This document shows positions 1-64,000 of a stretch of 64,000 bases of DNA, in pieces. Each line of letters opens with the position of its first letter. Position 1 is the first letter of the stretch. Origin of the DNA: Blastococcus sp. URHD0036 (GTDB taxonomy: Bacteria; Actinomycetota; Actinomycetes; Mycobacteriales; Geodermatophilaceae); contig NZ_JNIK01000002.1 of NCBI RefSeq assembly GCF_000701365.1, positions 124,001 to 188,000 on the forward strand, given 5' to 3'. Under the pieces are notes generated by a model. The model did no database searches, was not told where the DNA came from, and saw only the letters and a program-made list of their open reading frames with translations. The translations under genes were made by a program, and so were the position numbers.

Positions 1-731
1 CCGCGCTCGCCGTCCAGGAGATGGAGCGCTGCGCGGCCAAGGGCTCGCACGCCTTCGCGTTCTCGGAGAACTTCGCCCCGCTGGGCTACCCGACGATCAA
101 CGACAAGAACGGGCACTGGGAGCCGGTGCTCGCCGCGGCCAACGACCTCGACATGGTGGCGTGCATGCACGTCGGCTCGTCCTCGACGCTGCCGGCGATC
201 GCGCCGGACGCGCCGTTCATGGCGAACCTGACCTGGGGTGCCAGCCGCACCTCCGGCACCATGCTGGCCTGGCTGTTCAGCGGCTGGTTCCAGAAGTACC
301 CGAACCTGAAGATCGCGCTGTCCGAGGGCGAGATCGGCTGGATCCCCTACTTCCTCGAGCGCGGCGAGCAGGTCCTGGACAAGCAGCGGCACTGGGTCAA
401 GAAGGGCGTGACGTTCCAGGACCACGCCGACGGCGGCAACGTCATCGACTACGACAACTTCGACCTGCGGCAGATCTACAAGGACCACGTCTTCGGCTGC
501 ATGATCGAGGACAAGCACGGCATCGCCTCGATCGACGAGATCGGCGAGGACAACATCATGTGCGAGACGGACTACCCGCACTCGGACACGACCTGGCCCG
601 ACAGCATCCACGTGGTCAAGCGCATCATCGAGCACCTGCCGCCGGAGACCCAGTACAAGATCCTCCGCGGCAACGCCGAGAAGCTCTACCGGTTCACCCC
701 GGCCGAGCCCCCCGCCGTCAGCCGTGCCTGA
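1..731 (+). CDS. Amidohydrolase family 2 protein, C-terminal part (5' end outside window)
   Basis: The reading frame is open from base 3, so the true start lies upstream and only about the last 240 residues are present. The sequence has the look of the amidohydrolase-2 (TIM-barrel, metal-dependent hydrolase/decarboxylase) family: an HVG segment in the barrel, and near the C-terminus the CETDYPHSD motif, whose Asp is the family's conserved metal-binding/catalytic position, followed by the usual short helical tail with GNAEKLY. It overlaps the next gene (ferredoxin) by 8 bases, so it is the upstream member of the operon that includes the P450. In such clusters these proteins act on ring-cleavage or acyl intermediates, but the substrate here cannot be read. 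A second, complete member of the same family lies at 18752-20023. Confidence 0.85.
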   Translation, partial: ALAVQEMERCAAKGSHAFAFSENFAPLGYPTINDKNGHWEPVLAAANDLDMVACMHVGSSSTLPAIAPDAPFMANLTWGASRTSGTMLAWLFSGWFQKYPNLKIALSEGEIGWIPYFLERGEQVLDKQRHWVKKGVTFQDHADGGNVIDYDNFDLRQIYKDHVFGCMIEDKHGIASIDEIGEDNIMCETDYPHSDTTWPDSIHVVKRIIEHLPPETQYKILRGNAEKLYRFTPAEPPAVSRA

Positions 732-945
732 CGCCGCCGGACTCGCGGTCGTGATCGACCGCGATCTCTGCCTCGGCACCGGCCTCTGCGTCGTCTACGC
801 GCCGCAGACCTTCGCCCACGACGACGAGACCAAGGCGGTCCTGCAGGACCCGCCGCACGACGCCGAGGGCGACGTCGCCACCGCGGTGGAGGCGTGCCCG
901 ATGGGCGCGCTGGCACTGCGCGCTCCCTCCTCCGCGGAGGGCTGA
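724..945 (+). CDS. [3Fe-4S] ferredoxin, P450 partner
   Basis: A 73-residue protein starting at GTG 724, inside the end of the preceding gene. Cys16 and Cys22 (spacing C-x5-C, CLGTGLC) and Cys58 followed by Pro give three cluster ligands, the pattern of single-cluster [3Fe-4S] ferredoxins that pass electrons to actinobacterial cytochromes P450. The APQTF segment after the second Cys is also typical. The P450 gene follows 119 bases downstream in the same direction, so it is the obvious electron acceptor. No ferredoxin reductase is encoded in the window, so that must come from elsewhere. Length matches the family. Confidence 0.9.
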   Translation: MPDAAGLAVVIDRDLCLGTGLCVVYAPQTFAHDDETKAVLQDPPHDAEGDVATAVEACPMGALALRAPSSAEG

Positions 946-1064
946 GCCCCCGGGGTCGCCGTCCCGTTCCCCCGGGCGGCGACCCCGGTCCCGATCCGGA
1001 CGGCGACCCCGATCCCGACCCGACAGGAACCGGCCCCGCAGCCGGTCGACAGGAGTGCCGAGAG

Positions 1065-2312
1065 ATGACCGAGACCGCGCCGCTGCTCGATGTGGACCGG
1101 GTGCGCCAGCTGTTCGACCTGCGCGGTGCCTACATGGCACACAACGGCGGCGGGTTCGCCGGCGACCCGTACCCGCTGTGGGCGCGACTGCGCGAGCAGG
1201 CACCCGTCCACCCGGGCACGCTGCACGAGCTCACCGAGGGCGCCGAGGAGTGGTTCTTCCACGGCCTCCCCGAGCCCGGCCGCCCACACTTCACGGCGTT
1301 CACCTACGCCGCGTGCAACGACGTCTACAAGAACAGCGCCCTGTTCGCCTCGTCCGCCGAGGCGGTCGACATCGGCGGCGCCGCCAGCGTCAGCAACAGC
1401 ATGCTGTCCATGGGCGGCAAGCAGCACCGTCGCTACCGCGCGCTCGTGCAGCCGCGCTTCACCCCGCAGGCGGCCGAGTGGTGGATGCGCAAGTCCATCC
1501 AGGACACCGTCGACGCACTCGTCGACCACATCCGGCCGCTCGGCCGGGCGGAGCTCAACGTCGACTTCTGCGCCGCGATCCCGGTCCTCACGATCACCGG
1601 GGTCTTCGGCATCCCGGTGGAGCAGGCGCTCGACGTCCGGGCGGCGATGGTCGATCCACCGAAGGTGATCGAGATCGTGGCCCCGCTGGTCGCTGCCCGG
1701 CGCGAGGAGCCCCGTGACGACCTGATCAGCGTGCTCGTCCAGTCGGAGGTCGCCGACGAGGACGGCACCGTGCACCGGCTCTCCGACGCCGAGATCTACT
1801 CGTTCTGCCTCCTCCTGCTCGCCGCGGGCTCGGGCACCACCTGGAAGCAGATGGGCATCACGCTCACCGCGCTGCTCCAGCGGCCCGACGTCCTCCAGGC
1901 GGTACGCGAGGACCGCTCCCTGCTGCGGCCGGCCATCGAGGAGGCGCTGCGCTGGCAGCCGACCGACCCGATGTTCTCCCGCTGGGTCACCGAGGACACC
2001 GACTTCCACGGCGTGCACCTGCCCCAGGGCTCCGTCGTCCACATCGCGCTCGGCGCCGCCAACCGGGACCCCGCGCGCTGGGAGCGGCCGGACGAGTACG
2101 ACATCCGGCGGCCCACCCGGCCGATCCTCTCCTTCGGCGGCGGGCCGCACATCTGCCTGGGCATGCACGTCGCCCGCGCCGAGATGGTCACCGGCATCAG
2201 CGCGCTGCTGGACCGGCTGCCGAACCTGCGGCTGGACCCCGACGCGGAGCCGCCCAGGTACGTCGGCTTCTACGAGCGCGGCGCCACCGCCATCCCCGTC
2301 CTGTTCGACTGA
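1065..2312 (+). CDS. Cytochrome P450
   Basis: A 415-residue bacterial class I P450. The heme-binding loop FGGGPHICLG carries the axial Cys near residue 364. The I-helix motif AGSGTT, the ExxR motif (EALR in EEALRW) and an R-containing meander are all visible. I chose ATG 1065 because it has an AGGAG box at 1051-1055 and removes a long low-complexity N-terminal extension that an upstream ATG would add. It presumably hydroxylates the pathway substrate with electrons from the adjacent ferredoxin. The surrounding CoA-transferase, DUF35 and thiolase-like genes suggest a terpenoid, steroid-like or other alicyclic substrate, but the sequence does not fix which. Confidence 0.93.
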   Translation: MTETAPLLDVDRVRQLFDLRGAYMAHNGGGFAGDPYPLWARLREQAPVHPGTLHELTEGAEEWFFHGLPEPGRPHFTAFTYAACNDVYKNSALFASSAEAVDIGGAASVSNSMLSMGGKQHRRYRALVQPRFTPQAAEWWMRKSIQDTVDALVDHIRPLGRAELNVDFCAAIPVLTITGVFGIPVEQALDVRAAMVDPPKVIEIVAPLVAARREEPRDDLISVLVQSEVADEDGTVHRLSDAEIYSFCLLLLAAGSGTTWKQMGITLTALLQRPDVLQAVREDRSLLRPAIEEALRWQPTDPMFSRWVTEDTDFHGVHLPQGSVVHIALGAANRDPARWERPDEYDIRRPTRPILSFGGGPHICLGMHVARAEMVTGISALLDRLPNLRLDPDAEPPRYVGFYERGATAIPVLFD

Positions 2313-2323
2313 GGAGCACCCCC

Positions 2324-2770
2324 ATGGCGCAGTACCAGCAGATCGACGGCACGTTGCTCAACCAGGACCACGTGAAGGTGTACCGGGAGACCGACGGGGA
2401 GGTCGGCTACCTCTGGAACGGGGTGCCGATCCTGCTGCTGACGACGACCGGCCGGAAGAGCGGCGAACGCCGGACGACGCCCCTCATCTTCGCCCGCGAC
2501 GGCGACGACTACCTCGTCGTGGCCTCCCAGGGCGGGGCGCCCACGCACCCGAACTGGTACCTCAACCTGCTCGCCGACCCGCGGGCCGAGATCCAGGTGA
2601 AGGCCGAGCACATCACGGTGACCGGGCGGGCGGCGACCGAGGCGGAACGCCCCCGGCTCTGGGACGTCGTCCGCGGCCCGTGGCCCAACTACGACGTCTA
2701 CCAGGAGCGCACCGACCGGGTCATCCCCGTCGTGGTGCTGAGCCCGGCGGGGGGTGGCGCGGATGCCTGA
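2324..2770 (+). CDS. DDN/DUF385-type deazaflavin (F420)-dependent oxidoreductase family protein
   Basis: A 148-residue split-beta-barrel protein of the nitroreductase-family deazaflavin-dependent group. Recognisable features are the LLLTTTGRKSGERRTTPL strand with its TGRKSG turn, the VASQGGAPTHPNWYLNL segment, and the AEIQVKAE strand, which in DDN-like proteins form the cofactor site. It starts at ATG 2324, 11 bases after the P450 stop, and its end overlaps the CoA-transferase start, so it is in the same transcript. Family members reduce enones or related substrates with F420H2, but some bind other ligands, so the activity is inferred. Confidence 0.85.
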   Translation: MAQYQQIDGTLLNQDHVKVYRETDGEVGYLWNGVPILLLTTTGRKSGERRTTPLIFARDGDDYLVVASQGGAPTHPNWYLNLLADPRAEIQVKAEHITVTGRAATEAERPRLWDVVRGPWPNYDVYQERTDRVIPVVVLSPAGGGADA

Positions 2771-3986
2771 CGAGCAGGCAGCCCCTCGCGCGTTCGACGG
2801 CATCCGCGTGGTCGAGCTCGCGCAGTGGGTGTTCGTCCCGGTCGCCGGCGCGCTGCTGGCCGACTGGGGGGCCGACGTGCTCCACATCGAGCCCCCGACC
2901 GGCGACCCCTACCGGGGGCTGATGACCCAGGGCATCGGGTCCGACGCCGGCGGCGTGAACGTGTCGATGGCGCTGGCCAACCGGGGCAAGCGCTCGGTCG
3001 CCCTCGACGTGCGGACCGAGCGCGGGAAGGAGGTGCTGCACCGGCTGCTCGAGGACGCCGACGTGTTCCTCACCAACCTGCGTCCCGGCGCCCTGGAGCG
3101 GCTCGGACTGGGCGCCGACGCGCTCACCGAGCGGTACCCCCGGCTGGTGTACGCGCGCGGCCACGGGTACGGCGCCCGCGGGCCGGACGCCGACCAGGCC
3201 GGCTACGACTCGTCGGCGTTCTTCGCCCGAGGCGGACTGGCGCACATCCTCACGCCGCCCGACCGCGACTACCCGATCGGCCAGCGGGGCGCGATGGGCG
3301 ACCGCAACGGCGCGATGGCGCTCGCCTTCGCCGTCTCCGCGGCGCTGCTGCGGCGGGAGCGGTCCGGGGTCGGCGGCGTCGTGGACGTGTCCCTGCTGGC
3401 CACCGCGATGTGGACGCTCTCCTCCGACGTGCTCGCAGCCCTCAGCGGGACGACGCCGCAGCCGAACCCGGGCCGCGGGCCGACCCCGAACCCGCTGACC
3501 GGCACCTACCGCACGGCGGACGGCCGGCACGTGCAGCTCGTCTTCCTGGAGGCCGACCGCTACTGGGCGCCGTTCTGCGAGATCGTCGGGCGGCCGGAGC
3601 TCATCGAGGACCCCCGGTTCGCCGACATCCACGCCCGCCGGGTCAACAGCGCCGAGTGCGTGGCCCTGCTGGACGAGGAGTTCGCCCGCCGGACCCTCGC
3701 CGAGTGGGTCGAGCTGCTGAGGGGCCTCGACGCCCCGTGGGCCCCGGTGCAGTCGGTGACCGAGCTGCTCGACGACCCGCAGGTGGAGGCCAACGACTAC
3801 CTCGGGACGGTCGAGGACGGCGGTGTCTCCTACCGCCTGCCCAACGTCCCGGTGCAGTTCGACGGCCGGCCGGCGGAACTGCGGCGCGGACCCGAGCACG
3901 GCGAGCACACCGAGACCGTCCTGCTGGAGCTCGGCTACGGCTGGGACGACATCGCTGCGCTGCAGTCGGCCCGGGCGATCCCGTGA
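2763..3986 (+). CDS. Class III CoA-transferase (CaiB/BaiF family)
   Basis: A 407-residue protein with the family's N-terminal Rossmann-like half (GIRVVELAQWVFVP, LLADWGADVLHIE) and the catalytic aspartate in GPDADQAGYD (about residue 149). It ends with the usual DWGADV/DDPQ-type C-terminal segments and is of normal family length. ATG 2763 is preferred over GTG 2754; it overlaps the preceding gene by 8 bases. The enzyme should move CoA between an acyl-CoA donor and a free acid, activating the pathway intermediate without ATP. The gene's stop overlaps the DUF35 gene start by 4 bases. Confidence 0.92.
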   Translation: MPDEQAAPRAFDGIRVVELAQWVFVPVAGALLADWGADVLHIEPPTGDPYRGLMTQGIGSDAGGVNVSMALANRGKRSVALDVRTERGKEVLHRLLEDADVFLTNLRPGALERLGLGADALTERYPRLVYARGHGYGARGPDADQAGYDSSAFFARGGLAHILTPPDRDYPIGQRGAMGDRNGAMALAFAVSAALLRRERSGVGGVVDVSLLATAMWTLSSDVLAALSGTTPQPNPGRGPTPNPLTGTYRTADGRHVQLVFLEADRYWAPFCEIVGRPELIEDPRFADIHARRVNSAECVALLDEEFARRTLAEWVELLRGLDAPWAPVQSVTELLDDPQVEANDYLGTVEDGGVSYRLPNVPVQFDGRPAELRRGPEHGEHTETVLLELGYGWDDIAALQSARAIP

Positions 3987-4438
3987 CGGCGGAGCACCCT
4001 CTCCCCCACCGGCCGGTCCCGGTCCCGGACGAGCTGTCGGCCGCGTTCTGGGAGGCGGCCGCCCGGCACGTGCTGACGCTGGCGAAGTGCTCGGTCTGCG
4101 GCACGCTCACCCATCCCCCCGACGTCGTCTGCGACACCTGCGGCAGCACCGACCCCCGGTTCACGGCCACCCCGGTGGACGGGCGCGGCGTGGTCCGCTC
4201 GTGGACGGTCGTGCGGCAGTCCTTCCTGCCCGGCTTCGCCGAGCTGCTGCCGCTCGTGCTGGTCGACGTGGAGCTGGTGGGCCCGGAGCTGGACGGGCAG
4301 CCGGACGTGCGGCTGGTCGGACGGCTGCTCGACGGCGTGGACGCACCCCTGGCGGCCGGCTCCGCCGTGCGCGTCGCCTTCGAGCAGGTGCGGGGCGACG
4401 TCGCCGTCCCCGCCTTCGAGCTCGCAGGGGCCTCATGA
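3983..4438 (+). CDS. DUF35 zinc-ribbon/OB-fold protein, partner of the thiolase-like protein
   Basis: A 151-residue protein starting at GTG 3983 with a 4-base overlap to the CoA-transferase stop. After an alpha-helical leader (ELSAAFWEAAARHVLTLAKC) it has a rubredoxin-like zinc ribbon with Cys36, Cys39, Cys50 and Cys53, then a beta-rich OB-fold (RGVVRSWTVVRQSFLPGF...). This is the standard architecture of Pfam DUF35 proteins. In characterised steroid side-chain degradation a DUF35 domain binds the thiolase-like aldolase Ltp2 and is needed for its activity. Here the thiolase-like gene follows with a 4-base overlap, so the two products very probably form one complex. Confidence 0.9.
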   Translation: MTAEHPLPHRPVPVPDELSAAFWEAAARHVLTLAKCSVCGTLTHPPDVVCDTCGSTDPRFTATPVDGRGVVRSWTVVRQSFLPGFAELLPLVLVDVELVGPELDGQPDVRLVGRLLDGVDAPLAAGSAVRVAFEQVRGDVAVPAFELAGAS

Positions 4439-5637
4439 GCATGCGCGGCCGGGACCGGGTGGCGATCGTCGGCTACGCGCAGAGCCCGGTCGTCCGGAGC
4501 GCGGACCGGCCCCTGGGGGCACTGGCCGTCGACACCGCCCGCGCGGCGATCGCCGACGCCGGGCTGGAGCCCGCCCAGGTCGACGGGTTCGTCGGCGCCA
4601 CGCTGCTGCCCAGCTCGGGCGGGCACGCGGTCACGGACGGCGTCAGCGTCGTCTCCGCCGACTGGCTGGCCGCCCGCCTCAACCCCAACCCGCGCTACGC
4701 CGCCGGCTTCCAGGGCCTCGGCCAGATCCCGGGCTCGATGGCCATGGCGGTCAACGCCGTCGCCACCGGCGCTGCCGACCACGTGCTGGTGCACCGGGCG
4801 CTGCACAACCCCCGCGGCAGCTACCACGCGACGAGCGCGTCGGAGTTCGGCGGCCCGATGCAGTGGACCGCCCCGCAGGGCTTCTTCGGCCCGCTGGCCA
4901 TGATCGCGCTGACCTACAACGAGTACGTCCAGCGGTACGGCGCCTCGCGGGAGGCGCTGGCGGAGGTGGTCGTGGAGGCGCGCAAGAACGGCGCCCGGCT
5001 CCCGTGGTCGTACTGGTCCGGCCGCCCGCTGACGACGGAGCAGTACCTCGCCGAGCCGATGCTCGACGACCCGATCTGCCGCTTCGACTGCGACATCCCC
5101 GTGGACGGCGTGGCCGCCTTCGTGCTGACCACTGCCGAGCGGGCCCGCGACCTGCCGCACCGGCCGGTCCACGTCTCCGGGTACGCGACCGGTGGCCCGC
5201 CGAAGCGGCGGCTGCCGGCGCACTGGCCGCTGGACGACCTGATGGCGGCCGGGGCCGGGATGGCCGAGCGGCTGTGGGCGAGCGCCGGCATGGGGCTGGA
5301 CGAGATCGACCTGCTGCAGGTCTACGACGGCTTCTCGCCCCTGGTCTACCTGTGGCTGGAGGCGCTGGGCCGCTGCCCGGTCGGCGAGGCACACCGGTAC
5401 GTGCGCGACGGCGGCATCGACAGTGACAGCGCGGACGGCGACCCGGTGCTGCTCAGCGGTGGATCGCTGGGCAACGGCCGGATGCACGGGGTGCCCCAGC
5501 TGCTCGAGTGCTATCTCCAGGTCGCCGGCCGAGCGGGTGAACGTCAGCGGGAAGGAGTTGAAACCGCGTTATCCTGCCATTCGTCACCGCACCTCGGGGG
5601 TGCGCTGATCTACAGCGCGGAGGCACACCAGTGGTGA
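4435..5637 (+). CDS. Thiolase-like (Ltp/SCP-x type) protein, probable acyl-CoA retro-aldolase or thiolase
   Basis: A 400-residue thiolase-fold protein from ATG 4435, overlapping the DUF35 stop. It has the N-terminal VAIVGYAQSP strand, the central GATGAADHVLV type segment and the C-terminal GGSLGNGRMHG and CHSSPHLGGALIYS stretches. The usual thiolase nucleophile position reads GLGQIPGS and lacks a Cys. The motif VYDGFS (Tyr297) corresponds to the catalytic-Tyr region of Ltp2-type aldolases. Together with the adjacent DUF35 gene this favours a retro-aldol cleavage of a beta-hydroxyacyl-CoA rather than Claisen thiolysis, but a non-decarboxylating thiolase role cannot be excluded. Confidence 0.88.
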   Translation: MSMRGRDRVAIVGYAQSPVVRSADRPLGALAVDTARAAIADAGLEPAQVDGFVGATLLPSSGGHAVTDGVSVVSADWLAARLNPNPRYAAGFQGLGQIPGSMAMAVNAVATGAADHVLVHRALHNPRGSYHATSASEFGGPMQWTAPQGFFGPLAMIALTYNEYVQRYGASREALAEVVVEARKNGARLPWSYWSGRPLTTEQYLAEPMLDDPICRFDCDIPVDGVAAFVLTTAERARDLPHRPVHVSGYATGGPPKRRLPAHWPLDDLMAAGAGMAERLWASAGMGLDEIDLLQVYDGFSPLVYLWLEALGRCPVGEAHRYVRDGGIDSDSADGDPVLLSGGSLGNGRMHGVPQLLECYLQVAGRAGERQREGVETALSCHSSPHLGGALIYSAEAHQW

Positions 5638-6344
5638 ACGACGAGGCAGGTGACGGCCAGCCGTCGTCCTGGGTCACCCGGGCTGCCGACCGCGCGCCCA
5701 GCGTGCAGAACTCCCGCCTCCGCAGCATGCAGCGCGCGCAGCAGATCGTCGACGCCGCGCGCCGGCTGATCGACGCCGGCGGGGACTTCACGACCCACCA
5801 GCTGGTGCGCGAGGCCGGCATCGCCATCCAGACGCTGTACAAGCACTTCGCCAGCAAGGACGAGGTGATGGTCGCGGTCCTCGAGGACGTGATCGGGCAG
5901 TCCGTCGACCAGCTGCGGGAGCGCGGCGCTGCCATCCGCGACCCGGTCGAGAGGCTGCGGTTCTACGTGTTCTCGATCATCGAGAGCCTCGACGGCAGCG
6001 CGAACCGGTTCATCCCGGCCGAGCACTGGCGGCTCGTGCAGCTGTACCCGGACGAGGTCGAGCACGCCCGCCAGCCGGTCGCCGACCTCTTCCACGCATC
6101 ACTGCAGGAGGCCGTGGACGCGGGGCTGCTGGCCCCGGCGGACACCGTGCACGCCGCGGCGATGACCAACCAGCTGCTGCTGGCGGAGTACCACGCGCAC
6201 GCCTTCGCCACGTCACGTGCGTCGACCGACGTCATCGCCACGAAACTGTGGTCGTTCCTGCTGCCCGCCTACGGCGGGGGCGTGCCCGCCGCCGACCGGC
6301 TCCCGCCGGCCGCTGCACCCCGGGAGGCGGCGGCCGGCGTCTGA
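5631..6344 (+). CDS. TetR-family transcriptional regulator
   Basis: A 237-residue regulator starting at GTG 5631 (GTG 5634 is also possible), overlapping the thiolase-like gene, with GGAGG at 5618-5622. The N-terminal helix-turn-helix is clear: QQIVDAARRLIDAGG, FTTHQLVREAGIAIQTLYKHFASKDEV. The C-terminal ligand domain is helical and not diagnostic. As the last gene of the P450/CoA-transferase operon it is a likely local repressor responding to a pathway acyl-CoA or substrate. A perfect hairpin overlaps its stop codon. Confidence 0.9.
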   Translation: MVNDEAGDGQPSSWVTRAADRAPSVQNSRLRSMQRAQQIVDAARRLIDAGGDFTTHQLVREAGIAIQTLYKHFASKDEVMVAVLEDVIGQSVDQLRERGAAIRDPVERLRFYVFSIIESLDGSANRFIPAEHWRLVQLYPDEVEHARQPVADLFHASLQEAVDAGLLAPADTVHAAAMTNQLLLAEYHAHAFATSRASTDVIATKLWSFLLPAYGGGVPAADRLPPAAAPREAAAGV

Positions 6345-6351
6345 CGCCGGC
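6333..6351. terminator. Hairpin at the TetR stop codon
   Basis: GCCGGCGTC (6333-6341) and GACGCCGGC (6343-6351) form a 9-bp perfect inverted repeat that encloses the TetR stop codon. It sits between two convergent genes (TetR and the phosphotransferase), where a bidirectional terminator is expected. There is no U-tract and the loop is very short, so the call rests on position and pairing. Confidence 0.4.
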
Positions 6352-6390
6352 GACCCCACCGCGGCCCGGGCGGCGAGGACGCCGGCGTCG

Positions 6391-7467
6391 TCACCGCGTG
6401 GCCGCGGAGAGGACCTCGTGGTCCTCGGCCGCCGTACCGAGCCGGGTGAGCAGCTCGGTGGTGATCGGCGGGGCCACCCGGAGCGTGATGGCCCACAGGT
6501 AGAAGCCGTGCACGATGCCGCGCGTGATCAGCCGCCGTGCCTCGTCCTCGTCGGGGCGGTCGACCCCGCCGGCGGCGAGCCGGTCGAGGTAGTGCCGCAG
6601 CAGGTCGCGCTCGACCCCGCGCCGCACGTCGGCCGGCATCGTCGAGGCGATGTGGTACCCGACGTCGATGTACCACGGTCCGCGCTGCACGAGCTGCCAG
6701 TCGACCAGGCAGGGCCGGCCCTCGCCGTCGAGGAAGAGATTGCCCACGTGGGCGTCGCCGTGCATCACCGTCCACGGGGACGCGGTGACGGCCTCCTCGG
6801 CGACGACGGTGTACGCGTCGACCAGCCGTCGACCGTCGCGCACCGCGGTCGGGACGCCGGCCCCGATCGGCCCCTCGAAGTTGCCCTGGATCTCGGGGAG
6901 TCCGCGGCTGCGCAGCAGGTGCGGCAGCGAGCTGGCCAGCCACGGCGCGTCCGCCACGGCCGGGCTCATCCACGTCGCCGCGTGCAGCGTCGCGAACTGC
7001 TCGAGGCTCTCGGCGACCTGGTCGGGCGTGTAGGTGCTCAGCGGGTCGAGGAAGGAGCCGCCCCGGGCCTCGACGTCCTCGGTGATGACGATGCTGGCCC
7101 GCGTCGCGGGGTCCACGGCGGCGTAGACGGGCCGGAGCGTGCGGACGCCGGTGGTGGCAGCGAGAGAGCCGTAGAACATCGCCTCCGAGAGCCCGGCGGC
7201 CGACGCCTCCCCGTTGCCCATGTCGGAGAAGTAGCCCTTCACGCACAGGTCGCGGGGCAGCTCCTCGTCAGGTGCACCCGTGTACTCGATGCGGAAACGC
7301 GCGTTGCACGACACGCGGCTGACCACCGGCCCCGGAGTCACGTCGTGCACCTCGACGTCAGGGAAGCGGGTCCGCAGGGCGGACGTGAGCCAGCCCGGCG
7401 TCAGGACCTCGGCGAGGGTCTCGGGGATCGGCAGCGAGCCGACCGCGGACGCGGTGTCGGCGGTCAC
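6391..7467 (-). CDS. Aminoglycoside-phosphotransferase-like kinase (APH/choline kinase family)
   Basis: A 358-residue protein. The kinase catalytic loop HGDAHVGN (His236 to Asn243, Brenner motif) and the metal-binding LVDWQ (Asp256, equivalent to DFG) are both intact. Start GTG 7467 is chosen because it overlaps the stop of the upstream SDR by 4 bases; an in-frame extension upstream is Arg-rich and lies inside the SDR gene. In actinobacteria, APH-like kinases of this size are common next to dehydrogenases and acyl-CoA genes, where they phosphorylate a hydroxylated metabolite rather than an antibiotic. The substrate is unknown here. It is co-transcribed with the SDR at 7464-8306. Confidence 0.88.
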   Translation of the reverse strand: MTADTASAVGSLPIPETLAEVLTPGWLTSALRTRFPDVEVHDVTPGPVVSRVSCNARFRIEYTGAPDEELPRDLCVKGYFSDMGNGEASAAGLSEAMFYGSLAATTGVRTLRPVYAAVDPATRASIVITEDVEARGGSFLDPLSTYTPDQVAESLEQFATLHAATWMSPAVADAPWLASSLPHLLRSRGLPEIQGNFEGPIGAGVPTAVRDGRRLVDAYTVVAEEAVTASPWTVMHGDAHVGNLFLDGEGRPCLVDWQLVQRGPWYIDVGYHIASTMPADVRRGVERDLLRHYLDRLAAGGVDRPDEDEARRLITRGIVHGFYLWAITLRVAPPITTELLTRLGTAAEDHEVLSAATR

Positions 7468-8306
7468 GGCGTCGTCACGCCGGCGTCGACGGGCAGCGTG
7501 ATCCCGGTGACGGCACGGGCAGCGTCGGAGACCAGCCACAGGATGGCGTTGCTGATGTCGTTGGGGTCGAGGATCTGGATGGGCAGCAGCCGGGGCTGGG
7601 TCTCGAGCATCGCCTCGCCGCCCCGGTAGAACTCCTCGAACTGGGGGTTGATGACCATCGGCGTCGCGACGCCCATGGGGTGGACCGTGTTGACCCGGAT
7701 GCCGTGCTTGCCCAGCAGTTTCGCGTAGCCCCGCATCAGGCCGATGACGCCGTGCTTGGCCGCGGTGTAGGCCGCCATGCCGCCGGTGCCGTCGTGCATC
7801 CCGTTGAGTCCGGCGGTCGAGCTGGTGATCACGATGGAGCCGCCGGCCCCGCCGTCGACCAGCACCGGCGCCGTGACGCGCACGGTGTTGTAGACCCCGC
7901 TGAGCATCACCCCGATGCCGTCGTCCCAGGCGGCCGCGGCCTCGTCGATGCTCTGCTCGCCCCGGGCGGTGATCAGGATGCCGGCGTTGGCCAGCACGAT
8001 GTCGATCCGTCCGAACTCGGCCACCGCCTGGTCGGCGGCGCGCTGCATGGCGTGGATGTCACGGACGTCGGCGACGATCGGCAGGCAGCGCCGGTCCTCC
8101 TTCTCCACCAGGGCCACGGTCTCGTCGAGGTCCTCGCGGCTCGCCATCGCGTAGGACACCGTCGGGATCTGGTCGGCGATGTCCACCGCGACGATGTCGA
8201 CGCCCGCTCGGGCCAGCGCCAGCGCGTGCGACCGCCCCTGCCCTCGAGCGGCACCCGTGATGAAGGCGACCTTGCCTTCGAGGCCGTTGCTCTTCAGCTG
8301 ATCCAT
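7464..8306 (-). CDS. Mycofactocin-coupled type SDR family oxidoreductase (1)
   Basis: A 280-residue short-chain dehydrogenase. The cofactor loop reads ITGAARGQGRSHA, the signature of mycofactocin-coupled SDRs, followed by the NAG motif (LANAGI, about 105-110), Ser163 and the catalytic Tyr180/Lys184 (YTAAK). ATG 8306 starts just before the conserved LEGKVAFITG strand; codons farther upstream are in frame but unlike the family. It is the first gene of a two-gene operon with the APH-like kinase. Two paralogs lie at 9285 and 10139. Family members oxidise alcohols with a tightly bound NAD(H) recycled through mycofactocin; the alcohol is not known. Confidence 0.92.
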   Translation of the reverse strand: MDQLKSNGLEGKVAFITGAARGQGRSHALALARAGVDIVAVDIADQIPTVSYAMASREDLDETVALVEKEDRRCLPIVADVRDIHAMQRAADQAVAEFGRIDIVLANAGILITARGEQSIDEAAAAWDDGIGVMLSGVYNTVRVTAPVLVDGGAGGSIVITSSTAGLNGMHDGTGGMAAYTAAKHGVIGLMRGYAKLLGKHGIRVNTVHPMGVATPMVINPQFEEFYRGGEAMLETQPRLLPIQILDPNDISNAILWLVSDAARAVTGITLPVDAGVTTP

Positions 8307-8568
8307 CCCCAGGTCCACCTTCGATTGTGTCGTAGAACACAGACAAGGCAAACCATAGAACGTCATATCCCCGAAGGGAAGGAGCACCTTCCGCACGACC
8401 ACTCGTCAACGGCCTGACGCCCGGTTCAGCCCTCGTCCGGTATCAGCCGCGGTTCGGTGGCGAGGTCGTCCACGAACGCCTCGACGTCGCCGGTCTCTGT
8501 GCGGCACCCAGCAGGTCCTCCAGAGCCCTGTCGCGAACAGGAGCCACCTCGCACCAGAGCCGTGCAGC
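8307..8568. promoter_or_regulatory. Upstream region of SDR-kinase operon with a short inverted repeat
   Basis: This 262-base gap between SDR 1 (minus) and the MftR-like gene end holds no convincing gene. Just upstream of the SDR start, TGTGT (8326-8330) and ACACA (8337-8341) form an imperfect palindrome, and on the minus strand the octamer GTTCTAYG occurs twice about 20 bases apart. These are plausible operator or promoter elements, but no protein can be assigned. Confidence 0.3.
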
Positions 8569-9174
8569 TCAGCGCTCGACGGGTTCCCGTGGCAGGAGGA
8601 GGACGAGCACGTCACGTAGGGCGTCTTCCAGCTCTGAGCCCGGATGGGTGATCCAGTGTTCGTGCGCGGCGAGGGTGGCGGCGAGCACGGCATGTCCGGC
8701 GGCCCGGGCGAACAGGTCCTCGCCCGGGAAGCGTCCGGCGACGTACTCGGTCGCGATGCTGCGCCAGCCCGCGAACACCACCGCCGCCTGCGCCTGCAGC
8801 GCCGGTACGGACAAGATCAGCTGAGCCCGCTGCAGAGCCCACTCCCGGTCCCCGGGCGCCACCCGCAGCGCGGTGGTCACCCCCCGGACCAGCGCGGTGC
8901 GGTAGTCCTCCCCCTCGCACGCGGACGCCAGCTCGCGCCGCAACACCTCGAGCTCGGACGCCGACTCGGCGAACAGGACGTCGACCTTCGCCCGGAAGTA
9001 GCGGAAGAAGGTGCGCCGGCCGATGCCCGCGGCCGCGGCGATGTCGTCGATGCTCGTCCGCTCGAACCCCCGCTCGAGGAACAGCCGCTGGGCCACAGCA
9101 GCCAACTCGTGCGCCGTGGTCACCGCCGGCCGTCCGCCGAGGTCCCGCTCCCCTGCACCCCGCGCGGCCGTCAC
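8569..9174 (-). CDS. TetR-family regulator resembling MftR (mycofactocin system regulator)
   Basis: A 201-residue regulator. The DNA-binding domain (GGRPAVTTAHELAAVAQRLF, then ERGFERTSIDDIAAAAGIGRRTFFRYFRAKVDV) closely follows the pattern of MftR, the TetR protein tied to mycofactocin loci, including the IGRRTFFRYF recognition-helix region. GTG 9174 is preferred: it has a CAGGA box about 8 bases upstream and gives the short N-terminus normal for this group; longer starts add an atypical leader. It is divergent from SDR 2 across about 110 bases, so it likely controls the mycofactocin-coupled SDRs around it. The mycofactocin biosynthesis genes themselves are not in the window. Confidence 0.82.
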   Translation of the reverse strand: MTAARGAGERDLGGRPAVTTAHELAAVAQRLFLERGFERTSIDDIAAAAGIGRRTFFRYFRAKVDVLFAESASELEVLRRELASACEGEDYRTALVRGVTTALRVAPGDREWALQRAQLILSVPALQAQAAVVFAGWRSIATEYVAGRFPGEDLFARAAGHAVLAATLAAHEHWITHPGSELEDALRDVLVLLLPREPVER

Positions 9175-9284
9175 GCAGCGATCCTGCCCCACACCCCCCT
9201 GGCGCCCCCTTTCGGCACTGGGTGCCATAACCTCGGCGGTGACCGGCGTCACCGGGGCGCCGTCGACCGAGGAGGAGATCCACG
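9175..9284. promoter_or_regulatory. Divergent promoter region with two inverted repeats
   Basis: Between the MftR-like gene and SDR 2 are GGCAC-N3-GTGCC (9214-9226) and GGTGAC-N4-GTCACC (9238-9253). Palindromes in a divergent TetR/SDR intergenic region are the expected form of an autoregulatory operator. The ribosome-binding site GAGGAG lies directly before ATG 9285. Confidence 0.45.
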
Positions 9285-10112
9285 ATGGCCCGACTCGAAG
9301 GCAAGGTCGCCTTCATCACCGGCGCAGCTCGCGGCCAGGGCCGCAGCCACGCGGTCCGCCTGGCCCAGGAGGGCGCCGACATCATCGCCGTCGACGTCTG
9401 CCAGCAGGTCGAGACGGTTCCCTACCCCACTGCCACGTCCGAGGACCTGGCCGAGACCGTCCGTCAGGTCGAGGCCCTGGACCGGCGGATCGTCGCCGCC
9501 GAGGTCGATGTCCGCGACCTCGCCGGCCTGACGAAGGTCGTCGACGACGCCGTCGCCGAGCTCGGCCGGCTGGACATCGTCCTGGCCAACGCCGGCATCT
9601 CCACCCCCGCCTCCACGCTGGAGATGGACGAGGAGACCTGGCAGACCATGATCGACGTCAACCTCACCGGTCAGTGGAAGACGATCAGAGCCGCCGTGCC
9701 GCACATCGTCGCCGGCGGCCGCGGCGGCTCCGTGGTGATCACCAGCTCCCTGGCCGCCATCTACGCGAACCCGAACACGGCGCACTACTCGGCCGCGAAG
9801 GCCGGGCTGGTCATGTTCGCCAAGGTGCTCGCCAAGGAACTGGCGCCGCAGAACATCCGGGTCAACACCATCCACCCGACCACGGTGGCCACCGACATGA
9901 TCCTCAACGACGCCACCTACCGGCTCTTCCGGCCCGACCTGGAGAACGCGACGCGTGCGGACTTCGAGGAAGCGGCCCTCACGTTGAACGCCCTCCCGGT
10001 CCCGGCCATGGAGGCCGTCGACATCTCGAACGCCGTCCTCTACCTGGTCTCCGATGACGGCCGCTACGTCACCGGCACCACCCACGTGGTGGACGCCGGC
10101 GGACAGCTCTGA
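9285..10112 (+). CDS. Mycofactocin-coupled type SDR family oxidoreductase (2)
   Basis: A 275-residue SDR starting at ATG 9285 behind a GAGGAG box. It has the ITGAARGQGRSHAVRLAQEG cofactor loop characteristic of the mycofactocin-coupled group, NAG at about 102-104, Ser155 and catalytic Tyr168/Lys172 (YSAAK). The C-terminus (YVTGTTHVVDAGGQL) is standard for SDRs. It is followed 26 bases later by SDR 3, so the two are co-transcribed and divergent from the MftR-like regulator. SDR 2 and 3 share the segment TVRQVEALDRR, showing recent common ancestry, but are not near-identical. Likely alcohol dehydrogenase; substrate unknown. Confidence 0.93.
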   Translation: MARLEGKVAFITGAARGQGRSHAVRLAQEGADIIAVDVCQQVETVPYPTATSEDLAETVRQVEALDRRIVAAEVDVRDLAGLTKVVDDAVAELGRLDIVLANAGISTPASTLEMDEETWQTMIDVNLTGQWKTIRAAVPHIVAGGRGGSVVITSSLAAIYANPNTAHYSAAKAGLVMFAKVLAKELAPQNIRVNTIHPTTVATDMILNDATYRLFRPDLENATRADFEEAALTLNALPVPAMEAVDISNAVLYLVSDDGRYVTGTTHVVDAGGQL

Positions 10113-10138
10113 ACCGACACCCACAGAGAGGAACAGTC

Positions 10139-10993
10139 ATGGGTCTGCTCGAGGGGAAGACGGTCCTGATCACCGGCGGGGCACGCGGTCAGGGCCGCGC
10201 GCACGCGCTCGCCTCAGCGCGGGAGGGCGCCGACGTCGTCATCGTCGACATCGCCGACCAGATCGGCACGGTCCCCTACGCGATGGCCCGCGAGGCCGAT
10301 CTCGCGGAGACCGTCCGCCAGGTCGAGGCGCTGGATCGGCGGGCGCTGAGCCTGGTCGCCGACGTCCGGTCCCAGGCACAGATGGACCAGGCGGTGGCCA
10401 GCGGCATCGCCGAGTTCGGCCACATCGACGCCCTCATCGCCAACGCCGGCATCTGGACGCAGGGGCAGTTCTGGGAACTCACCGACGAGCAGTGGCAAGA
10501 CATGCTCGACGTCAACCTCACCGGCGTCTGGCGCTCGGCGAAAGCCGTCGCGCCGCACATGATCGAGCGCCAGGCCGGCTCCATCGTCCTGATCTCGTCG
10601 GTCAACGGCCTCGAGGGCGGCCCGACCTTCGCCCACTACACCGCCGCCAAGCACGGCGTCGTCGGGCTCATGCGCACCATCGCCCTGGAACTCGCACCCC
10701 ACGGCATCCGGTGCAACACCATCCATCCCGGTGCGATCCGCACGCCGATGACCGATCACCAGGGCGCCTGGGACATGTTCGCGGGGCATCCCGGCGGTAC
10801 CGAAGCCGACATGATCGAGGGCGGCTACCACTACGGCGCCCTCAAGGGGACGACGTTCCTGCCTCCCGAGGTCATCGCCAACGCCGCGCTCTACCTCAAC
10901 TCCGACCTCGCAGCGGCCGTCACCGGGGTCACCCTGCCCGTCGACGCCGGGCACCTGGTCCTGCCGGGGGTGAACGGCGCGCCGGTGCGCTGA
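10139..10993 (+). CDS. Mycofactocin-coupled type SDR family oxidoreductase (3)
   Basis: A 284-residue SDR with a GAGAGG box before ATG 10139. The cofactor loop is ITGGARGQGRAHA, close to the mycofactocin-coupled signature with Ser replaced by Ala; NAG at about 102-104, Ser at 153/154 and Tyr167/Lys171 (YTAAK) complete the active site. Downstream of the gene a strong hairpin at 11040-11070 probably ends the transcript, and beyond that the island begins. It is the last chromosomal gene before the left tRNA-Asn repeat. Confidence 0.92.
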   Translation: MGLLEGKTVLITGGARGQGRAHALASAREGADVVIVDIADQIGTVPYAMAREADLAETVRQVEALDRRALSLVADVRSQAQMDQAVASGIAEFGHIDALIANAGIWTQGQFWELTDEQWQDMLDVNLTGVWRSAKAVAPHMIERQAGSIVLISSVNGLEGGPTFAHYTAAKHGVVGLMRTIALELAPHGIRCNTIHPGAIRTPMTDHQGAWDMFAGHPGGTEADMIEGGYHYGALKGTTFLPPEVIANAALYLNSDLAAAVTGVTLPVDAGHLVLPGVNGAPVR

Positions 10994-11039
10994 GCGATCC
11001 AGCGGGCCAGATCCGTGACGGCGTGATCCCAGGTCGGCT

Positions 11040-11070
11040 CGTGGCGCCTCCACTGCGAGGTGGCGCCACG
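11040..11070 (+). terminator. Hairpin terminator downstream of SDR 3
   Basis: CGTGGCGCC (11040-11048) pairs with GGCGCCACG (11062-11070), with one mismatch and two more pairs inside and a 7-base loop. It lies 46 bases after the SDR 3 stop with no gene until the island. No U-tract, as is common in high-GC actinomycetes. Confidence 0.6.
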
Positions 11071-11612
11071 TCGACGCCGTCAGGGACCCCACGGAAGGTG
11101 AGGTCCGTCCTGGTTCTCCGACTCCCGGCGTACTCCGCGGCGACATGCCGGTTCCGTCGACGACGGACTCGTCGCCAGACTCGGATCCGTGGAGCGTGTG
11201 GGTGGCAGCGGGCCGAGATCGCCATCGCTGCAGGTCAGAGCAGTGCTTGCTCCCCCGACTGGACTCGAACCAGTAACCCTGCGAGAACGCGCCGGGCCCA
11301 TTTGTCCGTGTTGGGTGGAATTGGCTGGCGATGAGAGCGCAGCTCGCTTCGCGTGTCGCGAGTTAACCAACGTTGATTGAGAAGTGGAAATTACGGTTGA
11401 TTGATCGTCGTAAGTGCGTCGCAGTCGCGGGCGAGCGGGCTCCTGAACTCGCCCCTCGGATCCACCCGAGTGACGCGCAGCCACTGAGAAGCCGACGGCC
11501 TCTCGTTCTCCTCCAGTTGGCCTCCAGAACGGTCACACCCTTGCGGTAGGCACGGCCTCTGTTGGCGGCGCGAGCCGCTGGGGTGACAGCCGACCAGAGG
11601 GGGCGATGACCC
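11071..11612. other. Intergenic left boundary of the island
   Basis: No supportable gene. The stretch contains the left 37-bp tRNA-Asn repeat (11248-11284) and, to its right, an unusually AT-rich patch around 11365-11405 in which GTTGATTGA occurs twice (11372-11380 and 11396-11404). Small open frames here reading TGLEPVT-like peptides are the well-known spurious translations of tRNA sequence, not genes. Confidence 0.6.
11248..11284 (-). repeat. Left copy of 37-bp direct repeat: tRNA-Asn 3' fragment, probable attL
   Basis: Identical base for base to 51289-51325. Read on the minus strand it ends with the T-arm (ACTGG, loop TTCGAGT, CCAGT), the acceptor strand CGGGGGA and discriminator G, and begins at the 3' side of the anticodon stem (TCGCA), matching actinobacterial tRNA-Asn(GTT). 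The 5' half of the tRNA is absent, and sequence similarity to the other copy stops exactly at the anticodon stem. Such fragments are left when a tyrosine integrase inserts at a tRNA 3' end. Confidence 0.82.
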
Positions 11613-11918
11613 ATGCCGATCGACGCCGAGGAACCGAGGACCGGCCGCGCGGCTCCTCACCAGCCACTACGTCGGCTGCCAGCGCCGCCCGCGGGTGACC
11701 ACACGGGCGCGGACTACTTCCAGCGAAGTGCGTCAGCACGCATCCGGCCGAGCCGCGTCCGGGGATGGCGTAAGCCGGTCGGTGCCGTGGTCGTGGCTCG
11801 TCCCACCCGCTGGGGCAACCCATTCCGCGTCGGCGAGACGTACATGTGGCTGGCGGCGACTGGCACGTCTCTTCGTCAGCTTTGCCGGAGGACAGCACGG
11901 GCCGAGTGCCCGACCTAG
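11613..11918 (+). pseudogene. DUF4326-like protein remnant
   Basis: The central part reads VVVARPTRWGNPFRVG, the hallmark of the DUF4326 domain, which is common in phages, plasmids and integrated elements of actinomycetes and has no known function. The N-terminal part is Arg/Pro-rich and unlike the family, and the sequence after ETYMWLAA departs from it and stops early, so this is probably a decayed copy rather than a working gene. Its position directly inside the left att repeat fits mobile-element cargo. Confidence 0.55.
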
Positions 11919-11959
11919 CACGCGCCGGCTTGTGCCGTCCGGTCTCGGGTATCCCACAG

Positions 11960-11990
11960 GCCCGGCCGGTCCGTGGCGGACCGGCCGGGC
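11960..11990. terminator. Strong hairpin terminator downstream of the substrate-binding protein gene
   Basis: GCCCGGCCGGTCC (11960-11972) and GGACCGGCCGGGC (11978-11990) form a perfect 13-bp stem with a 5-base loop, 79 bases beyond the stop of the minus-strand substrate-binding protein gene. It can act in both directions and would also insulate the left end of the island. Confidence 0.7.
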
Positions 11991-12069
11991 AGTGCGCGGG
12001 GACCGCGCGGTCCGCCGGCGTCGCGTCAGGAATGCGCGGTACGGCGGCGGACCGGGTGGCGCTGCGCCG

Positions 12070-13302
12070 TCAGTTGATCGGTGCGCCGCAGAACGGCTCA
12101 CCGTCGTTCAGCGGGACGAAGCCGTCACCCTCGAGCTGCAGGTAGAACAGGCACGTCTCGTCGTAATCGTTCGTGGTCTGCGGGACCGGGATCGGGTAGA
12201 GGCCGTTGGAGTCCCAGTCGTCGGTCTCCTGCAGGGTGGAGATCAGGCCGGCCTGGTCGGCGTCACAGCCGGCCTTCTCGAGGCCGTAGAGGAGCAGATC
12301 GGCGCCGAACCAGCCCTGGCTCTCGTAGAAGCCCGGGATACCCGACTCGTTGCCCTGCTCCTGCAGCGCCGCGCTCAGCTCCTGGGTCGCGGGGGTGTCG
12401 TTCTCGACCGGTACGAAGGAGTTGGAGAAGATCACGCCCTGGCCGATGTCGACGGCGACGTCGGAGCCGAGCAGGTCGGCGCCGTAGCCGGTCGGCGAGG
12501 TGAAGACGCCGTCCCAGCCGGCCTGGCGCAGGCCGGCGACCAGCGCGAGCGACGTGTCGAAGTTGATCGTCGTGTAGACCGCGTCGTCACCGGACTCGAG
12601 GATGCCGAGGACCAGCGGGCCGACGTCGGTGCTGCCGAACTGGACGCTGTTGTTCGTGTACCCGACCTCCAGACCGGCCGCCTCCATCGAGGCGAGGCCG
12701 ACCTCGAGGCCCGCCTGCGAGCTGGGGCTCACGTACGCGATTCCGGCGACCTTCGTGGCACCCTGGTCCCTGAAGAAGGTGCCGGGGATTTCGGTGACCG
12801 TTCCCAAGTCCGGCACAAAGGCGGAGTTGAACATGTTGTCGTCGGTGGCCGTCCACTCCGGCGCGCCGTCCCAGGCCCCGCCGAAGACCGGCACGTCGCT
12901 GGCCTGACCGGTCACGTAGGGCGAGGCGCCGTAGAAGAAGGCGCTGACGTTGATCATCGCGAAGACGTCGTCCTGCTGGACGAGCTTCTGCGTCCCGGCC
13001 AGGGCGCCCTGGGCCGACGACGTGTCGTCGGCCTGGACGATGTTGATCTCGACGTCCTTGCACTCGCCGTCGTAGGAGTCGAACCGCGCCTGAGCGCCGC
13101 GGATGGAGCCCGCCGCCGCCGCCGCGCCAGGGCCGCTGAGCGAGGTCAGGATGCCGACGTCCACCGGCCCGTCCGCGCGGGTGCCGCCACTGTCGCCGCC
13201 ACCGCCGCTGCTGCCCGAGTCCTCGTCGTCACTGCCGCACGCCGACAGCACCAGCGCGACCGAGCACGCGATGCCGACCGCTGCCATTCCTCTTCTGCGC
13301 AT
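12070..13302 (-). CDS. ABC transporter substrate-binding lipoprotein, branched-chain amino acid (LivJ/type I periplasmic) family
   Basis: A 410-residue lipoprotein: signal peptide with lipobox LSAC at about residues 19-22, an acidic Gly/Ser linker, then a type I periplasmic-binding domain beginning VDVGILTSLSGPG. Several Cys residues in the mature part (for example KAGC, DETC, PFCG) suggest disulfides. No permease or ATPase gene lies nearby, so it is an orphan receptor that must use a transporter encoded elsewhere, or serves as a sensor. A promoter (TTGAGG-N17-TACGTT on the minus strand) and palindrome 13407-13420 lie upstream, the same arrangement found before the amidohydrolase at 20023. 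Confidence 0.9.
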   Translation of the reverse strand: MRRRGMAAVGIACSVALVLSACGSDDEDSGSSGGGGDSGGTRADGPVDVGILTSLSGPGAAAAAGSIRGAQARFDSYDGECKDVEINIVQADDTSSAQGALAGTQKLVQQDDVFAMINVSAFFYGASPYVTGQASDVPVFGGAWDGAPEWTATDDNMFNSAFVPDLGTVTEIPGTFFRDQGATKVAGIAYVSPSSQAGLEVGLASMEAAGLEVGYTNNSVQFGSTDVGPLVLGILESGDDAVYTTINFDTSLALVAGLRQAGWDGVFTSPTGYGADLLGSDVAVDIGQGVIFSNSFVPVENDTPATQELSAALQEQGNESGIPGFYESQGWFGADLLLYGLEKAGCDADQAGLISTLQETDDWDSNGLYPIPVPQTTNDYDETCLFYLQLEGDGFVPLNDGEPFCGAPIN

Positions 13303-13406
13303 GCCTTGGAGCTCCTATCGGAACGAAGGTTGTCGAACGATCGCGGGACCGCCTGGCGCACCATGCACCGCGGATCGGGCGTCGAGCCGGCACTACCGAG
13401 GCCGTA

Positions 13407-13420
13407 GTAACGCGTGTTAC
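13407..13420. promoter_or_regulatory. Operator-like palindrome, site A
   Basis: GTAACGCGTGTTAC, a near-perfect palindrome with a central CG step, about 105 bases upstream of the substrate-binding protein start and directly downstream of its predicted -10 box. It belongs to a five-member set (sites A-E) found only in intergenic regions of the island. Confidence 0.65.
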
Positions 13421-13428
13421 GCGGAGCA

Positions 13429-13463
13429 CGAACGTAGCAGCGAACTTGAGCCCCCTCAAGCCC
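13429..13463 (-). promoter_or_regulatory. Predicted promoter of the substrate-binding protein gene, duplicated element
   Basis: On the minus strand: -35 TTGAGG, 17-base spacer, -10 TACGTT. The 35-base block matches 20106-20140 at 31 of 35 positions, far more than its surroundings, so the two promoters share a recent origin. Both are followed by a GTAACGCGYGTTAC-type palindrome. Confidence 0.6.
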
Positions 13464-13807
13464 CCGGTGCAGGTAGCCGCGGACGTCGACGGGTGAGACT
13501 GGGCCGCGGAGCGCCTCCCCGGAAACACGGTGAATTTCCTGGAGACCGCCGATGACGGCGCAGCCGTGTCGAGCGTCCAGGTACGCGGGTGCACGCGGAT
13601 CACGGCGTCGTACTGACGTTCCAGCGCCGTCGCTCGGTCGGTCGAGGGCTCGATCGAGGTGACGTCGGCATCCGTCGGCTCCAGGTCTGCTGCGATCGCG
13701 ATCGGTCTCAGGAAGGTGTTGCCGGGCGCGTCCCGGCTGCAAAGCACGCTGCCGGTACGCGCGCTCACCTCGACCGAGTGGAAGGCCGTGCACAGCACGT
13801 CGACCAC
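13464..13807 (-). pseudogene. Decayed coding sequence between GH43-like and substrate-binding protein genes
   Basis: No intact gene, but two hints of coding origin. From 13807 leftwards one minus frame reads plausibly for about 85 codons (start MVDVLCTAFHSVEVSA), with an end segment (ALERQYDAVIRVHPRTW) that vaguely resembles the C-terminus of FGGY sugar kinases. Then, in another frame, VDVRGYLH appears at 13468-13491, 24 bases identical to 22021-22044 inside the GH1 gene. The region is best read as stitched remnants of carbohydrate genes that now carry the downstream promoter. Identification of either piece is tentative. Confidence 0.3.
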
Positions 13808-13824
13808 CTACTGAGGCCGCCCGG

Positions 13825-14700
13825 TCAGTCAGCGCGGTGGAGGTCGTCGGTCAGCGGGACGAACGTCGCCCGCTCGTGCGGTGTCGTGTTGGGGCTGTGC
13901 AGCGTGAGCCAGAGGCGCCCGTCGAACGTGCGGAACGCCATGCCGTGCCCGCCGTCCTCACCCCAGACCGGCTGGGAACGCTGGCGCCAGGGACCGACAA
14001 CCGTGCCGGACTCCGACTCGGCGACGCCCATCGCGTAGCCCTGCTCGCCGAAGCTGGACCAGAGCATGAGCAGTGCGCCCTCCTGGGTGCGGTGCAGGAA
14101 CGGGCCGTCGGTCACGAATGCCGGGCCGCCGGCGTGCTCCCCGAAGGACCTCGCCCACGGGGCCGCGGAGCCGCGGAAGAGCACGACCGGGTCGCCGACC
14201 GCGGTGTGCAGGTCCTCGGACAGCCGCACGGCGCAGACCTCGCCGTCCGAGCACTGCATCCACTCGTGGCAGAAGACCATCCACGGCTGCCCGTCCTCGG
14301 CGACGTGCAGCGTCCCGTCCAGGCACAGCCACTCCGGCGGCGTGACCGGGCCGTCGGACCAGGGCACGTACGGCCCCTCCGGCCGGTCGGCGACCAGCAC
14401 CTGGGTGCCCCGGCGGTCACCGGCCGGCACGCCGAAGGTCGCCAGCAGGTACCACCGGCCCCGGTACGGGTGGCACTCCGGCGCCCAGAACTGGGTCGAG
14501 GACCAGAAGTCCTCGGGCGGCCGGAACGCCTCGATCGGCCCCTCCCAGACGGCCAGGTCGGTGCTCCGGTAGCAGTCGAAGCCCTTTCCCGGACCGGCCC
14601 AGATGTCGGCGTCCGTGCTGCCGAACAGGTAGTAGGCGCCCTCATCGGGTTCCGCCAGCACGTAGGGGTCCCGGATCTGGATTTCGTCCAGCCGCGGCAT
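13825..14700 (-). CDS. Glycoside hydrolase family 43-like five-bladed beta-propeller enzyme
   Basis: A 291-residue protein without signal peptide. Blade motifs typical of GH43/clan F enzymes are visible: IRDPYVL near residue 10 (the Asp of RDP is the usual catalytic base), FWAPEC, the CLDGTLH segment, GPFLHR and DGGHGM near the C-terminus (the His of GHG-type loops binds calcium in the family). Family members cleave arabinosyl, xylosyl or galactosyl linkages. It is the last gene of the minus-strand ligase/reductase operon (58 bases after the ligase), so it would act inside the cell on an imported glycoside. Confidence 0.85.
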   Translation of the reverse strand: MPRLDEIQIRDPYVLAEPDEGAYYLFGSTDADIWAGPGKGFDCYRSTDLAVWEGPIEAFRPPEDFWSSTQFWAPECHPYRGRWYLLATFGVPAGDRRGTQVLVADRPEGPYVPWSDGPVTPPEWLCLDGTLHVAEDGQPWMVFCHEWMQCSDGEVCAVRLSEDLHTAVGDPVVLFRGSAAPWARSFGEHAGGPAFVTDGPFLHRTQEGALLMLWSSFGEQGYAMGVAESESGTVVGPWRQRSQPVWGEDGGHGMAFRTFDGRLWLTLHSPNTTPHERATFVPLTDDLHRAD

Positions 14701-14758
14701 CAGGCACCTTTCCTCGAGGAGTCGAACGGGGTCATCGATCGTTAGCTGATCTCATCCG

Positions 14759-16408
14759 TCACCGGTCCTGGACCTCCCCGCGACGCCGCTGCCGGAGGAC
14801 GAAGCGCTGGATCTTGCCGCTGGGGGTCTTGGGCAACTCCGGCACGAAGTGCACCGTGCGCGGGTAGGCGTGCGCGGCGAACTTCTGCTTGACCAGCTGC
14901 TTGAGTTCCTCGGCCAGGTCGTCGTCGCCCTCGTCCCCCGCCCGGAGAACGACGAAGGCCTCGACCACCTCGCCACGCAGGGCGTCGGGAGCGCCGACGA
15001 CGGCGGACTCCACGACCCTGGGATGCGTCACCAGGACGCTCTCGACGTCGAAGGGACCGATCCGGTAGCCGGCCATGATGATCACGTCGTCGTCTCGGGA
15101 GGAGAAGGCGAAGTACCCGTCCTCGTCGACGCTCCCGGCGTCCCCGGTCAGGTACCAGGCGCCGTCCTCGGTGAACCGCTCGGCGGACTTCTCCGGCGCA
15201 TCGGCGTAACCCGAGAACCACATCAGCGGGCTCTCGGCGACCCGGATGGCGACGCGCCCCACCTGCCCAGGCGCTGCCACCTCGGTGCGTTCGTCGTGCA
15301 GGACGGCGGCCGACCAGCCCGGCAGCGGCCGCCCCATCGAACCGGGGCGAACAGGGGCGTAGACGCCCTGGCCCCAGCCGTTGGCGATCACCATGCCGTG
15401 CTCGGTCTGCCCGTAGTGGTCCCGGACCGGTACGCCCAGGTGCTCCTCGGCCCATGTGATGACCTCAGGGGTCAGCGGCTCGCCTGCCGAGGACATCCGG
15501 CGCAGCTGCAGGCCATCGGGGACGGGCGCCCCGTCGGCGTTCAGCGCGCGGTAGACCGTCGGCGCAGCGGCGAAATTCGTGACCCCGAACGCCTGGATGA
15601 CCTGCCAGGTGAGCGTTGGGCTGAAGCCGGCGTGCAGCAGCAGGCTGCGGACGCCGGCGGCCAGCGGTCCCAGCACGGCGTAGTACAGCCCGTACGCCCA
15701 GCCAGGGTCCGCGGCGTTCCAGAACACGTCGTCGGCGGACACGTCCAGACCGAACTCGAGGTAGGCCTGGAAGGAGGCCAGGGCCTTGACGGGCACCGGC
15801 ACGCCCTTGGGGTTTCCGGTGGTCCCGGAGGTGAAGAGCAGGACAAGCGGGGCGTCCCCGCCTACGGCGACCGGAGCCCCCGCGGGATCGTCGGAGGCGT
15901 GACCCGCGACCAGCTCAGCGAAGGACAGTTCGTCGCCTTGGGGAGCGCCGCCCACGACGATGACGCGCCACCCCCGGTCGGCAGGCATGTCGGGGCGTGA
16001 CGACAGCTTGGTGCGCTGGTCGGCGTCGGTGACGACCAGTCGCGCGCCGCTGGCCTGGAGCCGCAGGGCGATCGCCGGCCCGGCGAAGGCGGTGAACAGC
16101 GGGACGTGTACCGCACCCCGCCGCCAGATCCCGAGCAGCGCGACCACGAGTTCGGCGGACTTGCCCATCAGCACGGCCACGCGGTCGCCGGGGCCGATGC
16201 CGATGTCGGCGAGGGCCGCTGCGAACCGGGCGGACTCGCGCTGGAGGTGGCCGTAGGTCAGGTCGTGCGCCGACAGATCGGCCTCGATGACGGTGATCGC
16301 CACCGCGTCGGCCGGGTGCCGGTCGCACAGCAGCGTCGCGGCATCGGCGTCCGGGGTGTCGTACGTCGCCAGCAGCTCCGCGATGCGGTCGTCGATGGTG
16401 GTGGACAT
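14759..16408 (-). CDS. AMP-dependent acyl-CoA synthetase (ACSM/medium-chain or aryl acid type)
   Basis: A 549-residue adenylate-forming ligase. The phosphate-binding loop LLFTSGTTGNPKG, the YGQTE motif, WYLTGD and the C-terminal PSGKIQR with its catalytic Lys are all present and in order. The pattern around VHVPLFTAF and the PGWAYG segment is closer to acetyl-/medium-chain synthetases (ACSM) than to long-chain FadD. ATG 16408 has an AGGAG box; upstream in-frame sequence is low complexity. With the neighbouring enoyl-CoA hydratase and reductase it should activate a carboxylic acid, plausibly an aglycone acid freed by the island's hydrolases. Confidence 0.92.
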   Translation of the reverse strand: MSTTIDDRIAELLATYDTPDADAATLLCDRHPADAVAITVIEADLSAHDLTYGHLQRESARFAAALADIGIGPGDRVAVLMGKSAELVVALLGIWRRGAVHVPLFTAFAGPAIALRLQASGARLVVTDADQRTKLSSRPDMPADRGWRVIVVGGAPQGDELSFAELVAGHASDDPAGAPVAVGGDAPLVLLFTSGTTGNPKGVPVPVKALASFQAYLEFGLDVSADDVFWNAADPGWAYGLYYAVLGPLAAGVRSLLLHAGFSPTLTWQVIQAFGVTNFAAAPTVYRALNADGAPVPDGLQLRRMSSAGEPLTPEVITWAEEHLGVPVRDHYGQTEHGMVIANGWGQGVYAPVRPGSMGRPLPGWSAAVLHDERTEVAAPGQVGRVAIRVAESPLMWFSGYADAPEKSAERFTEDGAWYLTGDAGSVDEDGYFAFSSRDDDVIIMAGYRIGPFDVESVLVTHPRVVESAVVGAPDALRGEVVEAFVVLRAGDEGDDDLAEELKQLVKQKFAAHAYPRTVHFVPELPKTPSGKIQRFVLRQRRRGEVQDR

Positions 16409-16497
16409 GGGGGCTCCTGCGCTCGTGAAGTGAGAGGGGGTGATCACGGGACCAGCCTCGGGGGCTTCCCGCAGCGGACGCCTGCCGGAACGCGAGT

Positions 16498-17481
16498 TCA
16501 CGTGGTGGTGATGCCATGTCCATGGATGCGGATGAGCAGCCTGCCGACGGCTCTGCGTTCGTCCATCGTGCGGATAGCCGCGGCAGCGTCCTCCAGGTCG
16601 AAGACCGACCCGATCGGCGGGTCGACGGCCCCGGACTCCATCAGCGGCAGCAAATCCTGCCACTGCTGGCCGACGAAGCCGGGCTGCGTGTGCCAGAACT
16701 CCTCGGAAGCAGCACCGAGCACCGTTGTGTTGGTCAACAGCAGTCGGTTGACCTTGACCGTCGGAATCGCACGTCCGGTGAAGCCGATGACGATGAGACG
16801 GCCCTCGGTGGCGAGGGAGCGCAGCGAGTCGGTGAAGCGGTCGCCGCCGACCGGGTCGACCACGACGTCCACGCCCCTGCCGCCAGTCAACCGACGCACC
16901 TCGTCCCGGAAGCCGTCGACCGGCAGGACCTCGTCCGCTCCCGCCCTTCGGGCGACCTCCGCCTTGTCCGGGGTGGAGACGACGGCGAGTACTCGCGCGC
17001 CGCGAGCGGCGGCGAGTTGGCAGGCAGCTGTCCCGACACCGCCGGCGGCGCCGTGCACCAGGACCGTCTCCCCCGCGACCAGCCGGGCCCTGCGGTGCAG
17101 TGCGAAGTCGGCGGTCAGGTAGTTCAGCGGGATCGCCGCCCCCTTGTCGAAGGGGACAGCGTCAGGGAGCGGGAAGACCATCTCGGTGTCGACGGCGACC
17201 GTCTCGGCGAAGCCGCCGATGACCGGCATGGCGGCGACCCGGTCGCCGGCGCGGAACCCGCCGGCGTCCTCGCGGACCACGCCGGCGACTTCCCAGCCCG
17301 GAATGAACGGCAGGTCGGGCCGCATCTGGTAGTCGCCACGGGTCTGCAGGACGTCGGGGAAGACCACTCCCGCGTAGTGGACATCGATGCGTACTCGGCC
17401 GGGCGCCGGCTCCGGTTCGGGCACATCCCTGATCTCCACGGCATCCGGACCTGTCAGGGCAGTGATGACAGCGGCACGCAC
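16498..17481 (-). CDS. Zinc-independent medium-chain dehydrogenase, NADPH:quinone oxidoreductase type
   Basis: A 327-residue MDR-superfamily protein with the quinone-reductase features: N-terminal MRAAVITALTGPDAVEIRDV, PFIPGWEVAGVV without zinc-binding Cys residues, and the nucleotide-binding VLVHGAAGGVGTAACQLA. The substrate could be an enoyl-CoA, enone or quinone. ATG 17481 is the natural family start. It lies between the enoyl-CoA hydratase (gap 185 bases) and the CoA ligase (gap 89 bases) in one direction, arguing for a shared acyl-CoA pathway. Confidence 0.9.
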   Translation of the reverse strand: MRAAVITALTGPDAVEIRDVPEPEPAPGRVRIDVHYAGVVFPDVLQTRGDYQMRPDLPFIPGWEVAGVVREDAGGFRAGDRVAAMPVIGGFAETVAVDTEMVFPLPDAVPFDKGAAIPLNYLTADFALHRRARLVAGETVLVHGAAGGVGTAACQLAAARGARVLAVVSTPDKAEVARRAGADEVLPVDGFRDEVRRLTGGRGVDVVVDPVGGDRFTDSLRSLATEGRLIVIGFTGRAIPTVKVNRLLLTNTTVLGAASEEFWHTQPGFVGQQWQDLLPLMESGAVDPPIGSVFDLEDAAAAIRTMDERRAVGRLLIRIHGHGITTT

Positions 17482-17666
17482 GAGATTCCTCCGAGGTGGT
17501 CGATCGCTGACGATGTCCGTCGAGAGGTCACGCAGCCACGCGAAGTTCGGTCGGACGACCGGTCCCTCGGTGGCCAGGCACTGCCCCTCCTACCGGCCCT
17601 CACCGGTCTGCTGGAGCCGGAGGACGCCCGGGACGTCGTCCACGGTGGGACGCGCGACGGTCTCGC

Positions 17667-18566
17667 TCACCCCGGGGCGCCGTTGGCCGCCGCCGTGGCC
17701 GGGGGGCCGGTGATGGCCCCGAGGATGCCGTCCTCGGCCTTGCCGACGGCGTGCCGGTCCTCGTGCACCCAGGCCCAGTGGGCGTGGTTGAGCTCGTGCA
17801 GCGTCAGGCAGGCCTTGAGCGCGTTCTGGAAGCCCATGTTGTCGACGGACTGGTTGACCGACTCCTTGGCCAGCAGCGCCGCCATGGTGGGCAGCTGCGC
17901 GATCTTGCGGGCCAGGGCCAGCGCACCCTCGGCGAGCTCGTCGGCGGGGAAGACCTTGCTCACCATGCCGAGCTTGTGGGCCTCTTCGGCGTCGATCGAG
18001 TCGCCGGTGAGCAGGAGCTCCTTGGTCTTGCGCGGGCCGAACTCCCACGGGTGGGCGAAGTACTCCACCCCGCACATGCCCAGCCGCTGCCCGACCACGT
18101 CGGAGAACTGGGTGCCCTCCGCGGCCACGATCAGGTCGCACGCCCACGCGAGCATCAGGCCCGCGGAGATCACGTTGCCGTGCACCTGGGCGATGGTGAT
18201 CTTGCGCAGGTCCCGCCAGCGGGCGGTGTTCTGGAAGTAGTAGTGCCACTCCTGCAGGTACAGCTTCTCCGCACCCTGCCGCGTGCCACCGTCGATCGTC
18301 ACGCTGTGGTGCTGCGAGGGGCCCGGCATCCACTCGGCGATCGACTGCTTGGACCCGGTGTCGTGGCCGGCGGAGAACACCGGACCCTCGGCGCCCAGGA
18401 TGATCACCCGGACCAGGTCGTCCATCTCGGCCGCCCGGAAGGCGTCGTCGAGCTCGACGAGCATGCCGCGGTTCTGCGCGTTCCGCTGCTTGGGCCGGTT
18501 CAGGTTGATCCGGACGATCGTGCCCTCGTCCAGCGGCTCGTAGGTGATGAACTGGTAGTCGGCCAT
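17667..18566 (-). CDS. Enoyl-CoA hydratase/isomerase family protein (crotonase fold)
   Basis: A 299-residue crotonase-superfamily protein. The oxyanion-hole segments are present: FSAGHDTGSKQ at about 66-76 and QVHGNVISAGLMLAWACDLIVAAEG. It is about 40 residues longer than typical EchA because of an insertion after the first motif (MPGPSQHHSVTIDGGTRQGAEKLYLQEW) seen in a subgroup of actinobacterial hydratases. The catalytic Glu pair of classic hydratases is not evident, so isomerase, hydrolase or lyase chemistry is possible. First gene after the hairpin at 18642-18683. Confidence 0.88.
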   Translation of the reverse strand: MADYQFITYEPLDEGTIVRINLNRPKQRNAQNRGMLVELDDAFRAAEMDDLVRVIILGAEGPVFSAGHDTGSKQSIAEWMPGPSQHHSVTIDGGTRQGAEKLYLQEWHYYFQNTARWRDLRKITIAQVHGNVISAGLMLAWACDLIVAAEGTQFSDVVGQRLGMCGVEYFAHPWEFGPRKTKELLLTGDSIDAEEAHKLGMVSKVFPADELAEGALALARKIAQLPTMAALLAKESVNQSVDNMGFQNALKACLTLHELNHAHWAWVHEDRHAVGKAEDGILGAITGPPATAAANGAPG

Positions 18567-18641
18567 CCGTGCTCTCCGCCTCTCCGCCCGGCGCCGTCGC
18601 CGGGGTGGGTCCGATCAGGGGGAACTGCTGCGGACACGACG

Positions 18642-18683
18642 GAGGCGCCGGCCGGACGGCCGTGCTCGTCCGGCCGGCGCCTC
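18642..18683 (-). terminator. Strong hairpin terminator between amidohydrolase and enoyl-CoA hydratase genes
   Basis: A perfect 17-bp stem (18642-18658 with 18667-18683; arms begin GAGGCGCCGG) and an 8-base loop, 69 bases after the amidohydrolase stop. It should separate the amidohydrolase transcript from the downstream acyl-CoA genes, or attenuate read-through. Confidence 0.75.
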
Positions 18684-18751
18684 AGGTCGTGTATGGCCCC
18701 GTCCCGGGGTTCACCCCGAGGCTGCAAGGGGCGAGAAGGACGGGTCCTAGC

Positions 18752-20023
18752 TCAGGCGGCGATGACCTTGTCGTCGGCGGCGAAGCCGAAGAGCTTGTTC
18801 AGGTTGCCGCCCATGACCTTGGCCTTGTCCTCGTCGGAGAGGCCCTCGAGCTCGTTCATGTACTCGATCGGGTCGTGCAGGCCCTCGGGGTGCGGGTAGT
18901 CCGAACCGAAGACGACGTTGTCGACGCCCATGGCCTCGATCACGCCGACCACGTCCTCCTCGAAGAAGGGGTGCAGGACGATCGACCGCTTGAGCGCGAC
19001 GGTCGGGTCCTCGTCGAAGGCGCCCGGGTTGCGGCCGTACACCTTCGCCATGGTGGCGAGGAGCGGCTTGAGCCAGGAGCTGCCGTTCTCCACGGGCATG
19101 AACCGGAGGTCGGGGAACCGGGTCGCCAGGCCGTGGCCGACGATCGAGGTCACCGTGTCCTTGATGCCGCGATAATCGGCTGACACCAGCGCGTGGAAGC
19201 CCGAGGTCTTGGCGAAGGCCAGGAACTCGCCCTGGCGGCCCTCCCACTCGTTCATGTAGCGCTGCTGGCCGTCGTCGGAGGAGTGCATGCCGACGATGAG
19301 GCCGGCCTCGTTCACCCGCTCCCAGAACGGGTCGTACTCCGGCAGCGCGAAGGAGCGGCGGCGGCCGTTGTAGCCGGGCACCGGAGCCGGGCGGATGAGG
19401 ATGGCCTTGGCGCCGCGCTCCACGACGTAGTCCAGCTCGGCCAGCGCCTTGTCCAGGACCGGCAGGGTGATGACCGGGGTCGGGAAGATCCGGTTCTCGT
19501 AGTTGAAGGTCCAGTGCTCGTGCATCCACTCGTTGAGCGCGTGCACCATCACGTGCGTGGCGTCGGGGTCGTCGGCCATGCGCTCCTCGAGCAACGATGC
19601 CAGCGTCGGCCACATCACCGCGCGGTCCAGGCCCAGTTCGTCGAGGACCATCAGCCGGTCGGCCGGGTTGAAGAACGCCGGCGGCGACTCGATGTACTTG
19701 GGCGGCATGCCCGCGATGGAGCTGCGCTCCTCGTTGGTGACCTCGCCGAACGAGGTCTTATTGGCGACCGGCTTGTGCTTCGACGAGGGGTTCTTGGCGC
19801 GGAACTCCAGCTCGAGGGCCCCGGGAGGCGCGACCTTGTTGAAGGTCGGGTTCGGGATGTACTCGCTGATGACGTTGCGCAGCGCGATCTTGGTGCGGCC
19901 GTTGACCTGCACGTACTTGACCAGGCCCGCGTACTCCGCAGGGAGGTACTTGGTGAAGGCGTCGGTGGTCTCGTAGAAGTGGTTGTCGGCGTCGAACACC
20001 GGGAAGTCGAGTCGTCGGGCCAC
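18752..20023 (-). CDS. Amidohydrolase family 2 (TIM-barrel metal-dependent hydrolase)
   Basis: A 423-residue protein related to the partial gene at the window start. The N-terminal metal motif reads FDADNHFYE, followed by barrel strands with RPAPV, VGMHSSD and the terminal GSDYPHPEG motif with the conserved Asp; GNLNKLFGF is the usual tail. GTG 20023 is chosen because a GAGGAGAG box precedes it. The family includes decarboxylases and hydrolases of aromatic acids, which fits the neighbouring CoA ligase and hydratase, but the reaction is not determined. A clear promoter and palindrome (site B) lie upstream. Confidence 0.92.
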   Translation of the reverse strand: MARRLDFPVFDADNHFYETTDAFTKYLPAEYAGLVKYVQVNGRTKIALRNVISEYIPNPTFNKVAPPGALELEFRAKNPSSKHKPVANKTSFGEVTNEERSSIAGMPPKYIESPPAFFNPADRLMVLDELGLDRAVMWPTLASLLEERMADDPDATHVMVHALNEWMHEHWTFNYENRIFPTPVITLPVLDKALAELDYVVERGAKAILIRPAPVPGYNGRRRSFALPEYDPFWERVNEAGLIVGMHSSDDGQQRYMNEWEGRQGEFLAFAKTSGFHALVSADYRGIKDTVTSIVGHGLATRFPDLRFMPVENGSSWLKPLLATMAKVYGRNPGAFDEDPTVALKRSIVLHPFFEEDVVGVIEAMGVDNVVFGSDYPHPEGLHDPIEYMNELEGLSDEDKAKVMGGNLNKLFGFAADDKVIAA

Positions 20024-20077
20024 GAGGCCTCTCCTCATTCGTCGGATCGGGCGCGGCCGGACTGACGCGGCCCTGGG

Positions 20078-20091
20078 GTAACGCGCGTTAC
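20078..20091. promoter_or_regulatory. Operator-like palindrome, site B
   Basis: GTAACGCGCGTTAC, a perfect 14-bp palindrome, 55 bases upstream of the amidohydrolase start and downstream of its -10 box. It is the most symmetrical member of the set A-E and gives the consensus half-site GTAACGC. Confidence 0.7.
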
Positions 20092-20105
20092 GCAGTCGCC
20101 GTGGC

Positions 20106-20140
20106 CGAACGTAGCAGCGAGCCCGAGCCACCTCAAGCCC
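20106..20140 (-). promoter_or_regulatory. Predicted promoter of the amidohydrolase gene, duplicated element
   Basis: Minus-strand -35 TTGAGG, 17-base spacer, -10 TACGTT; 31 of 35 positions match the block at 13429-13463. The remaining intergenic sequence to 20346 shows no gene or other element I can support. Confidence 0.6.
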
Positions 20141-20346
20141 TGAGATCGATAGTTCGACAACGACGGATTCGTCCGGCCCATCCCGGTAGCAGCATCCTGC
20201 GCTGCGTCCTCGGGCGGGCCCGTCCCAACGCCCCTGAGCGATCGCTCCGGCGTGCACATCCACAACGGCGCGCACGGAGCCCGGTCGGCGGCCGCGTCGA
20301 GATCGGCGGCGGCCGCTTCGGGCGCCCGGCGCGGGACACAGGCGGG

Positions 20347-21759
20347 TCAGGAGCCGCTGTCGCCGGGGATCCGAGGCGGCGCGGAGTGCGGTGCCGCTGG
20401 CTTGCTCGTGTCCTGCATGCGAACGAGCACGAGGGTCGCGGCCAGCGAGCAGGCCGCGGTCAACAGGAAGACGAGGGCGAACGGGCCGTCGTCGGTCGCG
20501 TCGCCGGCCAGCGCGGTGAACAGTCCGATGCCGATGACGGCACCGACCTGGAAGCCCGTCTGCTGGAGGGAGGCGGCCAGGCCGACGTCCCGCTCGTCCA
20601 CCGCCGAGCCCTGAGCCGACAGCAGCGAGGGATTGAGGTGTCCCACGGCGTATCCGCTGAGTGCGATCGCGATCGCCACGACGACCAGCGAGGACACCAA
20701 GCCGCCCACCGCCATCACGGCAAGGGCCAGGGTCAGGGCGATCCCGGCCATCAGGGCGACGCGGCGCTCACCGAAGCGCATGGCCGCCCGGCCGGCGGTG
20801 GGGGCGGCGAGCACGATCGAGAGCGCCCGAGGCACGGTGAGCAGTGAGGTCACCGCTGCGGTGAGCCCCAGCACGCCCTGCAGGTAGAGCGGGGTGACGA
20901 CGAAGTTCCCCATGTAACCGGCGCCGACGAGAACGGTCGCACCGGTGATGACCCGGACGTTGTGGGAGCCCAGCACGCGCACCGGAAGCAGTGGCGAGAC
21001 CGCGCGCCGCTCGACGAGGACGAGCACCCGGAGGGCGAGCGGCGCGATCACCAGGCACGCGACCGGTACCGGCGACCACCCCCAGACGGCTAGCCGGTTG
21101 ATGCCGAAGGTGAGCGTGAGGGTGGCGACCGCGAGCGCCAGGGCACCGGGAACATCCAGGGATGAGCGGGCCCGCTTGCCCGGGTCGGCCGGCGTGACGA
21201 TCAGGGAGAGGATCAGCGCCCCGGCGCACAACCCGACCTGGCCCACGAAGATGGCACGCCAGCCGACCAGGTCCACCAGTGGCCCGCCCACGACCACGCC
21301 GATGACCGCCGCGGCCGAGGTGGTGGCGCCGATCCGGGCGCTGGCCCGGACCCGCTGGCCGGGCGGGCTCGCGCGGAAGAGCATCGCCACGGCGGTCGGC
21401 ACCGTGGCGGCCGCGCCGGTCTGGGAGAGGGTGCGGGCCATGATGAGGCTCGTCGCGTTCCACGCCAACGCGCTGCCGAGTGCGAACACCATCGCGATGA
21501 CGATCCCCACCAGGTACACGCGCCGGTGACCGTAGATGTCGCCCAGCCGGCCGAACAGCGGCGTGCTGACAGCGGCGGCGAGCAGCGGAGCGGTGGTGAC
21601 CCAGACGACCGTGGAGGGCAGCGCGTTCAGGTCCTCCGCGATCGGTTGCACGGCGATCGTGAGGATCGTCGACGGGAAGCTCGTGGTGAAGAGCCCGAGC
21701 AGGAGCGCGGCGGTGATCCACCCGGTCCCACGATGGGTCTCCTCGCTTGAAGCCTGCAC
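20347..21759 (-). CDS. MFS transporter, DHA2 (14-TM, EmrB/QacA-like) family
   Basis: A 470-residue membrane protein with many hydrophobic helices. Motif A after the second helix reads GRLGDIYGHRRVYLVG, and the antiporter-type motif C region (SAAAVIGVVVGGPLVD) is present. GTG 21759 is the best start: a GGGAGCG box precedes it, and the protein then begins MQASSEETHRGTGW before the first helix. It lies 110 bases downstream of GH1 in the same direction, so it is probably the last gene of the glycoside operon, exporting a toxic aglycone or carrying out drug efflux; uptake of sugar is less typical of this subfamily. Confidence 0.9.
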   Translation of the reverse strand: MQASSEETHRGTGWITAALLLGLFTTSFPSTILTIAVQPIAEDLNALPSTVVWVTTAPLLAAAVSTPLFGRLGDIYGHRRVYLVGIVIAMVFALGSALAWNATSLIMARTLSQTGAAATVPTAVAMLFRASPPGQRVRASARIGATTSAAAVIGVVVGGPLVDLVGWRAIFVGQVGLCAGALILSLIVTPADPGKRARSSLDVPGALALAVATLTLTFGINRLAVWGWSPVPVACLVIAPLALRVLVLVERRAVSPLLPVRVLGSHNVRVITGATVLVGAGYMGNFVVTPLYLQGVLGLTAAVTSLLTVPRALSIVLAAPTAGRAAMRFGERRVALMAGIALTLALAVMAVGGLVSSLVVVAIAIALSGYAVGHLNPSLLSAQGSAVDERDVGLAASLQQTGFQVGAVIGIGLFTALAGDATDDGPFALVFLLTAACSLAATLVLVRMQDTSKPAAPHSAPPRIPGDSGS

Positions 21760-21869
21760 GTGGCGCTCCCATCGGTACGGCCGGGGGTGGTGACGGATCG
21801 TGGATCGGATCGCGCCGCGCTCCCGGTTCTTCCCTTGCGGCCGCGGTGTTCGGCGCACAGAGCGACCGC

Positions 21870-23099
21870 TCAGGAATCCAGGACGCCGCCGCGACGGGCG
21901 ACGTCGCCCAACCACGCGAGGCTCGGTTTGGGCTTGCGCTCGAACGTCTCCCGGTCCACCGCGATGAGGCCGAAGGTGGGCTCCCAATGGCCCCACTCGT
22001 AGTTGTCCAGAGCCGACCAGTGCAGGTAGCCGCGGACGTCGACGCCCTCGTCGGCGGTGACGAGGAGGCCACGCAGGGCCTCGCGCGTGTACGCGATCCG
22101 ACGGGTGTCGTCGGCGGTGGCGATGCCGTTCTCCGTCACCAGGACCGGCACGCCCCCGGTCACCTCCCAGCTGTGCCGGATCGCCATGCCGAGCGCGTCC
22201 GGCCGGAAGGCGGTGCCGACCTGCGTGTTGTCCGGATGCTGCGGGGTCGGCACCAGACCGTTCGCGTCCACCTCCTGCGTGGAGTACGCCTGCACCCCGA
22301 CGAAGTCGTCCCCGCGGGCAGCCTCGAAGTACAGGTCCTCGCGGACGTAGCGCTCCTCGATCAGCTTCTGCTCTCCACCCGGCGCGGCGGTGTACGCCCC
22401 GGCGGCGACCGTCCAGCCGACCGCGGCGTCGGTTCGCTCTCGCACGATGCTGCGGGCGGCGGCGTGGACGTCGGCCAGCCGGCGGCCGATCTCCGGGTCC
22501 GGCGCCGGCAGCACTGCCGGCCGCCCCGTCCCCTGGCCCCCTTCGCCCTCGCTCTCGACCGTCGGGCTCTGCCACTCCGCCAGCTCCCCGGCCTCGACCG
22601 CGCGGGCGAGCGTCACCATCATCGCCAGCATGTTGGGCTCGTTGAACGTCGCGACGTAGGGGACGCCGTCGAGGATCCCGGTGGCCGCCTGCACGTAGGA
22701 GACGAAGCGATCGAGTGCCTTCTCCCCGGTCCAGCCACCTTCCTCGGCGAACCACCGCGGCACGGTGAAGTGGTTCAGCGTCACCACCGGGGCGAGGCCC
22801 AGCTGCAACGCGGTGTCGATCATCCGCCGGTAGTGCGCCAGCTCTGCGCGCGACACGTGGCCGGGGTCGGGTTCGATGCGCGCCCACTCGATGCCGAAGC
22901 GGTACGCGTTGAGCCCTGCGTCGGCGAGCAGCCGCATGTCTTCGGCGTAGCGGTGGTAGCTGTCGCACGCATCGCCGCTGCGCTCCATGCCGGGCATCAG
23001 CCGCTCCGTGGCCCACCAGTCGCTGTTGAGGTTGTTGCCCTCGATCTGGTGCGGTGCCGTGGCCGCGCCCCACAGGAAGTCGGGGGTCGGTCGCCTCAT
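21870..23099 (-). CDS. Glycoside hydrolase family 1 (beta-glucosidase type)
   Basis: A 409-residue GH1 enzyme with N-terminal FLWGAATAPHQIEG, acid/base Glu154 in TFNEPN and nucleophile Glu323 in VTENG, and the C-terminal HWSALDNYEWG that lines the sugar-binding site. It is shorter than the usual 440-480 residues. No signal peptide, so it acts on imported beta-glycosides in the cytoplasm. Part of the minus-strand operon between GH3 and the MFS gene. ATG 23099 precedes the conserved start of the barrel. Confidence 0.93.
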   Translation of the reverse strand: MRRPTPDFLWGAATAPHQIEGNNLNSDWWATERLMPGMERSGDACDSYHRYAEDMRLLADAGLNAYRFGIEWARIEPDPGHVSRAELAHYRRMIDTALQLGLAPVVTLNHFTVPRWFAEEGGWTGEKALDRFVSYVQAATGILDGVPYVATFNEPNMLAMMVTLARAVEAGELAEWQSPTVESEGEGGQGTGRPAVLPAPDPEIGRRLADVHAAARSIVRERTDAAVGWTVAAGAYTAAPGGEQKLIEERYVREDLYFEAARGDDFVGVQAYSTQEVDANGLVPTPQHPDNTQVGTAFRPDALGMAIRHSWEVTGGVPVLVTENGIATADDTRRIAYTREALRGLLVTADEGVDVRGYLHWSALDNYEWGHWEPTFGLIAVDRETFERKPKPSLAWLGDVARRGGVLDS

Positions 23100-23291
23100 C
23101 TGTGGATCCTCACTGTCTCGGTGTCGTTGGATCGAGTCGAGCCGCGAGGCGAGGCGCACGGCGACGGCGAGGAGCCGGATGTCCGCCGGTGACCCGGGTC
23201 CGCTCGGATGGAGGCGCCGTTGAGGTCACCGTCCGACCCGCAGGACCGTCAGTGGAAGCCGGCCGCGATGTGGTCAGTGAGCACGGGCCCG

Positions 23292-25508
23292 TCAGGAGGC
23301 CGCTGTCCCTGGAGCAGCCGCGGGCGGCGCGGCGCCGTCCCGGCCGCCGCCGAAAGCGCTCAGCCGGCCGACGGGGATGGACCCCATCGTCTGGGCCACG
23401 TCCATACCGAGGGCCTCACCGGCCGAGGCGAGCAGCGGCAGGATCGACGCCCTGGCTTCGGGGTCCGCCAGCACCTCATCCAGAGTGCTCTCCCCGGTGA
23501 TGGGAGGGCGGAACCCGTCCCCGATCACGCCGACGAGCGCGGTGGCGCGCAGGTCGCGGCTGGACACCCCGGCCGACACCTCGTACTCCCCCGGCTCGAG
23601 GACCCACCGCTGTGCCTTCGGGTGCCAGTAGGCCAGATCCGCGCGGCGCAGCAGCGCCGACACCCGCCGGCTCTCCCCCGGCTCCAGGACCACTGCGGCG
23701 AAGCCCTTCAGTTCACGCAGCGGCCGCCGCACCGCCGATCCGGGGACACCGACGTAGAACTGCACGACCTCCCGCCCGGCCCGGGCCCCGGTGTTGGCTA
23801 CGGTGACGGTGGCGGTGATGCCGTCGTCCGAGGCGCCCAGGTGCAGGTCGGTCACGTCGAAGGTCGTGTAGGACAGGCCGTGGCCGAAGGGGAACGTCAC
23901 GTCGATGCCACGAGCGTCGTACCAGCGATGCCCGACGTGCACGCCCTCGCTGTAGCGGTGCGCGGAGAACTCGCTGGGGAAGTCCAGGTAGGCGGGCACG
24001 TCCTGCAGCCGCTGAGGCACCGTCTCGGCGAGCTTGCCCGAGGGGTTGACCGCGCCCACCAGGACGTCGGCCAGCGCCGCTCCCCCGCCCTGCCCGATCA
24101 GCGCGCCGTCCACGATCGCCGGCACCAGGTCCACCACCGGCGCCAGCCGGACCACCCCGCCATGGGACAGCACCAGCACGGTGCGCGGCTGCACGGCGGC
24201 GACTTCCCGGACGAGCGCGACCTGGTCGGCGGGGAGCTCGATGTCCTCGCGGTCGAAGCCCTCCGACTCCTGCTCTTCCGCCAGCCCGATGAACAGGACG
24301 GCGACGTCGGCGGCGCGGGCGGCCTCGACGGCCTCCGCCCGCAGCGCGTCGGGGTCCCCCGATCCGTCGGTGGTGAACCCGCGCGTGGAGGCGACGGGTC
24401 CGCCGTGGCGGGCGCGCAGCTCCTCGAGGGGGACGTCGAGGCGGGTGGGGTTCACGTGCGAGCTGCCCCCGCCCTGGTAACGCGGCAGCTCGGCGAACTC
24501 CCCGATCACCGCCACCGAAGCATCGGGCGCCAGGGGCAGCAGGGCCGATCCGTCCACGGGGTCGTTCTCCAGCAGCACCACACACCGCGCGGCCACCTGG
24601 CGGGCCAGCTCGTGGTGGGCGTCGGCGTCGAAGGCCACTCCCGGGCGGCGGCCGGCGGCCACCTTCGCCGCGAGCTCCGCGACGGTCCGGCCGGCGCGCT
24701 GCAGCGACGCCGCGGGCAGCCCGCCCTCCTCGACCGCCGTGACCAGGCCGGCGTCGCCCCCCGGATCGGGGCCGGGCATCTGCAGGTCCAGGCCGGCCGC
24801 GACGGCCGCGACGCGGTCGGCGACGGCGCCCCAGTCGCTGACCACCACCCCGTCGAAGCCCCACTCACCGCGCAGGACGTCGGTCAGCAACGACCGGTCC
24901 TCGGTCGCGTAGACGCCGTTGACCTTGTTGTAAGCGGCCATCACCGTCCATGGCTGCGCGTCCTCCACCACCCGCTGGAAGGCGCGGAGGTAGATCTCGC
25001 GCAGTGGCCGCTGCTCGACGTCGGAACTCGCCCGCATGCGGTCGTGCTCGGCCTCGTTGCCGGCGAAGTGCTTCAGCGAGGTCCCCACGCCCTCGCCCTG
25101 CACGCCGCGCACCCAGGCGGCCGCCAGGGTCCCGGTCAGCACCGGGTCCTCGGAGAAGTACTCGAAGCTGCGGCCGCCGCGGGGGTCCCGCTTGATGTTC
25201 ACCCCCGGGCCCAGCAGCACCCCCACGCCGTGGGCCTGCGCCTCCCGGCCCAGCGCCGCACCGACCTCGGAGGCGAGCTCCGGGTCCCACGACTGCGCCA
25301 GCCCCACCGCCGGGGGGAAGCACGTCGCCGGCTCGCTCGCCGCCAGCCCCAGATGGTCCGGGGACGCGACCTGCTTGCGGATACCGTGCGGCCCGTCGGT
25401 CAGCCAGAACGACGCCGCACCGTCCGCCTCCTTCGTCGTCCAGAACGACGCCCCGCTCGTGAGGGCCGCAGCCTCCTCGAGGCGGCGACCGGCGTCGGGC
25501 GTGGTCAT
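23292..25508 (-). CDS. Glycoside hydrolase family 3 (beta-glucosidase/xylosidase type)
   Basis: A 738-residue cytoplasmic GH3. The nucleophile Asp is in VVVSDWGAV; other family marks are LTDGPHGIRKQ, KHFAGNEAE, the ESEGFDRED segment of the second domain, FGHGLSYT, and a C-terminal fibronectin III-like domain (ATVTVANTGARAGREVVQFYV). ATG 25508 overlaps the stop of the upstream Gfo/Idh gene by 4 bases (ATGA), confirming the start and the operon. The protein ends with an unusual Gly/Pro/Ala-rich tail. Confidence 0.94.
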   Translation of the reverse strand: MTTPDAGRRLEEAAALTSGASFWTTKEADGAASFWLTDGPHGIRKQVASPDHLGLAASEPATCFPPAVGLAQSWDPELASEVGAALGREAQAHGVGVLLGPGVNIKRDPRGGRSFEYFSEDPVLTGTLAAAWVRGVQGEGVGTSLKHFAGNEAEHDRMRASSDVEQRPLREIYLRAFQRVVEDAQPWTVMAAYNKVNGVYATEDRSLLTDVLRGEWGFDGVVVSDWGAVADRVAAVAAGLDLQMPGPDPGGDAGLVTAVEEGGLPAASLQRAGRTVAELAAKVAAGRRPGVAFDADAHHELARQVAARCVVLLENDPVDGSALLPLAPDASVAVIGEFAELPRYQGGGSSHVNPTRLDVPLEELRARHGGPVASTRGFTTDGSGDPDALRAEAVEAARAADVAVLFIGLAEEQESEGFDREDIELPADQVALVREVAAVQPRTVLVLSHGGVVRLAPVVDLVPAIVDGALIGQGGGAALADVLVGAVNPSGKLAETVPQRLQDVPAYLDFPSEFSAHRYSEGVHVGHRWYDARGIDVTFPFGHGLSYTTFDVTDLHLGASDDGITATVTVANTGARAGREVVQFYVGVPGSAVRRPLRELKGFAAVVLEPGESRRVSALLRRADLAYWHPKAQRWVLEPGEYEVSAGVSSRDLRATALVGVIGDGFRPPITGESTLDEVLADPEARASILPLLASAGEALGMDVAQTMGSIPVGRLSAFGGGRDGAAPPAAAPGTAAS

Positions 25509-26521
25509 CGGGCGACGTCCTCTCCGGCGCTGGGCGCCGCGGTGCGGGTGAGCTGCGAGCGGATCTCGTCGAGAGTGCGGAACACGGACAGGGTGTCCGC
25601 GACCGTGTGCACGGGATGCTCGGTCAGGCCCGCCTCGATCGCCTCCACCACCTCGCGCATCATCGGCACGTAGCCGTTGCCCTCCCGGGGCAGGTCCACC
25701 GCTTCCGGTGTCACGAAGATCGCCTCGAGGGAGCCCGCGCGGACCTGCAGGCTCGTCGTCGCCCAGAAGGGAGGCGAGAGCACGATCCATCCCTTCGGAC
25801 CGCTGACCGACGCGGACAGGTCGGTGAACTCCGTCATGGACGTCGCGCACTGGGCAAAACGGCCCTGGGAGAACTCGAGAGTCACGTGGTGGGCGAGGTC
25901 GACCCCGTCCGGCCGGACGACGCCGCCGGCATGCAGGGACTGCGGCTCGCCGAAGAGGGCGTGGGCAAGCGTGACCGGGTAGATCCCCTGGTCCAGCAGC
26001 GCCCCGCCGCCGGGGCCGGCTTCGAACCGGGTGCCCATGTCCTCCGGGAAGGGGATGCCGAAGCCCGCCCGCAGGCTCCGGGGCTCGCCGATCCGGCCCT
26101 CGGCGATCTCCTGCCGGAGCCGCCGGAAGACCGGGTTGAACTTCATCCACATGGCCTCCATGAGGAAGACCCCACGGTCGGCGGCCAGCGCGAACAGGTC
26201 GGCGGCTTCGGCTGCACTGGTGGCGATCGGCTTCTCCACCAGCACGTTCCGGCCGGCGAGCAGCGCCTGCCGCGTCATCGCATGGTGGGTGGCGATCGGT
26301 GTGGCCAGATAGATCGCGTCGATCGAGTCGTCCGCGACCACCGCTGCGTAGTCCCCGGTGGACCGGGGGATGCCGAACTCGGCGGCGAAGGCCGCCGCCT
26401 TCTCCGGGTCCCGGCTGTGCACGATCGTGACCTCGACGCCCTCGCACGCCATGAGGTCCGGCACCGCACTCCGGGAGATCGTCCCCGTGCCGACGACGGC
26501 CCAGCGCTGCGGACGGCTCAC
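25505..26521 (-). CDS. Gfo/Idh/MocA family NAD(P)-dependent oxidoreductase
   Basis: A 338-residue protein: N-terminal Rossmann fold (RWAVVGTGTISRSA), the EKPIA motif at about residues 95-99 whose Lys is catalytic in this family, and the C-terminal alpha/beta substrate domain with GGGALLDQGIYPV. Members oxidise a sugar hydroxyl, including in oxidative beta-elimination routes for glycoside cleavage. GTG 26521 overlaps the stop of the ATPase gene by 4 bases. Placed between the transporter and GH3, it is likely to act on the imported glycoside or freed sugar. Confidence 0.92.
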   Translation of the reverse strand: MSRPQRWAVVGTGTISRSAVPDLMACEGVEVTIVHSRDPEKAAAFAAEFGIPRSTGDYAAVVADDSIDAIYLATPIATHHAMTRQALLAGRNVLVEKPIATSAAEAADLFALAADRGVFLMEAMWMKFNPVFRRLRQEIAEGRIGEPRSLRAGFGIPFPEDMGTRFEAGPGGGALLDQGIYPVTLAHALFGEPQSLHAGGVVRPDGVDLAHHVTLEFSQGRFAQCATSMTEFTDLSASVSGPKGWIVLSPPFWATTSLQVRAGSLEAIFVTPEAVDLPREGNGYVPMMREVVEAIEAGLTEHPVHTVADTLSVFRTLDEIRSQLTRTAAPSAGEDVAR

Positions 26522-27354
26522 GCCGAGGCCGCCGCGGACCGGGCCAGCCGGCGGGCCTCACGCCGCTCCCGCTGCCGATCCGGGTCGGCCGTGGGCGAGG
26601 CGAGCAGGAGATTGCGGGTGTAGTCGTTGCTCGGGCTGGTCGTCACCGCGGCCGTGTCCCCCGTCTCGACCAGTTCGCCGCGGTACATGACGGCGATGCG
26701 GTGGCTGACGTGCCGGACGACGGCGAGGTCGTGGGTGATGAACAGGTACGCCACACCGGTGCGACGCTGGATGTCTATGAGCAGATCGAGCACGCGCGCC
26801 TGTGTGGACAGGTCCAGCGCCGACACCGGCTCGTCGCACACGATCAGCCGCGGCTCCAGCGCCAGCGCACGGGCGATCGCCACCCGCTGACGCTGCCCGC
26901 CGGAGAACTCGCGCGGGTAGCGGTGCAGGGCGTCGACGGGCATGCCGACCTGGTCCAGCAGCCGGCCGACCGACGTCCGCGCCTCTGCCGGATCGGTCCC
27001 CTGGGCGATGAGGGGCTCGGCGAGGATGTCGGCGATCGTCAGGGTCGGGTTCAGCGACGTGTACGGGTCCTGGAACACCACCTGGATGTCGCGGGCCAGC
27101 GACCGGCGCTGCTTCGGCCCGAGATGCGTGATGTCCCTGCCGTCGAAGGTGATCGTCCCGGCGGTGGGGGTGGCCAGCCCGAGGATGGCCCGGCCCAGGG
27201 TGGTCTTGCCGGAGCCCGACTCCCCCACCAGGCCCAGGGTGTCCCCCGGTGCGATCTCCAGCGAGACTCCGCGCAGCACCTCCGGCGTCTTGGACCGCCA
27301 ACCCCGCGACGGATAGCTCAGCCGCAGGTTCCGGACCTCCAGCAGGGCGGTCAT
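26518..27354 (-). CDS. ABC transporter ATP-binding protein, OppF/DppF type
   Basis: A 278-residue ATPase with Walker A GESGSGKTT, signature FSGGQRQRV, Walker B LIVCDEPVSALD and the switch His in ITHDLAVV. The N-terminal RNLRLSYPSRGW and overall pattern match the second ATPase of oligopeptide-type (PepT family) importers. Overlaps its neighbours on both sides by 4 bases. It pairs with the ATPase domain of the fusion protein encoded just upstream. Confidence 0.94.
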   Translation of the reverse strand: MTALLEVRNLRLSYPSRGWRSKTPEVLRGVSLEIAPGDTLGLVGESGSGKTTLGRAILGLATPTAGTITFDGRDITHLGPKQRRSLARDIQVVFQDPYTSLNPTLTIADILAEPLIAQGTDPAEARTSVGRLLDQVGMPVDALHRYPREFSGGQRQRVAIARALALEPRLIVCDEPVSALDLSTQARVLDLLIDIQRRTGVAYLFITHDLAVVRHVSHRIAVMYRGELVETGDTAAVTTSPSNDYTRNLLLASPTADPDRQRERREARRLARSAAASA

Positions 27355-29255
27355 CGTGCCCCACCCTTGGTCAGCGCTGGCGCAGTCGTTCCGGTGGAGG
27401 TGGGGGTGGGGTCGGTGCGCACGGTCTCCTCGTCCAGGATCGCTCCGATCAACTGCTGGGTGTACGGGTGCTGCGGCGCGTGGAAGATCGACCGGACGTC
27501 ACCGCCCTCGACCAGTTCCCCCTCCTGCATGACCAGGACCCGGTCGCACAGGTCGGCCACGACCCCGAAGTTGTGCGTGACCAGCAGAACGCCCATGTGG
27601 AACTCGTTCTGCAGGTCGCGCAGCAGGTCGAGGATCTCCGCCTGGACGGTGACGTCGAGGGCGGTGGTGGGCTCGTCGGCGATCAGCAGCTTCGGCCGTG
27701 GCGCGACCGCGCCGGCGATGAGCGCCCGCTGCGCCATGCCCCCGGAGATCTGGTGGGGGTAGCTCTTGAAGGTGCGCCGGGGGTCGACGATGCCGACCCG
27801 GTCCAGGAGGTCCAGCACCGTCTGCTCGGCCTCCCGCTTCGGGATCCCACGCAGGCCCTCGACGAGCTGGCTGCCGATGGTGAAGGACGGGTCCAGGTTC
27901 GCCATCGGCTCCTGCGGGATGTAGGCCAGGACCGACCCGCGGAGCTTGCCCATCCCGCCCGGCCCCAGGCCCTGGAGGTCCTGCCCGTCCACCCGGAGCA
28001 CGTCGGCGGTCACCCTGGCCTGCCGTGGCAGCAGCCCCAGGATCGAGAAGGCGGTCTGGGACTTGCCCGAGCCCGACTCGCCGACCAGACCGACGATCTC
28101 GCCGGCTGCGACGTCGAGCGAGACGCCCTTGACCACGTCGCGCACAGAGCCGTCGACCTGCGGGTAGCCCACGCGCAGGTTGCGCACGGCCAGCAGGGCC
28201 CCGCCTGCGGACTCCGCTGCGGCGAGAGCAGCGACGGTGGCGGTGGCGGCGCTTCCCACCGACGGTGCATGGTCGCCTGCGGTGACGTCCTGGGGCAACA
28301 CGTCGCCAGGGGCGGACGGCGAGGCCGCAGCCGGTCGCCGCTTCGCCCGCCGGCCGCCGGGCGCGACCGCACCCTGGGGGGCTGCAAGGACGTCGCGGTA
28401 GGCGTTGCCCAGCAGCACCAGCGAGCCGGTGAGCAGCGCCAGGAACAGGGAGGGCCAGACCATCTGCACCGGCTTGACGTAGATGTTGCCGAACGCGTCG
28501 GCGGTCATCGCGCCGAAGCTCACCTGCTGGCTGGAGCCGACGCCCAGGAAGGCGAGACCGGCCTGCACGCCGATGGCGGCAGTGCCCAGGAAGGCCGCAG
28601 TGATGATGATCGGTCCGCGGACGACGTAGAGCACGTGCCGGGAGAGGATCCGCCGGTTCGACAACCCCGCCACCCGCGCAGCATCGACGTAGAGCTCGTT
28701 GCGCACGCCGACGACGAGGTTGCGGACGAGGCGGAAGAGCCCCGGGGCGAGGAACACCCCGAAGATCACCATCGTCACCTTGTAGGAGCCACCGGTCACC
28801 GGCTGCAGGACCAGGATCAGGATCAGCGCCGGGAAGGTCATGAGCAGCTCGAACACCCAGGACAGGGTCGCGCCCGTCCGCTTCCCGATGTAGCCGGCGA
28901 TCAGGCCGAAGACGGTGCCCAGCACGACCGCCACCCCGGCGCCGATGAGGGCGGAGGCGACGGACACGTTGATCGAGGAGAGGACCCGGGCCCAGATGTC
29001 GCGCCCGAACTGGTCGGCGCCCAGCAGGTAGCCGGGCTCACCGACGTCGGCGTTGACCTTCTGGAGGTTGGCGAGAGCCGAGTCGTGCTGGCTGAGAACG
29101 GGTTCGAGCAGCCCGAGCACGATGATCGCCACCAGCACGAGCAGGGCGCCGATGCCGAGTGGCTTGCGCAGCAGCCGCCGCCAGGCACCTCTGCGCGGCC
29201 GGACTGCGGTCTCCACGACCGGTGCCGTGGCGGTGTCGACGTCGGGAACGGTCAC
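27351..29255 (-). CDS. ABC transporter permease-ATPase fusion (DppC domain fused to DppD domain)
   Basis: A 634-residue fusion. Residues about 25-300 are a DppC-like permease: an N-terminal helix, LLGADQFGRDIWARVL, several further helices and the cytoplasmic EAA-type loop (ELYVDAARVAGLSNRRIL). After an Ala/Pro-rich linker (about 300-350) comes a full DppD ATPase with GESGSGKSQT, ISGGMAQRA and LLIADEPTTALD. In most transporters these are two genes. Start GTG 29255 overlaps the first permease stop by 4 bases. The fused order suggests a fixed 1:1 permease-ATPase stoichiometry. No frame break is seen, so it appears to be a real single polypeptide. Confidence 0.9.
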   Translation of the reverse strand: MTVPDVDTATAPVVETAVRPRRGAWRRLLRKPLGIGALLVLVAIIVLGLLEPVLSQHDSALANLQKVNADVGEPGYLLGADQFGRDIWARVLSSINVSVASALIGAGVAVVLGTVFGLIAGYIGKRTGATLSWVFELLMTFPALILILVLQPVTGGSYKVTMVIFGVFLAPGLFRLVRNLVVGVRNELYVDAARVAGLSNRRILSRHVLYVVRGPIIITAAFLGTAAIGVQAGLAFLGVGSSQQVSFGAMTADAFGNIYVKPVQMVWPSLFLALLTGSLVLLGNAYRDVLAAPQGAVAPGGRRAKRRPAAASPSAPGDVLPQDVTAGDHAPSVGSAATATVAALAAAESAGGALLAVRNLRVGYPQVDGSVRDVVKGVSLDVAAGEIVGLVGESGSGKSQTAFSILGLLPRQARVTADVLRVDGQDLQGLGPGGMGKLRGSVLAYIPQEPMANLDPSFTIGSQLVEGLRGIPKREAEQTVLDLLDRVGIVDPRRTFKSYPHQISGGMAQRALIAGAVAPRPKLLIADEPTTALDVTVQAEILDLLRDLQNEFHMGVLLVTHNFGVVADLCDRVLVMQEGELVEGGDVRSIFHAPQHPYTQQLIGAILDEETVRTDPTPTSTGTTAPALTKGGAR

Positions 29256-30193
29256 GCGAGCCTCGCCTTCGGGTTGAGCCAGCCCTGGGCCAGATCGACG
29301 AGCAGGTTGACGATGACCACGAGCAGGACGCCGAAGACGGTCACGCCCAGCAGAGCGGGCAGGTCTCCCTGCAGCGTGGCGTTGAAGGCGTAGGAGCCGT
29401 AGCCGGGCAGGGCGAAGATCTTCTCGACGAACAACGCGGCACCGAAGATCGAGATGAACTGCAGGGAGAAGGTCGTCAGCGCCGGACCTGCCGCGTTGCG
29501 CAATGCGTGCTTCAGCAGCAGCGACCGCTCCGACACCCCGCGGGCCCGCAGGGTGCGGACGTATTCGCGGTCCAGCTCGTCGATCAGGGATCCGCGGACC
29601 TGCGCGGCCAGAGCCGCGATCCCACCGATCGACAGCACGATGGCGGGCAGGATCACCGACGAGAACCAGGCCCGCGGGTCGTCGGCCAGCTTCGTGTAGC
29701 CCGTGGCCGGCACCCAGCGCAGCTCGATCGCGAACACGTAGACCAGCGCGATGCCCAGGATGATCCCGGGGAAGACGAACGAGATCGTCGAGATGCCCTG
29801 CAGCAGGTTGTCCAGCCACCCCCGGCGGGCGGCGGAGGCGATCCCCAGCGCGGTGCTGGCGAGCAGGGTGATGATCATGGCGACGACCACCACCGACAGG
29901 GTGACCGGCAGCCGGCTGGTCAGCGCGTCGGTGACGTCCTGGCCGCTGAAGTAGGACTTGCCCAGATCACCGTGGAAGAGGCCACCCAGCCAGTCGGTGT
30001 ACTGCTCCCACAAGGGCTTGTCCAGGCCCAGCCGGGCATTGAGGATCGCGATCTGTTCATCGGTCGCCTGGGGACCGAGGATGTTGCGGGCGACAGGGAT
30101 GTCGGCGGTGTACGTCAGGGCGAAGGTGATACCGGTGACCAGGAACACCAGCACGATGCCGGCACCCAGACGGCGGAACAAGTAGGGCAGCAT
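29252..30193 (-). CDS. ABC transporter permease, DppB/OppB type
   Basis: A 313-residue inner-membrane protein with the DppB pattern: N-terminal helix FRRLGAGIVLVFLVTGITFAL, the external loop with LGLDKPLWEQY and GDLGKSYFSG, five further helices and the EAA loop DELDREYVRTLRARGVSERSLL. ATG 30193 lies 67 bases after the substrate-binding protein gene stop. Works with the fusion protein and the OppF-type ATPase. Confidence 0.94.
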   Translation of the reverse strand: MLPYLFRRLGAGIVLVFLVTGITFALTYTADIPVARNILGPQATDEQIAILNARLGLDKPLWEQYTDWLGGLFHGDLGKSYFSGQDVTDALTSRLPVTLSVVVVAMIITLLASTALGIASAARRGWLDNLLQGISTISFVFPGIILGIALVYVFAIELRWVPATGYTKLADDPRAWFSSVILPAIVLSIGGIAALAAQVRGSLIDELDREYVRTLRARGVSERSLLLKHALRNAAGPALTTFSLQFISIFGAALFVEKIFALPGYGSYAFNATLQGDLPALLGVTVFGVLLVVIVNLLVDLAQGWLNPKARLA

Positions 30194-30260
30194 GACGACC
30201 TCCAGCCGGCGGTGCGGCGCGGGGCCAGGGGCCCCGCGCCGCACCGGGAATCGATCGGGC

Positions 30261-31808
30261 TCAGTCGGCCGGTGCGAACGGACGGAGCGTCTGCGCGGTG
30301 ATGTACGGCGGTGTGAACACGATGTCCTTGGCCGTGACGAACTTGCCCTGGGCATACCCGAGAGGTGCGAACCAGGCCTGGTCGACGAAGTACTCGTTCA
30401 CCGCGCGGAAGGCGTCGTCCTGCTGGTCCAGCGGCGCGGCGTTGGCGGTCGTGACCAGCTGCTCGAACTCCGGCGTCGTCTGGTCGAAGGCGTTGAAGAT
30501 CGCACTGGTGTTCGCCTGCACGTCACCAGAGTCCGTCCCGGCGTACCCGTTGAAGAAGAAGAACATCGGGTAGTTGCGGGCGGCGATCCGGGCCTGGAAG
30601 TCCTGGAAGGTGATCGGCTCCCAGGTGATGTCGATGCCGATCTCACCGAACTGCTGGTCGAAGGCCGACTCGAACGTCGTCGTCAGGCCCTGGATGCTGG
30701 GCATCGTGACGCTGAAGCCGTCCGAGTAGCCGGCCTCGGCCATGAGGTCCTTGGCGCGGTCGAGGTCGAACGACTGCTCGTCGACGAGCTCCTCGCTGTA
30801 GGCATCTCCTCGGGGGTCCATCACCTGGTTGGTCGGCACCACCCCTCCCTGGCCGAGAGTCTCGGCGATGGTCTCCCGGTCCAGCGCGAGGTTGATCGCC
30901 TGTCGGACGCGGACGTCGGCGAGCGCTGGGACGATCGTGCCGGCCCGGTCGAGCAGCCACAGCCCCGCGACGGCCTGCGGCGCGCCGTCCCCGATCGTGA
31001 ACTGGTCCTCCGGGTAGAGCGACTCCTGCCCCGCCTGGAGCCCGCTGTAGTCGATCTGGCCCGAGAGCATCGCGTTCTGGACGGCGGTCGTGTCCGAGAT
31101 GACCTGGAAGACGACCGTGGAGAACGGGTAGGAGTCGGCGTCCCAGTTGTCACCGTTGCGCTGCAACGTGTACGTCGACCCCACTACGGTGCCGGCCTGG
31201 TCGAGCGTGTACGGACCGGATCCGACCGGCTCGAGCTGCGAGGACTCGTCCTCGAGCACCTCCGGGGAACCGACGGCGCCGGCGATGCTGGCGAGCGCGG
31301 CCAGCAGTCCTGCGTCGGGGGCGGAGAGGGTCACCACCACGGTCGACTCGTCGGTCGCCTCGACACCGGAGACGGAGGCCAGCCGGCCCGACGTGGCGAC
31401 GCCCTCCTTCGACGCGTTGAGAGAGGCAGCGACGGCGGCGGCATCGACGGGAGTGTCGTCGGTGAACGTCATCCCGTCCCTGATGTGCAGCGTCAGCTCG
31501 GTGTTGTCGGCGTTGTACTCGAAGGTCTCCGCGATGTTGGGCTCGACCTCACCGTCGGGGCTGAGGCTGACGACGGTGTCGTACACCGAGAGGAAGAGAT
31601 AGGCCTCGCCGCCGGTCCAGGCGCCGATCCGGAAGTCCGCCGGCGGGGTGCCGGTGGCCAGGTTGAGGGTGGCGGTGCCGCCGCCCGATGAGTTCCCGCC
31701 TTCAGAGTCGCCACCGTCGGAATCCCCACCATCGGAGGTGCAGGCGCTCAGGGCCAGAGCAAGCGCCACAGCGACGGCGCCGGTGCGCGCCAGTGCCTTG
31801 AACTTCAT
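30261..31808 (-). CDS. ABC transporter substrate-binding lipoprotein, family 5 (oligopeptide/oligosaccharide type)
   Basis: A 515-residue lipoprotein: signal peptide and lipobox LSAC about residue 20, an acidic Gly/Ser linker, then an SBP_bac_5 domain (PNIAETFEYNADNTELTLHIRDGMTFTDDTPV). ATG 31808 is preferred to GTG 31823 because a GAGGAG box precedes it. The family carries peptides, but in actinomycetes many members next to glycosidases bind oligosaccharides or glycosides, which suits the GH3, GH1 and Gfo/Idh genes downstream. First gene of the long operon; operator-like site C lies upstream. Confidence 0.93.
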   Translation of the reverse strand: MKFKALARTGAVAVALALALSACTSDGGDSDGGDSEGGNSSGGGTATLNLATGTPPADFRIGAWTGGEAYLFLSVYDTVVSLSPDGEVEPNIAETFEYNADNTELTLHIRDGMTFTDDTPVDAAAVAASLNASKEGVATSGRLASVSGVEATDESTVVVTLSAPDAGLLAALASIAGAVGSPEVLEDESSQLEPVGSGPYTLDQAGTVVGSTYTLQRNGDNWDADSYPFSTVVFQVISDTTAVQNAMLSGQIDYSGLQAGQESLYPEDQFTIGDGAPQAVAGLWLLDRAGTIVPALADVRVRQAINLALDRETIAETLGQGGVVPTNQVMDPRGDAYSEELVDEQSFDLDRAKDLMAEAGYSDGFSVTMPSIQGLTTTFESAFDQQFGEIGIDITWEPITFQDFQARIAARNYPMFFFFNGYAGTDSGDVQANTSAIFNAFDQTTPEFEQLVTTANAAPLDQQDDAFRAVNEYFVDQAWFAPLGYAQGKFVTAKDIVFTPPYITAQTLRPFAPAD

Positions 31809-32075
31809 GGGACTCCTCGTCACAGGCAGGGGACGGCGGACAGCAGCGACGACAGGTCAGAGACTCGCTGTCCGTATCGCACGCGTTAGTAACACGCGAC
31901 ACCTGACCGTAAGGTGGATCACACGTGTGTGTAAAGGTCCGACGACGAAAGCGTTGCGAAATGTCGCTCGGCGACCCCGGCATCCGCGTTCGGGAGCGTC
32001 CGATGGTGCCCTCCGACGCGTCCGTCGCCCACTGCCCGAGGACTCACACATGGCCTGCTGTGTCAGGATGCAGCC
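31809..32075. promoter_or_regulatory. Divergent promoter region of transporter operon and lacI-type gene
   Basis: On the minus strand a -35-like TTTACA, 18-base spacer and -10-like TACGGT precede the transporter operon; site C lies just downstream of that -10. An extra self-complementary stretch CACACGTGTG is at about 31920-31929. The LacI gene on the other side would be controlled from the same region. Confidence 0.5.
31889..31902. promoter_or_regulatory. Operator-like site C
   Basis: On the minus strand GTGTCGCGTGTTAC, matching sites D and E except for one pyrimidine change, and matching A/B in the right half (GTTAC) and core. It is 81 bases upstream of the transporter operon start and 174 bases upstream of the LacI gene, and is followed on the minus strand by TAACGCG, a second half-site. 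Confidence 0.65.
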
Positions 32076-33071
32076 ATGACGGCGACCCCCGTGGGCCGGC
32101 GACCGGCGACGAGCTATGACGTGGCGGCACGAGCCGGGGTCTCCCGCTCGACGGTCAGCTTCATCCTCAACGGCAACGACGCCCGGTTCCCGGAGAGCAC
32201 CCGCCAGCGAGTGCTCGATGCGGCGAAGGAACTCGCGTATCAGCCCTCCCTCGCCGGGCGTTCGTTGGCCAGCGGGCGCAGCGACACGATCGTCGTCCTG
32301 CTCCCCAACAGCACCTTCGGCAGCAACCTGCAGGACGTGGTCGACGAGGTGATGGTGGGCACGCGGGCGGTCGGCGGGAACGTCGTCGTGCGGTTCGCCG
32401 GGAACACGCCGAGCGCGACCATGACGGCCATTCTGGCCCTGCGGCCGGCCGGGGTCATCGACCTCGGAGTGCTCTCCGCCGACGAGCGGCTCCAGCTGGA
32501 GGGGCACGGGATCATCGCGCTCCCCGACGCCCCGCCGGGAACGGCCCGCGATGGCGATGGCGGCATCTCGGAGATCCAGGCCCGAACCCTGCTCGAGAGC
32601 GGCTGCCGGACGCTGTGGTTCGCCGCGCTCGCCGACCAGCGGCTGGACGCCTACGGCCCCGGGCGACTTGCGGCACTGCGGGCCTTCGCCGCCGGCGAAG
32701 GCCTGCCCGAACCGGCACAGGTGCGCGTACCTCTCGATCTCACGCAGGCGACGGTGGCGCTGGGAGAGGTGCTCGCCGGCGACGACGTCCCGGTCGGCGT
32801 CGCCTGCTACAACGACGAGGTCGCGCTCGCACTGCTCGCAGCCGCCCGGGAGCTCGACGTCGCTGTGCCGGACCGGTTGGCCCTGGTCGGCGTCGACCAC
32901 ATCCCCGTCGGGCAGCTGTGGTCGCCCCCGCTGACGACGGTCGACGTGGACCTGCGCGGCATGGTCAGCGCGATCGCCTCCCAGCTGCGGGCGCTTCTGG
33001 GCGACGGCGAGGCCGAGCAACCCGTCCAGGCGTCTCCCTTCCTCACCCTCGTGCGGGGCGGGACGGCCTGA
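32076..33071 (+). CDS. LacI-family transcriptional regulator
   Basis: A 331-residue regulator. The N-terminal helix-turn-helix and hinge are textbook LacI: TSYDVAARAGVSRSTVSFIL (about 14-33), then the RVLDAAKELAYQPSLAGRSL hinge. The rest is a periplasmic-binding-like sugar domain (DTIVVLLPNSTFGSNL, VACYNDEVALALL, LALVGVDHIPVG). It is divergent from the ABC transporter operon and so probably senses an imported sugar or glycoside. It is the best candidate to bind the palindromic sites A-E, because LacI-family operators are palindromes with a central CG. Confidence 0.94.
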   Translation: MTATPVGRRPATSYDVAARAGVSRSTVSFILNGNDARFPESTRQRVLDAAKELAYQPSLAGRSLASGRSDTIVVLLPNSTFGSNLQDVVDEVMVGTRAVGGNVVVRFAGNTPSATMTAILALRPAGVIDLGVLSADERLQLEGHGIIALPDAPPGTARDGDGGISEIQARTLLESGCRTLWFAALADQRLDAYGPGRLAALRAFAAGEGLPEPAQVRVPLDLTQATVALGEVLAGDDVPVGVACYNDEVALALLAAARELDVAVPDRLALVGVDHIPVGQLWSPPLTTVDVDLRGMVSAIASQLRALLGDGEAEQPVQASPFLTLVRGGTA

Positions 33072-33113
33072 GGCACGCCCTCTGGGTCGGATCGTGGCCG
33101 GGAGCGCGGCGGC

Positions 33114-35210
33114 CTACGCCGTCCCGACCCCTGGCCAGGGCACGAAGCCCTCGCTGCGGACCGACCACGTGTCGGCCGGGAAGCCGGGAGCGGCGCCCTC
33201 CCCCGACCCCGTCACCATGAGCGAGACCGCGGCCAGCAGTGCGCCGTTCCCCGGCAGGTAGATCGGCAGGAACGACCCGAGCTGCGGGTTGTGCCCGACC
33301 GCGGTGAACCCGTTCCGGGGGACCTCCTTCAGCAGGGCCTCGACGGCGAGGTCGGGGCGGCCCACCCGGGTGGCGGTCATGGCCATCACCGGGAAGTCCC
33401 AGCCCCACGCGGAGGGCCAGTGCCAGTCAGCCATGACGTCGACCAGGGTCGCCGCCATCGTGTCCGGGTCGACGAGTGGCGTCGGGGGCAGAACGCCCAG
33501 AGCGGCGAGCATCGAGGGGTGGTCGTCCCGGCGGACCTCAGAGGTCCCGGCCACGACGGCGTACCGGCCGTCCACGACGGAGGGCCGGGCCATTGTGGCC
33601 TGCACCCGGTCCCACTCCGAATGCCGCCCGATCCCCGACCGCTCCCGCCACCGCTGAGCGAGCTCGAGACCCCACCACCAATAGGCGAGCTCGTACGTGG
33701 GGTCCTCGGTCTCGGCGGCCTCGTAGAACTCCTGGGCGGGCATGACCGGTGGACCCAGGTGGAACACCCCGTCGCGTTCCTCGGCGAAGGCGGCCATGAA
33801 CTCCGCGGTCTCCTCGACCAGGTCCGCGAACTCCGCGACCAGCGTCGGTCGCCGGTCGGCCTCCGAGGCCGCCCAGACCAGTTCCAACAGGTACAACAGG
33901 TGCGGCTGCTGCCAGATGAGCAGAGAACCGGTGGGGTCGGGGCTCTCCCTGCCGTCCGGCCCGACGTGCTTGGGCCAGCGGAGCCCCGGATACCCCTGCC
34001 GGCTCGCCGTCGCCCGCGCCTGTCCGGCGATCGAGCGGTACCAGCCGAGGCTGCGCTCGAACAGCTGCGGGCGCCCCCAGGCCGCGAAGTGCGCCGCGTG
34101 CCAGAAGTGCATCTCGAGGTGAGACTTGCCCTGCCAGGAGTTGGTGACGAGCCCCGTCTCCTGCGGCGGCATCCCGCCGGCGCAGTTCACCGCGGTGAGG
34201 TACTGGGACAGGACGAGGCGCCGCTCCAGCTCGTGTGCCCTCGGGTCGGTGCTGCCGGCCAGGTCGACCGCGGCACCGGAGAGCCAGAACGACTCCCACC
34301 ACCCGGCCGCCCGTGCCCTGACGGAGCCGAAGGACTCGGCCGGGCCCTCGTCGGCATCGGCAGGTGCGAACCGGACGACGAGCTCGAGCGTCTCGTCCGG
34401 CCCGTGCAGCTCGAACGTGTGCGGCTCCGTGCCCGGCCGGAGGCTGCCGGAGGACGAGCGGACGTCCACCTTGTAGGAGGTGGCGTCGAGTGTCCGCTGG
34501 ACGACGGCGTGGCCGGGTTCGTCCCCGACCAGGGCCGACGTGTGCCGCTCGGGCGCTGTCCAGTCCGCGGTCTGGAAGAAGCCGTCGGAGGCGTACGGGA
34601 AGCGCAGCGCCACGACGGCGCGGCCGTCCTGCAGCAGCGGCGACTCGATGCAGAAGGCCACGGTGGACGAGTCCGGTGCCGCGACCGTCCGGACGGAGAC
34701 GGCCTCACCGCCGTAGCGGGAGGAGCTGTCGATCACACCGGTCCAGGGGTCCAGCCGCTGGCGCACGTCCGCCAGGCATGCGGGGTCGGTCTCGGCCGGC
34801 GCGTCCGACCCAGGTCTCAGGGCGAGCCCGATGCGTCCGAGGTCGATCCGCTGGGGGTTGGCGTGCAGCCAGGCGCCGGCCCGGTTCCGCTCGCTGACCT
34901 GTCCCGACATGGCCTCGCCGATGTCGTAGCGATCCGGGTAGAACACCGGGCCACGGGTCGTCGGGTACTCCGACATCGCGTCCTCGAGCACGAACCCGTC
35001 CGGATTGGGCATCTCGTGCCAGCCCCAGGTGCTCATGGTAGCGGTGTTCACCGCCGTGGACCCGCGCGCGGCGGCCGCCGCCTGGTCGTGGAAGGCGGGG
35101 AAGGTCTGCATGCCGGTGATGTCCGTCGTGTACGCGAAGTCGCCGTTGCCCACGGTCAGGACGTGTTCGGGATGCGGCTCGGTCAGCTCGACGACGTGGC
35201 GGCGGACCAC
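33114..35210 (-). CDS. GH65-like (alpha/alpha)6-barrel glycosidase family protein
   Basis: About 698 residues from GTG 35210. The N-terminal HVLTVGNGDFAYTTDITGMQTF and central GLVTNSWQGKSHLEMHFWHA are recognisable in a family of six-hairpin, GH65/PGGHG-like proteins annotated as glycosidases. Residues in frame upstream of GTG 35210 (LDPIDRAAVVRRH) look like the family's conserved N-terminus, yet no ATG, GTG or TTG lies before them: the GH2 stop codon is directly upstream in the same frame. A CTG at about 35234 is the only plausible alternative start. No signal peptide. Co-transcribed with GH2; substrate unknown. Confidence 0.8.
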   Translation of the reverse strand: MVRRHVVELTEPHPEHVLTVGNGDFAYTTDITGMQTFPAFHDQAAAAARGSTAVNTATMSTWGWHEMPNPDGFVLEDAMSEYPTTRGPVFYPDRYDIGEAMSGQVSERNRAGAWLHANPQRIDLGRIGLALRPGSDAPAETDPACLADVRQRLDPWTGVIDSSSRYGGEAVSVRTVAAPDSSTVAFCIESPLLQDGRAVVALRFPYASDGFFQTADWTAPERHTSALVGDEPGHAVVQRTLDATSYKVDVRSSSGSLRPGTEPHTFELHGPDETLELVVRFAPADADEGPAESFGSVRARAAGWWESFWLSGAAVDLAGSTDPRAHELERRLVLSQYLTAVNCAGGMPPQETGLVTNSWQGKSHLEMHFWHAAHFAAWGRPQLFERSLGWYRSIAGQARATASRQGYPGLRWPKHVGPDGRESPDPTGSLLIWQQPHLLYLLELVWAASEADRRPTLVAEFADLVEETAEFMAAFAEERDGVFHLGPPVMPAQEFYEAAETEDPTYELAYWWWGLELAQRWRERSGIGRHSEWDRVQATMARPSVVDGRYAVVAGTSEVRRDDHPSMLAALGVLPPTPLVDPDTMAATLVDVMADWHWPSAWGWDFPVMAMTATRVGRPDLAVEALLKEVPRNGFTAVGHNPQLGSFLPIYLPGNGALLAAVSLMVTGSGEGAAPGFPADTWSVRSEGFVPWPGVGTA

Positions 35211-35240
35211 GGCCGCGCGGTCGATGGGGTCCAGTGCGGC

Positions 35241-37691
35241 TCACCGCGCCCGGAGGGTGACGGTGACCGGGTCGCAGCCCTCGGCCTTGGCGTTCAGGGC
35301 GATGTCGCCTGGACCCGTGGGCCGGACGACGGCGAGGGCGCGGCCGTCGAACGTGCGGTGGTTGTCCTCCGTGAAGGCCTCCGGGTTCACCGGGTTGCCG
35401 TTGCCGAGCGCCTGCAGCACCCCCGAACCGTCCACGGTCACGGTGACGCTGCGGTCGCGGCCGTTGTGCACCCGCCCGTTCCCGTCGGTCAGCACGAGGT
35501 CGACGAAGGCGAGATCGCGGGTGTCGGCGGACAGCTCGGCGCGGTCGGCCACCGCGGTGAGCACCAGGTCGTCCCCGGCGGTCGAAAGGGTGCAGCGTCC
35601 GGTCTCCACCCCGCCGGCGTAGGAGACCGCGGTGAGCTCACCAGGTCGGTAGGTGGTGCGGAAATCGGCCCGGAAGGGCTTGTCCGCGCCGACGGCCGAA
35701 CGCCCGACGGACTCACCGTCCAGGAGCAACTCGACCTCGTCGGCCGCGCTGTAGACCTCCACGGCCACGGGTGCGCCCTCCGACCCCTCCCAGGTCCAGC
35801 TCGCGATGCCGTCGGTCCACGCCCAAGGCGTCGCCACGGCGATCTCGCGGTCCAGGTTCTCCGGCCGGCCGACGACGGCGTACGGCTGCGACCTGAGGCC
35901 GAACACCACCTCGCGGAAGTAGGACACGGGCAGCCGGTGGCCGGTGATGTCGATGTCCCCGGTCCCCGCGGTGAGGTCCGGATGACCACCCGAGAACCCC
36001 CTCAGCTTCCGGCCGTCCTCGCCAGCCGCATACCGGACGACGCCGATGCCGGACTCGCCGAGGTAGTCCCACCCGGTCCAGGTGAAGTCCCCGATCACGT
36101 GTGGATGGGCCATCACGAGGGCCCAGTTGCCGGGGATCTGCGCCGGCCAGGTCTCGCTGCCGACGATGACCCGGTTGGGGAACAGCTCGCGGTCGGGCTC
36201 GTAGCGCGCGTCGGCGTAGTTCATGCCGGCGACGTCGAGCACGGCGAAGGACTCCTCCGTCCGCTCGGTCGCGGGCTGCGAGGTCTGGATCTTCCCCATC
36301 ATCTGGCCGAAGTCGGCCATCATCGTGTTGACACCGCCACCCGACTCCGCCGCCTCGCGCTGCTGCCGCATGTGCGGGAGGACCACGTCGAGGATGCCGA
36401 CGAAGGGGTTGATGCCGTTGGTGACCAGCCGCGTGCCGTCCAGCGACCGGACCTTCTCGGCGAGCCGCCGCCCCCAGACGGCGCCGAAGGGGCTGCCCGC
36501 CTCGGGGATCTCGTTGCCGATCGAGTAGAAGACGACGCTCGGGTGGTTGATGTCCTTCGCCACCATGGCCTCGACGTCCCGCTCCCACCAGTCCTCGAAC
36601 TGGAATGCGGGGTCGAAGTCGGACTTGCCGGACGTCCACATGTCGAAGGTCTCGTCCATCACCAGCATGCCGAGCCGGTCGCAGGCCTCGAGCATCGCGC
36701 TGCTGATCGGGTTGTGCGCGCTGCGGATGGCGTTGAAGCCGGCCTCCTTCAGCCGCTCGACCCGCCGCTCCTCGGCACGCCCGATGGCCGCGGCACCGAG
36801 GGGGCCGTTGTCGGCGTGGATGCAGGCCCCGCGGAGCTTCACGACCTCGCCGTTGATCCGCAGGCCGTGCTGCGGATCGACCCGCAGGGACCGGATGCCG
36901 AAGGTGGTGCGCTCCTCGTCGACGACCTCGTCGCCGTCGCAGAGCTCGAGACGCAGCGAGTACAGGGAGGGGCTGTCGACACTCCACAGCGCCGGCTCCG
37001 GGACGTACAGCCGTGGCCGTACGGTGGCCCGCTCCCCCGGGAAGACGGTCACCGGCGCCCGATCGCTCGCCACCTCGGCGCCGTGTGCGTCCTCCAGAAC
37101 TGCGGTCAGCGTGAACGTCGTCGTCGTCGGGTTGCCGTTCACCACCTCGACGGCGGCGGCGACGACGGCCCGCTGCCCGTCGATGTCAGGGGTGGTCACG
37201 GCGACGCCGTCGACGGCGATGTGCCCGGGGCTCTTCGTGATCAGGTGCACGTCTCGATGGATCCCTGCGCCGGAGTACCAGCGGCTGTCCTGGTGCGCTC
37301 GGCACTCCACCCGGATCTCGTTGTCGCTCCCGAAGGACAGGAAGGGATCGATCCGGACGACGAAGCGCGAGTAGCCGTAGGCGTGCCGGCCGGCGAGTGC
37401 GCCGTTCACGTAGACCATGGCGTCGCGGTAGACGCCGTCGAACTCGAGGAAGAAGCGATCGCCGCGGTCGGCCTCGTCCACCGCAAGCGTCTTGCGGTAC
37501 TCGAACGCCCCGCCCGGGTACCAGCCCGTCGTCTCGCCATGTTCCAGAGTGGGACGACGCGGCTGCGAGATCACCGCGTCGTGCGGCAGGGTGACCGGTT
37601 CCCAGTCGCTTGCGGCCCCACCGCCCAGCTCCTGGAAGGCGGTCACCTTGGTCCGGCACGCCCAGTCCCGGTTGAAGTCGATGCGGGGCAC
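35241..37691 (-). CDS. Glycoside hydrolase family 2 (beta-galactosidase/glucuronidase type)
   Basis: An 816-residue GH2. The N-terminal jelly roll starts RIDFNRDWAC and contains VTLPHDAV; the TIM barrel has RGACIHADNGPLG, acid/base Glu in FYSIGNEIPE and nucleophile Glu in VGSETWP. C-terminal Ig-like domains follow (VEVYSAADEVELLLDGESVG, VDLVLTDGNGRVHNG). GTG 37691 has a GAGGAGG box and gives the normal family start. No signal peptide. Next gene in the operon is the GH65-like enzyme. Site D lies 128 bases upstream. Confidence 0.93.
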   Translation of the reverse strand: MPRIDFNRDWACRTKVTAFQELGGGAASDWEPVTLPHDAVISQPRRPTLEHGETTGWYPGGAFEYRKTLAVDEADRGDRFFLEFDGVYRDAMVYVNGALAGRHAYGYSRFVVRIDPFLSFGSDNEIRVECRAHQDSRWYSGAGIHRDVHLITKSPGHIAVDGVAVTTPDIDGQRAVVAAAVEVVNGNPTTTTFTLTAVLEDAHGAEVASDRAPVTVFPGERATVRPRLYVPEPALWSVDSPSLYSLRLELCDGDEVVDEERTTFGIRSLRVDPQHGLRINGEVVKLRGACIHADNGPLGAAAIGRAEERRVERLKEAGFNAIRSAHNPISSAMLEACDRLGMLVMDETFDMWTSGKSDFDPAFQFEDWWERDVEAMVAKDINHPSVVFYSIGNEIPEAGSPFGAVWGRRLAEKVRSLDGTRLVTNGINPFVGILDVVLPHMRQQREAAESGGGVNTMMADFGQMMGKIQTSQPATERTEESFAVLDVAGMNYADARYEPDRELFPNRVIVGSETWPAQIPGNWALVMAHPHVIGDFTWTGWDYLGESGIGVVRYAAGEDGRKLRGFSGGHPDLTAGTGDIDITGHRLPVSYFREVVFGLRSQPYAVVGRPENLDREIAVATPWAWTDGIASWTWEGSEGAPVAVEVYSAADEVELLLDGESVGRSAVGADKPFRADFRTTYRPGELTAVSYAGGVETGRCTLSTAGDDLVLTAVADRAELSADTRDLAFVDLVLTDGNGRVHNGRDRSVTVTVDGSGVLQALGNGNPVNPEAFTEDNHRTFDGRALAVVRPTGPGDIALNAKAEGCDPVTVTLRAR

Positions 37692-38232
37692 CCTCGGACC
37701 TCCTCGTCGATGGAGCGCCAGAGGCGGGGTCGCCCACCCCGCGTAGCCGCGCGGATCCCGACCCGGGACGCTCCGGAGAGCCGCCCTCCGGACGGGATGA
37801 CCCGCGCCGATCGGAATAGTGTCGCGCGTTACCAACGCAATCACGGTCATGCTGCCGCGTCAACCACACCGCGGCACATCGGCGCACCACGGTGAGCACA
37901 GCGAGGCTCGTGCCGGCTCGCGCCCTCACCCGGACCTGCGGTCCAGGACCACGTGCCTGGTCGCATCTCACGGCCAGAGCGCGGCGCGGCGACCCTCTGC
38001 CGCACCGACCGACGGCCCGGGATCAGCCGTCGGGGGCGGTGCTGCCGTCGAGGACCGGGCCACCGACTCGGCGGTGACGTCGACCGCGAGCCCTGGGTGC
38101 CGCGCGACCCGCCTCGACGTCGTCCGGCGCGAGCGACGCGAGCAAAGCCGCGCCTTCGGATGGTGCGACGAGCAGCGTTCCTGCAAGCTTCGCCACTTCG
38201 GAGGCCTCGTCGAGAGGAGAGGGAACACGCCT
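37692..38232. other. Divergent intergenic region between GH2 and amidohydrolase genes
   Basis: 541 bases with no supportable gene. It contains site D (37819-37832), the GH2 ribosome-binding site on the left and, at the right end, GAGGAGAGGG before ATG 38233. The roughly 380 bases between site D and the amidohydrolase show no recognisable element; they could be a long leader. Confidence 0.5.
37819..37832. promoter_or_regulatory. Operator-like site D
   Basis: GTGTCGCGCGTTAC on the plus strand. Together with two preceding bases it gives TAGTGTCGCGCGTTAC, identical over 16 bases to site E (41315-41330); TAGTGT could be a -10 box for plus-strand transcription. Its distance to GH2 (128 bases, minus strand) is also suitable, so its target could be either side. 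Confidence 0.65.
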
Positions 38233-39507
38233 ATGACCGCCGCCGCATTCCCACCGACCTCTGGTGCAGCCAGCCTTCTCATCGTCGGCGGAGCGGTGCT
38301 CGACGTCGTTGCGGGTACGACGCGTGAGGCGGACATCCGGATCGAGGACGGCTGGATCGTCGAGATCGGCACGGAGCTCGATCACCGCGGGACGGAGCGG
38401 ATCGACGCGTCGGGGCGGGTGGTGGTGCCGGGGCTCATCGACGGACATGTGCACCTCACCGCCTTCAGCGCTGACTTTCGAGTGGTCGAGAGCGCCGCAC
38501 CGTCGTACGTGTACGCGCAGAGCGCCAGGATCATGAGGGAGACCCTCGGGCGAGGATTCACGACCGTGCGCGACCTCGCGGGAGCGGACCACGGCCTGGC
38601 GCGAGCCCAGAAGGAGGGGCTTCTCGCGGGACCACGCATCTTCTACTGCGGCCACGCGCTCAGCCAGACCGGTGGCCACGGGGACATGCGGTTACCCGGG
38701 GAGGACCACGTGCCCGGTTCCCGTGGCTACTGCGGGATCGGGACCATCGCCGACGGCGTCGACGCGGTACGGACGGCCGCTCGCGATGAGATCCGGAAGG
38801 GCGCGCACCACATCAAGATCATGGCATCGGGAGGGGTGTCGTCGCCGACGGACCGCATCGATTCCACGCAGTACTCCATCGAGGAGTTGGAAGCCGCCGT
38901 AGGAGAGGCGGAGGCGGCCAATCGCTACGTCGCGGCGCACGCCTACACAGCCCGCGCCGTCAACCGCGCACTGCGCGCTGGCGTTCGCTCGATCGAACAC
39001 GGCAACCTGCTCGACGATGAGAGCATCTCCCTCTTCCTCGAGCGCGATGCCTTTCTGGTGCCCACCCTGGTGACCTACTGGGCGCTGAAGGAGGAGGGCC
39101 GCGAATTCGGCCTGACCAGCGACATGTGGCTGAAGGTCGACACTGTTCTCGAGACCGGGCTCGAAGCGATCCGCCGCGCTCATCTGGCCGGCGTCAATCT
39201 CGTCTACGGCTCCGATCTCCTCGGCGGCATGCAGCGGCATCAGAACGAAGAGTTCCGGCTGCTCGGGCAGGTCCAACCAGCCATCGATGCCATACGAGCG
39301 GCGACCGTGACCGCGGCCGAGTTGCTCGGGTGTTCTGGTGAGCTCGGCGTCGTGGATGAGGGAGCCAGGGCAGATCTCCTCATTCTCGATGCCGACCCGA
39401 GTCTCGACATCGAGGTACTCGCCGACATCGGGGAGCATCTCGTCTCGGTCATACAAGGGGGGCGCATCGTCCATACAACAGACGCCGCGGTGCAGACCTC
39501 GAGATAG
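38233..39507 (+). CDS. Metal-dependent amidohydrolase (imidazolonepropionase/prolidase-like)
   Basis: A 424-residue amidohydrolase-1 family protein. Metal ligands are visible: HVHL (HxH) after GLIDG at about residue 70, the probable carboxylated Lys in IKIMASGG, AHAYTARAV, EHGNL and the Asp in YGSDLLGG; N- and C-terminal beta-sandwich parts (VDEGARADLLILDADP) flank the barrel. ATG 38233 has a strong GAGGAGAGGG box. Codon use is a little less GC-biased than in neighbouring genes. Relatives hydrolyse dipeptide Xaa-Pro bonds, lactones, carbamates or mycotoxin esters; substrate unknown. First of a plus-strand hydrolase series. Confidence 0.9.
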   Translation: MTAAAFPPTSGAASLLIVGGAVLDVVAGTTREADIRIEDGWIVEIGTELDHRGTERIDASGRVVVPGLIDGHVHLTAFSADFRVVESAAPSYVYAQSARIMRETLGRGFTTVRDLAGADHGLARAQKEGLLAGPRIFYCGHALSQTGGHGDMRLPGEDHVPGSRGYCGIGTIADGVDAVRTAARDEIRKGAHHIKIMASGGVSSPTDRIDSTQYSIEELEAAVGEAEAANRYVAAHAYTARAVNRALRAGVRSIEHGNLLDDESISLFLERDAFLVPTLVTYWALKEEGREFGLTSDMWLKVDTVLETGLEAIRRAHLAGVNLVYGSDLLGGMQRHQNEEFRLLGQVQPAIDAIRAATVTAAELLGCSGELGVVDEGARADLLILDADPSLDIEVLADIGEHLVSVIQGGRIVHTTDAAVQTSR

Positions 39508-39551
39508 CGACTTAGACGAACCTGCAGAACCTCGAGGCGAAGGACGCGATT

Positions 39552-40823
39552 GTGGTGCTCGACGGAAGAATCACCTCTAGCCCGACTGTGACCCGAAGCA
39601 GGTACGAGACCGGTTGGCGAGAGCCGGTGGTCGGTGAACGGATAGAAGCCCTGCGAGCCGAGCTGGCTGATGGTGACGACCCTGAGCAGGTTGTCTCCGC
39701 GTTCTGGACCGAGGTCCGGGCTGCGGGCGGGCCGCTGGTCCGTCCGATCGAGGGCGACAGCACAGGGGTCGCGGTCACGTTCCTCTGGCGAGACGAGACC
39801 GGAACAACCGAGCACGTCGGTCTCGCCGGTGGAATCGTCCTGAGCGACTGGGAGCAGCACCTCCTCCGACGCCTCCCCGGCACCGATGTCTTCCACCTCA
39901 CGCTGCGGCTCCCCCGAGACACACGCACTACGTACTCGTATGCGCCGGACATCCGCGGGCACTGGGATCCGTGGCTGGAAGCAGCCGATCAATGGGAGAA
40001 GTACAGCCGGTTCGTAGCAGATCCGATCAATCCTCGGTCGCTGCTGGACCTCGATCCGGGACGAGACCCCGAACTCGTCGCCGCCCTCACCCGGCCGGCG
40101 GCCGGTTCGCTCCACGAGCACACGGTGACGAGCGAGGTGCTGGCAGGCGACCGTCGCTACTGGGTCTACCTGCCGCCCGGGAACGACCCGTTGGAGAACG
40201 TGATCTGGGCCTTCGACGGGGCGGGGTGCCTCGGCAGGTACATGCTGCCGCCGCAGAACCTCGTGGAACACCTCATCACCTCGGGGAGCATCGGGCGGAC
40301 GGCGATGGTCTTCATCGACAACCCCCCGGAGAGTCGTCAGGCCGAGGTGACCTTCGCGGTACCGCTCGATCGATTCGTGTGCGAGGAACTCGTCACCGAT
40401 GTCCGAGCCCGCTACGAGTTCCCGACCGCTCGGGACCGCAACGTCGTGTCCGGTCACAGTGGGGGCGGCGAGGCTGCCATTCTCAGCGCGGCACACGAGT
40501 CCGCTCACTTCGGGCACGTCGTCGCGACGTCGCCCGGAATCGCCTACATGGCTCGTGGACACGAACCACGTGAGTTCTACGAGCGCTTCCGCTCGAATCC
40601 GCCACCGCCGGACACTCGTTTCGTGCTCGCAGTGGGCGAACTCGAAGTAGATCGCGTGTACGACATTCCGTCTCTCTATACCGCTACCCACGAATTCGCG
40701 AGCGTTCTTCGGGAACTCGACCTCGACGTCGACTTGTTGACAGGTCCGTACGGTCACGACCACTTCTCGTCCCACATCCTCTTCGCGCACGGGTTGATGC
40801 AGCTCCTGCGGTCCACGACCTAG
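39552..40823 (+). CDS. Enterochelin esterase-like (Fes) hydrolase
   Basis: A 423-residue protein from GTG 39552 (GTG 39555 equally possible). The first about 170 residues resemble the N-terminal domain of Fes-type esterases (VAVTFLWRDETGTTEHVGLAGG, HLTLRLPRDTRTTYSYAPD), and the rest is an esterase-D-like alpha/beta-hydrolase domain with nucleophile in GHSGGGEAA and a terminal GPYGHDHFSSH with the catalytic His. No siderophore genes are nearby, so a role in ester cleavage of a plant or other ester is as likely as iron release from a siderophore. Like its upstream neighbour it uses slightly less GC-rich codons. Confidence 0.85.
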   Translation: MVLDGRITSSPTVTRSRYETGWREPVVGERIEALRAELADGDDPEQVVSAFWTEVRAAGGPLVRPIEGDSTGVAVTFLWRDETGTTEHVGLAGGIVLSDWEQHLLRRLPGTDVFHLTLRLPRDTRTTYSYAPDIRGHWDPWLEAADQWEKYSRFVADPINPRSLLDLDPGRDPELVAALTRPAAGSLHEHTVTSEVLAGDRRYWVYLPPGNDPLENVIWAFDGAGCLGRYMLPPQNLVEHLITSGSIGRTAMVFIDNPPESRQAEVTFAVPLDRFVCEELVTDVRARYEFPTARDRNVVSGHSGGGEAAILSAAHESAHFGHVVATSPGIAYMARGHEPREFYERFRSNPPPPDTRFVLAVGELEVDRVYDIPSLYTATHEFASVLRELDLDVDLLTGPYGHDHFSSHILFAHGLMQLLRSTT

Positions 40824-41439
40824 CGCGGGGACATCGGTGACGTGGTCGCACGAGCAACGTCTGCTGCGGCGCCGCGGGCTCGCGCCCCAGGCAGTGACAC
40901 AGACAGGAGCTCCGTCAGGAGGGCTCTCGCCGTGACTCGAGGCGCTGGGCGTACGGGCCACCGGTTCGACGGCTCCCCTGGTTGCTGTAGGTCGCACTAA
41001 GCGCCGCCGTCGAACCGCAGCACTCCGTGCGAGCCGCGTGAGGGGCGGCCTCCACTGCTGGCTGTCGACGCCAGCGGGGCGCCTTCGTGCGCCATTTCCC
41101 GCGGGGAACTTCTTCAGTAGGCCGTCAGCCTGACGTGGTCGGGCCGGTAGGCCGCCTTGAGGCAGGGACATGACCGACCGCGTCAGGTCGAGCTCCGGAA
41201 CCGATCGCCCCGGTGTTCACGGCCTGGCACCCATCGGCGCTCACTGTGCCTCCGGAAGTTCGGACCCGCCGTTCGGACCTGTCATTGACCCGTGCATCGG
41301 GCCTGGACGAGAGTTAGTGTCGCGCGTTACAACATGCATCCATGCTCGTGCTCAGCACCCGGTGCACCGGTGTCCTGCCCGGCGGGGACCCCGTCTCCTG
41401 CACGTCCGACGCAACGACCCATCGAACGGGAACCCGCAC
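40824..41439. other. Intergenic region upstream of the HSL-type esterase gene
   Basis: 616 bases. Apart from site E (41317-41330) near the right end, I see no gene, remnant or strong hairpin in it on either strand. Confidence 0.5.
41317..41330. promoter_or_regulatory. Operator-like site E
   Basis: GTGTCGCGCGTTAC, identical to site D including the two preceding bases. It lies 110 bases upstream of ATG 41440, so it probably controls the esterase/CocE genes. TAGTGT at 41315-41320 may be the -10 box, which the site would overlap. Confidence 0.65.
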
Positions 41440-42384
41440 ATGACGATGTCAGCGCAGTCACCCTTGCCCGCCCCGAAGAGCGTCAGCGAAGCCGCCCGCG
41501 CGGCTCTCGCCGCACCCCGCGTGACAGCGCCATGGCCGGCCCTGAGCGATACGGATGGCTGGGAGCAGCTGGTTGCCGCGGCCGACGGCGGCATGTCGAC
41601 CCGGTTCTCGGCCTATGCCTTCCCGGGCACTGTGGCGGACCGGCAGGTGGCAGGTGTCCGCACCTTCGTCGCCACACCGACCGGGGCCTCCACCGAGACC
41701 GGGCCGGTCTATCTGGACCTGCACGGCGGGGCACTCATCATGGGCGGCGGGGACCTCTGCGGAACCTTCGCTGCCATAACAGCGAGCACCATTGGCCTGC
41801 CCACCTGGGGTGTCGACTACCGGATGCCCCCGCGCCACCCCTTCCCGGCCGGCCTCGACGACTGCCTCGCGGTCTATCGCGAGCTGCTGACGGTCCGGGA
41901 TGCGGCCGACGTCTTCATCGGTGGGAACTCGGCCGGCGGCAACCTCGCGGCCGCGTTGCTGGTGCGTGCTCGGGAGGAAGGCCTGCCGATGCCGGCCGCA
42001 CTCGTCCTCAAGAGTCCGGAGGTGGACCTGACCGAATCAGGTGACTCGTTCACCACGAACCTGGCCGCCGACAACGTGCTCGGGTCCCTGATGGAGATCA
42101 ACCGTCTCTATGCCGCCGGCGCCGACCTCGCCGATCCTCATGTCTCGCCGTTGTTCGCCGACCTGACCGGCTTCCCACCCACCTTCCTCACGACAGGTAC
42201 TCGCGACCTGTTCCTCTCCAACGCGGTGCGCATGCACCGCAGTCTGCGCGCGGCCGGCGTCGAGGCGGAGCTCCACGTCTTCGAGGCCATGCCACACGGT
42301 GGGTTCGGGGGTGAGGCGCCCGAGGACCTGGAACTCGCCGCCGAGCAACGCCGGTTCGTGGACCGGCACCGCCGGCCCGCCTGA
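41440..42384 (+). CDS. Alpha/beta hydrolase, hormone-sensitive-lipase (HSL) family esterase
   Basis: A 314-residue esterase. The HSL oxyanion motif is YLDLHGGALIMGGG, the nucleophile is in GGNSAGGN, the Asp is likely in the TGTRDLF segment and the His in MPHGGF near the C-terminus. ATG 41440 is followed by a second ATG at 41446; both are possible. Members act on short-chain or aryl esters. First gene after site E, with the two CocE-like genes 87 bases downstream in the same direction. Confidence 0.92.
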   Translation: MTMSAQSPLPAPKSVSEAARAALAAPRVTAPWPALSDTDGWEQLVAAADGGMSTRFSAYAFPGTVADRQVAGVRTFVATPTGASTETGPVYLDLHGGALIMGGGDLCGTFAAITASTIGLPTWGVDYRMPPRHPFPAGLDDCLAVYRELLTVRDAADVFIGGNSAGGNLAAALLVRAREEGLPMPAALVLKSPEVDLTESGDSFTTNLAADNVLGSLMEINRLYAAGADLADPHVSPLFADLTGFPPTFLTTGTRDLFLSNAVRMHRSLRAAGVEAELHVFEAMPHGGFGGEAPEDLELAAEQRRFVDRHRRPA

Positions 42385-42471
42385 GGACCGGCGGTCGAGA
42401 TCCGTCGGTCGACGACGGACCTCCACGTCGAATGCCCCGTGACCGTAAGAGAGATGGCAAGAGGAGTCGAC

Positions 42472-44211
42472 ATGGGTTTCAGGGTCGAGCGAGATGTCAT
42501 GGTCCCGATGCGGGACGGGATCAGGCTCGCCACCGATGTCTGGATCCCAGACGCCGGACCGGCGCCAGCGCTCTTGGTGCGTCTCCCGTACGGCAAGAAC
42601 CAGCCTGGCATGTCGGCCATCGCCACGAACCCCGACATCATCGGGCTGCTCGACGCCGGGTACGCGGTGGTGTGGCAGGACTGTCGTGGCGCGTACGCCT
42701 CCGAGGGGACGTTCGAGCCGATGGTGAACGAGCCTGATGACGGCGTGGACACCATCGCATGGGTGCGCCAGCAGCCCTGGTGCGACGGCAACGTCGGCGG
42801 CTTCGGCCCCTCCTACCTCGGGTTCACCCAGTGGGCATCGGCCTCCCGTGCACCCGAGGGGCTGAAGGCGATCGCGCCCACGTTCACCACCATCGACTAC
42901 TACGCCGACCCCTGGTACTCCGAGGGTGGCGCGATGTCCTGGCAGACCGTCTGGTTCTGGTGCACGTCGATGGCGCTGGCCGATGCCCGGCGGTCGCTGG
43001 CCGCCGGCACGGGCGACCGGCAGACGGTGAAGGCCCTGGCCGTGTCAGCGGCCGACCCGAAGGCCTCACTCGAGGTGATGCCCGCCGAGCAGGAGCTCCT
43101 GGGCAAGCACGCGCCGTGGTGGTCGGACTGGATGCAGCACGCCGACCGGGACGACTTCTGGCAGGGCCTCGCCGTCGCCGAGCGGATCGAAGAGATCACG
43201 GTCCCGGCGCTGCACGTCGGCGGCTGGTTCGACATCTTCGCCGGCGCCACCGCCCGCGCCTTCACCCGGATGAAGGCCGAGGCCGGCAGCCCCGAGGCGC
43301 GCGAGGGGCAGCGGCTGATCATCGGCCCGTGGGACCACCTCTCCCAGACCGGCGTCTACCCCGACCGGCAGTTCGGGATGGCCGCCAGCGCACTGGCCGC
43401 CGACCTCACCGCGGCGCACGTCGCCTTCTACGACCGGTGGCTGCGCGGGCAGACCGATGCCCTCGACGGGCGTGCTCCGGTCCGGATCTTCGTCATGGGC
43501 ATCGACCGGTGGCGCGACGAGCAGGACTGGCCGCTGCCCGACACCACCTACGTCGACTTCCACCTCGACAGCGCCGGTGCGGCCAACACCGCCGACGGGG
43601 ACGGCGTCCTGCGGGCGAGCGACGCGCCGTCGGTGGAGACCGTGGACAGCTACACCTACGACCCCGCCCAGCCGGTGCCCTCCTTCGGCGGCCGGTGGAA
43701 CGAATCGGCGGTGCTGAACGCCGTCGGACCGGTCGACCAGCGCCCCGCCGAGGCCCGCGACGACGTGCTGTGCTTCACCACCCCCGTCCTCGACGAGCCG
43801 GTCGAGGTCACCGGCCACGTGTCCCTCGTCCTGCACGTCACCTCCTCGGCCCGCGACACCGACTTCACCGGCAAGCTCGTCGACGTCCACCCCGACGGCC
43901 GCGCCCTGTACCTCACCGACGGCATCCTGCGCGCCCGCTACCGCAACTCCCTCGCCCAGCCCGAGCTGCTGGAGCCCGAGCAGGAATACGAGCTGACGCT
44001 GGACCTGGCGGTGACGTCCAACGTCTTCCTGGCCGGTCACCGGATCCGGCTGGAGGTCTCCTCCAGCAACTTCCCCCGCTACGACCGCAACACCAACACC
44101 GGCGGCGTCATCAACAGCGAGACCCTCGACCAGGCCGTCGTCGCCACCAACCGGGTCCTGCACGGCCCCGAGCACCCCAGTCGGCTCATCCTGCCGATCA
44201 TCCGCCGCTGA
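42472..44211 (+). CDS. CocE/NonD family X-Pro dipeptidyl-peptidase-like hydrolase (1)
   Basis: A 579-residue hydrolase. It starts MGFRVERDVMVPMRDGIRLA, the usual CocE beginning; the catalytic Ser is in GFGPSYLGFTQW, and the conserved GPWDH carries the His. The C-terminal jelly-roll is typical (VEVTGHVSLVLHVTSSARDTDF, HRIRLEVSSSNFPRYDRN). ATG 42472 has a GAGGAG box. The family includes cocaine esterase, acyl esterases and amino-acid ester hydrolases. It is followed 53 bases later by a full-length paralog. Confidence 0.93.
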   Translation: MGFRVERDVMVPMRDGIRLATDVWIPDAGPAPALLVRLPYGKNQPGMSAIATNPDIIGLLDAGYAVVWQDCRGAYASEGTFEPMVNEPDDGVDTIAWVRQQPWCDGNVGGFGPSYLGFTQWASASRAPEGLKAIAPTFTTIDYYADPWYSEGGAMSWQTVWFWCTSMALADARRSLAAGTGDRQTVKALAVSAADPKASLEVMPAEQELLGKHAPWWSDWMQHADRDDFWQGLAVAERIEEITVPALHVGGWFDIFAGATARAFTRMKAEAGSPEAREGQRLIIGPWDHLSQTGVYPDRQFGMAASALAADLTAAHVAFYDRWLRGQTDALDGRAPVRIFVMGIDRWRDEQDWPLPDTTYVDFHLDSAGAANTADGDGVLRASDAPSVETVDSYTYDPAQPVPSFGGRWNESAVLNAVGPVDQRPAEARDDVLCFTTPVLDEPVEVTGHVSLVLHVTSSARDTDFTGKLVDVHPDGRALYLTDGILRARYRNSLAQPELLEPEQEYELTLDLAVTSNVFLAGHRIRLEVSSSNFPRYDRNTNTGGVINSETLDQAVVATNRVLHGPEHPSRLILPIIRR

Positions 44212-44264
44212 ACAGCACACCACTGGCCGCTGAACCCACGACGTCCTCGACGAGGAGAGACCGC

Positions 44265-45995
44265 ATGGACATGATGTACGAACGCAACGTCCCCATGAAG
44301 ACCCGCGACGGGGTGACTCTGCGCGCCAACGTCTGGCGCCCTGTGGAGGGGCAGGCGCCCACCCTGCTGATACGCACGGCGTACAGCAAGGACACCGCCT
44401 ACTTCGGCGGCACAGCCGGTGGCCACACCTCTCTGCTCACATACCTCAACGCCGGCTACGCCGTCGTCTGGCAGGACACCCGCGGCACCTACGACTCCGA
44501 CGGTGTCTTCGTCCCGATGGTCCACGAGAGCGCCGACGGTCAGGACACCGTCGCGTGGATCACCGAACAGGACTGGAGCGACGGGTCGGTCGGCACCTAC
44601 GGCGGCTCCTTCATGGGCATGACCCAATGGGCTCTGGCCACCGCCGACGCCCCCGGCCTGCGGGCCATCGCGCCCACCGCGGCCGCGGCGGACTGGCACT
44701 CGAAGCTCATCTACTCCCCGGGTGGCGCCCTGTCCCTGAGCCTCGTGACGTTCTGGGCCGCCGCGATGTACGCCGCCGAGGAACAGCGGTCCCTGCAGCG
44801 CGGTGAGACCTCTGACAACTCGGCGTTGATGCGGCTGGGCCCAGCGGCGATGGACCCGGTCTCGCTCAACCACGCCACACCCGTCGCCGACCTGCCGGTG
44901 CACGGACGAGGCCGCTGGCTCGACGACTGGCTGGCCCACCCCGACTACGACGAGTACTGGCGCGCAGTCGACCGGGCGGCACGAATCGAGCAGGTCACCG
45001 TCCCGGTGCTGTCCACCGGCGGCTGGTACGACATCAAGATCCACGGGCTGGTCACCGACTTCGTCCGGGTCCGGACGTCCGCCGGTTCCGAGCAGGCCCG
45101 GGAGGAGTCCCGGCTGGTCATCGGACCGTGGGACCACCTCAACTGGACCGGGCACTACCCCGTCCGCTCCTTCGGACCGCTCGCCGCCGTCGACCTCACC
45201 GCCTCACACCTCGAGTTCTTCGACCAGCACCTCAAGGGCACGCCTCCCCCGGCGCCGGCGCCGCGGGTACGGATCTTCGTCATGGGCATCGACCAGTGGC
45301 GCGACGAGACCGACTGGCCGCTGCCGGACACGCGGTACACCGACTACCACCTGGCCAGCGGCGGCGCGGCCAACACCCGCGACGGCGACGGCACCCTCGA
45401 ACTCGACGCACCGACCACCGACGGCAGCGACACGTTCCGGTACGACCCCCGGAACCCGGTGCCGACCGCGGGCGGCTCGCTGCTGCCGCCCGGCCCCGGC
45501 CTCGAGCTCGGGCCGGTGGACCAATGCGTGGTCGACGGCCGCGACGACGTCCTCTGCTACAGCACCGCGGTCCTGACCGAGCCCGTGGAGGTCACCGGGT
45601 TCGTCGAGTTGAAGGTGTTCGTCTCCTCCACCGCGGTGGACACCGACATCACCGCCAAGCTCGTCGACGTCTTCCCCGACGGCCGCGCCATCAATCTGTG
45701 CGACGGCATCCTCCGGCTGCGCTACCGCAACAGCCTGTCCGAGCCCGAGCTGATGGCCCCCGGCGAGGTCTACGAGGTCACCGTCCCGATGTCGGTCACC
45801 TCCAACGTGTTCCTCCCCGGGCACCGCATCCGCCTGGACGTGTCAGGGAGCAATTTCCCGCACTACGACCGCAACTCGAACACCGGCGGGGTCATCTCCT
45901 CCGAGGCGCTGGAGGACATGGTCGTCGCCGACACCACCGTCCACCACGGCGGAGCCCGACCCAGCCGCCTCGTCCTGCCCATCATCAACCGGTGA
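44265..45995 (+). CDS. CocE/NonD family X-Pro dipeptidyl-peptidase-like hydrolase (2)
   Basis: A 576-residue paralog of the preceding gene, aligning along its whole length (compare VRIFVMGIDQWRDETDWPLP with VRIFVMGIDRWRDEQDWPLP). The nucleophile segment is GTYGGSFMGMTQW and GPWDH is conserved. Start ATG 44265 sits behind CGAGGAGAG. The substrate-pocket region (about residues 130-230) is the part that differs most, so the pair has probably diverged in specificity. A hairpin follows the stop. Confidence 0.93.
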   Translation: MDMMYERNVPMKTRDGVTLRANVWRPVEGQAPTLLIRTAYSKDTAYFGGTAGGHTSLLTYLNAGYAVVWQDTRGTYDSDGVFVPMVHESADGQDTVAWITEQDWSDGSVGTYGGSFMGMTQWALATADAPGLRAIAPTAAAADWHSKLIYSPGGALSLSLVTFWAAAMYAAEEQRSLQRGETSDNSALMRLGPAAMDPVSLNHATPVADLPVHGRGRWLDDWLAHPDYDEYWRAVDRAARIEQVTVPVLSTGGWYDIKIHGLVTDFVRVRTSAGSEQAREESRLVIGPWDHLNWTGHYPVRSFGPLAAVDLTASHLEFFDQHLKGTPPPAPAPRVRIFVMGIDQWRDETDWPLPDTRYTDYHLASGGAANTRDGDGTLELDAPTTDGSDTFRYDPRNPVPTAGGSLLPPGPGLELGPVDQCVVDGRDDVLCYSTAVLTEPVEVTGFVELKVFVSSTAVDTDITAKLVDVFPDGRAINLCDGILRLRYRNSLSEPELMAPGEVYEVTVPMSVTSNVFLPGHRIRLDVSGSNFPHYDRNSNTGGVISSEALEDMVVADTTVHHGGARPSRLVLPIINR

Positions 45996-46000
45996 CCTAC

Positions 46001-46022
46001 GCCCGCGCCCACGGGCGTGGGC
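46001..46022 (+). terminator. Hairpin downstream of the second CocE gene
   Basis: GCCCGCGCC (46001-46009) pairs with GGCGTGGGC (46014-46022) with one G-U pair, six bases after the stop. It is followed by a G-rich stretch with three tandem GGCGTCCGGGG-like units up to about 46055, which may pause polymerase. The next gene has its own start signals at 46120. Confidence 0.45.
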
Positions 46023-46119
46023 GGTCGGGGGGGGCGTCCGGGGGCGTCCGGGGGCGAGCCTCACCTCCGCCGGCCGCTTCCTGACCCCGGCCCCCAGCCC
46101 GACCGACGAGGAGCCCGAC

Positions 46120-47232
46120 ATGCCCGCCCTGCCCACCGACCCCGTCGAGCAGCTGCGACGACGCGCCGAACAGGAGGTCGCCGCGGGCAACATCCCGTCC
46201 TGCCAGTTCGCACTGGCCCGCGACGGTGAGGTGCTCGTCCAGGAGACCATCGGGGCGCCGGACAGCAGCCGGTACACGATCTTCTCCGCCACGAAGCCCA
46301 TCGTCGCCTCCGTGATCTGGCAGTTGATCGCCGAGGGTGAGCTCGATCCAGCCGAGCCGGTGAGCACCTGGTGGCCGGGCTTCGCGCAGAACGGAAAGGA
46401 CGGCGTCACCCTGGACCACCTGCTGCTGCACACCGCCGGCTTTCCCCACGCCCAGCTGGACTGGTCCACCATGGGCGACCGGGAAGCGCGGGTGAAGCAG
46501 ATGGAGGCGTGGACGCTGATCTCGGCTCCGGGGTCGAGCTACGTCTACCACGGGCTGTCCGCGCACTGGGTGCTGGCCGAGCTCATCACACTGCGCACCG
46601 GACTGGACCACCGCGCCGCCGTCCGCGAACGCGTCCTGGACCCCCTCGGACTGGACCGCCTCGAGCTCGGTGTACCCCCGGAGCGCGGGCACGACGTCCG
46701 GCCGCTACAGCTGATCGGCCGGCAGCTGAGCAGGGCCGAGTTCGCCGAGTCCCTGGGCCTGGACTTCGAGATACCCGAGGGCGCGCTGGTGGACCTGCCG
46801 CCGTTCAACGAGCCGGAGGCGCGGGCGGCAGGTGTGCCCGGTGCGGGTGCGGTGTCCGACGCTCGGAGCCTCGCGCTGTTCCACCAGGCCCTGCTGCACA
46901 ACACGAGCCGCCTCTGGGATCCCGCCGTCCTGGCCGATGTGACCGGCAACGTGCGGAACCGGCTGCCCGACGCGTTCGGCATTCCGGCGATGCGCACTCG
47001 GGGCCTGGAGACGTCCGGGGACGGCCCCGGCGCAGCTGCCCGGATCGGGATGGGGAGCACCTCGCCGGGGACGTTCGGGCACCCCGGCGCCGCCGGCCAG
47101 CTCGCCTGGACCGACCCGGCCAACGGGCTGACCTTCGTGTTCCTCACCGACGGCGCTGACCAGAACCCCGCTCAGGAGTTCCAGCGCAGCATCGACCTGT
47201 GCCGGCTGGCCGCCGCCTGCGGTTCCGTGTGA
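46120..47232 (+). CDS. Serine hydrolase, beta-lactamase/esterase class C-like
   Basis: A 370-residue penicillin-binding-protein-like hydrolase. The SxxK motif is FSATKPIV (nucleophile Ser near residue 55) and the second motif Tyr lies in YVYHGLSAHW; the C-terminal GHPGAAGQLAWTDP supplies the third (HxG-type) motif. No signal peptide, so it works in the cytoplasm and is more likely an esterase (EstB-like) than a drug-inactivating lactamase. Its stop overlaps a GTG that begins a broken rhamnosidase gene, showing the two once formed an operon. Confidence 0.9.
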   Translation: MPALPTDPVEQLRRRAEQEVAAGNIPSCQFALARDGEVLVQETIGAPDSSRYTIFSATKPIVASVIWQLIAEGELDPAEPVSTWWPGFAQNGKDGVTLDHLLLHTAGFPHAQLDWSTMGDREARVKQMEAWTLISAPGSSYVYHGLSAHWVLAELITLRTGLDHRAAVRERVLDPLGLDRLELGVPPERGHDVRPLQLIGRQLSRAEFAESLGLDFEIPEGALVDLPPFNEPEARAAGVPGAGAVSDARSLALFHQALLHNTSRLWDPAVLADVTGNVRNRLPDAFGIPAMRTRGLETSGDGPGAAARIGMGSTSPGTFGHPGAAGQLAWTDPANGLTFVFLTDGADQNPAQEFQRSIDLCRLAAACGSV

Positions 47233-47550
47233 CCACCGGCCCCCGCCGCCCGCGCGTCGAGCACCGCGACGACTCGCTGGGCATCCGGACCCGGACCCCG
47301 CGGCTGTCCTGGCAGCTAGCGGACGGCGCCCGCACGCAGGGGGGTATCAGCTACGGGCGGACAACGGCTGGGAGCTGGGATCGACGGCGATCGCAGCCTG
47401 CTGGTCCCCTACGTCGGACCACCGCTGCGGTCGGGGACAGCAGGTGCGGTGGAGTGTGCGCGTCCGCACCGACCTCGGGGAGAGCCCCTGGGCGCCGGAC
47501 TGCTCGTTCGAGAGCGGGCTGCTCGGCGGGGCGGACTGGCAGTCCTCGTG
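47229..47550 (+). pseudogene. GH78 alpha-L-rhamnosidase, N-terminal remnant
   Basis: Begins at GTG 47229 overlapping the serine hydrolase stop. The first frame reads RPRVEHRDDSLGIRTRTPRL, the typical N-terminus of family 78 rhamnosidases (LGI..PRLSWQL). At about 47340 the sense continues in another frame (YQLRADNGWELGSTAI), and after a second shift as QVRWSVRVRTDLGESPWAP and FESGLLGGADW, which are also GH78-like. So at least two frameshifts are present and everything after about 47550 (roughly 800 residues) is gone, replaced by the IS110-type sequence. The island once encoded a rhamnosidase. Confidence 0.75.
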
Positions 47551-47782
47551 ATCGAACCCGCGCGACAGCCGCAGGGTCCTCCCGAGTACGAGCTCCGGGA
47601 TCAGCAGATCTGAGTCCTGCGATCGGCGCCCTTGCGGAAAGGTGAGGGAACGCCGCCTCCCCCCGCGACAGTCGCGAGGTCGCGGCCCAAGGGTTGGCGT
47701 CGAGCCCGGCGGGCCGGTGCTGCAGGCGCGCGTCAGCGCGGGGGCGGGCGAAGCCAGTCCGCAGTAGTTCTGCAGTAGTGCT

Positions 47783-48796
47783 TCAGGCGGCCTGGTCGAG
47801 GACCACGGTGTGACCGAGGCGCTCGAGCTGGGCGACCAGGCGGCGGGCGTGGGCCTGCCGTTGCGGCGGGCCAGCCACTCAGGTGCGAGGTCCTGGTAGG
47901 GCTCGTCGCGGGTGAGCATCCAGTAGGCCGAGACGAGGATCGAGTGGCCGACCGCCAGCTGGGCGCGGGCCATGCCGCGGCGGCTGGTCAGGCGGGCGTG
48001 CTGGGCGGCCAGGCAGTTGGCGCCCCTCATACGCCCGACCGACCCGGCGGCCTCGACCAGCATCGCGGTCAGCCACTTGTTGCCGTGCGGCGGCCGCACC
48101 GGATACCGCTTGCCCGCAGACTCCCGCGTTCCTGGAGCGACCCCGGCCCAGGAGGCCAGGTGCTCCGGCGTCGGGAATCGAGACATGTCTGCGCCGGTCT
48201 CGGCGATGATCACTTGCGCGACCTTCTCCCCGACTCCCGGGATCGTCTGCGGCAGCTCCGGCTGGTGCGCCCAGGGCTCGAACGCCGTGGCGATGACCGT
48301 GCTTGGCTCAGCCAGCGCGGTCTCGATCGCCTCGATTCGGCTCAGCATGGAGCGGGCAAGCTGCGCGTGCTGGGCGTCGAAAGTGCCCGGTCAGCGCTTC
48401 GGTCAGGGCTGGGATCTTGCGGCGCATCGTGCCCTTGGCCGAGTCCGCCAGCACCCGCGGATCGCTCTCCCCGTTGATCAGCGCGCCCAGCATGGCGCGG
48501 GCCGAGACGCTGGTCAGGCTCGCTGCGACCGAGGAGAGCTTGACCGAGGCGTCTTCGAGCATCGACTCCAGTCGGGTGATCTCTCGGGTGCGGTCGGCCA
48601 TCAGCTGCACCCGGTAGCGGGTCAGCATCCGCAGCCGGCGGATGTGCGGTGGTGGCACGAACGACGGCCGCAGCAGCCCGCACTCCAGCAGCTGCGCGAT
48701 CCACTCAGCGTCCTTGACGTCGGTCTTGCGCCGCGAGATCGACTTGATGGGCGCGGTGTTGACCAGCCAGACCTCCATCACCGGCAAGCGGTGCAA
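47783..48796 (-). pseudogene. IS110-family transposase, truncated and frameshifted
   Basis: From 48796 leftwards: KTDVKDAEWIAQLLECGLLR, the middle of the RuvC-like (DEDD) domain; RYRVQLMADRTREITRLE; then after a one-base shift near 48380 DAQHAQLARSMLSRIEAIE; the transposase_20 domain IPGVGEKVAQVIIAETGADM and SWAGVAPGTRESAGKR; and after another shift near 47855 the tail RLVAQLERLGHTVVLDQAA. The first about 100 residues including the initial catalytic Asp are missing. Not functional. Confidence 0.8.
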
Positions 48797-48908
48797 TCAA
48801 GATCGCAAGCGGGCACACCTCTTGCATCTTCGGTCGGGCCAACTCGTTGTGACGAGTAGCCGGCGCTGATATTGGCTGTCATGCGGCGGCTCACGGGACG
48901 ATCTCGCC

Positions 48909-49436
48909 ATGGGCAAGCGACAGCGTGAGGACCCGGACGTCCTGCACCGCAAGGCGCAGATCGCCATCCTTTCCGGCCTAGCCGACGGCATCGATGACGC
49001 ATTCGAGCTCATCCTCTCGGTCCGCCCGTTCGACGTCCGCGGCCTGTTCACGCCGGATGTCGCGCTGTTCGACGTGGCGGCAACGGCGCTCGGTCTGGCC
49101 TGCCCGCCGGGCAGTGAGCGACTGGAGTACGAGGGGCTGACAGATCGCTACCTGGCTGACCTGATGCTCGACGGCCGCACCGTTCGCCACCGGACCCAGT
49201 ACGCCATCTATGCGGCCGCCTGCATGCGCGGCGGGCTGCATCCCGACCTGCTGATGGAGGCCGGCGGCTGGGAGCCGCCGCTCTGGACGTACGCCGTCTC
49301 GGCGGTTGTCCTCTACTGCCGCGCCGCCGCGGAACGCCTCGACCTGCCGACAGCGGCGATCGCCCTGCGTGTCGCTGACGAGCTCGGCCTCGAGCTGCCC
49401 ACCGCCGGAGGGGCATCCGAGCAACTCCTGCCGTAG
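48909..49436 (+). CDS. Hypothetical protein, unknown function
   Basis: A 175-residue soluble, mostly helical, acidic protein from ATG 48909 (MGKRQREDPDVLHRKAQIAI). I do not recognise a domain. Features: several Cys (positions about 84, 109 and 136 in ALGLACPPG, AAACMRGG and VLYCRAA), the segment LTDRYLADLMLDGRTVRHRTQY, no signal peptide or membrane helix. It looks like a genuine gene (consistent high-GC codon pattern, no frame breaks). It sits 210 bases upstream of the excisionase/integrase pair and could be part of the element's own module. Confidence 0.65.
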   Translation: MGKRQREDPDVLHRKAQIAILSGLADGIDDAFELILSVRPFDVRGLFTPDVALFDVAATALGLACPPGSERLEYEGLTDRYLADLMLDGRTVRHRTQYAIYAAACMRGGLHPDLLMEAGGWEPPLWTYAVSAVVLYCRAAAERLDLPTAAIALRVADELGLELPTAGGASEQLLP

Positions 49437-49646
49437 CTCTGCGCGGGACCGGCGACAGGAGAAGCGCAGGCCCCCCGGGGCCGCAGGACCTACGCAGGCC
49501 TGAACAGGAGAAGGTCTGGAGGCTTCGACGAGCAGCCAACCACGCTCCCGTCCGGGCTGGAGAAGTGCGCTCCTGACACTGGAGAAGCACCGGCGACCCG
49601 TCGGCCATCGTGAGCTGGACATTGCTGACGCCGGAGAGGCCTGGCC

Positions 49647-49862
49647 ATGACCGACGACTCACGAGACGCATCGCTGCTGACTCTCACCGAGGCGGCCACC
49701 GTTCTTCGCACACCCGTGGCCACCCTGCGCTACTGGCGGCACCTCGGCATCGGACCCGCCGGATTCCGCTTGGGCCGGCGCGTGCTGTACCGCCGGCAAG
49801 ACCTCGACCGGTGGATCGAGGAGCAACGCACCGCCGAGGCGGTCGACCGGCCACGGCGCTGA
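49647..49862 (+). CDS. Excisionase-like helix-turn-helix protein (MerR/AlpA type)
   Basis: A 71-residue protein. The winged-helix motif LTLTEAATVLRTPVATLRYW, then GPAGFRLGRRVLYRRQDLDRWIEE, is the standard form of small DNA-binding excisionases that sit beside tyrosine integrases in actinobacterial elements (pSAM2 Xis-like). ATG 49647 gives the family's normal length. Order xis-int-att is preserved with the integrase 158 bases downstream. Confidence 0.88.
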   Translation: MTDDSRDASLLTLTEAATVLRTPVATLRYWRHLGIGPAGFRLGRRVLYRRQDLDRWIEEQRTAEAVDRPRR

Positions 49863-50020
49863 CACCCGAGGAAGGCACCGACGCGGCGTCATCCACAGGC
49901 ACGCCGCCGTCCCCAGATCAACCCGGGACTCGACCACGGTGACCTGCCCGACCGCAGGCTGACAGATCCCGGTCATCCGCACGCCGCCCACAGCCGGGTC
50001 CGACGCTGAGGGGACGAGAC

Positions 50021-51166
50021 ATGCCGAGGCCGCCGCTGGCCGTGGGGACCTTCGGCAAGGTCAACTTCCTCGTCCTGGGCAAGGGTCGGGTGCGGGCGCA
50101 GGTCGGCTTCCGCGACTTCGACGGCCGCCGCCGCTCGGTCAGCCGCTTCGGGCGGACCAAGGCCGAGGCTGAGCGCCGCCTGCGGGCCGCGCTGCGCGAC
50201 CGGGACAGCGCCCCTGACGAGGGGAACAGCAGCGACAGCCGGCTCGCCACTGTGGCCACCGCCTGGCTGGCGGAGGTCGACGACAGCGATCTGGCCACCG
50301 GCACCAAGCGGCTGTACCGCTTCGCCGTCCAGAGCTACGTCCTCCCGGGCATCGGTCAGCTCCGGCTGCGGGAGATCACCGTGCCCGCCGTCGACCGGCT
50401 GCTGACCGCCGTCCGCACGAGCCACGGCGCCGGCGCCGCGAAGTCCGCCCGCTCCGTGCTGTCCGGCATCCTCGCGGAGGCGGTCCGCCGCGGGGCCATC
50501 CCGACGAACCCGGTGCGGGAGGTCGGCTCCCGCCGCGCTCACCGCCGGCCGACGGCGGGGCCACGCGCCCTGACGGTCGACGAGGAACGCCAGCTGCGCG
50601 AGCGGCTCGCCGCCGACGACGAGACGGTCAAGCTCGACCTCCCGGATCTGGTCGACTTCATGCTCGGCACGGGCGTGCGCATCGGAGAGGCCTGCGCGGT
50701 CCGTTGGGCCGCCGTCGACCTCGATGCGGCGACGCTGCGCGTCGAAGCGACCTTGATCCGCGTACCCGGCCGCGGCCTGGCCATCCAGGAGGCGCCGAAG
50801 ACCACCGCCGGCCGGCGCACCATCGCCCTGCCGGCCTTCGTCGTGGACCTGCTCCGCCGCCGTCGGGCGCAGGTGTCCACGGCCGACGGCTCGGAGGTGG
50901 CCTTCCCCAGCCCGACCGGTCGGCTGCGGGATCCGCACAACACCAGCAGCAATCTGCGTCAGGCGCTGAATCGAGCCGGCTTCGAGTGGGTGACCTCGCA
51001 TGTGTTCCGCAAGACGGTGGCGACGCGGCTCGACGAGGCGGGGCTGTCGGCCCGCCAGATCGCCGACCACCTCGGCCACAACCGGCCGAGCCTGACCCAG
51101 GACGTCTACATGGGCCGGGGCCTGGCCGCTCCGGAGGCGGCGGCAGCGCTCGAGCGCGGCCGCTAG
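50021..51166 (+). CDS. Tyrosine recombinase/integrase 1
   Basis: A 381-residue integrase. N-terminal arm-binding part (PLAVGTFGKVNFLVLGKGRV, RAQVGFRDFDGRRRSVSRFG), SAM-like core-binding domain, then the catalytic domain with Arg in LGTGVRIGEACAVRW, HxxR in TSHVFRKTVATR, LGHNRPS and the nucleophile Tyr in DVYMGRG. All catalytic residues are present. The tRNA-Asn repeat lies 123 bases downstream, the expected place for its att site, so this is the likely recombinase for the 40-kb island. Confidence 0.93.
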   Translation: MPRPPLAVGTFGKVNFLVLGKGRVRAQVGFRDFDGRRRSVSRFGRTKAEAERRLRAALRDRDSAPDEGNSSDSRLATVATAWLAEVDDSDLATGTKRLYRFAVQSYVLPGIGQLRLREITVPAVDRLLTAVRTSHGAGAAKSARSVLSGILAEAVRRGAIPTNPVREVGSRRAHRRPTAGPRALTVDEERQLRERLAADDETVKLDLPDLVDFMLGTGVRIGEACAVRWAAVDLDAATLRVEATLIRVPGRGLAIQEAPKTTAGRRTIALPAFVVDLLRRRRAQVSTADGSEVAFPSPTGRLRDPHNTSSNLRQALNRAGFEWVTSHVFRKTVATRLDEAGLSARQIADHLGHNRPSLTQDVYMGRGLAAPEAAAALERGR

Positions 51167-51288
51167 TCAGCGTCGGGCGAAGGGCGATCCACCGGGGCCG
51201 CGGGCAAGCAAGGCCGTGACGAATCTTCGTCGTTTGTTCGTCGTAGCGGCCGGTGCGGCGGGGCGCTCAAGCGCCTGACCTGCGGAGA

Positions 51289-51325
51289 TGCTCCCCCGAC
51301 TGGACTCGAACCAGTAACCCTGCGA
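51289..51325 (-). repeat. Right copy of 37-bp direct repeat: tRNA-Asn 3' fragment, probable attR
   Basis: Identical to 11248-11284. On the minus strand, similarity to tRNA-Asn continues beyond the repeat: the 5' side of the anticodon stem with CT (GTGCGACT, plus-strand 51332-51339) is still present, but the loop between the stem arms (51326-51333) is 8 bases and has no GTT anticodon. The D-arm and 5' acceptor strand (TCCCCCG) are absent, so this is not a working tRNA. Located between two integrase genes. Confidence 0.82.
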
Positions 51326-51478
51326 TTCCCTAGTCGCACCTGGCCGGTACACACCGCCGCGTCCCACGACTGGCCTCTGAGCACTGCATATGCGGAACCG
51401 CTCAAGCCGCTGTGGACCCTTGCGCTCCCCTGTTGACCGTCATTTTCTGCGGGTAAAGTGTGGGTAAGCTGCGGGCCC

Positions 51479-52741
51479 ATGGGGCGACCACCGCTTGAGC
51501 TGGGCACCTACGGCACCATCCGCTTCTACAACACCGACACCGGCTACCGGGCCTGCACAACGGCGCGCGACTACGACGGCCGGACCCGGGCTGTGGAACG
51601 GCACGGCAAGACCAAGGCAGCGGCCGAGCGGGCGCTCAAGGCGGCACTGCGAGACCGCGCCGGTGACCACGCGAACGGTGACATCACCGCCAGCTCCCGG
51701 GTGTCGACACTGGCCGAGGCCTGGTACGCCGCGTTGACCGACCTGTCCCCCGTCACCATGCAGGCCTACCGGGCCCGGCTGGACCGACAGATCCTGCCCA
51801 GGCTCGGACAGCTGCGCGTGCGGGAGCTGAGCGTCGGCAACCTGGACCGGCATCTGAGAGGCATCACGGACCAGCACGGAGTAGCGACAGCTCGGATGTG
51901 TCGATCGGTGCTGTCGGGCATGTGCACGCTGGCCGCCCGTCATGACGCTCTTGCTCAGAATCCGGTGCGAGCCCTGGGTCCGGTGAACAGCAGAGCCAAG
52001 AAGGCGCCACGGGCACTCACCGTGCTGCAGCTGCGCCAACTGCGCGCCGCCCTGACTTACGACGACCGGGCCATCGCCCGGGACGTGCCCGACCTGGTCG
52101 GCTTCCTCATGGCCACCGGGCTGCGCATCGGCGAGGCCTGCGGTCTGGCCTGGGACGCCGTCGACCTCGAGGTCGGCACCATCGAGGTGCGGGCCTCCGC
52201 CGTCCGCGTCCGCGGGCGAGGGTTGGTGGTCAAGTCGACCAAGACCGACGCGGGGCACCGCACGCTGGTGCTGCCGCGCTGGTGCACCTCGATGCTGGGG
52301 GACCGAGCAGACCGCCTGCACGCCACCATTGCTGACCGTGGGAGCCGACCGGTCTTCCCGGCTCCGCTGGGCGGCTGGCGGGACCCGTCCAACACCCAGG
52401 CCGATCTTCGGGAAGCTTTTGCCGCCGCAGGCTTCGACTGGATCACTTCGCACTCCTTCCGTAAGACCGTGGCGACCCTCATGGACCAAGCCGGGCTCTC
52501 CTCGAGGGCAGCCGCCGACCAGCTGGGCCATGCCAACACGTCGATGACCACCGACGTCTACTTCGGCCGGAAGGTCGCCACCACCGGTGCCGCCGTAGTT
52601 CTGGAGGCGTTGAGCTCGCAACCCGAGGAGACGCCCGTGGACGGCGGCTCTTCACGCAGGAGCAACACCCTTCACCAAGTTGTTGAGGCAGAGCAGCAGC
52701 ACGGCAGTGCCCTCGGTGATCGCTTTTCTCCCCGACACTAG
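51479..52741 (+). CDS. Tyrosine recombinase/integrase 2
   Basis: A 420-residue integrase homologous to integrase 1 along its length (compare MGRPPLELGTYGTIRFYN with MPRPPLAVGTFGKVNFLV). Catalytic residues: Arg in MATGLRIGEACGLAW, HSFRKTVAT, LGHANTSMTTDVYFGRK with the Tyr. ATG 51479 starts at the conserved first residues; an earlier in-frame start at 51458 is possible. The C-terminal tail after VLEALSS is longer than in integrase 1. It starts only 154 bases to the right of the att repeat and probably belongs to a second element inserted at the same tRNA, of which 52.7-58 kb may be the eroded cargo. Confidence 0.92.
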   Translation: MGRPPLELGTYGTIRFYNTDTGYRACTTARDYDGRTRAVERHGKTKAAAERALKAALRDRAGDHANGDITASSRVSTLAEAWYAALTDLSPVTMQAYRARLDRQILPRLGQLRVRELSVGNLDRHLRGITDQHGVATARMCRSVLSGMCTLAARHDALAQNPVRALGPVNSRAKKAPRALTVLQLRQLRAALTYDDRAIARDVPDLVGFLMATGLRIGEACGLAWDAVDLEVGTIEVRASAVRVRGRGLVVKSTKTDAGHRTLVLPRWCTSMLGDRADRLHATIADRGSRPVFPAPLGGWRDPSNTQADLREAFAAAGFDWITSHSFRKTVATLMDQAGLSSRAAADQLGHANTSMTTDVYFGRKVATTGAAVVLEALSSQPEETPVDGGSSRRSNTLHQVVEAEQQHGSALGDRFSPRH

Positions 52742-53409
52742 GGCCCTCGTGGTGATAGACAGCAGGTCCCGGTCCCAAGGACCGCACCAGAGGTGACCAA
52801 CCGGTCCGGCCAAGCAAAGTCCAGTGCCCCGCGGACGATCTCCAGCTGGCCAAGCTGACTGTGCGGTCTCTATTTCCGCCACCCGCTCCCATGCGATGTC
52901 GCGGGACACCTTTCAGAGGCTCGTGGCTCGTGGAGGAGAAGTGCTGCTGTGAGCCAAGAAGCACCCCGAGAGAGCCGACGTATCCGGGAGTACGCCCGTT
53001 GCACCGAACCGCCGGACCAAGCGCCGGGAGGATGACCGGATCAGGGCAATCCGCGGGGCGCGTCGCCATGTAGACGGGGCATCGCGGGCGCCGCGACCAC
53101 CCGTGCGCGTTCATTTGAACGGCGAGTACGCCTTGCCGGATCGCGGCCGGTCGGAGGGGACGTCCGCCGGACCGCGGAAAGCGAAGGACGCCGAAATACT
53201 GGAGATCCGTTGCAGCGATCCCGGTCTTCGCCTCAGTTCCAGTCGGCTGCTCGCCGACCAGCGAGCGTCCACAGTTGCGACGCGCCTCGTGCGCTTACTG
53301 CCGCCCGCTCTCGATCGCCGATTGTCATGCAGTTGCCGTCAGATCGGCGGTGGCTCTCCTAGGCTCCTCCCTTCCGACGTCGCGAGAGCTCGCGGCGTGT
53401 CCCTCCGGG
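52742..53409. other. Non-coding or fully decayed region
   Basis: 668 bases with several short open frames of atypical composition on both strands, none resembling a protein family I know and none with a good start signal. I see no repeat or hairpin worth calling. Confidence 0.5.
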
Positions 53410-53640
53410 TCAATTCTGGGATGGCCGCTTGAACCCGCCGGTCGTGACCGTCAGGTGGGCCATCGGGCCATCGTCGGCCGCACCGTGGGTGTGGAGTTCG
53501 TCCGGTGGCGTGATGACCACGTCGCCGGGACAGATCCAGACTCGTTCGCCCGCTGTCTCGACCCAGCCGTTACCGGAGACGACGACGATGAGCTGCCCGC
53601 CGTCGTGCGAGTGCGGCCGAGCATGACCTACGTCGCCATT
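53410..53640 (-). pseudogene. Cupin-domain protein, C-terminal remnant
   Basis: Read on the minus strand and ending at the stop at 53410, the frame gives HSHDGGQLIVVVSGNGWVE, then VWICPGDVVITPPDELHTHG and MAHLTVTTGGF: the two cupin motifs with their His ligands and the PGD turn, as in small mandelonitrile-lyase-like cupins. No start codon with a signal is seen; the sequence upstream of about 53640 loses similarity. About 70 codons survive of a normal 110-140. Confidence 0.65.
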
Positions 53641-53838
53641 TGATCCGGGCTCGCCTGCGTCGCCTGCGTCATGGATGTGTTCTTCCGGCGCATCGGAGGC
53701 TGGCGCGCGTCGACCAGCGTCCCTCGCCCGACTGGGCAGGAAGCGGTGGTGGAGCAGGAAACGGAAGGAACGCCACCGCGGGTCATCGACCAGCTGCCGG
53801 CTCGCCCGTTTCCTCGCCGAAAGGCTCTCGGCGCCCTG

Positions 53839-54072
53839 TCACACGTAGTAGTGGACCATCTGCCACACCCGTGCGCATTGATCCGAGCAGAACCAGGCTT
53901 GACCGTCTGGCCGGTCCCCGCCACAGAAGACACAACCATGGGGCAGCAGCCGCCCGACCGCCCGCCTGTATCGATCCGCTCTCTGTCCGCTCCTGTCGGT
54001 TCCCGCCTGCGCCGGCGTCCCGACATCGGGAGCAACCACCACCGACTGCCCCGTGGCCTGCCGCTCATCCAT
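53839..54072 (-). CDS. Possible small zinc-ribbon protein
   Basis: A 77-residue frame from ATG 54072 ends with GCVFCGGDRPDGQAWFCSDQ and CARVWQMVHYYV. Two CxxC-like pairs (CVFC and CSDQC) could bind zinc. The first half has no recognisable features and the ribosome-binding site is weak, so this may be a remnant of a longer protein instead of a gene. Confidence 0.3.
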   Translation of the reverse strand: MDERQATGQSVVVAPDVGTPAQAGTDRSGQRADRYRRAVGRLLPHGCVFCGGDRPDGQAWFCSDQCARVWQMVHYYV

Positions 54073-54378
54073 CGCTCGGGAACCGTCACCTCCGACCTCA
54101 AGCGCACGCGTGTCGACAGGGGCGCGCTCGTGGGTACGCGGAGCGCCACTCCGCCCAACGAGGACTCGGACCACCGATCCCATGCGACGCCAGGCACTCC
54201 TAGACTCGACAGCTACTGCCGCTGGGCTCATAGTATCCAGGATGCAGCACTCGACCCACGAACACAACGGTCAGTGCCGCACCTCCTTGTACGGGCGACC
54301 TCCATCCCGCGCCGAGCGCCCGAGCCCGGTCGCGTCCGAGGTGAACGGGCTCCGGAGAGGCGGTCGGCGGGGCCATCT

Positions 54379-54960
54379 ATGAAGACGGGCCCGGGGTCGA
54401 TGGGGTCTTGGTGGGCGCTCCACCCAGACCCGCTCCTCACCGCCGGCGATCAACCCTTGCCCCGACAGGAACGGGCGCCATGGGTGCCCGGACGGGGAGA
54501 TGCGGATCCGGGCAGACTGCTCGTCACCGTGCCGGGCGGCACCTACGATCGCTCCTATTGGGACACCCGCCTGCCTCAGGACGACGCCTACAGCTTCGCC
54601 GACGTGGCGACGGTCCGAGGGTGGCTCGTCCTGCTGCTGGACAACGTCGGCACGGGTGCCAGTTTCCGTCCGGCCGACAGCGGGTCGGTGACCGTCGCAG
54701 TGATGGCGGACGCCGTGGCGCAGGCCCACCCGGGCGGTCTCGGCCCGGATCCGGGACGGCGAGGTAGCCGGCCTGCCAGCCGCGTCACCATCGTCCGTCG
54801 TCGGGGTGGGGCACCCCCTCGGCGGTCAGGTCGTCGCCACCGCGCAGGCCCGGCACACCCCTTTTGATTGCGTCGCGATCCTCGGCAACTCTTCCTGGGC
54901 AACTCAGAGGCCGCCCGGCGGCCCCGCGGCCCATCCACCGAGGTGACGCGAGAGCTGGCA
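54379..54960 (+). pseudogene. Alpha/beta hydrolase, 5' part of a broken gene
   Basis: From ATG 54379 the frame reads LLVTVPGGTYDRSYWD, then RGWLVLLLDNVGTGAS, typical first strands of an alpha/beta hydrolase. Near 54735 the sense moves to another frame: VVGVGHPLGGQVVATAQARH and VAILGNSSWATQ. The nucleophile elbow is GHPLGG instead of GHSLGG, so even the catalytic Ser is lost. The sequence runs on to about 55017, where an IS481-family element begins, and the 3' part reappears beyond it at 56174-56293. Confidence 0.7.
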
Positions 54961-55017
54961 GAGACAGGTCTTAACGTGATGAGCGGCGAGAGCTGGGAGT
55001 CGGGCTACCTCGAGGTG

Positions 55018-56174
55018 CCTAGGCCTTGCTGGTCACGGGTTGAGGTGACACCTCTTCGATCTTGGAGGGGGTCACGGGGTGGGAGCCTTCGGTTGCTTCG
55101 GTGACCAGAAGGAGACCCTCCCCGTGACCCCTGACCAGATCATCCATGCTCGGCGTGCCCACGTGTTGGAGCAGGCCGCGCTGACCGACGTGACGACCGC
55201 CTGCAGGGCCGCCGGCGTCTCGCGCACCAGCTACTACCGATGGGTGGCCAAGGCCGAGAAGTACGGACTGTCGGCGCTGATGCCCAAGGACCGGCGGGCG
55301 CCGGTGATGCCGAACGCGATGAGCGCCGAGGAGGTCAGCACGATCTTGGCGACCGCGGTCGCCAAGGCCACGCTCGGTGCCCGGCAGTTGGTCGACCACC
55401 TCGCCACGGCCGGGGTGCACCGGTCGGCCTCCGGCATCCAGAAGGTGCTGTGTCGGCACAACCTGGGAACCCGCCGTCAGCGGGTCGCAGCGCTGGCGTC
55501 GCTGACCGCCGCCGGCACCGGGCAGCTGACCGATGCGGCGCTGGAGGGCCCGTTCGGGTTCTGCCTGGCTGCCACCGACCCGGGGCAGCTGGTCTGCCTG
55601 GACACCTTCTACGTCGGCAAGCTCAAGGGCGTTGGCGCGGTCTACCAGCTCACCGCGATTGACGTGGCGACCCGCTGGCTGGTCGTGCGGCTGATCGTCG
55701 GAGACAAGGGCGCGCCAGTCGCCGCTCGCTTCCTCGATCAGGTTCAGGCCGCGCTCGGCCAGATCGATGTCGAGCTGACCGGTGTGCTGACCGACAACGG
55801 TCCGGAGTTCACCGGCCGAGCATTCCGGGACCACGTCGCCGACATCGCGGTTGCCCATCACCGGATTCCGCCGCGCAGCCCGAACCACAACAGCGTCTGC
55901 GAACGCGTCCAGGGCACCGTGCTGCAGGAGTTCTACCGGCCCTACTTCCACCGCGGCCGAGTCGACCGAATCGCCGATCTCGACGACGCACTGCAGACCT
56001 GGACCACCGACTACAACACCCGCCGACGCAACCACGGCGACTACATGCGAGGCCGCAACCCCCGCCAGGTCCTCGAGGCGATCACCGCCCGCAACGCCCT
56101 CTGCCAAGCTGCCTGACGACAGCGCAGCCGACGGCCCCACCTGTCACCTCAACCCGTGACCAGCAAGCTCTAGG
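55018..56174 (+). mobile_element. IS481-family insertion sequence with inverted repeats and NCTAGN target
   Basis: Left inverted repeat at 55025-55050 (starts CTTGCTGGTCACGGG) is identical over 26 bases to the reverse complement of the right end (about 56142-56167). The flanks are CCTAGG (55018-55023) and TCTAGG (56169-56174), matching the IS481-family preference for NCTAGN with a 6-bp duplication, one position now different. The element itself is about 55024-56168 and carries one transposase gene. It splits an already damaged alpha/beta hydrolase gene. Confidence 0.85.
55124..56116 (+). CDS. IS481-family transposase (DDE integrase core)
   Basis: A 330-residue transposase from GTG 55124. N-terminal helix-turn-helix (TDVTTACRAAGVSRTSYYRW), a linker, then the rve catalytic core with the first Asp in LVCLDTFYVG, the second in VLTDNGPEFTG and the Glu in SPNHNSVCERVQGTV; the C-terminal YNTRRRNHGDYMRGRNP is the family's usual end. 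No frame break and intact terminal repeats suggest the IS may still be active. Confidence 0.92.
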   Translation: MTPDQIIHARRAHVLEQAALTDVTTACRAAGVSRTSYYRWVAKAEKYGLSALMPKDRRAPVMPNAMSAEEVSTILATAVAKATLGARQLVDHLATAGVHRSASGIQKVLCRHNLGTRRQRVAALASLTAAGTGQLTDAALEGPFGFCLAATDPGQLVCLDTFYVGKLKGVGAVYQLTAIDVATRWLVVRLIVGDKGAPVAARFLDQVQAALGQIDVELTGVLTDNGPEFTGRAFRDHVADIAVAHHRIPPRSPNHNSVCERVQGTVLQEFYRPYFHRGRVDRIADLDDALQTWTTDYNTRRRNHGDYMRGRNPRQVLEAITARNALCQAA

Positions 56175-56293
56175 CGGTCCTCCGCGAGCAGTTCTTCACT
56201 CCCGACGTCCCGGAAGAACATATCGACGCCGCGTTGACGGTGCTTCCACGCGAGGCCGCTCTCGTACCGTCCCCCTTGGGAGACGTCTCGTAG
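56174..56293 (+). pseudogene. Alpha/beta hydrolase, 3' remnant beyond the IS
   Basis: Forty codons to the stop at 56291-56293 read AVLREQFFTPDVPEEHIDAA and LTVLPREAAL, which has the look of the last helix of an alpha/beta hydrolase. It continues the broken gene at 54379-54960 on the other side of the IS481 element, though in a shifted frame. The 56294-56560 stretch that follows has no recognisable content. Confidence 0.5.
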
Positions 56294-56564
56294 CGGATAC
56301 GCACCCGGTGTTCCCGTGCTACGCGGGACGGGATATGTCCCCGACCCCTCGCGAAGAGGCGCTCGGCTTCAGCGGCTCCCCCGACGTCACCCCCTTCCTC
56401 CTGCCGGGTCCGCACACCGTCACAACGTGGCCGGCAACCGGCATCTCCTGTGGGGCCGCCTGCTCACCCGGGCAACCGACGCCACGCAGGTACCCCGGGA
56501 TCGGTCGCGGCGCTCGCAGGCGGATGACCGTCGACCCAGCGCGCTGCCCGGCCCACGAAGACAC

Positions 56565-56785
56565 TCATCACCCGCCACGATCAAGAAGGAGTGGGACACC
56601 GGCAATACCGTGATCTGATCGAGCAGCACCAGGCAGTCATGGCGTACGCCGACCAGATCGTCCACCCGGGGCCCGGCGCCGGTCACGAGGGCGCCCGGGT
56701 TGTCTTCGAGGGGACGCCGGCCGACCTGGGCGCCGACTGCTCAACCTTGACCGGCCAGCACCTTGCGGAGCACGTCGGCGCCTGA
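56565..56785 (+). pseudogene. UvrA-like excinuclease ATPase, C-terminal remnant
   Basis: A frame ending at 56785 reads LIEQHQAVMAYADQIVHPGP, GAGHEGARVVFEGTPADLGA and LTGQHLAEHVGA, which matches the C-terminal end of UvrA-type ABC proteins (IEHHQAVMAHAD...DLGPGAGHDGGRVVFEGTP). Just upstream DTGNTVI continues the similarity in another frame. Only about 70 of 750-950 residues remain. The closest match seems to be the UvrA paralog group used in drug resistance instead of the housekeeping gene. Confidence 0.65.
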
Positions 56786-56889
56786 GCTGGCCTTGTCTCG
56801 GCCGGTGACATATCGGAACCGCAATGTCGGGCATCGCCGGCCGTTCTAGCCTGACACCGGCGCATCTTCCTCCGCTAGCTGGCGTCGGA

Positions 56890-57472
56890 TCAGTCCCCCT
56901 CCGCCGGCTGGAGAAGGCGGTCCACCAGCCGCGCAGTCAGCTGGGCGACGTCTGCCGCCGGCGCGGCGGCCAGGGTCGCGAAGGCCCCGGAGGTCCGGCT
57001 CAGCACGACACCCGCGAGTGGTGCGGTCACGATTTCCGCCCGCAGCTGGGCCTCCGCAGCCAAGCCATTGGGCTCGGCGCGCGCACGGGACGGCTGGATC
57101 AGGGCTCGGTCGAGCACCTCGAGGGCCGCTGTCTGCAGTTGGCGTCCTCGTGGGGGCGGACGGCGGCGTCCAACGTGGGCGTGAGGCCGCGCAACGCGAC
57201 GCGCTCCAGCAGATGCCGGACGACCTCGGGGTCAGCGACATCCCTCGGGACGACGTCCGCCTGGTACCGCCGGATGGAAGCCAGGTAGAGCGCGGCCTTG
57301 CTGCCGAAGTAGCGGGCGATCATGGCGGGTCGACCGCCGCCCGTTGTCCGATCTCGCGGACAGTGGTTTGTTCGTAGCCCCGTTCGGCGAACACATGTGC
57401 GGCAGCTCGGAGCAGTCGTTCCCGGCTGTCGGTGGCGTCGCGACGCCGGATCAGCGGAACGGGCTCGGCCAT
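56890..57472 (-). pseudogene. TetR-family regulator with two frameshifts
   Basis: Starts at ATG 57472 (MAEPVPLIRRRDATDSRERL, LRAAAHVFAERGYEQTTVRE, IGQRAAVDP), a clear TetR helix-turn-helix. One base near 57320 breaks the frame; the continuation is AMIARYFGSKAALYLASIRR. A second break near 57135 leads to LQTAALEVLDRALIQPSRAR and the end LVDRLLQPAEGD. The three pieces together form a normal-length TetR protein, so decay is recent. Confidence 0.75.
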
Positions 57473-57627
57473 GCCGGCGAGGTCGGTCACGGCGTCCGCT
57501 CCAGCGACCCGACACTCTTCTCGAGTGTGAGCGTGCTCGAGATCGCAGCGTCGACGTCCTGCTCGATCTCCAGTTCCTGATCGGGAGTGAACGAGGCGGA
57601 CAGCCCGACGTCCCAGCGTCGCCACGC

Positions 57628-57782
57628 TCACCAGCGCCGCGAGAGGAGCAGCCCGGCGCTAACCAGCGCGCCGGTCGTGTAGCCGGCAGCGGAGGGGAAG
57701 ACCCCGGATGCGGCGGTGTATGCGGTGAGGATGGTCCCTGCCAGGGCGCTGCCCAATGGAGTAACCGACCTGCGGCATGGGT
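57628..57782 (-). pseudogene. MFS transporter, C-terminal remnant
   Basis: The minus frame ending at the stop at 57628 reads GSALAGTILTAYTAASGVFP and SAAGYTTGALVSAGLLLSRRW, the last helices of a DHA2-type MFS transporter (usually preceded by RQVGGSLGSALAGT; here PQVGYSI in a neighbouring frame at about 57770). Only about 50 codons remain. It may have been the target gene of the TetR remnant beside it. Confidence 0.5.
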
Positions 57783-57897
57783 ACGGGGCTCGGCCATCGG
57801 ACATCTCCTTCGACTGCGTGGACTAATCCTCTCGCCTCTCCCCCGCTCCCGCCGGGGCCAGACCCATCGAGCGCGGAGTCACACGCGCCGACGGCGC

Positions 57898-58083
57898 TCA
57901 GGCCGGGACGCGGTCCAGCACCCGGTCGATGGACTTGTAGATCCGCTGCTCGGAGACAGCGCACGCCGAACCGATCTGCTGGGCGAACAGCGCCACCCGC
58001 AGCTCCTCGACCATCCAGCGGACCCCGGGCTGCCCGGGCGTGCTGGCCTCGCGAGCGAGGGCAGCACGCCTCGGGGTGCGGCC
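57898..58083 (-). pseudogene. HrpA-type ATP-dependent RNA helicase, C-terminal remnant
   Basis: The minus frame ending at 57898 reads GQPGVRWMVEELRVALFAQQ, IGSACAVSEQRIYKSIDRVL, the extreme C-terminus of HrpA helicases (RWMLEELRVSLFAQ...GTAHPVS). Sixty of about 1300 codons survive, and the piece stops just before the aldehyde dehydrogenase gene's end at 58097. It is a displaced fragment and does not function here. Confidence 0.6.
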
Positions 58084-58096
58084 TCTGGCCTGGCGG

Positions 58097-59587
58097 TTAG
58101 AGGACCACGGAGATTGCCTTCTCCCGCGTGTAGCTCACCAGGCTCTCGAAGTCGCCGGCCTTCCCGACGCCGCTGTGCTTGAACCCACCGAAGGGCATGC
58201 CGCTCGGTCCGCCGTTGGCGGTGTTGATCCACAAGCGGCCGGCCTCGATCTCGTTGGCGAGTCGGAGGCCCGGCCCGAGGTCGCCGCAGGCGATGCGCGC
58301 GGTGAGCCCGTACTCGACGCCGTTGGCGATCTCGATGAGCTCGTCCTCGGTGGACCACTTCATGATGGATACGACCGGTCCGAAGATCTCCTCGTTCGCG
58401 ATCCGCATGCCGCGGTCGACATCGGCGAACGCCGTCGGCTCGACGAAGAAGCCGCTCTCGAAACGGTCCGGCGTGCCGCCGCCGGCCAGGAGTCTGGCGC
58501 CCTGACGCTGTCCGATGTCGATGTAGTCGCGAACGCGGGCGAAGTGCTGCCGGAAGGCGAGAGCGCCCATCTCCGTCGCCGGATCCCGGGGGTCGCCGAT
58601 CTTGACCTCGCCGAGGGCCTGGACCAGCCGCTCGCAGAACGTGTCGTACATCGACTCGTGCACCAGGACGCGGGACGTGGACTGACACGACTGTCCGGCC
58701 TGGACCCCGCGGAAGTTCATCCCGCCCACGGCCATCTCGACTGCCAGCGCCACGTCGACGTCGGGGAGGATGGCCAGCGGCCCCTTTCCACCGAGCTCGA
58801 GCGTCACGTGCTTGAGCTCCTCGGCGGCGGCACGCATCACCAGCCGTCCGGTCCGGATGCTCCCGGTGAAGGAGATCCGCGGGATGGCGGAGTGCTCACT
58901 GATGGCGTTGCCGATGCTCGCGCCGTCACCGGTCAGGACGCTGACCAGCCCGGCCGGAAAGACCTCCTGCGCGATGCGGCCGATCTCCAGCGAGGAGAGC
59001 GGCGTGAACTCCGAGGGCTTCAGGACCACGCCGTTGCCGGTCGCCAACGCGGAACCGATGGCCGAACACGTTCCGAGAGAGGGGTGGTTAAACGGCAGTA
59101 TGTGGCCGACGAGGCCGTAGGCCTCGCGGGTGCTGTAACCCCAGATGCCGTTGGCCTGGGGGAACGTCGCGCCCTTGATCTCCTCCGCCAGACGGGCATG
59201 GCTCTTGATCATCCGGGCGCCGTAAGCGGCCTCCATCCGGGTCGCGCTGATCGGCATGCCCGCATTGATGGTGTCCAGCCAGCCGAGCCGCTCGTTCGCC
59301 TCAAGGAGGCGGTCCGCGAAGGCATCCAGCAGACCGACGCGCTGGGACGGGGCGACCTTCGCCCATTCCTTCGCGGCTTGCCGAGCAGAATCGATGGCGC
59401 GGTCGAGGTCGTCCCGATCGGCGTTGGGCACCGAGGCGACCACCGAGCCGTCGATCGAGGACTCGATGTCGGAGTACTTCCCGTTGACCGGCTCGTGGCC
59501 GCCGCCGCCGTAGACGAGCCCCCAGCCGGTCTCGGGGGGCTCGATGGGCTCGACCGGTGCCAAACCCGGCGTGGACAGAGTGGTCAT
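58097..59587 (-). CDS. NAD(P)-dependent aldehyde dehydrogenase
   Basis: A 496-residue ALDH. Features: HILPFNHP near residue 165 with its Asn, GNGVVLKPSEFTPL, the catalytic Glu in LELGGKGPL, nucleophile Cys in GVQAGQSCQS, and the terminal FGGFKHSGVGK. Length is normal. It is the last gene of the right-hand minus-strand cluster, 241 bases after the first acyl-CoA dehydrogenase, and may oxidise an aldehyde from the same substrate to the acid activated by the CoA ligase. ATG 59587 follows no strong box but gives the expected N-terminus. Confidence 0.93.
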   Translation of the reverse strand: MTTLSTPGLAPVEPIEPPETGWGLVYGGGGHEPVNGKYSDIESSIDGSVVASVPNADRDDLDRAIDSARQAAKEWAKVAPSQRVGLLDAFADRLLEANERLGWLDTINAGMPISATRMEAAYGARMIKSHARLAEEIKGATFPQANGIWGYSTREAYGLVGHILPFNHPSLGTCSAIGSALATGNGVVLKPSEFTPLSSLEIGRIAQEVFPAGLVSVLTGDGASIGNAISEHSAIPRISFTGSIRTGRLVMRAAAEELKHVTLELGGKGPLAILPDVDVALAVEMAVGGMNFRGVQAGQSCQSTSRVLVHESMYDTFCERLVQALGEVKIGDPRDPATEMGALAFRQHFARVRDYIDIGQRQGARLLAGGGTPDRFESGFFVEPTAFADVDRGMRIANEEIFGPVVSIMKWSTEDELIEIANGVEYGLTARIACGDLGPGLRLANEIEAGRLWINTANGGPSGMPFGGFKHSGVGKAGDFESLVSYTREKAISVVL

Positions 59588-59828
59588 CTCGACATCCGCT
59601 CTTCGTTGGTGTTGTCCGAGTAAGTGCTCTGCGACCGATCAGCGGGCGCGCGTCGCCGCATCCTCACCCGCGCTCCGCCCGGAGGTGCGTGCCCGCAATC
59701 CGTCGGTGCAGGTGGGTGATGCGGACGTTAGGCCGTGAACTCCGACGCCGGGGCTCGTCAGACCAGCACCCCGCGCGACCGCCACCCGCACATCTCATCG
59801 GCCTCCGCCCGCAGGAAGGTCTCGCCGG
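59588..59828. other. Gap between aldehyde and acyl-CoA dehydrogenase genes
   Basis: 241 bases, presumably the promoter and leader of the aldehyde dehydrogenase gene. I see no clear palindrome or hairpin. Confidence 0.4.
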
Positions 59829-60944
59829 TCACAGCCCCATCTGGTCGGCGATGCGGAGCAGGTGCTGATCGGGAGCTCCCAGCAGCTCACGGCTCGACAG
59901 CGCACGCTTGAGATACAGGTGGGCATCGTGCTCCCAGGTGAAGCCGATGCCGCCGTGGATCTGGATGTTTTGCTGGGCGGCCCGGACATAGGCCTCGGAG
60001 CAGTGCGCCTGGACCGCCGCGGCCGCCAACGGGACGTCGTTGCCGTCGACCGACACGGACCAGGCGGCCTGCCAGACCGCACTGCGACCGGACTCGATGT
60101 CGAGGACCATGTCGGCGCACTTGTGTTTGATCGCCTGGAAGGACCCGATGGGTCGGCCGAAGGCCACGCGGGTGCCGGCGTAGCCGACCGCCATGTCCAG
60201 GCAGCGCTGCGCGGCGCCGATCTGCTCGGCGCCGAGCGCCACGGCAGCGTCCTCGAGGGCCCGGCGCAGGCCCGGGCCGGCTGCCCCGTCGGCACCGACC
60301 AGGACCGCCGGCGTCCGGTCGAACTCCAGCCGCGCGAGCCTGCGGGTGCCGTCCAGCACCGGCAGCGCCGACCGGCTCAGGCCGGGCGCGTCGCCGTCGA
60401 CGGCGAAGAGGCAGAGTCCGGCCGCGGAGCGTGCCACGACGAGCACGAGGCCGGCTGACTGACCATCGGGGACGAACGCCTTGGCGCCGGTCAGGGCCCA
60501 GCCGTTCCCGTCGGGCTCGGCGGCGAGCCGGACGGCATCGAGGTCCCACGACCCGTCGTCCTCGGTCAGTGCCAGGGTGCCGATCGTCGTCCCCTCGGCC
60601 AGACCGGGCAGCAGTCGGCTCATCGCATCCACGTCACCGGAGCGCAGCAGCGCCCGGGTGGCGAGCACGGCCGAGGAGAAGAAGGGAGAGGGCACGAGCT
60701 GGCGGCCCATTTCCTCCAGGACCACCACCAGCTCCACGAAGGACGCACCGATGCCGCCGTGCTCCTCGGGCACGGCGAGCGCGTGCAGGCCGAGGTCGTC
60801 GGCCATGCGGCTCCAGAGCGCCGGGTCGTAGCCCTGCTCCGTCTCCGGAAGTTCCCGTGCGGCCTCGGTCGGTGACTCCTTGGCCAGGAAGGCACGGACC
60901 GAGGCCTGCAGGTCCCGCTGCTCGGTGCTCAGGTCGAAGTGCAC
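59829..60944 (-). CDS. Acyl-CoA dehydrogenase, FadE type (short, alpha/beta partner subunit)
   Basis: A 371-residue ACAD-fold protein: N-terminal FDLSTEQRDLQASVRAFLAK, middle beta-domain with LALTEDDGSWD, and the C-terminal helical domain with RVAFGRPIGSFQAIKHKCAD and IQIHGGIGFTWEHDAHLYLK. GTG 60944 has a GGAGGAGG box. It sits directly after a second ACAD gene; such adjacent pairs in actinobacteria often form alpha2beta2 heterotetramers that oxidise steroid or branched-ring acyl-CoAs, and this one resembles the partner with the GGIGFTWE end. Confidence 0.92.
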   Translation of the reverse strand: MHFDLSTEQRDLQASVRAFLAKESPTEAARELPETEQGYDPALWSRMADDLGLHALAVPEEHGGIGASFVELVVVLEEMGRQLVPSPFFSSAVLATRALLRSGDVDAMSRLLPGLAEGTTIGTLALTEDDGSWDLDAVRLAAEPDGNGWALTGAKAFVPDGQSAGLVLVVARSAAGLCLFAVDGDAPGLSRSALPVLDGTRRLARLEFDRTPAVLVGADGAAGPGLRRALEDAAVALGAEQIGAAQRCLDMAVGYAGTRVAFGRPIGSFQAIKHKCADMVLDIESGRSAVWQAAWSVSVDGNDVPLAAAAVQAHCSEAYVRAAQQNIQIHGGIGFTWEHDAHLYLKRALSSRELLGAPDQHLLRIADQMGL

Positions 60945-60990
60945 GAGCCCCTCCTCCGCTTCCCGTCCACGACGCCGCCGGTGGCCACCC

Positions 60991-62226
60991 TCATCTGGCG
61001 GCCGCCGGGCGGGGCTCCCGGGGCATGCCCAGGATCTGTTCGGCAATGGTGTTGCGCTGGATCTCGCTGGAGCCGCCGTAAATGGTCCGGGAGCGGGCGT
61101 TGAGGTAGTCCTCCACCCACGCGGCGCTCGAGGCGCTGTCGAGCCCCAGCGGCTGCGCCTTGAGCGTGTCGTACGCGCCGGGGCCGGTCGGCGCGAGTGC
61201 TGCCATCCCCAGGACCTCCACGGCCAGCTCGGTGACCAGCTGGTGGTACTCGGCGGTCAACGCCTTCGTCAGGGAGGACTCCGGCCCGGGCGGTCCGCCG
61301 CGCAGGCCGGCCGAAAGTGCCCGCAGGGCCACGCAGCGCAGCGTGTGGACCTTGACCTGGCAGTGGGCGATGCGCAGCCGGATGTCCCGGTCCGCCGACC
61401 GGCCTCGCGCGTGGGCCAGCTGCACCAGGCGGCGCAGCTCGATGGCGAACGCCTCGGCGTTGGCCACCCCGGAGATGCCGCGCTCGAAGCCGAGCAGCGT
61501 GAGGGCGACGCGGGCGCCGTTCCCCAGCCCGCCCAGCACGTTGTCCAGCGAGGTGACCGCGTCGGTGAGGAACACCTCGGCGAGTTCGGTCACCCCGGTG
61601 ATGTTGCGGATGCCGCGCAACTCCACACCGGGCTGGTCGAGCGGCACGAGGACGAACGACAGCCCCTTGGCCCGCTCGGCGCCAGGATCGGTGCGCACCA
61701 TGGTGAACAGCCAGTTGGCCGTGAGCCCCGCGGTCTGCCAGATCTTCTGGCCGTTGATCACGAGGTCGCCCCCGGACACGGTCGCGCGGGTGCGCAGGTT
61801 GAACAGGTCCGAGCCGGCGTCGGGTTCGGAATAGCCCTGCGCCCAACGGATCTCGCCGCTCAGCGTGCGCGGCAGGAAGAACGCCTTCTGCTTCTCGGTC
61901 CCGTACTGCAGGAGGGTCGGCACGAGCAGGTTGAACCCGAAGTTGTCGTTGGGGTGCGGCAGCACCGAGACGCCCACGCGGACGAACTCCTCGGTGAGCA
62001 CGGCCTGCTCGACCAGCGTCAGCCCCGCGCCGCCGTACTCGGCCGGCACGGTCACGCCGAGGAGCTCGTTGTCCAGCAACCTCTGCCGCCAGTTGCGCTG
62101 GAACTCCGCCTGGTCATCCGGCGGCAGCGCGCCGAGCCCGGTCCATCCCTCGGGCAGGGAGTCGGCGAGGAACCGCTGCACCCGCTCCCGGAACTCCTCC
62201 GCCTCGGGTGGATACGTCAGGTCCAC
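60991..62226 (-). CDS. Acyl-CoA dehydrogenase, FadE type
   Basis: A 411-residue ACAD. Recognisable parts: GVTVPAEYGGAGLTLVEQAV, the FAD/substrate segment WAQGYSEPDAGSDLFNLRT, INGQKIWQT, and the C-terminal RTIYGGSSEIQRNTIAEQIL. GTG 62226 has a GGAGGAG box. Lies 46 bases upstream of the second ACAD and 40 bases after the CoA ligase stop, so all three are co-transcribed. Probably the flavin-bearing partner of a heteromeric dehydrogenase. Confidence 0.94.
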   Translation of the reverse strand: MDLTYPPEAEEFRERVQRFLADSLPEGWTGLGALPPDDQAEFQRNWRQRLLDNELLGVTVPAEYGGAGLTLVEQAVLTEEFVRVGVSVLPHPNDNFGFNLLVPTLLQYGTEKQKAFFLPRTLSGEIRWAQGYSEPDAGSDLFNLRTRATVSGGDLVINGQKIWQTAGLTANWLFTMVRTDPGAERAKGLSFVLVPLDQPGVELRGIRNITGVTELAEVFLTDAVTSLDNVLGGLGNGARVALTLLGFERGISGVANAEAFAIELRRLVQLAHARGRSADRDIRLRIAHCQVKVHTLRCVALRALSAGLRGGPPGPESSLTKALTAEYHQLVTELAVEVLGMAALAPTGPGAYDTLKAQPLGLDSASSAAWVEDYLNARSRTIYGGSSEIQRNTIAEQILGMPREPRPAAAR

Positions 62227-62266
62227 GGGATCTCCTCCGGTCGGTGCGGCGTCGGGGCGAGCGCGG

Positions 62267-63949
62267 TCATGCGCCCATCACCGGCGTGCCGATGGTGAGG
62301 TCGGCCTTGACCACCTTTCCGCTGGCCGTGCGGGGCAGCGGGTCGTCGGTGAAGCGGACGGCCGTCGGCACCTTGAAGGCAGCCAGCCGCTCGACCAGGA
62401 AGGCCGTGAGCTCGCCGGGGTCCAGTGACCGGCCCGGGCGGAGGCGCACGAAAGCTCCCACCTCCTCGCCCCACAGCGGGTGGGCGATCCCGATGACCGC
62501 CGCCTCGAGGACGTCGGCGTGGTTCTCGATCGCGGACTCGACCTCGGCGCAGTACACGTTCTCACCGCCCCGGATGACGACGTCCTTGAGCCGGCCGACC
62601 AGGTGGACGAAGCCGTCCGCGTCCACGCTCACCTGGTCCCCCGTCCGGTACCAGCCGTCGGCGAAGGCATCGGCGGTGGCCTCCGGGCGGTGGTGGTAGC
62701 CCACGGCCACCTGGGGACCGCGGATCTCCAGCTCGCCGACCCCGCACGGGGGCACGATCGCGCCGTCGGAGGCCCGGACGCGCATCTCGACGGTGGGCAC
62801 CGGACGTCCCACGCTCGTCGGCCGGGCCAGGTAGTCCGCGCCGGTGATCGTCAGGACCGTCGACGTGGTCTCGGTGGAGCCATAGCCGGTGCCGGGGCTG
62901 ACCGCTCCACCGAACGTGGTCCCGATGTCCTGGATCAGCTGCGGCGGCGCCGGTGCCGCACCGACGACGAGGGACACCAGGCTCGACGTGTCGTGCTCAC
63001 CCCGCGCGGCGCCGTCCACGAGCTGCCGCACCACCAGTGGCGGCCCGGACATCTCCGAGACGCGCTCGCGCTCGATCAGGCGCAGCGCCTCCTCGGCGTC
63101 CCACTTGTACATGAGGACGACGCGGCGGCCGGCGTAGGCGTTGGAGGTGAGGGCCGTCAGCGCCGCGATGTGGAACAACGGATTGGTCACCAGCGTCGCG
63201 GTCGGGGTGGCCGGTCCGCCGGCATCCGCGAGCCGGGCCCGGCGGACCGCCTCTGCCCGCAGCCGCATGACCAGGATGGTCGAGACGTGGTTGCGGTGCG
63301 TGGCCAGCACGCCCTTGGGCGCCCCTGTCGTGCCGGACGTGTACAGAATCGTGGCGACGTCATCCGGAGTCACCGGGTGCGGCTCCACGTCGGGACCGTC
63401 GACGTCGGCGACGACGTCCTCGAACGGGACGGCGGCCGGGTGACGGCCTCGCACGACGATTACGCCGCGCAGCCCGGCCAGGCCCTCGGGCCGTCCGGCG
63501 ACCCGCCCGAGCCGTTCCTGGTCGGCGATCAGCACGACCGGCTCGCTGTCGGCCAGCAGGCCCTGCAGCTCGTACCCGGTGAGCCACGCGTTGAGGGGGA
63601 CGACGACCCCGCCGAGGAGCTGGACGGCCCAGAACACCGGACCCCACTCGGGGTAGTTACGCATCGCGACCGCGACCCGGTCCCCCCGCCCGACCCCGAA
63701 CCGGTCGCGCAGCTGCCGGGCGAGGGCCATCACCAGGCGGTCCTGCTCGGCGTAGGTCCACCGCTCGTCGAGGTACACCAGCGCCTCGGCGTCTCCGTGC
63801 GCGCGCATCTCGAGAAACGCCTCGACCAGGGTGCGCGGGCTCCGGTCGAAGACCTGTACGGGACGCCCGTCGACGACCTGCTCGGTGAGGGGGAAGGGGC
63901 CGCGCCGAGCGGTGAGCTCCCAGTAGGGGTCGACCGATTGCGCGCTCAC
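62267..63949 (-). CDS. AMP-dependent acyl-CoA ligase (FadD/long-chain or cyclic acid type)
   Basis: A 560-residue adenylate-forming ligase: P-loop ILYTSGTTGAPKG, GYGSTETT, WYRTGD and C-terminal PRTASGKVVKADL with the catalytic Lys. GTG 63949 overlaps the stop of the upstream gene by 4 bases. It activates the acid that the two acyl-CoA dehydrogenases then desaturate. Compared with the ligase at 14759 it belongs to a different branch (FadD-like instead of ACSM-like). Confidence 0.93.
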   Translation of the reverse strand: MSAQSVDPYWELTARRGPFPLTEQVVDGRPVQVFDRSPRTLVEAFLEMRAHGDAEALVYLDERWTYAEQDRLVMALARQLRDRFGVGRGDRVAVAMRNYPEWGPVFWAVQLLGGVVVPLNAWLTGYELQGLLADSEPVVLIADQERLGRVAGRPEGLAGLRGVIVVRGRHPAAVPFEDVVADVDGPDVEPHPVTPDDVATILYTSGTTGAPKGVLATHRNHVSTILVMRLRAEAVRRARLADAGGPATPTATLVTNPLFHIAALTALTSNAYAGRRVVLMYKWDAEEALRLIERERVSEMSGPPLVVRQLVDGAARGEHDTSSLVSLVVGAAPAPPQLIQDIGTTFGGAVSPGTGYGSTETTSTVLTITGADYLARPTSVGRPVPTVEMRVRASDGAIVPPCGVGELEIRGPQVAVGYHHRPEATADAFADGWYRTGDQVSVDADGFVHLVGRLKDVVIRGGENVYCAEVESAIENHADVLEAAVIGIAHPLWGEEVGAFVRLRPGRSLDPGELTAFLVERLAAFKVPTAVRFTDDPLPRTASGKVVKADLTIGTPVMGA

Positions 63950-64000
63950 GAGAGCACCAGGGAGTGGACCGGCGACCCGGCCGCCCCCCTGATGGTCGGA
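63946..64000 (-). CDS. Last codons of an unidentified gene (5' part outside window)
   Basis: The minus frame entering from the right edge ends PTIRGAAGSPVHSLVLS with its TGA overlapping the CoA ligase GTG. Too short to identify; by position it is another member of the acyl-CoA operon. Confidence 0.5.
   Translation of the reverse strand, partial: PTIRGAAGSPVHSLVLS

Follow-up and report, generated by a model that had tools for sequence, protein, structure and literature searches.

The window, a stretch of 64,000 nucleotides corresponding to positions 124001-188000 of contig C2 in a draft genome of 19 contigs (G000), carries two integrase genes, int1 and int2, which read in the same direction 312 bases apart and enclose one of two exact copies of a 37-bp repeat (11248-11284 and 51289-51325). 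The end of int1 is separated from the repeat by 122 bases, and the repeat from the start of int2 by 153 bases. The positions given in the initial annotation hold for all three features, its distances of 123 and 154 being the same gaps counted inclusively. The features of the region are listed below in window coordinates; types A and B refer to the placement of the integrase gene, as defined further on.

11248-11284, minus strand: outer att, 37-bp 3' half of tRNA-Asn; tRNA-distal end of the left element
11285-51288: left element of 40 kb (A type), between the two repeats
50021-51166, plus strand: int1, A-type tyrosine integrase gene, stop codon TAG; 3' end facing the tRNA 3' end, tRNA-proximal
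51167-51288: A-side arm (left) of the shared att, between int1 and att
51289-51325, minus strand: shared att, 37-bp 3' half of tRNA-Asn; the left element ends here on its tRNA-proximal side, the right element on its tRNA-distal side
51326-51478: B-side arm (right) of the shared att, spanning the 153 bp up to the start of int2
51479 (ATG) to 52741 (stop), plus strand: int2, B-type tyrosine integrase gene; 5' end facing att, tRNA-distal
51326-64000: part of the right element (B type) inside the window; continues to C2:252362 (77 kb) and presumably through a C1 part (50 kb) to tRNA-Asn
52742-58000: poorly coding patch inside the right element, near its distal end (gene-call coverage)
55079-56116: rve-type transposase gene (Pfam rve)

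Both integrases match the Pfam models Phage_integrase (PF00589) and Phage_int_M. They share 47.9% identity over 384 aligned columns (E 2e-103), in agreement with their first description as homologous yet clearly different. Int2 comprises 420 residues, compared to 380 in its nearest relative, and its residues R216, H325, R328, H351 and Y361, which we take to be the catalytic residues of a tyrosine integrase (R..HxxR..H..Y), are invariant in an alignment of 14 rows. The left arm contains CCGCAGGTCAG on the minus strand (51275-51285), just past the tRNA 3' end. A scan of 51100-51600 revealed one terminator-like site, at 51216-51233 in the same arm, against a mean of 0.3 in shuffled sequences; this makes read-through out of int1 into int2 less likely. 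The same interval gave no match in a scan for sigma-70-type promoters; the promoter of int2 is probably located within the 51326-51478 arm.

An intact tRNA-Asn(GTT) gene was identified by ARAGORN on another contig, at C1:222396-222469. The 37-bp repeat is identical to C1:222434-222470, i.e. the 3' half of this gene plus one base, and an exact match of 37 bases appears to be far beyond chance. When 201 bases around the repeat were used as a query against all 19 contigs, only three places were recovered: the two in the window and the tRNA-Asn gene of C1. ARAGORN found no tRNA in the window or on the whole of C2 (252,362 bases). No third copy of the repeat was present on C2 with up to 7 substitutions allowed, and no further half copy was found on C1:192001-272000. 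The statement that the window holds neither an intact tRNA-Asn nor a third repeat was thus confirmed by ARAGORN and the copy search. Of the intact tRNA-Asn and further copies to be looked for to the right of the window, neither occurs on the rest of C2; the intact gene with its copy is located on C1. A tRNA-model scan of the genome counted 47 tRNAs, their types not being named. One tRNA-Asn was found, compared to two displaced identical 37-bp fragments, and each element has its own integrase and fragment (int1 with the copy at 11.2 kb, int2 with the copy at 51.3 kb). The order of the two insertions cannot be told from the 37-bp cores, because these are identical.

The place of the integrase gene relative to the tRNA or tRNA half, referred to here as geometry, was typed in 150 loci encoding 122 distinct proteins. 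These loci comprised 80 named loci and 70 from a search of 112 genomes of the family; the latter (30 returned directly and 40 hand-picked among the matches listed) are not a random sample. In the A geometry the 3' end of the gene points towards the tRNA 3' end (56/122), in B its 5' end points towards the anticodon side of a displaced half (13/122, all tRNA-Asn), and in C the tRNA is followed by the integrase gene in the same direction (21/122). The remaining 32 proteins had no label at first. Looking for T-arms up to 400 bases away from these genes added 17 B loci and one A locus, with halves of other tRNAs, and left 14 unlabelled; for the 17 B loci the tRNA type is read from the half alone, the intact gene having been located for two. 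L095 was counted as B and has a second T-arm 76 bases downstream, in a fourth arrangement.

The assignment of both integrases to tRNA-Asn elements was upheld by these comparisons: homologues of int1 lie beside intact tRNA-Asn genes, and those of int2 beside a tRNA-Asn half (the 13 of 122 proteins mentioned above). A homologue of int1 with 93% identity ends ∼125 bases from an intact tRNA-Asn in G002 (putatively Blastococcus sp. TF02A-26), and Blastococcus endophyticus CPCC 205247 has one with 98% identity, in the same geometry and immediately adjacent to an intact tRNA-Asn. This strain, in which the A end is at the intact gene, also gave a 2,457-bp match to the int1 end of the left element, 92% identical and ending at 51338. 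The left element itself carries genes for the uptake and breakdown of sugars and peptides (GH1, GH2, GH43, an oligopeptide ABC transporter, a LacI regulator and an S15 peptidase), as well as a piece of an IS110-type transposase; a scan of 13 products, int1 and part of the other genes, revealed no conjugation domain.

For int2, the closest parallel is found in Trujillonella endophytica (G001), where a homologue with 93% identity is located 151 bases from a displaced half; one contig carries both this half and, at a distance of 91 kb, the intact tRNA-Asn. For G003 (single contig) the figures are 76% identity and 42 kb between half and tRNA-Asn. Two further single-contig genomes have a tRNA-distal integrase with an intact tRNA of another type, tRNA-Lys(TTT) in G093 (196 kb between gene and half) and tRNA-Thr(TGT) in G081 (108 kb), so that the tRNA-distal position was measured in four relatives over 42-196 kb. 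As to whether int2 belongs to a family with another target, its nearest relatives are at tRNA-Asn, while the wider clade also includes tRNA-Lys and tRNA-Thr. The att-to-int spacing was 150-161 bp in 8/8 B loci of the family with tRNA-Asn and an open frame of at least 379 residues; the broken loci L104 and L113 gave 130 and 423. Among the matches listed, the best to int2 was 32.5% in plasmids and 40.8% in phages (Arthrobacter phage Kepler), all of them being below 60%.

The flank of the tRNA-Asn on C1 has the character of a B-type end. Over 779 bp, starting at the tRNA end and reaching into its flank, C1 is 89% identical to the corresponding stretch at the tRNA-Asn of G001, where a B element has its tRNA-proximal terminus. 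The 50 kb of C1 between the tRNA and the contig end encode T2SSE and T2SSF proteins, a TraG/TrwB coupling protein and a TrwC relaxase with helicase domains. The mating genes TrwC, TraG/TrwB and T2SSE were present among 11 scanned C1 proteins and a VirB4 domain was not. AICEs transfer by a TraB/FtsK-like system, their hallmarks being an FtsK-like TraB translocase and Rep; neither domain was found among the same 11 proteins, which are part of the C1 genes. An excisionase-like HTH_17 gene lies ∼200 bp inside the C1 end (C1:222674-222895). An HTH_17 gene occurs near the element end in G001 as well, and L115 has a second one upstream of int. An excisionase gene on the far side of attP was considered as a rule for the clade and dropped, since it is downstream of int in L089, L100 and L115.

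C1 and C2 share a tail-to-tail overlap at their right ends (443/444 identical bases), and the left end of C7 also fits the right end of C2 (444/444). Since C7 fits C2 too, the contig ends alone do not choose between the two and lean, if anything, to C7 by one base. The overlap mismatch, 215 bases from one overlap end and in agreement with C7, was tried as a means of choosing between C1 and C7 and cannot decide. We infer the C1-C2 join from the end overlap and the linkage in G001 taken together. In that genome, a region largely collinear with C2:54-132k (C20:3-76k) lies beyond the distal att, on the 3' side of tRNA-Asn and on the same contig. With this join, the right element would extend over ∼127 kb, to the C2 contig end and then along C1 to tRNA-Asn.

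Comparison with relatives also revealed differences. The stretch close beyond the distal att of G001 (C20:100-120k, the att being at 128.7k) maps to contig C14 of our genome and not to C2, and a rearrangement therefore separates the two strains. The native chromosomal flank of tRNA-Asn was not found through G003 3560-3580k or G001 C20:100-120k, both of which map to other contigs; for C2:60-80k, the matches listed in five genomes included no collinear block. The B elements of G000 and G001 have little in common beyond their termini, int2 and one further gene, and the C1 stretch does not share its gene content with the G001 element. Signs of tandem insertion were met elsewhere. G019 and G008 each have two displaced halves beyond the tRNA, the second in G008 being a weak match. 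An A|att|B junction is found near a contig end in G015, where the A-type gene is complete and the B-type gene is represented by ∼150 residues; G022 shows the junction with a full B gene and, across the att, an A remnant of 81 residues. At the distal att of G001, a 93-bp stretch resembles the window's A arm (86% identity); judging from this similarity, an A element may once have stood there too. On another contig of G015, residues 130-383 of a B-type gene are encoded.

We consider it very probable that two integrative elements are inserted in tandem at the tRNA-Asn, and that their integrases flank a shared att owing to opposite placement of the two genes. The proposal of two tandem elements at one tRNA-Asn, made at the outset, fits these data, the order on one molecule being deduced; no contig spans C1 to C2, which counts against it. 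From the tRNA outwards, the order would be tRNA-Asn, the B element (∼127 kb), the shared att, the A element (40 kb), the outer att at 11248, and the chromosome. The B element would run from the tRNA on C1 to the contig end, and from the right end of C2 down to window position 51326. An A-type integrase gene, situated on the tRNA-3' side of the att with its 3' end towards it, becomes tRNA-proximal after integration; a B-type gene, on the anticodon side with its 5' end towards the att, becomes tRNA-distal. With the B element between the tRNA and the A element, int1 and int2 would necessarily meet across the shared att. Each integrase may be able to excise its own element via the shared copy. The outermost att pair could release both elements (∼167 kb), and the A element might ride along with the B element.

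The two integrases might instead belong to one element, int2 being a gene of the left element or a captured spare, so that only the 40-kb element is real. Their homology, common direction and separation by only 312 bases would suit this reading. It is very improbable, however, and already largely refuted. Homologues of int2 have an att of their own 150-161 bp upstream, and the B elements of G001 and G003 (91 and 42 kb) end at int2; among 30 family loci a full int1 opposite was found only at L084 (the window) and a piece at L087. The int1 homologue of CPCC 205247, for its part, directly adjoins an intact tRNA-Asn. Scarcely better placed is the reading in which the left element is complete and the right one eroded to int2 and a scar, with chromosome to the right of 58 kb. 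It draws on the lack of a third repeat on C2 and on the poorly coding C2:176742-182000, where gene calls cover 28% of the sequence, compared to 80% of C2:182000-252362. The full account of erosion is rejected because the C1 flank of tRNA-Asn is a B-type end, and conjugation genes lie on C1. A gene at C2:192155 also recurs inside the B element of G001 (92%), a point weakened by its partner at C2:193252, whose best match in G001 lies outside the element (94% vs. 86% inside). The initial annotation had the right element eroded into the 52.7-58 kb zone; this zone is instead a decayed, poorly coding patch just inside the distal end, beyond which the element continues, with conjugation genes on what would be its C1 part.

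It is also conceivable, though unlikely, that the array is ectopic, a rearrangement having carried both half copies away from the tRNA-Asn. The outer flank is unlike that of G001, the right end of C2 fits C7 too, and G005 has a half copy with pieces of an A-type integrase 529 kb from its tRNA-Asn. Against this, the end overlap gives the path from the C1 B end to C2 as the simplest one, and the C2 block and tRNA-Asn are linked on one contig of G001.

The history of the two gene placements was traced on a tree of 115 proteins, the 122 distinct ones less eight of <340 residues (L104 and L113 among them, both B) plus int1. It was built by a quick method with midpoint rooting and SH-aLRT as the only support measure. 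Geometry labels were lacking in 8/115 rows and merged target labels in 12/115, leaving 103 rows with both; L147, a long readthrough row, was cut to 400 residues and is unlabelled, though a tRNA-Asn half adjoins it. All B rows fell on one side of a branch (28 of its 30 rows, the other two being unlabelled; SH-aLRT 96.8), and the sister of this branch is a group with A geometry. The 21 C rows likewise fell on one side of a branch (SH-aLRT 100). Over the 103 rows, geometry changed 2 times and tRNA target 13 times (16 with unmerged target classes). The place of the integrase gene is thus far more stable than the target, in this sample. From the nesting and the spread of the A geometry, the changes would have run from A to B and from A to C. 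Most simply, the B clade arose from A-geometry ancestors by one change in the position of int relative to attP.

On balance we favour the view that this clade moved its integrase gene across attP once and kept it there, at the tRNA-far end, through several changes of tRNA target. If so, integration would exchange the DNA upstream of int, and expression of int would depend on the state of the element (integrated or excised) and on its neighbour, here int1; the terminator-like site between int1 and att qualifies the influence that int1 could have on int2. The B-type promoter would be expected in the ∼125-220 bp between att and int, in the manner of the att-overlapping promoters described in PMC2951348. 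The B clade and its A-type sister group offer a direct test of the role of int placement relative to attP in regulation, and the shared att predicts one site serving two integrases.

Tandem elements at one tRNA gene are well known: the Islander collection of 3,919 islands includes 125 tandems, each of two or more (PMC4383910). Unlike the tandems described there, two integrases meet at one att in the present locus, and the tRNA is on another contig. Tandem AICEs are reported in Frankia (Fean5518/Fean5534 in tRNA-Lys) and Streptomyces (Sav3708/Sav3728 in tRNA-Arg), the Sav3708/Sav3728 integrases coming from two subfamilies, and the Frankia pair excises both singly and together, both kinds of circle having been seen (PMC3218068). 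The present array resembles these tandems in having two elements at one tRNA gene of an actinobacterium. It differs in the TrwC relaxase and coupling protein of the right element and in the tRNA-distal position of that element's integrase.

The tRNA-integrase pairs have been divided into the shapes STI, SIT, OC and OD, the KplE1 integrase being autoregulated and autoregulation being predicted where the int promoter overlaps the att region (PMC2951348). By our reading of the shapes as set out there, A corresponds to OC and C to STI. The survey took tRNA-adjacent integrases. A B-type integrase has a displaced half next to it, with as much as 196 kb between it and the tRNA, and given the requirement for an adjacent tRNA gene it would not be listed as such. 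Where the detection of islands, by program or by survey, depends on an integrase next to a tRNA gene, elements with the integrase at the far end, some of them >100 kb, will be overlooked or given wrong boundaries. A clade with a tRNA-distal integrase may be new; no account of one was found in the literature searched (titles and beginnings of abstracts, with most subscription journals outside the search). In ICEKp1, an element at tRNA-Asn, transcription of int changes with integration, and the integrated int is driven by the adjacent tRNA promoter (PMC13023037), whereas a B-type int lies at the other end of its element.

A third clade of integrases (C; 382–416 residues) was found directly behind tRNA-Asn at 21 Geodermatophilaceae loci (L127–L143, L149, L150, L152 and L153). 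The tRNA-Asn is an intact gene at 19 of these loci and a half at the other two, and the integrase lies 76–110 bases away. Two displaced tRNA-Asn halves are present beyond the tRNA in the related genomes G019 (L201, L202) and G008 (L198–L200), and these arrangements are additional tandem arrays, the second half in G008 being a weak match. In G019, a C-type integrase adjoins the tRNA and a B-type integrase, the type of int2, occupies the far end.

The sequence CCGCAGGTCAG is located at 51275–51285 of the window, a few bases past the tRNA 3′ end. This sequence or a near variant occupies the same place in most of the A-type (int1-type) ends shown and in both B-type proximal ends seen (contig C1 of the same genome and G001). 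Among the element ends compared, L123 lacks it. CCGCAGGTCAG is perhaps an arm site.

The flank past the distal att is not alike between relatives (L077 in G003, L066 in G001), and that of G001 matches contig C14 of Blastococcus sp. URHD0036 and partly also G003 at 3.86–3.88 Mb, so the tRNA-Asn surroundings have been rearranged. In G005, a displaced tRNA-Asn half accompanied by pieces of an A-type integrase (L082, C11:767908–767946) lies 529 kb from the tRNA-Asn, on its 5′ side; this half is an ectopic or relocated copy.

Domain matches identified transposase sequences in both elements of the window:

47347–48348, IS110-type transposase piece, close to the end of the left element
55079–56116, rve-type transposase gene, within the right element

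The int2 protein (51479–52741) has 420 residues, compared to 380 in its 93% relative; the extra length is an open frame continuing ∼40 residues past the end of that relative.
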